NCBI GenBank assembly: GCA_003561215.1
Contig: PWXG01000157.1
Location: 1 to 39,486 of the forward strand
DNA: 39,486 nt
Reading direction: 5' to 3'
DNA from: Thermotogales bacterium
Lineage (GTDB): Bacteria > Thermotogota > Thermotogae > Petrotogales > Kosmotogaceae
In this document: positions 1-39,486 of the stretch, one piece after another
Layout: each line of letters starts with the position of its first letter
Numbering within the stretch: position 1 is the stretch's first letter
Made by a program: the position numbers and the translations under genes
The notes under the pieces: generated by a model
Databases searched by the model: none
Told to the model about the DNA's origin: nothing
What the model saw: only the letters and a program-made list of their open reading frames with translations

Positions 1-399
1 AAGGGATATCGCACTACGCCGCAGAGAGTAGCGGTACTCAAGGCGCTAATAGGAAACAAGAACCACCCAACTGCCGATGATCTGTTCAAGGTTGCTTCAA
101 GGAATTACCGCAGCGTCTCGTTGGCGACAGTCTACAATGTTCTTCAAATGCTTGAAAGGGAGAATCTTGTGAGATCACATTCCTTTACCGGCAGTGGACT
201 TCATTATGATCCGGATATCTCCGATCACGCTCATTTCGTCTGTGGTAAGTGTTGCAAGGTGTACGATCTGAGCATCAATGCCCCTTCGTGGGCTGTGATA
301 CTGAACAGTCTCGAATCAGGCTTCAAAATAATCGGCTATGAGATAGTCCTTCATGGAATCTGCGAAACTTGCCTTCAAAGTCGGCAGGAAATCGGCTAA
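1..399 (+). CDS. Fur/PerR-family metal-dependent repressor (5' end missing)
   Basis: The open frame runs from base 1 without a start codon in the window, so the N-terminus is cut off. The visible 132 residues cover the winged helix (RTTPQR near the start, then HPTADDLF and SLATVYNVL, the Fur family DNA-recognition helix region) and the dimerisation domain with the HAHFVCGKC metal-site segment and a second CETC pair near the C-terminus. The two CxxC pairs match the structural zinc site of Fur/PerR/Zur proteins. The sequence does not show whether it senses iron, peroxide, zinc or manganese. The gene lies 28 bases upstream of pheS on the same strand, but no functional link is obvious. No target operator was recognised in the window. 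Confidence 0.9.
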   Translation, partial: KGYRTTPQRVAVLKALIGNKNHPTADDLFKVASRNYRSVSLATVYNVLQMLERENLVRSHSFTGSGLHYDPDISDHAHFVCGKCCKVYDLSINAPSWAVILNSLESGFKIIGYEIVLHGICETCLQSRQEIG

Positions 400-427
400 A
401 ATCGAACAAGTGAACGGAGGTGTTCCC

Positions 428-1465
428 GTGTCGATCGGCATGACGGATCTGGACGTGCAGAATATCATTGATCAGATAAAGCAAGTCTCTGATATCAACG
501 AGCTGCAAGAACTGAAAGCTCGCTTTCTCGGAAGACAGGGAGCTCTTACAACTGCAATGAAGAAGATCAGGGAGGTTTCGCCCGACAGGAGAAAAGATCT
601 CGGGAAGACGCTGAATCTCTACAAGCAGAGTATTGAAGATGCTCTGGATGAACAGCGGAGAAAGCTGTTGGAAGAGCAGAGGAAAAGGCGGGAAGCTTTT
701 CGGCGATATGACATTACCATGCCGGGTGCTTCGAGAGAGATAGGTGCCCTGCATATCATCAGTCAGGTGCAAGAAGAAGTACAGGAGATCTTCCTCAGCA
801 TGGGATTCGAGCTTGCAGTCGGTCCGGAAATGGAGACTGCCTACTACAATTTTGAAGCACTCAATACCCCTGAATGGCATCCATCAAGGGATATGCATGA
901 TACCTTCTATCTTTCGAATGGAATGCTCCTTCGCACTCATACCTCGCCCGTGCAAATTCGGGTGATGGAAGAAAGAAAGCCGCCGCTGGCAATTTTCTCG
1001 CCAGGAAGGTGCTATCGCAAAGACACACCCGATGCGACACATCTTCCCATGTTCTACCAGATTGAAGCTCTTTATGTTGACAAGAACGTATCTGTTGCTC
1101 ATTTGAAGGGCACACTGGAAGTACTTGCAAAACGCTTATTCGGCCAGGACAGGGAGATCAGATTGCGCCCGAGCTACTTCCCTTTCACCGAACCAAGTTT
1201 CGAAGTATACGTGAGCTGTGGTATCTGTCATTCGTCAGGCTGCAGGAGTTGTGGCGGCACCGGGTGGCTGGAGATATTGGGTGCAGGAATGGTTCATCCA
1301 AACGTCTTCAGGAGTGTGGGCTATGACCCGGGCGAATGGTCCGGATTTGCCCTCGGTATGGGTTTGGAAAGAACCATAATGCTGAAGTACGATCTGGAAG
1401 ATATTCGCGAGTTGATGAGAAATGATCGCCGCTTCATCAAGGCGTTCAGGGGGGTGGTTTTGTGA
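428..1465 (+). CDS. pheS: Phenylalanine--tRNA ligase alpha subunit
   Basis: This is the catalytic subunit of the heterotetrameric class II PheRS, which charges tRNA-Phe in the cytoplasm. The 345 residues fit the family length. An N-terminal coiled-coil arm (about residues 20-100) is followed by the class II core, with HPSRDMHDTFY, LLRTHTSPVQ, GRCYRKD and the C-terminal GFALGMGLERT motif 3. A four-cysteine insertion (CGICHSSGCRSCGGTGW) precedes GAGMVHP, as in a known subset of PheS proteins. I chose the GTG at 428 because GGAGG at 416-420 lies 7 bases upstream. The frame is open back to an ATG at 353 inside the fur-like gene, but that start has no ribosome site and adds non-homologous residues. 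The stop overlaps the pheT start in GTGA. Confidence 0.97.
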   Translation: MSIGMTDLDVQNIIDQIKQVSDINELQELKARFLGRQGALTTAMKKIREVSPDRRKDLGKTLNLYKQSIEDALDEQRRKLLEEQRKRREAFRRYDITMPGASREIGALHIISQVQEEVQEIFLSMGFELAVGPEMETAYYNFEALNTPEWHPSRDMHDTFYLSNGMLLRTHTSPVQIRVMEERKPPLAIFSPGRCYRKDTPDATHLPMFYQIEALYVDKNVSVAHLKGTLEVLAKRLFGQDREIRLRPSYFPFTEPSFEVYVSCGICHSSGCRSCGGTGWLEILGAGMVHPNVFRSVGYDPGEWSGFALGMGLERTIMLKYDLEDIRELMRNDRRFIKAFRGVVL

Positions 1466-3813
1466 GAATACCGACCGGATGGCTCAAAGAATTCGTTGAC
1501 GTTTCGAGCAAGACGACCCAATCTATTGCTGACGCTTTGTCTATGAGTGGCACAGAGGTCAACTCAATAATGTTTCCCTGGGAATACATACACGGGGCAG
1601 TCAGCGGGAAGATCGTGGAAATCAACGATCATCCGCATTCTGAAGAACTGCGAACTACGAGGGTAGATGTTGGTGACACAGCACTGCAGATCGTCACCTC
1701 AGATCTGACAGTGCGAGAAGGCGAGACAGTTGCTGTAATTCCTTCAGGAGGCAGTTACGAAGACCTGGATATCCGTGATAGAGACATCAGGGGTGTCAAT
1801 TCGGAGGGGATGTATCTTTCCCTTGAGGAGCTTCGTCTGGAAGAAGACTCAACAAGAGTCTTCAGATTTGATGGTGAGGTCGAACCAGGACTTGATGCGA
1901 AGGAACAACTCGGTTTTGACGAAGCGGTCATCGAGGTCGAGCTTACTCCCAATCGCGGAGACTGCCTTTCGATAAAGGGCATAGCAAGAGAACTCGCCGC
2001 TTTCTATGGCACTCGGTTGCGAGTTCCTGATGTTCCCCAGATCGATGAGGAAGAAAGGTCCGTGGGTGTCAAAATCGAGGACAAGGCGTGCTATCGCTAC
2101 ACCGCGCTGCTACTGGAGAGTGTTGAAGTAGGTCCTTCCCCACTCTGGATGAGAAAGAGGCTGGTAGAAGCCGGGCTGAGGCCGAGAAACAACGTTATTG
2201 ATATCACAAACTACGTGATGCTTGAAACTGGGCATCCAGTACACGCTTTCGATTTTGGTCGGTTTCGGAGTAATTCGATTCTCGTGAGGACGGCAAGGGA
2301 AAACGAGACCTTGCAGCTTCTCGACAAAAGGCAGGTTTCGCTCGAAGAAGGAGACCTTCTCATAACCGACGGAACAGAACCTGTTGCTCTTGCGGGAGTT
2401 ATGGGAGGCCTGAAATCCGGCATATACGAAGACACAAGCAGCATTCTTCTCGAGGTTGCAGTCTTTGATCCTGTGACCATAAGAAGAACATCGAGAAGAC
2501 TGGGCATTAAAACAGACAGTTCATACAGGTTCGAGCGCGGTGTCGATGCGTCTGACTCCGTTTATGTGATAGAGCGACTTGCAGATCTGATGATCAAACA
2601 CGCAGGCGCAAAGGTTGCTAGCAAGATTGAAGATGCTGGACATTTTGAGGAGGCAGAACCGATACACCTGAGAAAATGGTATGTAGATTCTGTGCTTGGC
2701 ACCGTCGTGCCCATAAAGAAGATTCCTCAGATTCTAGATGCACTTGGTTTTGAACTGGAAGAAAGGGGCGACGGCTGGCAGGTCAAGAGCCCTCCTTACA
2801 GGCATGATATCGAGCAGGAGATTGACCTCGTCGAAGAAGTGGGAAGGGTTTTCGGATATGATCGGGTGGCGGCTAAGCCACCACGGATATTGCCGATAGC
2901 GGCGGATCTTCCCGAGGAGGTTTTGAAGACAAGAAGAACACGGCGATTTTTGACTGCTCTTGGTTATGATGAGGCGGCTAACTACAGCTTCATAAGTCCT
3001 GATAGCATACCGGGCCTTGATCAAGGCGAAGAGCTTGTTCAACTGAAGAACCCAATCTCGATAGACATGTCTTTGATGAGGCCTTACGTGTTCGCAGGAC
3101 TTCTGGGAGTTGCTTCATACAATTACAGGCGTCAGAATAAGGACATTAGGGTTTTTGAGGTAGGACGGACATTCACGGGCAAGGAGGAGCTGCACCTGGC
3201 GATGCTTGCGACTGGACGAGAGAACCCTTCAGATTTCTCGGACAAGCGTGAGACTACCTTCTACACGTTCAAAGGGGCAGTAGAGGCTTTTCTTGACTTC
3301 TTCGGTGCTTCGCCCGAATTTGTTCAGTATGAACTTCCCTGGCTCGAAAAGAGTTGTGCTGCTGCGATTCACGTTGAAGGTAATAATATCGGATTCCTTG
3401 GCACCTTTGACAAAGACTTCGCAGAGCATTCTTACGATATCAAGACCGGCGAGTTATTCATAGCAGAGATCCGGCTCGACGATCTTTCTGTTAACAGACG
3501 AAGTGACATCGGGAAGGTGAGTTTCTCTCCGTTTCCCAGGATCTTTAGGGACCTTTCTTTCATAGTCCCTTCAGATATCTACTACGAGGATCTTGAGCGT
3601 AGTATCCGGGAGTGTGCACCCGAAGTCCTTGCCGAAGTCACTGTTACTGACGTTTACAGGGGAAAAGGCATACCAGATGGACATAAGAGCATCACATTCA
3701 CCCTTGTATTCGAGTCTTTCACAGGCACTCTGAAGGACGAAGAAGTCTCGAGGGTTGTTGAAGATGTTGTTTCGTGCGTTGAGAAGCTCGGCGCGAGGCT
3801 GAGAGACAGCTAG
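1462..3813 (+). CDS. pheT: Phenylalanine--tRNA ligase beta subunit
   Basis: This is the beta subunit of PheRS (783 residues, full length), which carries tRNA binding and editing. Domains in order: an N-terminal EMAP-II-like OB fold (about 40-150), the B3/B4 editing module (about 205-385, with RPRNNVIDITNYVM and HPVHAFD), the B5 domain (about 400-475, with SPPYRHDI and DLVEEVGRVFGYD), the catalytic-like core, and a C-terminal ferredoxin-fold anticodon-binding domain (about 690-783, SFSPFPRIFRDLSF). The GTG start overlaps the pheS stop by 4 bases and has a purine-rich ribosome site at about 1449-1457, so the two subunits are translationally coupled. The gene converges on lnt with 19 bases between stop codons. 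No strong terminator is visible there. Confidence 0.97.
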   Translation: MRIPTGWLKEFVDVSSKTTQSIADALSMSGTEVNSIMFPWEYIHGAVSGKIVEINDHPHSEELRTTRVDVGDTALQIVTSDLTVREGETVAVIPSGGSYEDLDIRDRDIRGVNSEGMYLSLEELRLEEDSTRVFRFDGEVEPGLDAKEQLGFDEAVIEVELTPNRGDCLSIKGIARELAAFYGTRLRVPDVPQIDEEERSVGVKIEDKACYRYTALLLESVEVGPSPLWMRKRLVEAGLRPRNNVIDITNYVMLETGHPVHAFDFGRFRSNSILVRTARENETLQLLDKRQVSLEEGDLLITDGTEPVALAGVMGGLKSGIYEDTSSILLEVAVFDPVTIRRTSRRLGIKTDSSYRFERGVDASDSVYVIERLADLMIKHAGAKVASKIEDAGHFEEAEPIHLRKWYVDSVLGTVVPIKKIPQILDALGFELEERGDGWQVKSPPYRHDIEQEIDLVEEVGRVFGYDRVAAKPPRILPIAADLPEEVLKTRRTRRFLTALGYDEAANYSFISPDSIPGLDQGEELVQLKNPISIDMSLMRPYVFAGLLGVASYNYRRQNKDIRVFEVGRTFTGKEELHLAMLATGRENPSDFSDKRETTFYTFKGAVEAFLDFFGASPEFVQYELPWLEKSCAAAIHVEGNNIGFLGTFDKDFAEHSYDIKTGELFIAEIRLDDLSVNRRSDIGKVSFSPFPRIFRDLSFIVPSDIYYEDLERSIRECAPEVLAEVTVTDVYRGKGIPDGHKSITFTLVFESFTGTLKDEEVSRVVEDVVSCVEKLGARLRDS

Positions 3814-3832
3814 AGACTCTCAGTCACCGGAT

Positions 3833-5353
3833 CTACGATTTTCGAGCCTTCTTTATCTGCGGAGAGATCATCACGACGAAGAGATAAAGACCGATGATCA
3901 TCAAGCTTGCGGTGAAAATCCATTCTCCATAACTGTTGTAGAGAGTCTGATCGTCTCTGGGCACGAAATTCAAAGTATCTAACAAGAAGACTTCGTCTGT
4001 CTCGAAAACAGTCGGAAATGTCTTGAGCGTCCTGCCATATGGGTCTATTACTCCGCTTATTCCGGTATTCGAAACCTGGATGCCGAATCTCCTGTTTTCC
4101 ACTGAACGGAAGATCATCTGTGCAAAATGCTGCTGCAGTGCAGTGTTGTGATCAAACCATCCATCGTTTGTTGAAGTTACCAGGACCTGGCCGCCCGCTT
4201 TAACGAGTCCTCGACTAACCTCAGGATAGTAAGAATCGAAACAGATCTGTACTGCCAGATTCGTGAAAGCAAAATCGAAGACCGTATACTCCTCTCCTGG
4301 ACTAAAGAAATCGAGAAAGCGCAGAAACCCGAAAAGTCCAAAAATCCTGGGATAGGGTAGTATTTCGACAAAGGGTGTGGGTTTCATTTTGGCGTAGAAC
4401 TCTTCACCAAAGCCATTTGAATCAATAATCCGTACCTGGTTATAGTTTTTGTCGTTGTAGGTCGGAAAACCTATCAAGACTGATAAGTCTCTTTCAGAAA
4501 CGATCTCCTGTAGCCTGGATCCAACGTAGTTGTTCCTGATATCTGACATGAACGTTGCTTCGGGCATCACTACCCATGAGCCCTCGGGAACGCTTCTCAG
4601 AGCATCCTCCACTACGGCCAACACAACACTGGCAGGTTCGTTGTACTTGATTGATTGGGGGAAGTTCGTTTGAACGGCAACTACCTCACCAGATTCACCA
4701 TCACCTACCGCAATCCTGGGAACGAAACGCTCCAGAAGACTGCTGATCGAGAAAACACAACCCAGGACAATCATAACGAGAGCTGCCTTCTTCAGAAAAG
4801 CCTTTGGCATTATTGTGTAGAGTATGTAATTAACGGAGACGATCAGAAAGACAAGTAGCAGGGTCCCGCCTAGCGGGAGCAACTGGAGTAACCCAAGATC
4901 GTTGATCAAAGCATGCGAAAGCCTTCCACCGGTAAATCCGAGTGGTCCATATCCTCTGATTGACTCGAAAACAACAAAAAGCGAAGCCACAACCAATGAA
5001 GAGAACAGACGATTCTTCCAGAGATGATCTTTCAGAAGCATGTAAGCAATCCCAAAACCAGCGAATGGAGCGGCCATGATCAGACCCATCAGGAAGAACG
5101 TGACGGTTGCAACAAAGGGCGGGAATGTTTCAAGGACATCAGGAACATTTCTGGAGAGAACAGGGAACACCCAAAAATGCGATAAGAGCAAATAAACGTA
5201 CGCGAAAGCGAAGGCTTTGATAATTCCTGAGAGCAGACTTGACCGATTGAGCTCGAAGAACAGAGGAACGAGTGCAAACCAGATCAGCCCGCCCCAAAGC
5301 ATTCCAGGCATTGAAGCTGCAGTGAGCAGAGCGGAGATGATGACCGCTGCCAA
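3833..5353 (-). CDS. lnt: Apolipoprotein N-acyltransferase
   Basis: This is an integral membrane enzyme that adds the third acyl chain to the N-terminal cysteine of lipoproteins. The N-terminal half holds about six membrane segments. The C-terminal half is a nitrilase-fold domain with the expected catalytic set, numbered from an upstream in-frame TTG at 5362: Glu268 (VVMPEAT), Lys325 and Glu333 (YAKMKPTPFVE, with the spacing of 8 seen in E. coli Lnt), and Cys374 (VQICFDSYYPE). The final membrane helix is at 485-500. The TTG at 5353 is preferred because GGGGG lies 9 bases upstream. The TTG at 5362 has the G-run touching it and would overlap the preceding HAD gene by 8 bases. It is the last gene of a PP-loop/HAD/lnt unit. 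The lipoprotein at 19949-21355 is a possible substrate. Confidence 0.93.
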   Translation of the reverse strand: MAAVIISALLTAASMPGMLWGGLIWFALVPLFFELNRSSLLSGIIKAFAFAYVYLLLSHFWVFPVLSRNVPDVLETFPPFVATVTFFLMGLIMAAPFAGFGIAYMLLKDHLWKNRLFSSLVVASLFVVFESIRGYGPLGFTGGRLSHALINDLGLLQLLPLGGTLLLVFLIVSVNYILYTIMPKAFLKKAALVMIVLGCVFSISSLLERFVPRIAVGDGESGEVVAVQTNFPQSIKYNEPASVVLAVVEDALRSVPEGSWVVMPEATFMSDIRNNYVGSRLQEIVSERDLSVLIGFPTYNDKNYNQVRIIDSNGFGEEFYAKMKPTPFVEILPYPRIFGLFGFLRFLDFFSPGEEYTVFDFAFTNLAVQICFDSYYPEVSRGLVKAGGQVLVTSTNDGWFDHNTALQQHFAQMIFRSVENRRFGIQVSNTGISGVIDPYGRTLKTFPTVFETDEVFLLDTLNFVPRDDQTLYNSYGEWIFTASLMIIGLYLFVVMISPQIKKARKS

Positions 5354-5354
5354 G

Positions 5355-6188
5355 TCAGTCAACCCCCATTATCAGGTCGATAGCCTCAGCGACACCGGAA
5401 TCATCGTTGCTGCTGGATGTGACCATCTGGGCAACAGCCTTTATTTCGTCCGGAGCATTGTTCATCGCAACAGATAGTCTGGCTACCTGCATTGCTTCAA
5501 TGTCATTGAAGTTGTCACCAATAAAAGCAACTTCTTCCAGTGATATTCTCAGATGATCTGCGAGAAACCTGAGAGCATGTTCCTTGCCGACTCCCGGACC
5601 GAGTAGTTCATAGAAAGCGTGGTTCTCAATCTCGTTGTTTTTGACAACGGTAATGACGTTGTCGTCAAGCCCGAGTTCTTGCAAGGTTTTCCGAATAATA
5701 TGTTCTTCTCCTTCAAGAGAGATCTCGACAACACCGGTATTCCTCAAATGTGGTATGACGTCATCAACCAGTCGTATCCTCGGTGCATTTTTCGAGTAAT
5801 AATCTACATAAGGCGATTCAGGAACGTCTTCCATAAACATGTCAGGGAGTTCAAAAGAGTCTTTGAAGACTGTAAAAGTCAGGCCTGAGTGTTTTGCAGA
5901 GTTCACTATTCGGATGGCTGTTTTGTTGTCGAGGAGGATCTTCCTCATTATCTCGGGAGGATTCTTGCTATTATCAAGGATCAGGGCCCCGTTCTGGTAT
6001 GCCGTAGGAACAGCTATCTCCAGGTTCTCTACGAATTCTCTGCCAGAGACGTAGCTTCGACCTGTCGATATCGAAAGGTGTATGCCTCTTCCCAGTGCTC
6101 TTTTCATCGCCTGGATGTTTCTTCCAGGGATCCTCTTCTCTTCGTTTAACAGCGTTCCGTCAAGATCAATAACTACGAGTCTGATCAT
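5355..6188 (-). CDS. Cof-type HAD-superfamily phosphatase
   Basis: This is a 277-residue soluble hydrolase of the haloacid dehalogenase superfamily, class IIB (Cof/YbjI-like). Motif I is VVIDLDGTLL, with nucleophile Asp8 and acid/base Asp10. Motif II is the Ser in SISTGRS. The C2 cap lies in the middle, and motif IV is GDNFNDIEAM, with the usual C-terminal tail of Cof proteins. Such enzymes usually dephosphorylate sugar phosphates, flavin precursors or pyridoxal phosphate, and the sequence does not show which. The ATG at 6188 has GGGAG 7 bases upstream. It begins 4 bases after the PP-loop gene, so the two are almost certainly co-transcribed, with lnt following directly. Confidence 0.92.
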   Translation of the reverse strand: MIRLVVIDLDGTLLNEEKRIPGRNIQAMKRALGRGIHLSISTGRSYVSGREFVENLEIAVPTAYQNGALILDNSKNPPEIMRKILLDNKTAIRIVNSAKHSGLTFTVFKDSFELPDMFMEDVPESPYVDYYSKNAPRIRLVDDVIPHLRNTGVVEISLEGEEHIIRKTLQELGLDDNVITVVKNNEIENHAFYELLGPGVGKEHALRFLADHLRISLEEVAFIGDNFNDIEAMQVARLSVAMNNAPDEIKAVAQMVTSSSNDDSGVAEAIDLIMGVD

Positions 6189-6192
6189 CAGA

Positions 6193-7140
6193 TCACTCCC
6201 TGGAAAATCCTACAACGTGAAAAGTCTCGAGTCTCGCGTTTCTGGAGCGTAACCACTTCACCCTGATAGGCACAGAAAACTCCGGTTGCAAACGTCCTTT
6301 TTCTATCCAATATCTTGATTCTGAATCATTGATTATCGCCGGGTTAGCAGATATCAGCAATGTGATCGGAGAGTCCAGATAATGGACCTCATCTATCTCA
6401 GGTGTTTTCTTCATTCTTACGATCAATTCCTTGATCACCTCCGGTTTCAACAGCGGAAGCACGTTTATCAGAGCAATGTTCCTTGACAAAGGGCCAACAA
6501 TCTTGACATTGACCAGGTCCGATTTCCTGTCAGAAAGGTAGTCAAGAAGCAACTCGTTGGCAACAGACACTGCTTTGCCGTGATAGTAAGGGTTTATAAG
6601 CATTTTTAGCAGGTGCTTAAGCTTACAGCCTTCTCTTCCCGGAGATTCTCCGATTCTCTCCACAGTTATCCCGAAGTAATCAAGCGCCTCCTGAACCAGA
6701 GACCTGGTCCAGTGTCTTATGGGGGCATAGAAGCCGTCTTTCACTGCAATTCCGGTCTTGCCCCAGGAATCACTCTGATTTGCTCCGGTTGCTACAAGTC
6801 GGTTCGATATTCTTCGGATCGCACCCATCTTTGCCACCCTCGTGCAACGGTTGCAGGATGGCCCTTTTCGCCAAATCTCCTCTTGTGTCTTCTTTTCACC
6901 TACTACGATGAGTTCAAGGCCAAGGGAAATGGCTGCTCTGCTAACGATCTCGGCGCTTTTAGCGTAACTGTATCTTTCAAATGAGACATTGATTAGTCTC
7001 ACGTGTTCTCTTCCGAGTGCTTCAGCGCACAGTTTCGCTACAAGCGTGCTGTCTTTGCCGCCCGAAAATGCAACATCTATGCTGTCAGCATTACTGCGTA
7101 TCTCCCTGACCACAATGCGGATTTCTTCTTTGTGGTGCAT
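6193..7140 (-). CDS. PP-loop ATP pyrophosphatase, possibly LarE/ExsB-like sulfur transferase
   Basis: This 315-residue protein carries the PP-loop signature SGGKDS (residues 26-31) of enzymes that adenylate a substrate with release of pyrophosphate. A CNRC pair (Cys96, Cys99) and a further cysteine in GREGCKL (Cys172) fall where sulfur-carrying or metal-binding cysteines occur in LarE- and TtuA-type members. The segment ATGANQSD resembles the DGxNxDD region of LarE. The C-terminal third (about 200-315) is not recognisable. Substrate is unknown; a role in tRNA thiolation or cofactor sulfuration is inference only. An in-frame TGA lies immediately upstream of the ATG, which fixes the start, although GGGAGG is 15 bases away. 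It heads the three-gene unit with the HAD phosphatase and lnt. Confidence 0.75.
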   Translation of the reverse strand: MHHKEEIRIVVREIRSNADSIDVAFSGGKDSTLVAKLCAEALGREHVRLINVSFERYSYAKSAEIVSRAAISLGLELIVVGEKKTQEEIWRKGPSCNRCTRVAKMGAIRRISNRLVATGANQSDSWGKTGIAVKDGFYAPIRHWTRSLVQEALDYFGITVERIGESPGREGCKLKHLLKMLINPYYHGKAVSVANELLLDYLSDRKSDLVNVKIVGPLSRNIALINVLPLLKPEVIKELIVRMKKTPEIDEVHYLDSPITLLISANPAIINDSESRYWIEKGRLQPEFSVPIRVKWLRSRNARLETFHVVGFSRE

Positions 7141-7166
7141 ATCTCAATCAGCTATCCTCCCTGACA

Positions 7167-7172
7167 ATTATA
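7167..7172 (-). promoter_or_regulatory. Candidate -10 element for the PP-loop/HAD/lnt unit
   Basis: A perfect TATAAT reads on the minus strand 26 bases before the ATG at 7140. No good -35 box stands 16-18 bases upstream, so this is a single-element call that rests on the consensus match and its position. Confidence 0.35.
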
Positions 7173-7206
7173 GACTATTACTCAAGATGCATGCAGAAGA
7201 ACATGC

Positions 7207-7233
7207 AAAAAAGAGGTACGCATAGTGCGTACC
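7207..7233 (-). terminator. Rho-independent terminator of the tRNA-Val unit
   Basis: A perfect 8-bp inverted repeat, GGTACGCA/TGCGTACC, with a 3-base loop (7215-7233) is followed on the minus strand by a T-rich run (7207-7212). It lies 55 bases beyond the tRNA 3' end and upstream of the next minus-strand gene, so it ends the tRNA transcript and insulates the PP-loop operon. Confidence 0.8.
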
Positions 7234-7288
7234 GTCAAGAAGTTTCGAAAATCATAGGTTGGAAGTCACAGTGAGGTTGCTTCACTGC

Positions 7289-7363
7289 TGGTGGGTGCGG
7301 CAGGGATTGAACCTGCGACCTCTTCCTCGTCAAGGAAGCGCTCTCCCACTGAGCTACACACCC
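7289..7363 (-). tRNA. tRNA-Val (GAC anticodon)
   Basis: The minus strand folds into a complete cloverleaf. The acceptor stem GGGTGTG pairs with CGCACCC. The D arm is GCTC/GAGC. The anticodon stem CTTCC/GGAAG encloses loop TTGACGA with anticodon GAC. The variable loop is 5 bases, and the T stem GCAGG/CCTGC encloses loop TTCAATC. The discriminator is A, and CCA is encoded at 7291-7289. GAC reads GUC and, by wobble, GUU valine codons. The tRNA has its own promoter (7372-7400) and terminator (7207-7233). Confidence 0.97.
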
Positions 7364-7371
7364 TCTAGGAG

Positions 7372-7400
7372 ATTCTACACCGCAAGTATTTTCCTGTCAA
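7372..7400 (-). promoter_or_regulatory. Sigma-70-type promoter of tRNA-Val
   Basis: On the minus strand a perfect -35 TTGACA (7400-7395) is separated by exactly 17 bases from the -10 TAGAAT (7377-7372), which matches 5 of 6. The mature tRNA starts 8 bases after the -10 box, so the 5' leader would be at most a few bases. Confidence 0.85.
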
Positions 7401-7419
7401 GAAAGCGAGTCTGATTTCC

Positions 7420-9699
7420 TTACAGAAGACTGCTAACACCGTCAACGATGACATCGGAATAGGGAAGGTGGGCTTTCAAAGTATCTCTAAGTAAAGGCAT
7501 CAGCGAATCTGATGGGAATTTCACGATTATTCGTTGTCTGAAGGATTTCCTGATCCTCGATATCAACGGTTCGACCGGTCCGAGAACTTCAGCCTCTTCT
7601 TTGTCCAGCGCAGTTGTCAGATCAGCCGCAAGCTGTGCAGCTTTCTGCTCTGCTTCATTCTTGTCAGGTCGTCCGACAACAATATCTGCAATGTGCGCGT
7701 AGGGGGGATAATTGAGTTCTTTTCTGATGGAGACTTCTGAGTTGTAGAAGAGTTCATAGTCCGACTTCTCGAGTGCAGTTATCACCCTGTTCGCGGGGTT
7801 GAACGTCTGGACAACCGTGTGTCCGCCAACCCCTCTCGATCCACGGCCTGCAACTTGAAACAACGTCTGAAAGGCAGACTCGGCAGCGTCAAACCTGGGT
7901 ATGTTAATAAGCCTGTCCGAATCCACTACGAGGACCAGGTCGACGCGAGGAAAGTCAAGCCCCTTGCTGATCATTTTGGTGCCTACCACGATCTGAGCCT
8001 GTCCTGATTCGATCATTCTCAGAGCTTTTTCATAGTCCTGAGGATTCGTAATTGTCTCTCGATCCATGCGCATCATCGACACCGAGGGGAATGTTCTCCT
8101 GAGTTCATGTTCAACTCTTTCAGTGCCGAATCCCCTGGCAACGAGGGTAGCTGATTCGCAACGATCGCATCTGGAAGGTGGAAGGGATTTTCTCCCACAG
8201 TAGTGACACTTCAGAACATTTGTTCCCCTGTGAAAGGTCATTCCCACGTCACAATTGTCGCATCTCCTGACGTTCCCGCAGGTCGTGCATACGACGTAGT
8301 TTGAAAACCCCTTTCGTTGAGTGAAGACAAAGCACTGACCTTTTCTTGTAATAGTTTGCTCGATTTCAGCTAAGGCTTTCTTGCTTATAATGCGAAACCC
8401 GTCTGTTTCGCGCATGTCAACAATCTCTACAGATATCTCTGCTTCAAATGGTCTTGTTGCAAGTCTGTGCATCAAAGGGGAACCGCCAAGGGCTTCGAAG
8501 AAACTCTTCACCCGGGGCGTTGCGGAACCTGCTATAACCGGAATACCGAGGTTCTTACCTTTGATCCGTGCTACCTCGAGTGCGTCGTAATGAGGAGAGG
8601 TCTGCTGAAAAAAGCTCGAATCGTGTTCCTCGTCAACGACAATTATTCCTGCCCTTCTCATGGGAACCCATACGGCACTGCGCGTTCCGACGAGAATGTC
8701 TATGTTCCCTTCGACTGCATCAAGCCAGATCTTCTGTCTTCGTGACTGTGTAAGATAACTGTGGTACTGGCGAACCTCTCTGCCCGGGAAGTGTCCTCTC
8801 ACTCTTGCGAGCAACTGAGGAGTGAGGGACACCTCGGGAACGAGCAGAAGTGCTTGTTTTCCCCTGTTAATGTAACTGTCCATGAGCTTGAAGTATATTT
8901 CAGTTTTTCCCGACCCTGTTATTCCGTAGATGAGGTGATCCCTGTCTGGGCTTGACTTGATATCCGAAAGAATCTTATGCTGGTCTGTAGTGAGATTCTC
9001 AGCAGATTTGAGAATCCATTCCGAATCGTTGTCACCAGGCGAATCGAAGACCTCGATTACTCCCTTCCTCTGTAGCGTATCGATAGGTGACCTGCTCTTG
9101 AGCTCAGCCAATTTGAGGAGCGCCGAAAGCTCCATGTCGTCTGCGGCAAGCAGTGTGTTGACCACTCTCCGGCCGGGTTCACTGAGCTCGGTATCTCTTA
9201 GTACTGCAAGGCTCGATACGAGCTTGACCTTTCGGACAAGGTTTTTCCTGGGTTCTGTCCTGGTATAGCTGTAAACGACCTTTATTTGGCCCTTTCTTCT
9301 CATCTCATCGAGTTTTTGTTTCCCAACTCGTTCCTGGGCTTTGCTGATAAGCATAGGAGCTCGTAGTTCGATGTTTGCGTCAAGAGGAATAACGAATCGC
9401 TCTGTCTTGATGAGTCTTCCTGGAGGAAAGAAGAGATCGAAGACCTTTCCTGGAGGAGCCAGGTAACGCTTGCAGACTTCGAGGGCGGTCTTGATATCCT
9501 CTTGGGTCAGATAAGAAGAGTCATCAATTAGCTTCGAGATCTTCTTAGTTGCGAAAGGGGGTTTTTCGACATCGAGTTTTGCAACATAGCCGATTGTCAT
9601 TCTCTGGGCAAAACTGGCTACAACCCTTTGTCCGGGATACAGAGCGAGTTCGGTTTCATATGTGAAAGCATCCAGAAGAGGACTGTTTGAAATTGCCAC
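7420..9699 (-). CDS. priA: Primosomal replication restart helicase PriA
   Basis: PriA recognises stalled forks and reloads the replicative helicase. Numbering from the GTG at 9699, the 759 residues show an N-terminal 3'-DNA-binding region, Walker A GITGSGKTE (259-267), the DEEH box (356-359) and GSATP (391-395). Eight zinc-binding cysteines (471, 474, 480, 483, 498, 501, 511, 514) and the C-terminal helicase lobe (MISKGLDFP) follow. The start is uncertain. The GTG at 9699 is 21 bases from the only good ribosome site (GGGAGG, just before the upstream stop). Reading upstream in frame adds residues that fit the family N-terminus and reaches an ATT at 9711, 9 bases from that site. The gene follows the tmcAL-like gene closely on the same strand. 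Confidence 0.95.
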   Translation of the reverse strand: MAISNSPLLDAFTYETELALYPGQRVVASFAQRMTIGYVAKLDVEKPPFATKKISKLIDDSSYLTQEDIKTALEVCKRYLAPPGKVFDLFFPPGRLIKTERFVIPLDANIELRAPMLISKAQERVGKQKLDEMRRKGQIKVVYSYTRTEPRKNLVRKVKLVSSLAVLRDTELSEPGRRVVNTLLAADDMELSALLKLAELKSRSPIDTLQRKGVIEVFDSPGDNDSEWILKSAENLTTDQHKILSDIKSSPDRDHLIYGITGSGKTEIYFKLMDSYINRGKQALLLVPEVSLTPQLLARVRGHFPGREVRQYHSYLTQSRRQKIWLDAVEGNIDILVGTRSAVWVPMRRAGIIVVDEEHDSSFFQQTSPHYDALEVARIKGKNLGIPVIAGSATPRVKSFFEALGGSPLMHRLATRPFEAEISVEIVDMRETDGFRIISKKALAEIEQTITRKGQCFVFTQRKGFSNYVVCTTCGNVRRCDNCDVGMTFHRGTNVLKCHYCGRKSLPPSRCDRCESATLVARGFGTERVEHELRRTFPSVSMMRMDRETITNPQDYEKALRMIESGQAQIVVGTKMISKGLDFPRVDLVLVVDSDRLINIPRFDAAESAFQTLFQVAGRGSRGVGGHTVVQTFNPANRVITALEKSDYELFYNSEVSIRKELNYPPYAHIADIVVGRPDKNEAEQKAAQLAADLTTALDKEEAEVLGPVEPLISRIRKSFRQRIIVKFPSDSLMPLLRDTLKAHLPYSDVIVDGVSSLL

Positions 9700-9715
9700 T
9701 TCTACGTAAATATAA

Positions 9716-10996
9716 TCATTCCTCCCGATATCTCACCGGTTCCTTGAAGTCCATAATGCCCTTTATCGCAGAGCGTTGAGGGCAAAGAAAAGCGTAGAGA
9801 CTGCTGGCCCTGAAATCGAGGAAAAGCTGTTCCTTGAAAAGCTCAACATCGATATCCGGACCATCTCTTTGGGACTTCTTCAGGAGCTTCTTCCATAGTG
9901 AGGGAGTTGTGATCATGGGAATAGAGAGTTGCTTTTTCACATCGGACAGAAACGCCCTGCCTTTCTCGTTGAATCCAAGAACACGCAGATACTGAGGGCC
10001 AAGAGCCCTGCTCTTTTCTACCAGCCTGGGTCTGATCGAAAACACCGCATTCAGAATGGTCCTGCAGATTCGTGTCCGCGTGAATCTTTTTGTTTTCACG
10101 CAATCCACGAATTCCTCGAGAGTCGTGCTATTGTCCGCACAGCTTTTGAACCTTGCATCGAGTCCCTCGCTGAACCCGTAGAGGCGGGAAAGATCCTCTC
10201 TCGGTGTAGCACGAGCAAACGGGACTAGTAGATCCTGGATTCTTTCAGGAAAAACAGGACCGCGGCCAGCTGCTATCTCTTTTCTCAGGATCTCCATCGA
10301 TTTTGCAGGGACAGAAAGAGCCACCTTGTTCCACTCGTCGCTACGGATCATCTGTCTTATCGCAGTTGCACTCGAGAACTCTCCGGTGAACACCTTCTCC
10401 GTGTCGTCTGCTCCGACGCGTTTTACAACACCGGGCTTCATATTGCTTCCGAGGAGCTTAATGGCAGTGATGTACTCCAGACCCAGTATGTTGTTTGACC
10501 GTCCTATCTCCTCGATTCGCTCTGAAAGCGCCCCAAATTCTCGAGCAAGATAATCACGCAAAGCGAATTTCCTGGCATTGGGAAATGATAGCCCGTCCTT
10601 GAGGTAGGCTTTTAGAGATTCCTTGTAATCTGGGGGTTCTAGAATCAACACTCCTGCAGTTGTCTCAAGCATCTTCAAGTCTGCAGTCTCGCTTCCAAAG
10701 ACGATATCTGTAACTCCAAGGTGTTCCAGGGTCCATACTGAACCCAGGGCGAATCCACCTGCATCTTGAATCGCATAGACTGCCGGGATTTCGAGAACAA
10801 GGTCCACACCTTCGCTCAATGCCACTTCACATCTTGCATACTTGTTTACTATAGCGGGTTCACCGCGCTGAACAAAGTTTCCGCTCATCACGGCGATCGT
10901 TACTTCAGGTGCAACCAGTTCTCTGGCCTCGTTGAGATGGTACAGATGGCCTTTGTGAAAGGGGTTATACTCTACTACTATGCCGAGGATTCTCAT
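9716..10996 (-). CDS. tmcAL: tRNA(Met) cytidine acetate ligase-like protein
   Basis: The N-terminal nucleotidyltransferase fold is plain: [17 protein letters not shown] contains the HxGH nucleotide-binding motif, followed by [11 protein letters not shown] and the LVLEIP segment typical of TmcAL (formerly DUF795/YlbM). TmcAL activates acetate with ATP and acetylates C34 of elongator tRNA-Met. The C-terminal helical part is less conserved but of the expected length (426 residues in total). The ATG at 10996 matches the family N-terminus. A TTG at 11023 would add nine residues and has no better ribosome site. It overlaps the 3' end of the panD frame by 32 bases and is followed 16 bases later by priA. 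Confidence 0.88.
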
Positions 10997-11339
10997 TATC
11001 GAGAGGGTGATTGTTCTCGTCAACCCTGACTATCGTTGGACCAGTGTACTCTTTGTCCTCAAACAGCGCGTAAGACATGATAATAATCAGGTCACCGATT
11101 TCTCCAAGCCTTGCCGCGGCGCCGTTGAGTCCAATACTACCACTACCCGGCGCACCGCGCATCACTTAGGTCTCGAGTCGCTGACCGTTGTTGATGTTCG
11201 CTATCTGAACAAGCTCATACTCACGAATATCGGCAAGCTTCATGAGCTCTTCATCTATGGTGATACTGCCTTCGTAGTGAAGGCTCTTGTCCGTTATCTT
11301 CACCCTGTGCAGTTTTGCCTTTAGCATCATTCGGGTCAA
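10965..11339 (-). pseudogene. panD: Aspartate 1-decarboxylase interrupted by an in-frame TAA
   Basis: PanD makes beta-alanine for pantothenate and CoA by a pyruvoyl-dependent decarboxylation. The TTG at 11339 has GGAGG 8 bases upstream. From it the protein keeps exact register with E. coli PanD: Lys9, His11, Tyr22 and the Gly24-Ser25 self-cleavage site (HYEGS), then Arg54. Codon 58, the catalytic tyrosine in E. coli, is TAA (11166-11168). The same frame continues with clear PanD homology ([22 protein letters not shown]) to a TAA at 10965. A single base change from TAT or TAC explains it. It is either a nonsense mutation or a sequence error. The first fragment alone would lack most of the active site. 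Confidence 0.88.
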
Positions 11340-11561
11340 CCCATTCACCTCCCGAAGCCGTGACGATATTCTCCGCTTCCAATCGTATCAGGAAACTGCC
11401 CTTTCTACCACTCAGAAACGATTCTTTATGAGGGACCAACGAGTAAGCAATAAATAGTAACGGAGCGAGCCAGGCAGGCACTTTTCCGCGAGAAGCTGTG
11501 ATTCTGAGGCCCCGGAAATACGATGCTACTTATGATAACATGATTTCAGGAGGTTTCTCAA

Positions 11562-12968
11562 ATGCCGACCAGGAAGTTTGACGGTGTTGCAAGCCTCATG
11601 AGGTGGATAAAGGAAGTATCTTCTACTTTCATGAACGAACCGGTCCAATTCCATGGAGAAGTGCGGTATGCGCGCATCAACAGGAGAGGTGTACTTGACA
11701 TTGAACTTGTTGAGACTGCCAGCATGTTTGGAGGGAGTTACAGTTATCAGATACCCTGCCAGCTGGAGAATCCTCAGGATGTGCTCGGGCGACTCAAAAT
11801 AGGCAGACCATCGGAAATGGAAGCCGAAGACTACACGATTCTTGGATTACTCCAGTTCAGGGTAACTCAGAACCGTTATGTTGTCGAAGTCATAGCGATT
11901 GAGCCTTTTGGAAAGGGTGCCATTGAGAAGAGGAGAAAGAAGATCCTGGAGAAGCTGGAACTAGAGGGACTATATCCCGTAGAGAAGCTTGAATCCATTC
12001 GCGATCTAGGTGATCCCATAACAAAGATCGCAGTGCTCGCTTCTCCTGGCACTCGAGGGTTGGTAGACATGCTGACCAACATTGCGATGTCCAGGATCGT
12101 TCCTGAAGTCTATCTTTATCCGGTGGCAGTAGAAGGCCCTACTGCGCCCGCAAGCATGGTGGATGCCATTGACCTTGCGAATTCCTGTGATGCTCAGCTC
12201 ATCGTTATTGTCAGGGGAGGAGGGGCGCAGAGCGGGCTGATATACCTTGATGAAGAAAGGCTTGCTAGAAGAGTTATTCAGTCTAGGATTCCCGTTATAG
12301 TAGGTATCGGACACACTGAAGACGTCACATTGCTCGATTACGTTGCCAGGTTGTCTCTTGAAACCCCAACGGCTGTTGGGCGAGAAATCGCATACACCAA
12401 TGAAGCCTATCTTGAGGCACTCGAACGCAGCTCCCAAGAATTTCGGCGAGAATTTGTCGATCTTTGCAGACGGCGCAGGCTAATGGTAACTGAAGCAGAG
12501 AAAGGGATCCGAGCATATGGTCTTGAGAGAGTTGCAGCTTCGAACCTGAAGAACGTAACAGGCCTCGCAAGGACTCTTCGATTATCTGCAGAGAGCTATA
12601 CACCTGAAGGATCAGGATTCTGGCGACTTGTCAGGGAATATCGCAAATCGGCAGAGAACCTTCTGCGCGATCGTTTCGAGTTGTTGTCAGGCGATGCAGG
12701 TGATCTTTTCGATTCTATGGATCGCTGGCTACAAATTGTGCGTTCCAGGCTAGAGACATCTACTGCAGTTGTCAGATCGATGAATCCGATAAGATCTCTC
12801 TTTAAGGGAGGGGCGATCGTCACGGATGAATACGGTCATCCTGTTACGACCATAGACAGTGTGGACGTCGGAGATGAACTAAACGTCAGGGTCGAGGATG
12901 GAACAATCTCTTGCGAAGTGGTGAGCAAGGCGAAAAAAGATCTTCCAAAACCTGTGAAGACGAGGTGA
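11562..12968 (+). CDS. xseA: Exodeoxyribonuclease VII large subunit (divergent)
   Basis: This is the catalytic subunit of exonuclease VII, which degrades single-stranded DNA from either end into oligonucleotides. The 468 residues show a poorly conserved N-terminal OB-like region (about 20-115). The core follows with EKRRKKILEKLELEG, IAVLASPGTRG, IVIVRGGGA, RIPVIVGIGHTEDVTLLDYVA and ETPTAVG, the family landmarks. A long helical region comes next, then a short C-terminal tail (IRSLFKGGAIVT). It is divergent from E. coli XseA, but the order of motifs is intact. The ATG has AGGAGG about 9 bases upstream. It is followed 4 bases after its stop by the small subunit gene, which supports the assignment. 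Confidence 0.9.
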   Translation: MPTRKFDGVASLMRWIKEVSSTFMNEPVQFHGEVRYARINRRGVLDIELVETASMFGGSYSYQIPCQLENPQDVLGRLKIGRPSEMEAEDYTILGLLQFRVTQNRYVVEVIAIEPFGKGAIEKRRKKILEKLELEGLYPVEKLESIRDLGDPITKIAVLASPGTRGLVDMLTNIAMSRIVPEVYLYPVAVEGPTAPASMVDAIDLANSCDAQLIVIVRGGGAQSGLIYLDEERLARRVIQSRIPVIVGIGHTEDVTLLDYVARLSLETPTAVGREIAYTNEAYLEALERSSQEFRREFVDLCRRRRLMVTEAEKGIRAYGLERVAASNLKNVTGLARTLRLSAESYTPEGSGFWRLVREYRKSAENLLRDRFELLSGDAGDLFDSMDRWLQIVRSRLETSTAVVRSMNPIRSLFKGGAIVTDEYGHPVTTIDSVDVGDELNVRVEDGTISCEVVSKAKKDLPKPVKTR

Positions 12969-12972
12969 TCTG

Positions 12973-13305
12973 GTGAAGAACACTGAGAAGATACAGGAGA
13001 TGAGTATTGAGGAAATTAAAGCTTTCCTGCAAGGGCTTGACGATAAGCAAATGAAGGAGATTCGCTTTTCCGATGCTCTGGGAATTGCAGAGAGAGTCTC
13101 CGAGCTATTTGAAGTTGAGCGCGAGCGAATAGACATAGAAGATGCGATTGATCTTTACGAAAAGGGTATGGATCTTCTGATTGTGTGCAGGGAGAAGCTG
13201 GCGGTTGTTGAGAGCAAGAAAGAGGAAATCGACAGGAAATATCGCGCCCTCATAGAATCACAGCAGGAGAAGAGAGATTCTGCTGAGAATCGCGAAAGCG
13301 ACTGA
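12973..13305 (+). CDS. xseB: Exodeoxyribonuclease VII small subunit
   Basis: A 110-residue acidic helical protein. Residues about 38-90 (FSDALGIAERVSELFEVERE..., DAIDLYEKGMDLL, CREKL) follow the XseB pattern of two helices with the conserved YEKG turn and a C-terminal helix that packs on XseA. The N-terminal 35 residues are an extension beyond the usual 70-80 residue protein. The GTG start lies 4 bases after the xseA stop, with GAGGTGA as ribosome site, and the two subunits are expected to be co-translated. The sequence alone would be weak, but position and motif together make it fairly certain. Confidence 0.82.
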   Translation: MKNTEKIQEMSIEEIKAFLQGLDDKQMKEIRFSDALGIAERVSELFEVERERIDIEDAIDLYEKGMDLLIVCREKLAVVESKKEEIDRKYRALIESQQEKRDSAENRESD

Positions 13306-13313
13306 GGTGAATC

Positions 13314-14192
13314 ATGTTTTCTAGTGCAGTATCTATAGCCAGCAGTTTTACCCGACCAGTGATAATTTCTGCGAGAAGAATTGACGGAAAGGTCAGCTGT
13401 GCAATAGGTTCTTTCGTTGTTCTGAACGAAGACGGATGGATTGTAACGGTAGCTCATCTATGGCAGTCATACTTCGAATACAAGAAGCACGAAGATGCCG
13501 TGAAGAGTTACAGAGAAGAACTCTCGAGGATAGAACAAGACGAAAGCTTGAGCGAGAAGAAGCGCGAGAAGCTGATTACATCTCTGGAAATTGACAAGGG
13601 AATAATCCAGAACCACTCTTTCTGGTGGGGAGAGGACGGCATCGTGCTCAAGGATATCAGGCCGTATCCAGAGGGAGACATTGTCACAGGAAGGCTGGAA
13701 CCTTTTAACAAACCCAAAGGTATGCGATTTCCAGTAATAAAGAACCCCGACATGAATCTTGATATCGGTACAAGTCTTTGCAAACTAGGGTACCCTTTTC
13801 ACAAGATCAAGGCTTCCTTTGATGAACAAAGAGGAGCTTTCATCCTTCCTGGTAAGATCACACCGGCGCTATTTCCTATGGAAGGTCTTTTTACACGACA
13901 TGTCATTGCAGGTAAATCGAAACGGACCGGTCGAGAGATCAAGTTCCTGGAGACCTCGTCTCCCGGACTGATGGGTCAGAGCGGAGGGCCTATCTTTGAC
14001 ACGAAAGCTACTATTTGGGCGATTCAGAGCAGGACCGTCCATTTTCCGCTTGGCTTCAGCCCAAAAGTGAAGAGACGTGGACAGGAGATCGAAGAGAACC
14101 AGTTTTTAAATGTCGGCTGGGGAGTACACCCTGAGACAGTAGTGAGTTTTTTGAATGATAACAACATTAGCTTCAGGATGTCCAACTACTGA
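13314..14192 (+). CDS. Trypsin-like serine protease, cytoplasmic
   Basis: The 292 residues show the S1-type catalytic pattern: His48 in VTVAHLW, Asp150 in NLDIGTSL as a possible catalytic acid, and Ser223 in GQSGGPIFD. A charged helical insertion (about 54-100) follows the histidine strand. There is no signal peptide or membrane segment and no PDZ domain, so it differs from HtrA/DegP and probably acts in the cytoplasm. The substrate is unknown. The ATG has GAGGTGA upstream and lies only 8 bases after xseB, so it is likely in the xse operon. Its 3' end overlaps the converging nitroreductase pseudogene by 20 bases. The assignment to chymotrypsin-fold peptidases is good; the role is not known. 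Confidence 0.8.
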   Translation: MFSSAVSIASSFTRPVIISARRIDGKVSCAIGSFVVLNEDGWIVTVAHLWQSYFEYKKHEDAVKSYREELSRIEQDESLSEKKREKLITSLEIDKGIIQNHSFWWGEDGIVLKDIRPYPEGDIVTGRLEPFNKPKGMRFPVIKNPDMNLDIGTSLCKLGYPFHKIKASFDEQRGAFILPGKITPALFPMEGLFTRHVIAGKSKRTGREIKFLETSSPGLMGQSGGPIFDTKATIWAIQSRTVHFPLGFSPKVKRRGQEIEENQFLNVGWGVHPETVVSFLNDNNISFRMSNY

Positions 14193-14884
14193 GTTCATCA
14201 AAGACCTTGTGCTGTCTGAACCAGAGCTCGTAGACCCGTTCGGATATCTTCCTGATCGTTGAACCGGAACTGGACTCTCTGGCTGATGCAAAAGCATGGT
14301 ATAAAGCTATCCCCAGATCTGAATAACGAATTGCTGCATTCTTTGCGTTGCCCACGCTAATAAGCAGTCGATCATTCGAGACTTCTCAAATCTCCATGGC
14401 TGTCTCTTCGTTGCTAAGGGAGCTAGAATAGTCGCTTCGAGCACTTCTATCATAACGGTAGAGCGAACCGTTTCTCCTCGAGGAAAAAAGCTGTCGAACG
14501 GCTTTCTGCCTTTCTTCACAAACAGCTCGCCGAAGCTCTTTCCGCCGGAGGTTTCACCAAAGAGCCCACATACCGGAGAACCCGAAGGTCTCAAACCTGT
14601 GTGCCAACAGGTATCAAAGCCGATACGAGTTAGCTCGATGAGAATTTCTTCTCCCTGAAAGCCACAAAGGACAAGATCGTCATATTCTTGTTTCACGGGA
14701 ACATGAATATACGCTGAAGCCATTCGGGTGTCTTCAGAAGTCTTCCAGTTGAACGACGCCTCTCTTTCAGAGAATTAAGTAGCGGAAAGAGAAGGCTTAT
14801 TGCCTTCTTGTCCTCGCTGGTCAGTTTGTAAGGAGAGAGTTTCCTGGTAGAGCGTCTCCTTCTTGCGAGTTCTATGAAACTCAA
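14173..14884 (-). pseudogene. Nitroreductase-family protein (TM1586-like), two frameshifts
   Basis: Three consecutive minus-strand frames together make one protein. The first, from a TTG at 14884 with AGAGG upstream, gives the nitroreductase N-terminus (FIELARRRRSTRKLSP, then LTSEDKKAIS). Near 14765-14775 homology moves to a second frame that gives LVLCGFQGEEILIELTRIG, FDTCWHTG and LAPLATKRQPWRF, the flavin-binding core pattern. Near 14350-14362 it moves to a third frame with AIRYSDLGIALYHAF. Each jump fits loss of a single base. Intact members are FMN-dependent oxidoreductases of about 230-250 residues. Either the gene is decayed or the assembly has two indel errors. The 97 bases between this and the next gene show nothing. 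Confidence 0.8.
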
Positions 14885-14981
14885 GAGATGTACCTCTGTT
14901 CAACCATAAGTCCAGCCTGATCAATGATCTTTTGTTACAACTCTACCCAGAAAAGCACGAAGGAGTATTTCTAACGGTCAC

Positions 14982-15758
14982 TCATAGGAGAACACAGAAT
15001 CTTGAGCAGAACTCTTGGGTTACTGAACGCAAACGATCGTCAAGCAAATGAACGGCCTCTTCGACCACCCGGTCGGGAATATGCCTGTAGTAAGCATGAG
15101 CGATGCTCCCGGCAATGCATGCGAGAGTATCTGAATCCCCTCCCAGCGAAACCGCTTTTCTTATAGCGTCGACGAAATCCTTTGATTCGAGAAAGGCTCG
15201 GATTGAGTGAGGTACTGTACCATGAGACGTCGGATCAAATGAGTACCACTTGCGAACAGACGCGATAGGTTCCGTGAGGTCATAGTCGAAAGATGACTCA
15301 ATATAGTCTGCAATTTCTCTCTTGGTCTTTCCGATTCTGGCGAGAAACACTGCAGAAGCAGTTGCCTGGGCGCCTTTGATTCCCTCAGTGTGGTTGTGTG
15401 TCACTTCAGCACTTCTCGTTGCTTCAAGAACAACTGATTCAAGATCGTTGAAAGCAAAACCAATTGGACTGACACGCATTGCCGAACCATTGCCGAAACT
15501 GCCGTAAGGTTTGCTTGTTTCCGAGCTTGCCCAAAGAGAAAAGGAGTCACCATATCCCCTATCTGGATATAGTCTGTGATATTGCCTGAGACTCTTCGAG
15601 TAATCACGATCGCCCATGACACCGTCTGCAATTGCCACAGTCAGCACAGTATCATCAGTGAAGGTTGATTTTTCAATGAATAGTGGGAATTCCTCAGTCT
15701 TTATAAAGCTGTGCTCATAGGGCGAACCGATTATGTCACCAATAATTGCACCCAACAA
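14982..15758 (-). CDS. ADP-ribosylglycohydrolase family protein
   Basis: A DraG-type dinuclear-Mg hydrolase that removes ADP-ribose from proteins or nucleic acids. Motifs in order are LGAIIGDIIGSPYE at the N-terminus, FTDDTVLTVAIA (metal-binding TDDT), GNGSAMRVSPIG, and GGDSDTLACIAGSIAHAYY near the C-terminus, which supplies the remaining metal ligands. The length is 258 residues. I chose the TTG at 15758 because it gives the family-typical MLGAIIGD start and sits 11 bases after GAGG. The frame is open back to 15845, but that adds a hydrophobic stretch overlapping the divergent promoter region. No ADP-ribosyltransferase or DarT-like toxin gene is next to it. Confidence 0.9.
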   Translation of the reverse strand: MLGAIIGDIIGSPYEHSFIKTEEFPLFIEKSTFTDDTVLTVAIADGVMGDRDYSKSLRQYHRLYPDRGYGDSFSLWASSETSKPYGSFGNGSAMRVSPIGFAFNDLESVVLEATRSAEVTHNHTEGIKGAQATASAVFLARIGKTKREIADYIESSFDYDLTEPIASVRKWYSFDPTSHGTVPHSIRAFLESKDFVDAIRKAVSLGGDSDTLACIAGSIAHAYYRHIPDRVVEEAVHLLDDRLRSVTQEFCSRFCVLL

Positions 15759-15804
15759 TGGAATCACACCCTCACGAATTCCTGAGCAAAAATAGTATAG
15801 AATA

Positions 15805-15835
15805 TTGACAATCAAATAATGATATAATATATAAA
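15805..15835 (+). promoter_or_regulatory. Candidate promoter of the RND exporter gene
   Basis: A perfect TTGACA (15805-15810) stands 17 bases before TATATA (15828-15833) and 19 before TATAAA (15830-15835). A TATAAT at 15823-15828 is too close to pair with it. The AT-rich stretch at 15790-15836 separates two divergent genes, and transcription would start 20-30 bases before the TTG start at 15861. Confidence 0.5.
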
Positions 15836-15860
15836 GTTGCCTCATTTGGAGTTGATACTC

Positions 15861-17969
15861 TTGAAAAAAGGCAAATCCCTCATAGCGATAATACCTTTTC
15901 TCGTAATGACTTTCATCATGGTCCTGTCTCTCGCTGGACTCGAAATATCCGTCGAGTTTGATTCTCTCCTGCCTGAGACCTCTGAAGCCATCCTGAATAT
16001 GCAGAGAATGGAGGAATCCTTTGGAGAGTCCAGGGAGATGCTCCTGATAATTCGAACAGGAGATGTCTTTGATGCAGATACGTCAGCGATGGTCTTCTCT
16101 TTTGTCAATCGGCTGAAGGAATTTGATGGGGTTGTATCCGTCAGGTCGATTTTCGATGCAGCCAAACTCTCTTACATGGGAAGCTTGGAGACTGAACCGT
16201 ATTTCACTGACGGTGTTCCAGGCGATAGCGTCAGAGAGCTCCTGGACAATCCTCTCTATGTTGGGAATCTGGTGGACAAGAGAGGAACGACTCTTTTTGT
16301 GCCTATCCTTCTTGAAGACAACGCCTCGATCGGAAGCATAGTTGATATGGCGGAAAGGGAGCTTGCTGGATTCGAGGTCTTCTCAACGGGAGAGCCGGTA
16401 ATATGGGACGAGATGAACAGGGCAATAATCACGCTCGTGATTGTCTATCCGCCAATCCTGTTCGGGATCGTATGGTTCATCTACTATCTGAAGATCAAGA
16501 ACAGATTCGCCGCGGTAATTCCGGTTATTATCGCACTGATAGCGACACTGTGGACTTATGGAATTGCCAATTGGGCAGGGTTTGAGATCAACATTCTTAC
16601 CTCGACGGTGGGGTTATTCATTGTAATAATCTGTTCGGCATACGGACTCCATTTTCTTGACAGGTTCATGTACAACTCCGTTCATAACGAACGAGAAGAA
16701 GCCATCAGAATCACTCTGAAAGAGGAAGTCACCCCGATCACTCTTTCTGCTGGAACTACGATTGCGGGATTCATGACCTTTACTTTTGGCACTATAGAGG
16801 GCTTCAGTGATCTTGGAATTCTTGTTTCAATCGGGATAGCATTGAGCGCTTTCTTCACCCTGACAGTGCTTCCGAGACTTCTCAAGCTTGTGAATATCAG
16901 GAATGGTAAGGAGCAGAGAGGAAGATGGTCGTCCAGGTTGTTTATTTCAAGAAGATTGCAGCGATCATCATGGTTCATAGTTATCGCGGCCCTGGTTGTG
17001 TCACCTTTCTTGCTTCAGAGCATTGAAGTAAATTTTGATCAGCTCGAGTATTTCAAGAAAGGCTCTTCAGTTCTTAGATCTGCCTCGGTTGCCAGAGAGG
17101 AGATGGGGTGGGTCTTGCCGTTCTACATTGTTCTAGAGAAAGACGGTGTATTCACTGCTTCAGAAGAGCGACAGATGAAAGAGCTTTCGGACAGAGTAGT
17201 TGAGCTTCCTGACGTCTCAGGAGTAAGCTCGATCCTCGATGTTACAGAGGGTTTCGGTGTGCCTCTTCCTCTGATACATATCGCCTCCAGGGGAACAGAA
17301 ATTCCTCTTGAAGATTTTCTTTCGAATGATTCTACGAGAATCCTTGTCAAAACGACACGGACAGACGCCGTCGGAGTAGGTGAACTGAGAGATTCCGTTG
17401 AAGGTATTCTTGAAGACTACCAATCGCTGAATTCCTACATAGCTTCTCCAGCGCTAACCACTACAGAGATGAACAACGAGATCCTGACCAATCAGATTCT
17501 GACAATAGTAGCAGCTATGACAGTGTTTCTGATTCTGCTTGCTGTTGTTTTTCGATCTTTCTTGACCTCAGTAGTTGCAGTAGCTCCAATCGCGCTCACT
17601 GTTCTGATGAATTTTGTCTACATGTCTCTCTTTGGAATCAGACTTGATATCGCAACAGCTATCGTTGCCGGAGTTCTGATGGGTCTGACCATCGATTATT
17701 CCATTCACCTTGTAACACGCTACAGGCAGAAGAAGGATGTTGATACCGCAACTGTTGAGATTTCTCCTGTGATAGTCGCAAGTGCTGTTGGACTTGCTGC
17801 AGGTTTCGGTACACTTTTTTTTGCCCCTATGACACTTTTCGTGAGGCTAGGCCTTCTCCTTTCAGCAGGAATGCTGACAGGAGCCTTCCTGACGTTAACT
17901 CTGCTTCCTTCTTTGCTCAGGGTACTGAGCAAAAAGCAGCTTAAAAAGGGCAAAGAAGCTGGCAGTTGA
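15861..17969 (+). CDS. RND-superfamily exporter (MMPL/HAE3 type)
   Basis: A 702-residue integral membrane protein with two homologous halves. Each half has one N-terminal helix, a large extracytoplasmic domain (about 30-185 and 385-535) and five clustered membrane helices. The sterol-sensing-domain-like blocks are AGTTIAGFMTFTFGTIEGFSDLGILVSIGIALS in the first half and ATAIVAGVLMGLTIDYSIHL in the second, which also carries an acidic residue in the helix as expected for proton coupling. Members move hydrophobic compounds or lipids; the substrate here is unknown. The TTG at 15861 has GGAG 9 bases upstream. A TTG at 15837 is in frame but lacks a site. No membrane-fusion partner or outer membrane channel gene is nearby. 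Confidence 0.9.
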   Translation: MKKGKSLIAIIPFLVMTFIMVLSLAGLEISVEFDSLLPETSEAILNMQRMEESFGESREMLLIIRTGDVFDADTSAMVFSFVNRLKEFDGVVSVRSIFDAAKLSYMGSLETEPYFTDGVPGDSVRELLDNPLYVGNLVDKRGTTLFVPILLEDNASIGSIVDMAERELAGFEVFSTGEPVIWDEMNRAIITLVIVYPPILFGIVWFIYYLKIKNRFAAVIPVIIALIATLWTYGIANWAGFEINILTSTVGLFIVIICSAYGLHFLDRFMYNSVHNEREEAIRITLKEEVTPITLSAGTTIAGFMTFTFGTIEGFSDLGILVSIGIALSAFFTLTVLPRLLKLVNIRNGKEQRGRWSSRLFISRRLQRSSWFIVIAALVVSPFLLQSIEVNFDQLEYFKKGSSVLRSASVAREEMGWVLPFYIVLEKDGVFTASEERQMKELSDRVVELPDVSGVSSILDVTEGFGVPLPLIHIASRGTEIPLEDFLSNDSTRILVKTTRTDAVGVGELRDSVEGILEDYQSLNSYIASPALTTTEMNNEILTNQILTIVAAMTVFLILLAVVFRSFLTSVVAVAPIALTVLMNFVYMSLFGIRLDIATAIVAGVLMGLTIDYSIHLVTRYRQKKDVDTATVEISPVIVASAVGLAAGFGTLFFAPMTLFVRLGLLLSAGMLTGAFLTLTLLPSLLRVLSKKQLKKGKEAGS

Positions 17970-18012
17970 CAGGTAATCTTGCAAGGTGTATTAGTATTAA
18001 GCAATAACACTA

Positions 18013-18663
18013 TTGGGGAAAAAGGAAAGGTGTTCACCCTTCAAGGAAGACCTGATTTCGATTTACCGAGAAGCAGATGATTCTGTAGCATTTTTCAGAC
18101 AGAGCACTGGATTTTCGTGCGTGGGATCCTGCAGAAAATGTTGCCAGACTCCTGCTTACAACATCGAAGTAACAATGGTGGAGTTCATTCCTCTGGCTTT
18201 TCACCTCTTCGAGGCTGGGGAGGCTGACGAATGGCTAACCAGGCTATCAAATATCGGCGATGATGAACCATGTGTTCTGCTTGAAAGAGACTGCACAAGG
18301 CTGCCTGCGGGTGGATGCAGATACTACCAGTTACGCCCGATGATCTGCAGGTTGTTCGGTTTTTCGGCTGCGATAATGAGAAATGGTCTTCTCAGTCCTG
18401 TACTCTGCCGGCTGGCAAAGAGGAGCTTACTCTTCGGCGATAACGATCAGCCCATATCGCATACTGAGACAACACTTCCCGTCCTTGCAGATTATGCCAG
18501 AAAGATCTTCAGTCTTGATCCATACCTATCTGGCAGACAGTATCCGATAAACATCGCGTTGAAAAAAGCTCTAGAATACGTGGGCTTCAAGTTGTATCTG
18601 TGTAAGATTTCTGAGGCATTGCAGGATTCAACCAGTTTTTCTTCCGAGCACCAGTGTCCCTGA
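18013..18663 (+). CDS. YkgJ-family cysteine-cluster protein
   Basis: A 216-residue soluble protein with the CxxCC cluster (SCVGSCRKCCQTP, about residues 34-46). Further cysteines lie in ERDCTRLPAGGC, YQLRPMICRLFG and PVLCRLA, the layout of the zinc- or iron-binding UPF0153/YkgJ family (PF03692). The RPMICRLFGF segment is a hallmark of that family. Its biochemical function is not established. The TTG start at 18013 has no convincing ribosome site. AAGGAAAGG at 18021-18029 is inside the frame without a standard start codon after it, so the N-terminus is uncertain. It follows the RND exporter by 43 bases on the same strand and may share its transcript. Confidence 0.8.
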   Translation: MGKKERCSPFKEDLISIYREADDSVAFFRQSTGFSCVGSCRKCCQTPAYNIEVTMVEFIPLAFHLFEAGEADEWLTRLSNIGDDEPCVLLERDCTRLPAGGCRYYQLRPMICRLFGFSAAIMRNGLLSPVLCRLAKRSLLFGDNDQPISHTETTLPVLADYARKIFSLDPYLSGRQYPINIALKKALEYVGFKLYLCKISEALQDSTSFSSEHQCP

Positions 18664-18693
18664 GCAACCAGGTCTTGTTTCATACCGGGGCTG

Positions 18694-19494
18694 TCAGGAG
18701 ACCTTCCTCAAGAACCCAAGCAGTATAGTATTCAATTGTTCCGGTTTCTCGAGAAACACAGCATGTCCTGCACCGGCTAACACATGCATCTCTGAACCGG
18801 ATATCTCTGAGGCAATAATCTTCGAGTATCGCGATGGTTTTACCATGTCCAATTCCGCAGCGACCACGAGTGTGGGTACCGATATCTCCGAAAGCCTCGA
18901 AGTTAGGGGTTCGGACGCCAGTTTCATGAAACTCCTGCAGAGTCTTGACGCTGCATCATAATCAAAGTCTCGGTAGGCATCTCTGATCCTGGAAACAAGC
19001 GCTGAACCTTTACTGCGGAGGAAATCGTGGGAATAAACATCGGTCAACCATTCTCCAATGAACCTATCGGGATCGCGAGATTCTGCCGCGTTCATCCACC
19101 TTCTTACCAGTAGTTCCAGTGCAAAATCTACCTCACTGACAGCCGTAATTACGGAAAGACTCCTCACCATCTCCGGGTAGCTGAGTGCAAATGCCATTGC
19201 AACCTCTCCGCCATACGATGTGCCGACGAGGTGTGCTTTGTGTCTACCCACAGAATTCATCAGGGCATTCAGGTCATCAGCGTGAGTGTATACAGAGTAA
19301 TCAAGAAGAGTCTTCTCGGATTTCTGCTGATCTCGGAAGTCATGAAGTAGAATTTCATAGAAGTCTTTTAGAACCGAAGACTGAAGTGCCCAGCTTGAGG
19401 TGTTCATGAAGATTCCATTCAACAGGACAACAGTATCACCCTTTCCGAGGAGTTCATAATAGAGTCTAGTTCCATTTGGTTTTTCATAAGGCAC
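18694..19494 (-). CDS. Alpha/beta-hydrolase fold enzyme
   Basis: The 266 residues have a complete alpha/beta-hydrolase layout: LLNGIFMNTSSW (oxyanion region), nucleophile Ser93 in GTSYGGE, Asp216 in VVAAELDMVKP and His244 in GAGHAVFLEKPEQ. It resembles small carboxylesterases and enol-lactonases. The substrate cannot be read from the sequence. The GTG at 19494 was chosen because GGGAGG lies 10 bases upstream. The longer frame from 19536 adds 14 residues across that site. It converges on the YkgJ-family gene. Confidence 0.88.
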   Translation of the reverse strand: MPYEKPNGTRLYYELLGKGDTVVLLNGIFMNTSSWALQSSVLKDFYEILLHDFRDQQKSEKTLLDYSVYTHADDLNALMNSVGRHKAHLVGTSYGGEVAMAFALSYPEMVRSLSVITAVSEVDFALELLVRRWMNAAESRDPDRFIGEWLTDVYSHDFLRSKGSALVSRIRDAYRDFDYDAASRLCRSFMKLASEPLTSRLSEISVPTLVVAAELDMVKPSRYSKIIASEISGSEMHVLAGAGHAVFLEKPEQLNTILLGFLRKVS

Positions 19495-19948
19495 GTGCCA
19501 AACACCTCCCTCGAAGGTTCCAGTATATCGTGTCAAGAGAATGTAAATGGAAGCGTTGTGAAAATAAGAGTTCTTCTCAAAGGAAGTCTAGCACACACGC
19601 TACACGGACTTCATGAGTAATACAGGAATAACGAAACAGGCAATGTCTTCAAACCATGGCCACTTTCTGCTATCAGAACAAGACTTCAAATCCGAACAGA
19701 CCTGCAATTCAGCAAACCCCATTGGGACCATGCATTAGTCTCTCTAGACAAATCTTTCTGAGAAAAAACCCCTGCGTCGCGCTTCACCTTCGATTTCCTC
19801 GATTTCGTTGTCGATTTCCTTGTAGAAGATCTTCTTCTCTCTTTTCATCCGACCTGAGCCTCCATCACCTGGCTGACTGCGCAAGAAGGCTGAACGTCAA
19901 GCAAATCAAGAACAGAAGTCGGAGTTCCGGGGAAGTAACCTGAAATTT
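19495..19948. other. Intergenic region with one possible short ORF
   Basis: This stretch of about 450 bases holds no gene I can support with confidence. It contains a repetitive GAAATCGA-rich minus-strand segment (about 19790-19830), which is part of the possible small ORF listed separately, and a TATACT-like -10 before the hydrolase gene without a matching -35. A plus-strand open frame (19656-19943) has no ribosome site and a composition unlike the neighbours. Confidence 0.5.
19744..19848 (-). CDS. Possible small charged protein (34 aa)
   Basis: A minus-strand ATG at 19848 with GGAGG 10 bases upstream opens 34 codons. They encode a basic N-terminus (MKREKK), a central glutamate/isoleucine repeat (EIDNEIEEIE) and a basic, aromatic tail (RRRGFFSERFV). 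It would form an amphipathic helix. It follows the lipoprotein gene by about 100 bases on the same strand. I recognise no family. The ribosome site and helix-like composition are the only support. Confidence 0.3.
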   Translation of the reverse strand: MKREKKIFYKEIDNEIEEIEGEARRRGFFSERFV

Positions 19949-21355
19949 TCAATCAGAGGGACTTTCAACCTTTATTGTGAGTGTGTGATACCTTTCTATT
20001 TCGTTTTCGTTCACATTGGCAAAGAACCTGAAAGTGACATCAAATTGGCCTTCCTCAGTTGGTTCCCAGCTGTACTCGCAATGTCTTGCCAGATGCTTCA
20101 ATTCACCGGGGCTATCAGGGTGAAGCTCCACAGTATTCGTTGAATACCAGTTCCATCCATCGATTTCAACGCACCTGGTCTTCTTGATGGGTGAGCAGCC
20201 TACTGCTTCACGCGCAACTAGGGAATTCACCCTGAAGCTTATCGTCTCACCCAGGTATTCCGTAATCTCATCAACAGGAACGGTTCTGGAGAAATGCTCA
20301 GAGGTCGTCAGGTAGAACAGCGAACTCCAGAAAGGAACAATCCCTCTGTCTGCGCTTTCATAGGCCCTTTCGGGCAAACCAACGCACGAGTACATCGCTC
20401 TTTTGGAGAAGGGTATGTTTCGATACCCTCTCCAGGCCAGGCCGACAGTCCAGAGAGAGTTGTTACTGAATGCTTCGTAAACGTAACGAGAGATTTGTCT
20501 TCGTTCCTCTGGTGTCAGCTTACCGTCATACCTGCGGGGTCCCAGAAACCTGTCTGCCCATAACCCAAGCCAACGGTGACCGTATGTATCTAATCTGAAT
20601 ACATATTGATATAGCGAGGGGTCGACATCGTTCGGGAAAACGAACACACCGTCTTCGACGATGTGGCTACCACCATAGCTCTGGTAAGGAAAGGAATCCG
20701 CAAATGTCACGCCATCATTGTAACCGAAGTCGCTATCGCTGAATGCAATGTCTTCGCATACGCCAAGATACAGACCCGCATGACCTGGAAACCAGTTCAT
20801 ATCAATGTAGTATAGAAGGTCGCCTTCAAGCAGGTACTTACCTGGAAGATGAAGAGCGTAGTAAAGCGCATCTGCCTTGCCTACAATGATGCAATAAGGG
20901 AATCCTCCTTTGATCTGCACGACCTGGTCCTTGTCTTTAGTGAAGCTCGCGATTCCGAAGTCTTGGTCTACATGGAATTCGTCGCTTGCGTAGTTTACTC
21001 CTCCTGTGGAGAAAACAGGGTGGACTATAAGCACTTCGTCATCCTTGACTTCGAGAACACCTGCAGGGATTGTCACGGTGATCGGTCTCATTATGGAAAG
21101 AGGATCTGCAAAGAAGAATACCAGTGAAGAACCGTATTCCGTTCGATCCTGCAGCCCGATATTCACGGGGGTGTCGGTGATGAAGGTGCCAGGCAAGAAG
21201 CTCACAGTGATACCTCTGGGGAGATTAATGGTTCCCCCATAACGCGCTGAGATCATTGCGTCGAAGTATTTATGAGTGACCGGAAACTGAAAACTACAGC
21301 CAAGCATGACAAGAACGATAATCACGGGCGGGAGATATATAAGAGTTCTTCTCAC
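19949..21355 (-). CDS. Lipoprotein with probable circularly permuted NlpC/P60 (YiiX-like) domain
   Basis: A 468-residue exported lipoprotein. The hydrophobic leader ends in VMLGC with the lipidated Cys20. Residues about 38-125 form a beta-rich region with ZU5-like phrasing (GGTINLPRGITVSFLPGTF). Then comes GDLLYYID (178-185), His192 in PGHAGLYLG and Cys324 in YSCVGLPERAYE. This His-first, Cys-second order with a GD(L/I)L lead is that of circularly permuted papain-fold proteins (YiiX/YebB, LRAT), so a hydrolase or acyltransferase on peptides or lipids is inferred. The C-terminal 90 residues look like a beta-sandwich. The GTG at 21355 has AGGAGG 6 bases upstream. Its acyl chain would be finished by Lnt. 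Confidence 0.7.
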   Translation of the reverse strand: MRRTLIYLPPVIIVLVMLGCSFQFPVTHKYFDAMISARYGGTINLPRGITVSFLPGTFITDTPVNIGLQDRTEYGSSLVFFFADPLSIMRPITVTIPAGVLEVKDDEVLIVHPVFSTGGVNYASDEFHVDQDFGIASFTKDKDQVVQIKGGFPYCIIVGKADALYYALHLPGKYLLEGDLLYYIDMNWFPGHAGLYLGVCEDIAFSDSDFGYNDGVTFADSFPYQSYGGSHIVEDGVFVFPNDVDPSLYQYVFRLDTYGHRWLGLWADRFLGPRRYDGKLTPEERRQISRYVYEAFSNNSLWTVGLAWRGYRNIPFSKRAMYSCVGLPERAYESADRGIVPFWSSLFYLTTSEHFSRTVPVDEITEYLGETISFRVNSLVAREAVGCSPIKKTRCVEIDGWNWYSTNTVELHPDSPGELKHLARHCEYSWEPTEEGQFDVTFRFFANVNENEIERYHTLTIKVESPSD

Positions 21356-21719
21356 ATTATTCCTCCTGTCCTGCTATCAGCACATAATCTACTCATTACA
21401 ACAATCGGGATGTCTTGTTGGCATATGAGTTGGCTATCTCAATGGTATTATCTCACTTGCTCCACATATCTCAAAGAAAAATCAACTGACCTGAAGAAAG
21501 GAAACTTGTGGAGTTATCGATCTGATAACACAAAGAGGGTCAAGAGTGTATATTAGAACATGGTTCAGACATAAAACGCCAGTGGCATATACCCGGCTAC
21601 TCTGTTACCCTTGGCGTGGTGTTGAAAGGCAGAGAATGACGATAGACGAACGAAAACAGATCTAAAGGAGCAGCAAAGAACGGCGAAGTCTCTATTAGGT
21701 CTCTGACAGAAAGGAGAAT
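21356..21719. other. Intergenic region, no gene seen
   Basis: This divergent spacer of about 360 bases lies between the lipoprotein and the membrane protein gene. A short inverted repeat (ACGCCA/TGGCGT, about 21576-21627) has a loop too long to call. I see no good promoter pair, RNA gene or repeat. The open frame on the plus strand (21272-21556) overlaps the lipoprotein start and has no ribosome site. Confidence 0.5.
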
Positions 21720-22547
21720 ATGATGAACAAGCTGCTAAGGGTTTTGCTATGGTTGGTGGGGGGATTGCTTATTGTGTTTTTCGCAGGATGGATAGGTATT
21801 TCTATCAAACCAGCGTCTTTTGAGCCGTTTTCACAAGCTCAGCCGGAACTGGAAAAGATCCCCCTTCCGGACAATCTGCCTGTGCCTGTTGAACGTTTCT
21901 ACAGAACAATATATGGCGAAAGCATTCCACTCATCAAGTCGGCAGTGATTAGCGGAAGCGCAGAGATGCGCATCGCAGGGATCAGGTTCCAGGGACGTTT
22001 CAGGTTTACCCATCAGGCCGGCCAGGACTATAGGCACTACATTGAGATTACTTTCTTCGGGCTTCCAGTTATGAAGGTAAACGAGTACTATATCGATGGA
22101 AAGAGCAGGATGGAGATGCCTTTCGGAACAATAGAGGGAGAACCGAAAGTGGACCAGGCAGCAAACTTGGGATTATGGGCTGAGTCGATCTGGTTACCCG
22201 CAGTATTCGTTACCGATCCACGTGTTCGATGGGAAGCAATCGACGACAATTCAGCCGTGCTGTTTGTTCCTTATGAAGACTTGGAAGAACACTTCATAGT
22301 ACGATTCCACCCTGATACAGGTTTTCCAGTATTATTTGAGGCGATGCGCTATAAAGATGCGCAGAGCAATAGCAAGACGCTCTGGATTAATGAAGCCATC
22401 GATTGGGAGTACTTTGGAGATCAACTGTTGCTTAAGACTGGTTCATTGTATTGGCTTGGTGACCGTCACCCCTGGGCTGTGTTCACTGTCGAAGAGATTA
22501 TCTACAATGTCGAAGTCTTTGATTACCTGAGAGAGCGGGGTCTCTAA
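21720..22547 (+). CDS. Membrane-anchored conserved protein (DUF6544-like)
   Basis: The 275 residues begin with one membrane helix (about 5-27, [17 protein letters not shown]) and continue as an extracytoplasmic beta-rich domain. Phrases such as [41 protein letters not shown] and [18 protein letters not shown] match what I recall of the DUF6544 family, and the family name is from memory. The fold may bind a hydrophobic ligand or lipid; function is unknown. The ATG at 21720 (second ATG at 21723) has AAAGGAG just upstream. It stands alone, with large spacers on both sides. Confidence 0.65.
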
Positions 22548-22979
22548 ATCATGTGAATGGATATAGATAGATCACTTGATTGCTCTGGACGTTCTTAAGC
22601 AGAAGGTCTCTCTATTCGATAACACGGACACCGGCGCGGGTTTATTTCGTACTTCTGAAGTCTGTTCCTCCCAGGAAGCTGAAGAGTTTCTGAACGCTGA
22701 ATACCTTCCTCAGACAACCTGGAGTGTGGTTTGAGGATTCAGACGAGAGATTCCGCGACCTCCTGATCTCTTCTGTAACCGACAGAATAGAAACAAGTGG
22801 GTATAAAGATTGTGGCTCTTCGAGCAAGAAGGGTAGGTCATCAAGCACCTTACGTGTTAACTGGACTAGCCTGTAATAGAGTTATCTATTCAGATCCACT
22901 GAGATAGAAGCGACTGTTGATCGGAACTCTGGCCGTCACTCTGTAGAGTTTCGTGCAGAATCAGAAAAGAGGTGATCAG
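22548..22979. other. Spacer containing a possible frameshifted gene remnant
   Basis: About 430 bases between the DUF6544-like gene and the cobalamin-binding gene. The part at 22576-22876 looks coding on the plus strand across one frame change (listed separately). The last 100 bases presumably hold the promoter of the cobalamin operon, but no clear -35/-10 pair is visible. No B12 riboswitch could be recognised. Confidence 0.4.
22576..22876 (+). pseudogene. Possible frameshifted remnant, product unknown
   Basis: From a TTG at 22576 an open frame runs 52 codons (segments such as LDVLKQKVSLFDNTD and SQEAEEFLNAEYLPQ) to a TGA at 22732. The next frame then continues at once with WFEDSDERFRDLLISSV and TDRIETSGYK to a TAA at 22874. 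Both pieces have the composition and codon pattern of the neighbouring genes, and the junction at about 22724-22732 fits one inserted base. I do not recognise the family. There is no good ribosome site. Confidence 0.3.
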
Positions 22980-23636
22980 ATGATTGATGAATTGAGGAGT
23001 TCACTGAAAAAACTCCTTGAAAAAGAGGATCGAGAGGGAGCAGTTAATCTTGTTCTTGATTATCTGAACAAAGATGGAACAAGCGTAACTGAGCTGTACA
23101 TCAAGGTGCTGGTTCCTTTGCTACAGGAATGGGAGTGCAACTATAAAGACAAAGTCCTGTGTATCTGGAAAGAGCACATAATGAGTGCAACAATAAGGAC
23201 GATAATTGAGTGCTGCTCACCATTTGTCAATAAAGAAACAGATTCATCTGGGAGAAAAGGGAAAAAGGGTAAGGTTGTAGTCGTCTGTCCTCCCGAGGAG
23301 CTGCACGAACTGGGTCCCCGCATGGCTGTAGATATCTTCAGAGTGAACGGCTATAATGCGCTTTTCGTGGGAGCAAACACGCCAGTCAATGCTTTTATGA
23401 AAGGCCTGCAGAACTTCACCCCTGATTATGTAGCCATTGGTGTCAGCAACTACTACAACCTCGTAAATACTGCAAAGATGGTAGAAGCTGTGAGACGGAC
23501 ACTGCCAGAAGCCCAGATAGTAGTCTCAGGACCTGCTTTGATTAACAACGAAAAAGCCAGAAAACAGATCGGCGCGGACATCTATCTCGAAGATCTTCAA
23601 TCGATTACCTTGCTCGAGAAGGGGGGGAACAGATGA
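22980..23636 (+). CDS. Cobalamin (B12)-binding domain protein
   Basis: A 218-residue protein with a helical B12-binding cap (about 10-80, ending in IWKEHIMSATIRTIIE) and a Rossmann-like B12-binding domain (about 97-215). The lower-ligand motif DxHxxG appears as E107-L-H109-E-L-G112, so the histidine and glycine are kept and Asp is replaced by Glu. The domain continues with NGYNALFVGANTP and PDYVAIGVSNYYN. There is no DNA-binding or methyltransferase domain. The ATG at 22980 has GAGGTGATC upstream. Its stop overlaps the permease start in ATGA, so it is translationally coupled to the ABC transporter. A sensory or corrinoid-carrier role is inference. Confidence 0.85.
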   Translation: MIDELRSSLKKLLEKEDREGAVNLVLDYLNKDGTSVTELYIKVLVPLLQEWECNYKDKVLCIWKEHIMSATIRTIIECCSPFVNKETDSSGRKGKKGKVVVVCPPEELHELGPRMAVDIFRVNGYNALFVGANTPVNAFMKGLQNFTPDYVAIGVSNYYNLVNTAKMVEAVRRTLPEAQIVVSGPALINNEKARKQIGADIYLEDLQSITLLEKGGNR

Positions 23637-24796
23637 AGTTTGCATTTAGTGTTGCAATGCGTTTTCTTCTTTCCAGTAAGGCTCAGACGCTCCTCATAAT
23701 ACTTGGTATTTCGATAGGAGTATCAGTTCAGCTCTTTATAGGCCTCTTGATTCAGGGTCTTCAGATAGACCTTGTTGATAGCACGATCGGCAACTCTTCA
23801 CAGGTGACGATCATATCAACGCGTGATGATAGAACCATAATGGATTGGCAAGAGCTGATCCAACGACTGGAAGAGTCAGCACTCATGACTGATATAACGG
23901 TAGTTTCCCCTGTTCTGGAAAGCCCGGTGTTCATTGTTAGCACCGAAACCTCTCCATCTGTCATTTACAGAGGACTCGATTTTGATAGGGCCGACGCGAT
24001 ATACGGGATTAAAGACAGGGTCCTCCAGGGTAGCCTACCGGGCAGAAACGAAGTGCTGATCGGCAAGGAACTCTCAGAGGAGCTTGAACTGTTGATCGGG
24101 CAGACGATTACTGTACTCTCTTCTGAGGGAAGAACCCACCAGCTGGTTATTTCGGGAATTTTTGATCTTAGAGTTGCCGGTCTAAACCGTTCATGGGTCC
24201 TTGGAACACTGGAGACCGCTCAAACCATCGCAGAGAAGGAAGGCAGAATAAGTGCGATAGAAATGCAGGTTCTTGAGGTGTTTGATGCTGATATTATTGC
24301 TGCATCTCTTGCTGGAGCTATTGAAGTAGATGGCATCCGAGTAGACAACTGGAAAGATCAGAACCAGCAGCTTCTCAGTGGACTGCAGGGTCAGAGCATT
24401 TCGAGCCTCATGATACAGGTTTTCGTAATCATTGCTGTTGCGCTGGGCATTTCGAGCATACTCGTGATCACTGTTGTTCAGAAATCCAGGCAAATCGGCA
24501 TTCTGAAGGCAATGGGTGTCACAGACAGAACTGCAAGCCTCGTATTCCTCTTTGAAGGTGCGCTGATCGGAATCGGTGGTGCAATTGTGGGTGTTTTACT
24601 CGGGCTCGGATTGAGTATTGCATTCACGACGTTTGCCCTTGGACCTGATGGAGAGCCTGTAGTCGGGCTATATCTGAACTACGGATTTATAGCTCTTTCT
24701 GGGCTTATCGCCTTCGGGGCCTCGGTAATCGCTGCAGTGATTCCTGCCAGGAGATCTGCAAGACTGACACCCGTTGAGGTGATACGTAATGGCTAA
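23633..24796 (+). CDS. ABC transporter permease, MacB/LolC (FtsX) type
   Basis: A 387-residue membrane protein with one N-terminal helix (about 12-38) and a large periplasmic MacB-like domain (about 40-260). Three C-terminal helices form the FtsX domain (about 262-290, 307-335, 350-378), with the coupling segment QKSRQIGILKAMGVTDRTASLVFLFEGALIG. It ends in PARRSARLTPVEVIRNG, the standard tail of the family. Type VII ABC systems of this kind move lipoproteins, peptides or lipids out of the inner membrane rather than import solutes. It overlaps the upstream B12-binding gene by 4 bases and the downstream ATPase gene by 8. The substrate is unknown. Confidence 0.92.
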   Translation: MKFAFSVAMRFLLSSKAQTLLIILGISIGVSVQLFIGLLIQGLQIDLVDSTIGNSSQVTIISTRDDRTIMDWQELIQRLEESALMTDITVVSPVLESPVFIVSTETSPSVIYRGLDFDRADAIYGIKDRVLQGSLPGRNEVLIGKELSEELELLIGQTITVLSSEGRTHQLVISGIFDLRVAGLNRSWVLGTLETAQTIAEKEGRISAIEMQVLEVFDADIIAASLAGAIEVDGIRVDNWKDQNQQLLSGLQGQSISSLMIQVFVIIAVALGISSILVITVVQKSRQIGILKAMGVTDRTASLVFLFEGALIGIGGAIVGVLLGLGLSIAFTTFALGPDGEPVVGLYLNYGFIALSGLIAFGASVIAAVIPARRSARLTPVEVIRNG

Positions 24797-25475
24797 TATC
24801 GTCGAACTCAAGAATGTCAACAAGTTTTATGGAACAACAGTGAAAACCCAGGTACTCTTCAACATAGACCTGAGTTTTGAAGTAGCAAGTTTCAACTCGA
24901 TCATTGGGCAGTCAGGTAGCGGAAAAAGTACTCTACTGAACATATTGGGAACACTGGATAGGCCAACAGATGGGCAGGTACTCATTGATGGCAGGGAAAC
25001 AGGAAGCATGAAGAACATCGACCTTGCTGCATTACGAAACAGGACGATAGGTTTCATATTCCAGTTCCATTATCTGTTGCCTGAATTTACAGCTCTAGAG
25101 AACGTACTCATGCCTTTCAGAGTTTCCAACAGCGCTGTCACAAAAGAAGCATTTGAAAGAGCGGAGGAGCTCATGGAGATTGTCGGTATAAGTCATGTGA
25201 AAAACAATCTTGCAACCAGGATGTCTGGGGGACAGCAGCAAAGAACTGCGATTGCCAGGGCCCTCATAAACAATCCCCGTGTCGTTCTTGCTGATGAACC
25301 AACAGGAAACCTCGATTCGGATACTTCAGAGAAGGTTTTCCGTATGTTGAGGGAGATAAATGAGCGATTCGGTACAACCTTTGTCATTGTGACTCATGAC
25401 CGGAGAATTGCTGAAGAGACCGACAGGATCGTCGAGATCGTTGATGGGCGGATCAGGATGGATCTAGCAAGATAA
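24789..25475 (+). CDS. ABC transporter ATP-binding protein, MacB/LolD type
   Basis: A 228-residue nucleotide-binding protein. It shows Walker A GQSGSGKST (40-48), Q-loop Gln92, signature MSGGQQQR (145-152), Walker B VVLADEPTG (165-173) followed by NLDS, and H-loop His203. It belongs to the LolD/MacB/FtsE-like group and drives the permease encoded just upstream, with an 8-base gene overlap. It would work as a homodimer with two permease copies. No membrane-fusion protein gene follows. Confidence 0.95.
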   Translation: MANIVELKNVNKFYGTTVKTQVLFNIDLSFEVASFNSIIGQSGSGKSTLLNILGTLDRPTDGQVLIDGRETGSMKNIDLAALRNRTIGFIFQFHYLLPEFTALENVLMPFRVSNSAVTKEAFERAEELMEIVGISHVKNNLATRMSGGQQQRTAIARALINNPRVVLADEPTGNLDSDTSEKVFRMLREINERFGTTFVIVTHDRRIAEETDRIVEIVDGRIRMDLAR

Positions 25476-25608
25476 GCTGAATTGCTACGGGGTTGATCGA
25501 CCAAAAAAGAGCAGCCCCTGACAACTCTGCTTTGAGAACAAGCTATTGTGGTTTCAAAGCACTGCTGAGGTCTTTGTCCAGGTGGATCTCTAAGTCTCTT
25601 ACCTGGGA

Positions 25609-26169
25609 TCAGCAAGAGTCTTTCTCGGCAGAAACAATCCATCTTGCGGCTTGGAGAACGTCTTTTGCAACGAAATCTGGTTCAATGTCTTTCCAGAGGT
25701 ATCGGAATTCTGCAAGGGATCCTTCTCCAAGGCCAGTGCGTACCAGAACGGCCATGCAACCAACAGTTCGAGCCAGGGCCATGTCCCATGCCCCTGTATC
25801 TCCAACAATGTAGGAGCTGGGAAGGTCAATGGAGAAATCTTTCCTGGCCTGCATCACCATGCCCGGCGAAGGTTTCCTGCATTTACATATGTCTTCAGAG
25901 GAATGAGGACAGCAGTAGAACGCATCAATGTGAGCACCTTTGGAAGCAAGCTGATCTTCCAGTTCTTTGACACGGCTGAGATAGTCATCCCACGTAAACA
26001 GGCCCTTCGAGATATGGCTCTGATTTGTTATCACGATTGCCAACATGCCAGCACTATTGATGAGACGAATCGCATCTTCAGCAAATGGGAAGAAGGAGAA
26101 TTGCATGATGTCATCAAGACCTTCTCCACCAAGAGTTCCTTGAAGATCCAGAAATACGGCTCTCTTCAT
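25609..26169 (-). CDS. GmhB-like HAD protein lacking the second catalytic Asp
   Basis: A 186-residue HAD-superfamily protein resembling D-glycero-D-manno-heptose 1,7-bisphosphate phosphatase and histidinol phosphatase. Motif I reads FLDLQGTL: nucleophile Asp8 is present, but residue 10, usually the acid/base Asp, is Gln. Motif II (VITNQSHISKG), the zinc loop (Cys87, His89, Cys95, Cys97, then RKP) and motif IV (VGDTGAWDM) follow the GmhB pattern. With Gln at +2, normal phosphatase turnover would be impaired or altered. The ATG at 26169 has GGAG 7 bases upstream; the longer frame to 26250 lacks one. No heptose pathway genes are nearby. Confidence 0.8.
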   Translation of the reverse strand: MKRAVFLDLQGTLGGEGLDDIMQFSFFPFAEDAIRLINSAGMLAIVITNQSHISKGLFTWDDYLSRVKELEDQLASKGAHIDAFYCCPHSSEDICKCRKPSPGMVMQARKDFSIDLPSSYIVGDTGAWDMALARTVGCMAVLVRTGLGEGSLAEFRYLWKDIEPDFVAKDVLQAARWIVSAEKDSC

Positions 26170-26214
26170 GTTGTGGCTCCAAAAGAGAATGTTTATCAGC
26201 CTCATATTATCACG

Positions 26215-26229
26215 CTGTATCGAATACAG
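26215..26229. promoter_or_regulatory. Palindrome in the divergent HAD/GPx spacer, candidate operator
   Basis: A perfect inverted repeat CTGTAT-CGA-ATACAG lies between the divergent HAD and glutathione peroxidase genes, 46 bases from the HAD start. Its size and place suit a dimeric repressor, but no regulator family is indicated and it could be chance. Confidence 0.3.
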
Positions 26230-26363
26230 GGACTTTTCAACAGGTGCCATGCAAGTGTGACTGCAGTAGAACTCAGTACACTAAGCGTAACATATGCTGA
26301 AGACTACTGGCAGATTCACAATAATGTAGAATCAGATTATCGGACTCAAAAGGGGGTAAACAT

Positions 26364-26840
26364 ATGTCGTTTTTCGACTTTGGTGTTAGAACGATTGAAG
26401 GTTTCCAGAAAAGCCTTGCTGACTACAGGGGTAAAGTGATCCTCGTAGTGAACACAGCAAGCAAGTGTGGCTTCACGCCGCAGTACAAAGGATTGCAGGA
26501 ACTATACAAGAAGTACAAAGACAGGGGATTTGCCGTTCTCGGATTTCCCTCTAACGACTTTCTAAGGCAGGAACCCGGCACGAATGATGAAATCAAACAG
26601 TTCTGCGAGGTTTCTTTTGGTGTGCAATTTCCTATGTTTGAGAAGATAAAGGTGAGGGGAAGAAACAAGCACCCACTCTATGAGTTCTTGACGTCGAAAA
26701 AGACCAATCCCGGGTTTGGTGGATCGATAAAATGGAACTTCACGAAGTTTCTCATAGACAAAGAAGGGAAAATCGTCAATCGTTTCTCATCGAACACCAG
26801 CCCTGAGAGTATCGAACCAGAGATAACCCGGCTCCTTTAG
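26364..26840 (+). CDS. Glutathione peroxidase family (Cys-type thiol peroxidase)
   Basis: A 158-residue cytoplasmic peroxidase of the GPx/BtuE family. Peroxidatic Cys35 sits in NTASKCGFTPQY, so it is a cysteine enzyme, not selenocysteine. Cys81 (KQFCEVSFGV) matches the resolving cysteine of thioredoxin-dependent GPx proteins such as yeast Gpx3. The WNF motif (about 124-126) supplies the conserved Trp and Asn. The usual catalytic Gln in FPxNQF is Asp65 here (FPSNDF), a variant also found in other bacteria. Reduction by thioredoxin rather than glutathione is the likely mechanism. The ATG has AGGGGG 7 bases upstream. It converges on the PPOX-family gene. Confidence 0.95.
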   Translation: MSFFDFGVRTIEGFQKSLADYRGKVILVVNTASKCGFTPQYKGLQELYKKYKDRGFAVLGFPSNDFLRQEPGTNDEIKQFCEVSFGVQFPMFEKIKVRGRNKHPLYEFLTSKKTNPGFGGSIKWNFTKFLIDKEGKIVNRFSSNTSPESIEPEITRLL

Positions 26841-26863
26841 AAACTGAGTTTAGGGGCGGGGAA

Positions 26864-27283
26864 CTACTTCAAGTCGAAATCTACGTTACACAGCCCGTGG
26901 TAGTAGTTGCCTCGAAATGCCTTGAAGCGAATCACCGAATAGTCCGGATCTTCGACTCCCCGGGGATAGTATTTCTCGCACCCTTCAAACCAAAGAACTT
27001 CTCGTATGCTTGCCTCTTGAGTTATCCTGGTATGACCAAGCAGCATGAGTCCCTCGATAGAGTCCTGATCAACGAAGCACAGGCAGGACCTTGCATCTTT
27101 GACAATCTGCTTTACCCGTCTTGATGAAGTATTCGTGCTAAACCAGAATTCTTTGAGGCCATTCTGTTTGAGGTGCAGCATCGCCTTTGCATAAGGATAA
27201 CCCTCTGGTCCATTCGTTCCCAGCATGCAGATTTTCGATCTTCTTGACAGCTCGAGAGCTTTTCGAAATTGCTTCTTTTTCAT
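26864..27283 (-). CDS. Pyridoxamine 5'-phosphate oxidase-family FMN-binding protein
   Basis: A 139-residue protein with the split-barrel flavin-binding fold. The pattern is RSKICMLGTNGPEGYPYAKAM at the N-terminus, FWFSTNTSSRRVKQI (phosphate-binding SxR), ARSCLCFVD, then the strand GLMLLGHTRI. The C-terminus (SVIRFKAFRGNYYHGL) is as in the general-stress/nitroimidazole-resistance-like members. It is too short and lacks the C-terminal substrate region for PdxH, so vitamin B6 synthesis is unlikely. Reduction of an unknown substrate or flavin storage is more likely. The start ATG has a weak AAGGA site. Confidence 0.85.
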   Translation of the reverse strand: MKKKQFRKALELSRRSKICMLGTNGPEGYPYAKAMLHLKQNGLKEFWFSTNTSSRRVKQIVKDARSCLCFVDQDSIEGLMLLGHTRITQEASIREVLWFEGCEKYYPRGVEDPDYSVIRFKAFRGNYYHGLCNVDFDLK

Positions 27284-27339
27284 TCATCCTTATCCCACCA
27301 GTCAAGTGTTCTCCTGAACGGTCAGTTCTTCGATTAGTA

Positions 27340-28320
27340 TCAGTAAGCAAGATCAAGATCGATAATGTGCTCGGGTGTGCCTCTAACGATATATGATACG
27401 ATACTCTTGACAGTCTCATCGATCATCAGCTGTACTCCTTCTTCTGTCCAACTTGCGACATGCGGCGATAACACGACGTTCGGGAGGGAGTGAATCGGGA
27501 AAACTGACGGGAGTGTAGCCGGACGCTCGCGAGAAGGGTAATTGTACCATGTATCAATTGCTGCCCCAGCCAAAACGCCGTTCTTGAGAGCTTCATAGAG
27601 ACCCTTTTCGTCGACAATCTCTCCCCTGCTGATGTTTATGAGAAACTTCCCTTTCATGCTGGAAAGAAGCGCTGCACTGAGCAGTCCCCGCGTCTCTTTA
27701 GTCAGAGGCAAAGCGACAAACACTACATCGGCGACTTCGATCGCTTCGTTGATACTTTGGACAAGAACGTCAATGCATTCAGGTTTTCCTTTGGATCGGT
27801 GTCTTCTAAAAGCCACTACCCTGCACCTGAAGGCCTTCAGCATCTCAGCAATTTTCACACCTATTTCTCCAGTACCGAGCAGAGCACATGTCTTGCCCTG
27901 CATGGAGAACCAGGATGTGTCTCTGTCGTCAGTCCTCCCAGGCCATATGCCCCTTTCCATCTCCTTGTGAAGAAAAACAACTCTACCAGTAACTGCAAGT
28001 GCAAGGGTGACAGCTCTTTCGGCAACAATTGCAGCGTTTCCATGGTTGTTGGATACCGTAACATTCCTGCTCTTTAGTTCCTTCAAAGGCAGGCTGTTCA
28101 CGCCAGTCCACGGAACGAACAAGACTTTCAGTCTACTGGCTTTGCTTAGCTCCTCTTCGGAAAGACGACCCGTAATCAATGCCTCAGCCTCCTGAATCAG
28201 ATCGCGAGGATTGTTATGGTCAAACCGGCTTATAAAAGTATGTTCAGGGAAACGCTCTTTAAGGTCGTTCAATCTGCTTTCCCAGTACTCGTCCATGGAG
28301 TTCAAAAAAACAAAATTCAA
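27340..28320 (-). CDS. D-isomer-specific 2-hydroxyacid dehydrogenase
   Basis: A 326-residue NAD(P)-dependent oxidoreductase. The flavodoxin-like substrate domain (1-95 and the C-terminus) encloses a Rossmann domain with GTGEIGVKIAEML. The catalytic arginine is in NISRGEIVDE, a Glu follows in the next strand region, and the catalytic His is in LSPHVASWT. The closest general match is the group of glyoxylate/hydroxypyruvate-type reductases and related proteins. The exact substrate is unclear. The TTG at 28320 has GGAGG 7 bases upstream; the longer frame to 28362 would include that site. Confidence 0.9.
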   Translation of the reverse strand: MNFVFLNSMDEYWESRLNDLKERFPEHTFISRFDHNNPRDLIQEAEALITGRLSEEELSKASRLKVLFVPWTGVNSLPLKELKSRNVTVSNNHGNAAIVAERAVTLALAVTGRVVFLHKEMERGIWPGRTDDRDTSWFSMQGKTCALLGTGEIGVKIAEMLKAFRCRVVAFRRHRSKGKPECIDVLVQSINEAIEVADVVFVALPLTKETRGLLSAALLSSMKGKFLINISRGEIVDEKGLYEALKNGVLAGAAIDTWYNYPSRERPATLPSVFPIHSLPNVVLSPHVASWTEEGVQLMIDETVKSIVSYIVRGTPEHIIDLDLAY

Positions 28321-28431
28321 CGAAACACCTCCATCAGTGACACTTCCAGTTATCCTGCCCACCAGACTATGCGCGTGTCAGTCAGTCTTAAGGGTTAATC
28401 TTTAACAGAACTTTCCGTATACTATGAAACC

Positions 28432-28448
28432 GCCTGGAATGACCAGGC
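28432..28448 (-). terminator. Hairpin after the aldo/keto reductase gene, weak terminator candidate
   Basis: A perfect 6-bp inverted repeat GCCTGG/CCAGGC with a 5-base loop lies 18 bases past the reductase stop on the minus strand. It is followed only by a GGTTTC tract, so termination would be weak. Confidence 0.35.
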
Positions 28449-28466
28449 AATGTTACTCAGAGTAGC

Positions 28467-29468
28467 CTAACAACAGTTTTGCCTGATCATGTCGTAAGGA
28501 TATGGCAGCGGAACCTCGCTTACTTTGCTCAGGTACTCCCCATGCTTGGCAGAGAGCTTCCACTTAGCCGAATCAAGATTGTCTTTGAGGTGTTCAAGCT
28601 TCCTGGCCCCGACTATCGGCACACTCATGCTGTAGTTGACCTTTAACCAGTTCAGTGCTACCTGCGCAGGTGACCTTTCTGTCTCTACTGATACTTCCAT
28701 CAGAGCGTCAATGACCTTCCACGTATGCTCATTGTTGTAGTTCGCCCAGGACTCAAACCATCCTTCCTTTTGTGCCATTTCTACCCTGCTTTCGGCAGGT
28801 GGTCCCCCCATACCGCGCCTGTAACGGCCCGAAAGCCAACCGCCATGGAGAGGCCCCCACACCATAAAACCAAGTCCTTCTCTTTCGCACTGAGGGAGCA
28901 GTTCCCACTCGCTCGAGCGTACAAGAAGATTGTACTTCGCCTGTAGCGAAATGAAGGCTTCCCAACGTCCTGACCTGCTGATTTCAAGTGCTTTCTGCAG
29001 CATTGAGGGGGAGAAATTGCTCGCCCCAATGTACCTCACTCTACCCTGGTGAACCAGTTCGTCTAGTGTGCCAAGTGTTTCTTCCAGAGGGGTATACGGG
29101 TCCTGACAATGTAACTGGTATAGATAGATGTAGTCGGTCTTAAGTCTTTCTAGACTTGCCTCTACCTGTTGGATGATGTGTTTTCTCCCGAGACCGCTAT
29201 CATTAGGACCATTGCCCATAGGGAACCGAACCTTCGTTGCAATGACAAAATCATCCCGCTTCTGTGTCTTCAGCCACGTTCCAATGATCTCTTCTGACAG
29301 TCCCTGTGAGTAGACGTTTGCAGTGTCAACGAAATTCCCGCCAGCTGCTGCAAACATATCAAGCATTCGATGACTGTCTGACTTGCTGGTCTCCCTTCCA
29401 AATGTCATGGCCCCCAGGCAGAGACTACTCACTCTGAGTCCAGATCTTCCCAAAAACTTGTAGTCCAT
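28467..29468 (-). CDS. Aldo/keto reductase
   Basis: A 333-residue TIM-barrel NADPH-dependent oxidoreductase. The catalytic tetrad is Asp48 (FVDTANVYS), Tyr53, Lys79 (VIATKVR) and His120 (LYQLHCQD). The start [24 protein letters not shown] is typical of the YajO/Tas-like AKR group. The C-terminal part keeps the cofactor-binding [13 protein letters not shown] segment. It would reduce aldehydes or ketones; physiological substrate unknown. The ATG at 29468 has an AGGTG site and matches the family N-terminus, whereas the longer frame adds 15 unrelated residues. It is divergent from the flavodoxin-fold pair. Confidence 0.93.
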
Positions 29469-29520
29469 ATTCACACCTGCCTTTTCTTTTGTCTTGGTTA
29501 GTGAAACTATCACCTAATGT

Positions 29521-29526
29521 ATTATA
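29521..29526 (-). promoter_or_regulatory. Candidate -10 element of the aldo/keto reductase gene
   Basis: A perfect TATAAT on the minus strand lies about 53 bases before the ATG. No good -35 box accompanies it, so the call rests on this box and its place in the divergent spacer. Confidence 0.33.
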
Positions 29527-29625
29527 GAACAACCTGTCTGGGGAAGTACTCCGAGCCGCAGCAAATCTTCTGTCAGATAACGAATGACTGATGTATGGTG
29601 TATGCTGAAATACGGGAGGGGTTAT

Positions 29626-30165
29626 ATGCGTGTGCTTGTTCTTGACGGAAATCCTGACGCGGATGACAAATCTTACGGAGCAATCCTTTCAACTTTTGTT
29701 CAAAAGCTGATATTTGAGGGAAAGCCTGTTGAAGTTGTTACTCTTCACCAGAAGAATATCAAGCAGTGTGTCGGATGCTGGACCTGCTGGGTCAATATGC
29801 CCGGAAAATGCATGCTCAAGGACGATGTGGAGGGTATTTTGATGAAGATAGTTGAGTCTGACCTGGTGATTTTCGCTTCTCCGATCATCCTTGGTTTCAT
29901 GAGTTCGCTTCTTAAACGCTTCACTGACAGAATGATACCGCTTGTTCTTCCCTATTTTCAAGTTCTTGAAGGTGAGATTCATCACGTCCCAAGGTATGAG
30001 AACAGGCCGTTGCTGGCAGCTGTAGTTGTTGCTGAAGAAGAGACTGATCGGGAAGACCATGAGATAATCTTCGACATCTACACAAGAAATGCTCTGAATC
30101 TTTCAACGAAGCTTAGCATGTATAAGGTCTTTGATAGAAACGGAGAGGAGTTGGCTTCTAGATGA
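29626..30165 (+). CDS. Iron-sulfur flavoprotein-like NAD(P)H-dependent reductase
   Basis: A 179-residue flavodoxin-fold protein. The N-terminal VLDGNPD loop is the FMN phosphate site. A compact cluster motif, Cys48-x2-Cys51-x2-Cys54-x7-Cys62 followed by DD, matches iron-sulfur flavoproteins and related WrbA-like reductases that bind a 4Fe-4S cluster. The region VIFASPIILGFMSSLLKRFTDR is the usual flavin-binding helix. It probably passes electrons from NAD(P)H or ferredoxin to an unknown acceptor. The ATG at 29626 has GGGAGGGG upstream. The stop overlaps the next start in ATGA, so the two proteins are translationally coupled and may act together. Confidence 0.85.
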   Translation: MRVLVLDGNPDADDKSYGAILSTFVQKLIFEGKPVEVVTLHQKNIKQCVGCWTCWVNMPGKCMLKDDVEGILMKIVESDLVIFASPIILGFMSSLLKRFTDRMIPLVLPYFQVLEGEIHHVPRYENRPLLAAVVVAEEETDREDHEIIFDIYTRNALNLSTKLSMYKVFDRNGEELASR

Positions 30166-30827
30166 GGATTTTTGCTTTAAATGGTTCTCCGCGAGGCAAG
30201 TTCAGTAACACAAGGGTGATGATCGACGAGCTGATTAAGGGCATTGCAGACAGAACCGGTACAACAGCTCGAATACACGACCTTATTTTAGAAGAAGACG
30301 TGAAGGAACTCGCAATGTCCACGGAACAACATGAACTCCTGCTAATTGGCTTTCCGCTGTATGTAGATTCCATGCCGGGCATTGTCAAAGAGTTCTTTGA
30401 GAGCATGGGAGCCTTGAGACGTTTTCCTGAAAGCAAGCAGATTGTGTTCCTGATCCATTCCGGTTTTTCGGAGGCCATTCACTCCAGATTTGTTGAGCGC
30501 TACTGCAGAAAACTTGCCAGTCGTATGGGATTTGGCTGTCCAGGAGTGATAATAAAGGGGGGCTCTGAGGGAGTCAGGTTTCTGTCTTCCGAAACAAGAG
30601 AGCAATTACTACCAATGCTCCGTGAACTAGGAGAGCACCTTGCAGCTACGGGAGAGCTAAGGCAGGACATGTTGAAAGAACTTGCTGCGCCAGAACGTTT
30701 TGAAGGGGAAGTACTGGAAATGGTCAGAGCAAGCATTGGAGACGGCACAAGTCATCCCTATTGGGACCAGTTGCTGAGAAACAACGATGCTTTCGAACAA
30801 CGCTTTGCCAGGCCGCTCTTGGGGTGA
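30162..30827 (+). CDS. NADPH-dependent FMN reductase-family protein
   Basis: A 221-residue flavodoxin-fold protein starting FALNGSPRGKFSNT (flavin phosphate loop). It has LLLIGFPLYVDSMPGIVKEFFE and IVFLIHSGFSEA in the positions of the other flavin-contacting loops. Unlike its upstream partner it has no cysteine cluster. The C-terminal 60 residues are helical. The ATG overlaps the stop of the iron-sulfur flavoprotein-like gene, so a heteromeric flavin-dependent redox pair is an attractive but untested idea. It converges on the racemase-like gene. Confidence 0.8.
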   Translation: MRIFALNGSPRGKFSNTRVMIDELIKGIADRTGTTARIHDLILEEDVKELAMSTEQHELLLIGFPLYVDSMPGIVKEFFESMGALRRFPESKQIVFLIHSGFSEAIHSRFVERYCRKLASRMGFGCPGVIIKGGSEGVRFLSSETREQLLPMLRELGEHLAATGELRQDMLKELAAPERFEGEVLEMVRASIGDGTSHPYWDQLLRNNDAFEQRFARPLLG

Positions 30828-30880
30828 TCTGTACGCCTTGTTGCTTTGTCTCTTACACGTTGGATCTTCAAAGACTGTAT

Positions 30881-31570
30881 TCAGCTCAATGCATAGTCAA
30901 CGGCTGCTTCTGCATGTATTCTGGTAGTGTCGAACAGGGGAACATCCAGATCCATTTCCGTTAAAATGTTCGGTAATTCTGTACAGCCAAGGATAACACC
31001 TTCAGCGCCTTCCTGAACAAGCCGATCTATGGCATTGAGGAGGACCCTTTTTGAAGAGCTCTTTATAACGCCTTTACAGAGCTCGTTAAAGATGATCCTG
31101 TTCATATTCTCGCCTACTCTTCTCTCAGGCACAAGCAGTTCGATTCCGCTATTCATAAACGGTTTTCGGTAATACTCGCCTTCCATGGTATGAGTTGTTC
31201 CGAGTAAAGCCGCCTTCTTGATGCGCTGATTGTGGATCTTGTGCGCGGTTGCGGCTGCAATATGTAATATCTCGAGCGAAGAGGATCCTTCAATCTCATC
31301 TGCGACAAGGTGCATGGTGTTTGTACAGATTACGAGAAAATCTGCTCCAGCTCTCTTCAGAGACAGAGCAGCCTCTGACAGTATTTTTGAGATTTCGCTC
31401 CATGAACCTTTGCACATCAAGTGAGCAAGAGGCGAAAACTCTACAGAGTAAACGATACACTCTGCAGAATGAAGTCCTCCCAGCCTGTCTCTTACTGTTT
31501 CGTTTATTATCCTGTAGTAGTGCATAGTCGACTCCCAGCTCATTCCGCCAAGAAGTCCGATCTTCTTCAT
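30881..31570 (-). CDS. Aspartate/glutamate racemase-family protein
   Basis: A 229-residue PLP-independent amino-acid racemase-fold enzyme. The N-terminus KKIGLLGGMSWESTMHYYR is typical of the YgeA-type branch. The two catalytic cysteines are Cys82 (VICTNTMH) and Cys196 (ILGCTELP), both present, so racemisation between L- and D-amino acid is expected. The substrate could be Asp, Glu or a broader set. The ATG at 31570 (or the one at 31573) follows AGGAGG by 8 or 5 bases. The open frame extends to 31720 only by overlap with the upstream transporter gene. Confidence 0.92.
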   Translation of the reverse strand: MKKIGLLGGMSWESTMHYYRIINETVRDRLGGLHSAECIVYSVEFSPLAHLMCKGSWSEISKILSEAALSLKRAGADFLVICTNTMHLVADEIEGSSSLEILHIAAATAHKIHNQRIKKAALLGTTHTMEGEYYRKPFMNSGIELLVPERRVGENMNRIIFNELCKGVIKSSSKRVLLNAIDRLVQEGAEGVILGCTELPNILTEMDLDVPLFDTTRIHAEAAVDYALS

Positions 31571-31626
31571 CATTAACACCTCCTGGTTACATTCATCCTT
31601 GGTATTGTTTGCAAGTGTATTGATTG

Positions 31627-32535
31627 CTACAGGTTCACCAAAACAAGAGACAGCAGTATAAGAGACAGTGCGAAGGCCTCTGAACGAAAAAGCTTCTCCG
31701 AAAAGACCACAACACTCCATATGGTAATCAGAGCAACACTCCCGGCACTATAGAGAGGGAAGACTACAGTGCTCTTCATCACTTCCAGCGACATAATCAG
31801 AAAGAAGGAAGAGAAAAGATTCGGAACTCCTATCATGAGTCCGGTGAGCACTTCACGAAAGCCAAAGCGTTTTCTGGAAACAATCAGAACCATACTGCTT
31901 ATTAGAAAAGCGCTGCTAAACACACATAGGAGAAACACGCTTCTGTATCCTGAAACACTGTAGTGCTGAAAGAACTTGTTGCTGAACTCTGCGATTCCGC
32001 CAAAGAGAAAAAGAAAAGCAAGAGGCATGACCTTGCTTCTGTCTATATCAGCCCTGAAGGGTCTGTAGATCACGATAATTGCAATCAAGGCCATCACAAT
32101 ACCCGTCCACTGTATAGAAGACGGCAACTCCCTCCAGAGGATTATCGCTAGAGACATTGGAACGAGAATGCCCAGTTTCGAGAAAGCCCCGGCCAGGCTT
32201 ATCGTACCATGACCGATACTCTTCTGGTAGAAAACGAAAGCGAGAAAGAAGAAGACTCCGGCAGGAAGACCCACCGTGATTGCCCAGTAGACACTGTGCA
32301 TACCCTGGAAAACACCGTTGTTTCCAACAAAAACTCGCCCTATGGATTCGCTGAACGAAAACTCCTGGCTGCTTCTTTCAGGAAGGTCTGAGGATAGGAG
32401 CAGGGCAGCAACGATCATTGCTCCAAGGTAGTTAAATGTTGTCACAGCAAAGCGATTCAGCATTCTCGTCTCGCTGAGTCGAAACAGAACAGCAATCAGT
32501 GAACTGCAGATTATTGCCGCAACAAGATAAGGCAT
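31627..32535 (-). CDS. DMT-superfamily (EamA-like) transporter
   Basis: A 302-residue protein with about ten hydrophobic segments in two repeats of five, the layout of drug/metabolite transporters. The first helix begins at the start (PYLVAAIICSSLIAVLFR). Segment ISLAGAFSKLGILVPMSLAIILWRELPS and its counterpart VVFPLYSAGSVALITIWSVVVFSEKL mark the EamA repeat pattern. The ligand is unknown. Its gene is followed on the same strand by the racemase-family gene, so a link to amino-acid export or uptake is possible but not shown. The ATG has AGGAG 8 bases upstream. Confidence 0.85.
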   Translation of the reverse strand: MPYLVAAIICSSLIAVLFRLSETRMLNRFAVTTFNYLGAMIVAALLLSSDLPERSSQEFSFSESIGRVFVGNNGVFQGMHSVYWAITVGLPAGVFFFLAFVFYQKSIGHGTISLAGAFSKLGILVPMSLAIILWRELPSSIQWTGIVMALIAIIVIYRPFRADIDRSKVMPLAFLFLFGGIAEFSNKFFQHYSVSGYRSVFLLCVFSSAFLISSMVLIVSRKRFGFREVLTGLMIGVPNLFSSFFLIMSLEVMKSTVVFPLYSAGSVALITIWSVVVFSEKLFRSEAFALSLILLSLVLVNL

Positions 32536-32755
32536 AGAATTTGCTCCTGGTATCCGAGAACATCAACAGGTGGATTATCGGTCAAGTCTTCCTGTAGTCG
32601 ATTTGCACAATTATCACAATTCTTCTGATAACTTCAAATGGGACTTGAAAACGATTCTATGATTCGCTCACAACAGAGAATCTAACATAACAATAACGAA
32701 AAAGATGTATGCGATTCGGCCAGTCCAAGGAAAACCCAATGGGAATTCCTTCTGG

Positions 32756-33598
32756 TTAACCTGCTGTTCCTTCTTCTTGCTGCTGATAATCGTGAAATAT
32801 GGCAGCCAGAAACCCCTTTTGCCTCTCGTAGCCTTCTTTGAGGATCTGGGCATAATAGGCTTCATCGAAAGATAATCCCAGTTCCGCACGCATCAGACCG
32901 ATCAACGGTACCAGAAGTTGATCTAACGCGGCGACTTCCTTGATTGATTCCCGAATAAGATCAATCTGCAGCGGCATAATCTGCTTATTGAGATCTGCAT
33001 GCTCAGTTCTCAAAGCGTTAAGATACTTATCCAGAGACTCACGATCACTCTTCGGTTGACTCAGACGACGTTGATCCAGTTTCACAGAAAGTCCTTCTTC
33101 TTTCTGGTCTGATAAGTGATCAATTCTCTCCCGAAGCTGCTTTATTTCTTTCGTTAAAGACATATTGCGTTCCAAGATGGCACTGTATTTCTCGCGCCTT
33201 ACCGTAAGCCGCATAAAAGCACCCGTCAGATCCAGGTTGAAGGTCGCAACCGCTTTGATGACCTGGCTGTTGCCAACGATGCTGATCTTGCCAATCGCTG
33301 GTGAGTGGTCAGTATAGGATTTCATCAGTTCATCAGAAGAAACACTGAAATCACTGTATCTACTGACGGCGACCAGACCGGCAGAAATGGCCTCCATTGC
33401 GGCCATATAGACGTCACGGCGTAGGTTGAGATCCCGGGCCTTGCTTTCCAGCTTCTGCTCATGTTCATGTTGCAGTCGAAGCCGTTTGGTGTTTGATATA
33501 TTCGTCAGAGCTACGCCGATAAGGGTCAGCAGCGAACCGATTATGATGCCGTAAAACGCGGGTGGAATGCTTTCGACAAAGCTGATAATACTACCCAT
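32756..33598 (-). CDS. Membrane-anchored coiled-coil protein of unknown function
   Basis: A 280-residue protein with one N-terminal membrane helix (about 13-33) and a predicted long helical cytoplasmic part, richest in charge at about 38-60 and 145-215. No conserved domain is recognised. The arginine codons stand out: about 14 of 19 are CGN, whereas neighbouring genes use mainly AGA/AGG. Together with an isolated position between 147- and 220-base spacers, this suggests transfer from another lineage. The ATG has AAGGGGTG upstream. It might belong to a phage-defence or envelope group, but nothing in the sequence shows that. Confidence 0.6.
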   Translation of the reverse strand: MGSIISFVESIPPAFYGIIIGSLLTLIGVALTNISNTKRLRLQHEHEQKLESKARDLNLRRDVYMAAMEAISAGLVAVSRYSDFSVSSDELMKSYTDHSPAIGKISIVGNSQVIKAVATFNLDLTGAFMRLTVRREKYSAILERNMSLTKEIKQLRERIDHLSDQKEEGLSVKLDQRRLSQPKSDRESLDKYLNALRTEHADLNKQIMPLQIDLIRESIKEVAALDQLLVPLIGLMRAELGLSFDEAYYAQILKEGYERQKGFLAAIFHDYQQQEEGTAG

Positions 33599-33744
33599 GT
33601 GTTCACCCCTTGGGAGCCAAATCTTCTTGATACAGTATGTTCCCAGATTACCACGATCGAGCTTCGTTACATGATTGTCCTAACGACATTGTTGCAGCAG
33701 ATCATGGTTATTTTCCTCAGCACTTCTTTTTGTGGGCTCAAGCC

Positions 33745-35262
33745 CTAGCGATTTCTGCGTCTTTGTCTCTTCAGAGAAAAGATTGTTCTCAGTTCTGTGA
33801 TTTCCTCCGAGCCAATGATCCATGAGACAAAAAGAAAGCTAAGTGTCGCAGCTGTCAGCAGTAGGAGCGTAGTAACGTTCCCGGGAACCAATATACCTCT
33901 TAACACCACAACAGAGATGATCATCAGAGCAGACGAAAAAACTGTCTTGCCAATGCTTGAAAGGTCTCTTCCGGAAGGCTTTGAACTCTTCAGAAGCAAT
34001 ACTGCAAGCACCGAAAATCCTGTTATCCCTGCAATGCTAGTTGCCAGTGCTATTCCGATAGGGCCGATTGTCAGGCCAAGCAGGATATCGAGAATCACGT
34101 TAACAGCGACCATGAGGACAGTTATGAGAGATGGCAGTTTTGCATTCTTCTTCGCATAATATGCTCTTGATAAGACTCCGAAACCACCGTAGAAGGGAAG
34201 ACCGATAGCATAGGCGGCAAGTAGCATACTCGTAGCCAGAGTATCTTCTGTAGTGAACGCACCTCGTTCGAACAGGAGAGAGACTATTCCTGCCCTCAAT
34301 GCAAACAGGGCAAGAGTCGCTGGCAGAAGCAGAAACAAGAGCAGTCTAAGCAGCTTCCAGAGTGACCGCGTGAACGCTTCGTGATCAACGTTTTCGCGAG
34401 ATAGTTCAGGAAGAGCCACAGTCGCAACCGCCACGGCAAAAACTCCCAGAGGGAGCTGATATATCCTCATTGCGTATTGCAGGGTAGCTACAACACCTGA
34501 GCCAAGTTCTGTGGCAACCCTCACGTCGACAAGCGAGTTTATCTGATTGATTGCAGGAGCAATTGAAGCGACGGCGAAAAACAGCAAAAACTGTTTTGCG
34601 TCTTGTTTTGAAAAAGACGGAGTTATCTTGAAACCCGCTCTTCTTACAAAAAACATCAAGAGCATCAGCTGAGCAAGTCCTCCGACAACAAAACCGATTG
34701 TTGCACCCAGTATCGCAGGGTCAGTTCGCGAAGAAAGCGTTATACCAAGAATTGTGGTTAGGTTTATGATTGCAGGGCTGAAAGCAGCCACAAAGAAAGC
34801 ATCGAGACTGTTCAGGATCCCATAGAAGACGGCCCAGAGCGATACGAGCAACACAAAAGGAAACGAGATTCTCATGAGATAAGCTGTGAGCTCTACCACC
34901 TCATCGCTCAGGGGTCCGGCAAAGGCATATGAAAGTGGTCTGGAGAAGATGATTCCTCCCAAGGTGACAGCTCCTGCAATAACACACACTATCACAATGG
35001 TCGTTGTGGCGAATACCTGAGCTCGTTTCCTCGAAACCCTCATTCTTTCATTGAACAGCGGAACAAACGAAAGAGTCATCGCTCCTTCTGCGAAGATCTT
35101 TCTAAGGAAAAAGGGTATCAGTATCGCTATCAAATAGGCATCATACTGCTCCGACGTCCCGAAATACCCTGCAAAGAGGCCATCACGGAGCAATCCTGTC
35201 AATCGTGAAATCATCGTTGCGACTGCAAATGCAAGCGTTTTGCCCAGAATGCTGTTTGTCAT
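33745..35262 (-). CDS. murJ: Lipid II flippase MurJ
   Basis: A 505-residue integral membrane protein of the MOP superfamily (MurJ/MviN). It flips the peptidoglycan precursor lipid II across the cytoplasmic membrane. It has about 14 membrane segments. The N-terminal pattern ATMISRLTGLLRDGLFAGYFG and the segment FFLRKIFAEGAMTLSFVPLF are diagnostic of MurJ. So is the charged-residue-bearing helix region RVATELGSGVVATLQYAMRIYQLPLGVFAVAVATVALP. The ATG at 35262 was chosen because GGAGG ends 5 bases before it; a TTG at 35274 has no site. It is transcribed away from the DeoR/sugar operon. Confidence 0.95.
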   Translation of the reverse strand: MTNSILGKTLAFAVATMISRLTGLLRDGLFAGYFGTSEQYDAYLIAILIPFFLRKIFAEGAMTLSFVPLFNERMRVSRKRAQVFATTTIVIVCVIAGAVTLGGIIFSRPLSYAFAGPLSDEVVELTAYLMRISFPFVLLVSLWAVFYGILNSLDAFFVAAFSPAIINLTTILGITLSSRTDPAILGATIGFVVGGLAQLMLLMFFVRRAGFKITPSFSKQDAKQFLLFFAVASIAPAINQINSLVDVRVATELGSGVVATLQYAMRIYQLPLGVFAVAVATVALPELSRENVDHEAFTRSLWKLLRLLLFLLLPATLALFALRAGIVSLLFERGAFTTEDTLATSMLLAAYAIGLPFYGGFGVLSRAYYAKKNAKLPSLITVLMVAVNVILDILLGLTIGPIGIALATSIAGITGFSVLAVLLLKSSKPSGRDLSSIGKTVFSSALMIISVVVLRGILVPGNVTTLLLLTAATLSFLFVSWIIGSEEITELRTIFSLKRQRRRNR

Positions 35263-35282
35263 GAAACCCTCCAACCAGAGTA

Positions 35283-35288
35283 ATTATA
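35283..35288 (-). promoter_or_regulatory. Candidate -10 element of murJ
   Basis: A TATAAT on the minus strand lies 20 bases upstream of the murJ ATG, with the GGAGG site between them. The -35 region is poor. A short leader of about 14 bases would result. Confidence 0.4.
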
Positions 35289-35337
35289 CATGTTCATCGA
35301 GAAGACCACGAAAACGAGTGAAAAAAGGAAGGGAAGA

Positions 35338-35359
35338 CCAAAGATAACCAAAAGATAAC
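35338..35359 (+). promoter_or_regulatory. Direct repeats spaced 11 bases, candidate DeoR operator
   Basis: Two copies of AAAGATAAC (35340-35348 and 35351-35359), each preceded by CC(A)A, repeat with an 11-base period, about one helical turn. They lie between murJ and the divergent deoR-type gene. DeoR-family proteins often bind such repeats near their own promoters, so autoregulation is a reasonable guess. Confidence 0.35.
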
Positions 35360-35460
35360 TAAACGAATGTGTTCACAAGTCAAACAGAAAGAATAGGAAA
35401 CATAAACGCAAATAATCGGAGATAGATCGACCCTATCAGGTTATGTGATCAAGAAACTAC

Positions 35461-36258
35461 ATGTTATCCTTTTTTGAGGAGGCGAGCAGAATACTAGCTG
35501 AAGAGAGAAGAAGGTTTGTTCTCGATAAGCTTATCAGTAAGGGTGAAATCCGTTCTGCGGCGATTGCAGAAGAGTTAGGTGTTTCCGAAGTCACTCTCAG
35601 AAGCGATCTCACTGAACTCGAGAAGGAGGGTCTTCTCAGAAGGGTTCACGGAGGAGCAGTGCGGATGCGCGTTCAGAGATACGATCCTGAGTTTCAGGAA
35701 CAGATAGCAATTGACGTGGATGAAAAGCGTGAAATCGCCTCAAAAGCTTCCAGAGTCGTTGACAAAAACGACGTGATCTTCATAGATTCAGGCAGCACAA
35801 CGTTGTTCTTTTTTGAAGAACTCGCCAAAAAGCCACCCGCCAGTCTTACTGTAGTCACAAACTCTCTATACATAGTTAACGCTGTTGCCCAGACCTCTGG
35901 GATAAACCTGGTGGTTATGGGAGGTACTTTTCAGCAAAACACGATGAACTTCCTGGATTTTGAGATCAACCCCTTTCTCACAAGATACAACGTAAATAAG
36001 GCGTTTCTCGGAATAAACGGAATGGACGAAACAGGTTACTACGCTTCCAATATTCTCGAAGCAGAGACGAAAAAACTGGTGTGTAATGCGTGTAATGACA
36101 TATATGTTCTCGTCAGCAGCTCAAAGCATTTCAAGAGATCTTTGGTGCTGATCAGTAACTGGACGGGCAGAGAACAAATCATTACTACTGATTTGAGGGA
36201 TGCTTCAGAAGAAAGATTCGAGAAACTCAGCAACGAGAAACATGTGAGAGTTTTCTGA
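35461..36258 (+). CDS. DeoR-family transcriptional regulator of the sugar operon
   Basis: A 265-residue repressor. The N-terminal winged helix-turn-helix (about 15-70) has IAEELGVSEVTLRSDLTELEKEGLLRRVHGGAV, the DeoR signature. The effector domain (about 80-250) is a ribose-isomerase-like fold that senses a phosphorylated sugar, with DSGSTT and VVTNSLYIVNAV. It is followed 50 bases later by the solute-binding protein gene on the same strand, so it almost certainly controls the transport operon and itself. The ATG at 35461 lacks a ribosome site. A perfect AGGAGG lies at 35477-35482, 8 bases before an in-frame ATA, so the start remains uncertain. Confidence 0.92.
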   Translation: MLSFFEEASRILAEERRRFVLDKLISKGEIRSAAIAEELGVSEVTLRSDLTELEKEGLLRRVHGGAVRMRVQRYDPEFQEQIAIDVDEKREIASKASRVVDKNDVIFIDSGSTTLFFFEELAKKPPASLTVVTNSLYIVNAVAQTSGINLVVMGGTFQQNTMNFLDFEINPFLTRYNVNKAFLGINGMDETGYYASNILEAETKKLVCNACNDIYVLVSSSKHFKRSLVLISNWTGREQIITTDLRDASEERFEKLSNEKHVRVF

Positions 36259-36308
36259 GTAAACTCACAGAACACAGAACGAAGACTCATAACAAGAGGA
36301 GGGAAAAC

Positions 36309-37577
36309 ATGAAGAGAATTACAGTACTACTGGCACTTGCAGCCTTTTTGCTATTAGGTGCAATGAGCTTTGCACAGATCGAGCTTGAAGTCTGGTATCA
36401 CGACGGAAGACTCGAGGAAAGAATGGTAATAAGGGATCAGATCGAGAGGTTCAACGCGAGCCAGGACAGAATAGTGGTGAGAGGTGTTGAAATCCCCGAA
36501 GGAACCTACACAGACCAGGTAAACGCCGCAGCTCTTGCTGGAAGACTGCCGGACATTCTCGACCTGGATGGACCAACGGTAGCCAACTTTGCATGGGGTT
36601 ACTACTTGTATCCACTTGATGAGTTCATCACGGATGAACTCATGGACGATTTACTCCCCTCAATCATCCAGCAAGGTCTTTATCAGGGACACATGTGGGC
36701 GGTTGGAACGTTCGATTCCGGACTCGCAATCTACGGCAATCGAGCATATCTTGAGCGAGTCGGAGCAAGGATCCCCGAAGGTGTAGACGATGCATGGACC
36801 ATGGAAGAGCTCATGGACATTCTCTACAAGCTGAAGGAGCTTCCCGAAGTAACTTATCCGTTTGACTTCAAGATCAACTACGGTGTAGGCGAATGGTTCA
36901 CATATGGTTTCTCACCGATATGGCAAGCTTTTGGTGCTGATCTGATCGACAGAGAAACCTATATGTCGGCCGAAGGCGTTCTGAACGGACCAGAAGGCAT
37001 AGCAGCCGGCGAATGGTTCCAGAGGCTGTTCATGGAAGGATTAGCACATCCTAATCCTCCAGGTGATGCTGAGTTTGTCGAAGGAAGAGCAGCGCTCTCC
37101 TGGGTTGGACACTGGGCATTTCCTCAGTACTCAGAAGAACTCGGCGACGACCTCGTGCTGATTCCGATGCCGAAATTCCCTGAAGGACAGGCCACAGGGA
37201 TGGGCTCATGGGCATGGAGTCTCACGTCTGCCTGTGAAGATCCGGCTGCTGCCTGGGAATTCATCGAGTTCATCTTGCAGCCAGAAGAAATTGTCAAGAT
37301 GACAAATGCAAATGGCGCAGTACCTTCAAGATTCAGCGCCATAGAGCTTTCTGAATACTACAAAGAAGGAGGACCTCTCGAACTCTTTGTAGAGCAATTG
37401 AACACGATTGCTGTTGAAAGACCTGTTACGCCAGCATATCCCACGATTACGGCTGTTTTCGCAGATGTGATCGATAACATTATAAGAGGCGGAGACGTAA
37501 AAGCACTACTTGATAGAGCTGTTAGGGATATCGACAGGGATATTCGTGACAATGATGGTTATCCCTTTGAGTGGTAG
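36309..37577 (+). CDS. ABC transporter sugar-binding protein
   Basis: A 422-residue extracellular solute-binding protein (family 1, MalE-like). The signal peptide is residues 1-22 (KRITVLLALAAFLLLGAMSFA) with a cleavage site after SFA; there is no lipobox. The mature part has ELEVWYHDGRLEERM at the N-terminus, PDILDLDGPTVANFAWGYYLYPLDEFI, and the WAVGTFDSGLAIYGNRAYLERVGA and AAWEFIEFILQPEE blocks of the family. It delivers a carbohydrate to the two permeases encoded downstream; which sugar is unknown. A strong GGAGGG site precedes the ATG. The intercistronic hairpin after the stop (37590-37622) probably raises its level relative to the permeases. Confidence 0.93.
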   Translation: MKRITVLLALAAFLLLGAMSFAQIELEVWYHDGRLEERMVIRDQIERFNASQDRIVVRGVEIPEGTYTDQVNAAALAGRLPDILDLDGPTVANFAWGYYLYPLDEFITDELMDDLLPSIIQQGLYQGHMWAVGTFDSGLAIYGNRAYLERVGARIPEGVDDAWTMEELMDILYKLKELPEVTYPFDFKINYGVGEWFTYGFSPIWQAFGADLIDRETYMSAEGVLNGPEGIAAGEWFQRLFMEGLAHPNPPGDAEFVEGRAALSWVGHWAFPQYSEELGDDLVLIPMPKFPEGQATGMGSWAWSLTSACEDPAAAWEFIEFILQPEEIVKMTNANGAVPSRFSAIELSEYYKEGGPLELFVEQLNTIAVERPVTPAYPTITAVFADVIDNIIRGGDVKALLDRAVRDIDRDIRDNDGYPFEW

Positions 37578-37589
37578 TAACTGACTGTT

Positions 37590-37622
37590 AAGTAAGGGTG
37601 GGCGAAAAGCCCACCCTTACTT
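37590..37622 (+). promoter_or_regulatory. Intercistronic hairpin between binding-protein and permease genes
   Basis: A perfect 14-bp stem (AAGTAAGGGTGGGC with its complement) and a 5-base loop begins 12 bases after the binding-protein stop and ends just before the permease AGGAGG site. There is no T-run. It would protect the upstream mRNA end from 3' decay and partly attenuate the permeases, a common way to make binding protein in excess. It could also be a leaky terminator. Confidence 0.75.
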
Positions 37623-37637
37623 GATTAGGAGGTCGTT

Positions 37638-38540
37638 ATGGCGAGACATGTTTCCACAGATAGAAGAAGAGGCTTCCGGCATGCCTTGATCTTTCTTATC
37701 CCTGGTCTAGCCCTGCTAATAACGTTCATGATCGTTCCTTTTGTATCGGCCTTCATTGTCTCGTTCACCAACACAAGGTTGATAGCCAGGGTGCCTGCGA
37801 GGTTCATCGGTTTTGACAACTACGTAAGGATGTTCCAGGACGATGTGTTTGGCAAGTCACTTCTAAACATCTTCTATTTTGTCGCGGTTGTAGTCCCTAT
37901 CCAGACGATGTTTGCTCTCGCACTGGCTGTTCTGGTCAACCAGAGGATAAAAGGGACAACATTCTTCAGGACAGCGTATTTCCTTCCCACTGTTACTGTC
38001 ATGGTCGTGGTATCGGTAATATGGAGCTTTCTATATCATCCAGAAGGATTGATAAACGGTTTCATGCAGACGATTACCTTTGGGCGCTGGACACCTATCG
38101 ACTTCCTGAACAACAGGTCGTGGGCGTTTCCTTCGATCATGCTTCTGTCGATATGGCAGGGAGTAGGATTTCAGATGATCATCTTCCTTGCAGGACTTCA
38201 GAGCATTCCTGAGACGCTCTATGAAGCCGCTACGATCGACGGAGCAAACAGATGGAAGCAGTTCCGCTACATCACATTGCCCCAACTAAAAAGCACGACA
38301 GCCTTTGTAATAATTTCGACAACGATATTAGCTTTCAGACTATTTGACCAGGTCTATATAATGACAAGAGGTGGCCCGGAAAGAACAACATACACCGTTA
38401 TGCTTCACATCTACGAACAGGGGTTTAGGAGGCAGAATGTCGGTTACGCTTCGGCCCTCACCGTTGCCTTCTTTTTAATCGTGTTGGGGATTTCAATCGT
38501 CCAGCGGTTGATACTCAAAGAAGAGCGGGAGGTGGCCTGA
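37638..38540 (+). CDS. Sugar ABC transporter permease, MalF type
   Basis: A 300-residue inner-membrane protein with six membrane helices. The EAA loop, which docks on the ATPase, reads YEAATIDGANRWKQFRYITLPQL (about 194-216). The N-terminal FMIVPFVSAFIVSFTN and the GFDNYVRMF segment are typical of the MalF/UgpA group. It forms the channel with the next permease. No ATPase gene is in the operon within the window, so a shared MsmX-like ATPase elsewhere is inferred. The ATG has AGGAGG 7 bases upstream and follows the intercistronic hairpin. Confidence 0.94.
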   Translation: MARHVSTDRRRGFRHALIFLIPGLALLITFMIVPFVSAFIVSFTNTRLIARVPARFIGFDNYVRMFQDDVFGKSLLNIFYFVAVVVPIQTMFALALAVLVNQRIKGTTFFRTAYFLPTVTVMVVVSVIWSFLYHPEGLINGFMQTITFGRWTPIDFLNNRSWAFPSIMLLSIWQGVGFQMIIFLAGLQSIPETLYEAATIDGANRWKQFRYITLPQLKSTTAFVIISTTILAFRLFDQVYIMTRGGPERTTYTVMLHIYEQGFRRQNVGYASALTVAFFLIVLGISIVQRLILKEEREVA

Positions 38541-39395
38541 ATGGAAAAGCCGAGAAGCAAAAAGAAGGCAGAACTCGTAAGCAAGACTATCAGTTACATC
38601 CTCTTGACGCTGCTTGCTTTTTTCTTCTTCTTCCCGTTGATCTATATGATATCGACATCACTCAACCCTGACGAACGGGAAATCGAAAGACAGATGGGTT
38701 CAGCGCGAGCGTTTATCCCTGAGCAGGTGTCTTTTGAAAACTTCAGAAATGTCTTTGACAGAATGCCGTTTGGACGCTATCTATTCAACTCGATATTCAT
38801 AGTAGGATCAACCGTGTTCATAGGTGTTTTTGTAAATTCCATGGCTGCGTATGGACTAGCGCGTTTCACCTTTGCAGGGCGCGGGGCGCTAGTTTCGCTG
38901 GTAATCGCTCTTATGATAATTCCTTTCGAAGCTATTGCGATTCCGTTGCTCTTGATGACAGCACGCTGGGGATGGCTTGACAGTTATCATGTTCAGATCA
39001 TTCCTTTCATTGCCAATCCATTTTACCTGTTTCTCTTTTATCAGTTCTTTATAGGCTTTCCCGTAGCGCTCGAAGAAGCAGCGTTGCTCGACGGTGCAGG
39101 CTGGTTCAAGATATTCTGGAAGATTGCATTACCTCTATCAAAGCCGATTATAGCTAGCGTCGCGATACTCCACTTTTTGATGCAGTGGGGTATGTTCTTG
39201 TGGCCTTTGATGGTCACAGTTGGACCAGAGTTCAGACCTTTACCTGTGGCTATGCAGGTCTTCTTCGGTCAGTATCCCAGGCTATGGGGAGATATAATGG
39301 CATTTGCTGCGATGATGACGCTGCCGGTAATCGCAGTCTTTGTACTTCTGCAGGGTCAGTATGTTAGAAGTGTTGCCCAATCAGGAATAAAATAG
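38541..39395 (+). CDS. Sugar ABC transporter permease, MalG type
   Basis: A 284-residue partner permease with six membrane helices. Its EAA loop is EEAALLDGAGWFKIFWKIALPLSKPI (about 175-201). The N-terminal LLAFFFFFPLIYMISTSLNPDE and FENFRNVFDRMPFGRYLFNS are characteristic of the MalG/UgpE group. The start ATG abuts the TGA of the upstream permease with no spacing, so translation is coupled. The ribosome site is weak (GGGAGG within the upstream gene end). Confidence 0.94.
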   Translation: MEKPRSKKKAELVSKTISYILLTLLAFFFFFPLIYMISTSLNPDEREIERQMGSARAFIPEQVSFENFRNVFDRMPFGRYLFNSIFIVGSTVFIGVFVNSMAAYGLARFTFAGRGALVSLVIALMIIPFEAIAIPLLLMTARWGWLDSYHVQIIPFIANPFYLFLFYQFFIGFPVALEEAALLDGAGWFKIFWKIALPLSKPIIASVAILHFLMQWGMFLWPLMVTVGPEFRPLPVAMQVFFGQYPRLWGDIMAFAAMMTLPVIAVFVLLQGQYVRSVAQSGIK

Positions 39396-39405
39396 GGAGC
39401 AGATC

Positions 39406-39486
39406 TTGAGCAAGATTGTCGTTATTGGGGAATTGCTGGTGGATATGATCTCCACCGAATATGTTGACGATCTGGCGAGTGCTTCG
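39406..39486 (+). CDS. PfkB-family carbohydrate kinase (3' end missing)
   Basis: Only the first 27 codons are in the window. They read SKIVVIGELLVDMIS, the N-terminal strand and GE(L)LVD motif of PfkB/ribokinase-family sugar kinases. The TTG start has GGGAG about 6 bases upstream and follows the permease stop by 10 bases. As last visible member of the DeoR/solute-binding/permease operon, it would phosphorylate the imported sugar. The substrate cannot be told from this fragment. Confidence 0.75.
   Translation, partial: MSKIVVIGELLVDMISTEYVDDLASAS

Follow-up and report, generated by a model that had tools for sequence, protein, structure and literature searches.

The closest described relatives of the system treated here are cobalamin-dependent photoreceptors, and those of the papers we cite act on DNA or on second-messenger enzymes. 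The published light signature (SignatureFinder) has four elements, including GxxW, EH, GxxH and GxxxP, the first of which touches the adenosyl group in known light sensors, and the fused outputs given in the main text of that paper are HTH, DGC, bilin-binding, GAF, MEDS and other domains, with no transporter among them (PMC11796333). Photocobilins (SasPcob, 8j2w and 8j2x; AbDPcob, 8j2y) are about 330 aa long and carry a bilin-binding globin domain, and standalone photocobilins can, according to the main text of PMC10979010, regulate a separate enzyme through contact. The tRNA desulfidase RudS is described in parts of PMC11417400 as stripping 4-thiouridine, a near-UV target in tRNA, and as often occurring in light-responsive operons together with photolyase and the B12-dependent LitR. 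The word “permease” is absent from the main texts of PMC11796333 and PMC10979010, and “transporter” occurs in the former not at all and in the latter once, in the STAS name. What we describe here, a B12-binding protein encoded together with an ABC permease and its ATPase, combines an already known sensor fold with a novel partner, and the module was undescribed in the literature that we searched, which left out most subscription journals and preprints.

The module lies in a Thermotogales genome of 278 contigs and 2.22 Mb in total, within a window of 39,486 nucleotides, by which we mean the whole stretch of DNA that was analysed. The ATG of the B12 gene at 22980 is preceded by a good ribosome-binding site, AGAGGTGAT (region 22968-22979 on the plus strand, AGAGGTGATCAG, read from the sequence), and the gene encodes a free-standing B12-binding protein of 218 aa (22980-23636, plus strand), recognised from its profile, its AlphaFold2 model and its structural matches. 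Its stop codon, ending at 23636, overlaps the start of the permease gene by 4 nt in the sequence ATGA (23633-23636, plus strand). The permease, of 387 aa (23633-24796, plus strand), is by profiles and fold LolC/LolE-like and of the MacB superfamily, and its gene shares 8 nt with that of a LolD-like ATPase of 228 aa (24789-25475, plus strand). The PF02310 and transporter profiles confirm the order of free-standing B12 protein, permease and ATPase at 22980-25475 that the first-pass annotation had given. It had also called the genes translationally fused, and of this the overlap stands; the products are however three separate proteins, and their translational coupling is probable. A search for promoter-like sites was uninformative (3 against 3.9 expected, none of them upstream of the module), as was one for terminator-like sites, which found none. 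A glutathione peroxidase gene (26364-26840) was rejected as a candidate for a linked stress gene, since an opposite-strand ORF (25609-26250) intervenes, and the annotated neighbours of the module in the window include no RudS.

The B12 protein matches PF02310 at 37.8 bits, above the curated cut-off of 32.1. It is predicted to consist of a helical cap (about residues 1-90) and a Rossmann B12 domain (about residues 95-215), and the AlphaFold2 model, built with 75 sequences, has a mean pLDDT of 93.1 and a pTM of 0.90; the helical cap claimed earlier thus stands as a predicted structure, although the cap profile PF02607 reaches 18.5 bits and stays under its cut-off of 23. The claim that the protein has no methyltransferase, mutase or DNA-binding domain was upheld by Pfam and NCBIfam profile searches. 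There are B12 domains only and the protein begins at the cap, so that the N-terminal DNA-binding domain of the CarH/LitR type is absent, and NF052513, the full-length model of the CarH/LitR light-dependent repressors, gives 38.5 bits against a cut-off of 400. A bilin-binding globin-like domain is absent as well, the protein stopping after the B12 domain.

In structural comparisons the top matches of the B12 model are photocobilins (Z 25.5, 25.2 and 23.2), the best of them being 8j2w with an rmsd of 2.3 over 205 aligned residues, and the photocobilins are thus the nearest fold to the B12 part of the module. They are followed by CtMerR (8jbs; Z 21.4), the methylamine corrinoid protein 3ezx and MetH (20.4), CarH (19.3) and AerR (19.2), and Foldseek likewise ranks photocobilins and CtMerR at the top, ahead of the corrinoid protein MttC, with CarH behind it. 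The lead over the corrinoid carriers is 3 to 5 Z units for the photocobilins and 1 for CtMerR, while CarH has none, and the modelled fold is by itself insufficient to establish light sensing. The protein could instead carry methyl groups on a corrinoid for a methyltransferase and merely share a transcript with the exporter, and it does show weak matches to corrinoid proteins of the MtgC, MtaC and MttC type. The URO-D superfamily includes methylcobamide methyltransferases, and URO-D proteins are encoded divergently in two Asgard loci (L053 and L058). Outside these two loci, however, the neighbour families listed include no conspicuous methyltransferase family, and the photocobilin folds fit the B12 protein better, so that we regard a methyl carrier as very improbable.

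The CarH/LitR repressors and CtMerR share with the module protein not only cap and Rossmann fold but also the motifs EH, ExH and GxxxP. Conservation of the motifs was counted over 96 members, with 95 or 96 rows per position. The cap motif E65-H66, which is the EH element of the light signature, is invariant (95/95), the lower-ligand motif E107-x-H109-x2-G112 fits [DE]xHxxG, with E107 and H109 in 96/96 and G112 in 94/96 members, and both residues of the GxxxP element, G131-x3-P135, are kept in 95/95. At the GxxH element the window protein has E-x-x-H and the family usually E/D-x-x-H, with G at that place in 8/96. The GxxW element is missing: G-x2-W-x9-EH was found in 0/116 loci and W-x9-EH in 1/116 (overlapping sets included). 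For lack of GxxW, a search with the published light signature would pass over the module. The module protein thus differs from the photocobilins, and from CarH/LitR and CtMerR, which have a DNA-binding domain that it lacks, in the missing GxxW and in having an ABC transporter as partner. With GxxW lost, the photochemistry may be altered, the upper ligand may differ or the protein may have switched to another signal.

Such another signal could be redox state, if Cys53 and Cys61 ahead of the EH motif, together with Cys103, responded to an oxidant, to sulfide or to a different ligand of the cobalt, with the protein gating the exporter in response. Two cysteines often stand in place of GxxW: a Cys-x6-9-Cys pattern precedes the EH motif in 89/116 loci (overlapping sets), 75 of 95 rows have both Cys53 and Cys61 (17 have neither and 3 only one), Cys103 is kept in 93 of 96 members, and the incomplete light signature also speaks for a redox or thiol sensor. 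On the permease tree, however, Cys53 and Cys61 change just 6 and 5 times, respectively, and with 3 independent pairs on supported branches their joint loss does not reach significance. Some photolyase-linked members have the cysteine pair and others do not, and a thiol sensor would leave the photolyase/RudS linkage described below unexplained; we therefore find it unlikely, if worth keeping in mind. As a proven redox switch the paired cysteines were rejected, being striking by row but with too few independent changes on the tree.

LolCDE and the MacB-superfamily systems HrtBA, MacB, YtrEF and FtsEX have the permease fold and a LolD-like ATPase in common with the module. The permease matches the FtsX profile at 54.7 bits and MacB_PCD at 44.0 bits, and the ATPase matches ABC_tran at 111.6 bits, whereas the scores for the NCBIfam models TIGR02212 (permease, 128.9 bits, cut-off 362.45) and TIGR02211 (ATPase, 259.9 bits, cut-off 307.75) lie below their cut-offs. 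The permease model (pLDDT 89.5, 71 sequences) has a fold of the LolC/LolE type, with LolE (9rld_E) as its best structural match (Z 31.6, rmsd 4.0, 379 residues aligned), followed by the streptococcal exporter 5xu1 (25.5), YtrEF (22.4), HrtB (21.4), MacB (20.1) and FtsX (18.1). Unlike in LolCDE with its two permeases, the operon has one permease gene, and the window genome gives one permease match at E 1e-20; unlike in the single chain of MacB, ATPase and permease are encoded by separate genes. No MacA-type adaptor is found among the 25 most frequent neighbour families listed for the module neighbourhoods. The module also differs from all of these systems in that the B12 protein accompanies it in all loci examined, and in its presence in archaea and mollicutes. 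These organisms have no outer membrane, and the presence of the permease in them argues against transport of outer-membrane lipoproteins. A substrate assignment from structural likeness was rejected, since LolE, HrtB and MacB all match the permease.

That the HrtBA heme exporter belongs to the MacB superfamily, with HrtB matching the permease at Z 21.4, together with the inseparability of B12 protein and permease, would suit a hand-off, in which the B12 protein delivers to the exporter, or captures, a corrinoid or a related tetrapyrrole, for example photodamaged cobalamin. LolE and LolC are however far better matches (Z 31.6), an Rfam gathering search of the window found one tRNA only and no cobalamin riboswitch, and the neighbour families listed show no sign of corrinoid synthesis or uptake, which makes such a cargo function quite unlikely. 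FtsEX is described as a signal transmitter in parts of PMC11627006, and the ABC pair could in the same manner relay a light or redox signal from the B12 sensor to a partner in the envelope instead of exporting anything. In the permease a variable extracellular domain, with a mean major-residue fraction of 0.48, stands against conserved TM1, TM2 and coupling segments (0.78-0.88), as such a transmitter would have it, and FtsX is among the structural matches. A variable extracellular domain is however equally expected of an exporter, and no conserved gene for an envelope partner is seen beside the module among the neighbour families listed, so that a pure transmitter appears distinctly unlikely.

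The linkage of the B12 protein to the transporter is close to absolute. Our first set comprised 151 genomes of relatives and outgroups, with B12 homologues accepted up to E 1.1e-29, and the close Thermotogota homologues found in 21 of them have the permease behind them in 21/21 and a match to the ATPase as well in 20/21, the remaining locus (L023) ending inside the permease. An independent search with the permease gave matches of at least 41% identity in exactly the same 21 of 151 genomes, with a single gene in each (in one case divided between two contigs), and the next-best matches, of at most 29% identity, lay outside the class. A search among named genomes gave 267 pattern matches, 205 of which encode a relative of the B12 protein, and in the best 80 of these 205 the permease is directly downstream in 79, the contig of the last (L102) ending 143 nt past the match. 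These best 80 come from Thermotogota, Clostridia, mollicutes, Chloroflexi, Lokiarchaeota, Sigynarchaeum, Thermoplasmata and Methanomassiliicoccaceae. The first-pass annotation had mentioned similar stand-alone proteins in clostridia, but among 341 genomes drawn evenly from the class of Clostridium punense the B12 protein matched in 15 (211-267 bits), and 14 of these close relatives also carry the permease, with the 15th (L123) at a contig edge. The B12 protein is thus alongside the permease in all loci examined except where the contig ends, and the overlap of 4 nt between the two genes is by far the commonest spacing (72/116 loci, overlapping sets). A fragment (L027) was omitted, and so were neighbouring ORFs below 90 aa, one member of a near-identical pair of loci and some others; 111/121 and 124/141 of the entries listed were aligned. 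Distances among sensors and among permeases correlate with r 0.58, which says little beyond shared descent, and a search for spore-former markers found none among 48 outgroup genomes. The three-gene order is thus conserved, and homologues lying mostly away from the transporter were not seen. The defined joint role that had been suggested is thereby strongly supported, and B12 protein and exporter almost certainly form a dedicated module.

The neighbourhood of the module points to light. Among 971 ORFs surveyed around the best 80 of the 205 loci, DNA photolyase is the commonest neighbour family after the trio itself, in 9 loci. In three of them (L082, L097 and L100) it comes directly after the ATPase with the same orientation, two have the same-strand order B12-permease-ATPase-RudS-photolyase, RudS being a TudS-DUF1722 gene (L049 and L087), and in four of a related group (L066, L070, L076 and L079) it lies 1.4-2.3 kb past the ATPase on the opposite strand. 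In the Clostridia sample three related genomes (L149-L151) have the same-strand run photolyase-RudS-B12-permease-ATPase. In L149 a Band_7 protein comes after the ATPase. In this linkage to photolyase and RudS the module is like the LitR operon of PMC11417400.

The association is also seen at the level of genomes. Among the 341 Clostridia photolyase occurs in 6/15 genomes with the module against 1/326 without it (Fisher, p 1.6e-8, relatedness ignored), RudS-like DUF1722 of at least 120 bits in 5/15 against 4/326 (p 9e-6, likewise with relatedness ignored), DUF1722 of any kind in 10/15 against 21/326, and a second kind of B12 protein, in open frames of 323-384 aa, in 5/15 against 2/326. Catalase, taken as a control, shows no association (1/15 against 31/326, p 0.78), which argues solely against a general stress bias, and lifestyle could be behind part of the association with photolyase. 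For 103 Thermotogota genomes the photolyase numbers are 13/21 against 18/82 (p 7e-4, relatedness ignored); they hold within the two nearest families (9/12 against 1/5, and 3/4 against 3/17) and vanish outside them (1/5 against 14/60). Among 50 of the 80 named loci whose genomes were searched, photolyase was found in 15 and was missing from 35. The window genome encodes a cobalamin adenosyltransferase, and its only photolyase sits on another contig than the module. The photolyase of L149 matches FAD_binding_7 and that of the window genome has no match at 1e-5; different types of photolyase are therefore involved.

Related B12 proteins also occur with other outputs. In four loci with more distant Thermotogota homologues (L030, L031, L033 and L034) the B12 protein adjoins a GGDEF protein, GGDEF being recognised by eye, and the first two keep the W-x9-EH motif. 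These pairs are like the module in having a free-standing B12 sensor with the EH motif beside a presumed output protein, but the output is diguanylate cyclase-like. In two of the photolyase loci (L097 and L100) a regulator of the HTH-B12 type, which keeps the full W-x9-EH motif, is encoded divergently from the module. One kind of sensor domain thus has at least three outputs, namely DNA binding, GGDEF and the ABC pair.

We propose that the three genes form one system, in which a cobalamin sensor with the fold of CarH and the photocobilins governs the LolCD-like ABC exporter encoded with it, as part of a response to light or UV stress, and give this reading as a whole a probability of about one half. 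The predicted sensor would be made in step with the permease, bind cobalamin base-off via His109 and sit on the cytosolic face of the permease/ATPase complex. A change on the upper face of the cobalamin, whether a redox change or the loss of the adenosyl group under blue, green or near-UV light, would, as in its relatives, alter the shape or the oligomeric state of the sensor. This change would switch the ATPase, and with it the movement of a hydrophobic or light-toxic compound across the membrane or out of it, and the gene context suggests that this export serves the response to light or UV stress. The gene order, the overlaps, the exclusive co-occurrence, the predicted fold, the conserved ligand residues and the linkage to photolyase and RudS are the demonstrated part of the proposal. 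The B12 protein likely senses something and gates the exporter. Among the roles offered by the first-pass annotation the fold and the photolyase/RudS linkage favour a light or stress sensor, with corrinoid cargo staying as a rival. A role in light or UV stress is the favoured but tentative reading, given that the GxxW element is lost, that photolyase is missing from most module genomes and that the copy in the window is not beside such genes. That anaerobes from Thermotogota and Clostridia to Asgard archaea use a light- or UV-switched transporter, namely a private ABC exporter under the direct control of a free-standing cobalamin sensor that lacks GxxW, and do so partly together with photolyase and RudS, is a tentative claim that we hold to be possible rather than probable.

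An ABC transporter as the output of a B12 photoreceptor would be a new wiring, and could be a possible optogenetic part. The run of photolyase, RudS, B12 protein, permease and ATPase is a concrete candidate for a near-UV stress operon, and the module occurs widely among bacterial and archaeal anaerobes, organisms seldom regarded as light-responsive.

The B12-binding protein of the window (22980-23636) has cysteines at residues 53 and 61, eight apart and immediately ahead of its EH motif (E65-H66), and both are kept in 75 of the 95 family members and both missing in 17. A further cysteine, Cys103, is almost invariant across the family.

In L149, a Clostridia-sample genome, a Band_7/SPFH protein is encoded immediately 3' of the ATPase gene in the photolyase-RudS-B12-ABC operon (10615-11643), and ORFs resembling this gene come next likewise in the related L150 and L151. 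Two URO-D-family proteins are encoded divergently from the module in each of two Asgard archaeal loci (L053 and L058). The module seems to be decaying in the genus-level group g25, where the B12 gene of locus L027 has one in-frame TAA and the permease gene of another genome has two TGA stops (G052:C60:774-1937).

In the Proteiniclasticum loci L097 and L100, a gene for a fusion of a Cro/CI-type HTH and a B12 domain with W-x9-EH (minus strand, 6886-7800 and 6886-7827, respectively) is divergent from both the module and the photolyase gene that lies downstream of it. This fusion protein is a candidate for a CarH-like factor that controls the operon, and its DNA-binding domain is of a type other than MerR.

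A clostridial B12 sensor with the EH motif adjoins a protein in which an HD-GYP domain is apparent by eye (L134:1453-3571, minus strand). GGDEF proteins, also recognised by eye, are encoded beside Thermotogota B12 sensors (~341-369 aa) in loci L030, L031, L033 and L034, and there the two likely form a B12-to-c-di-GMP pair.
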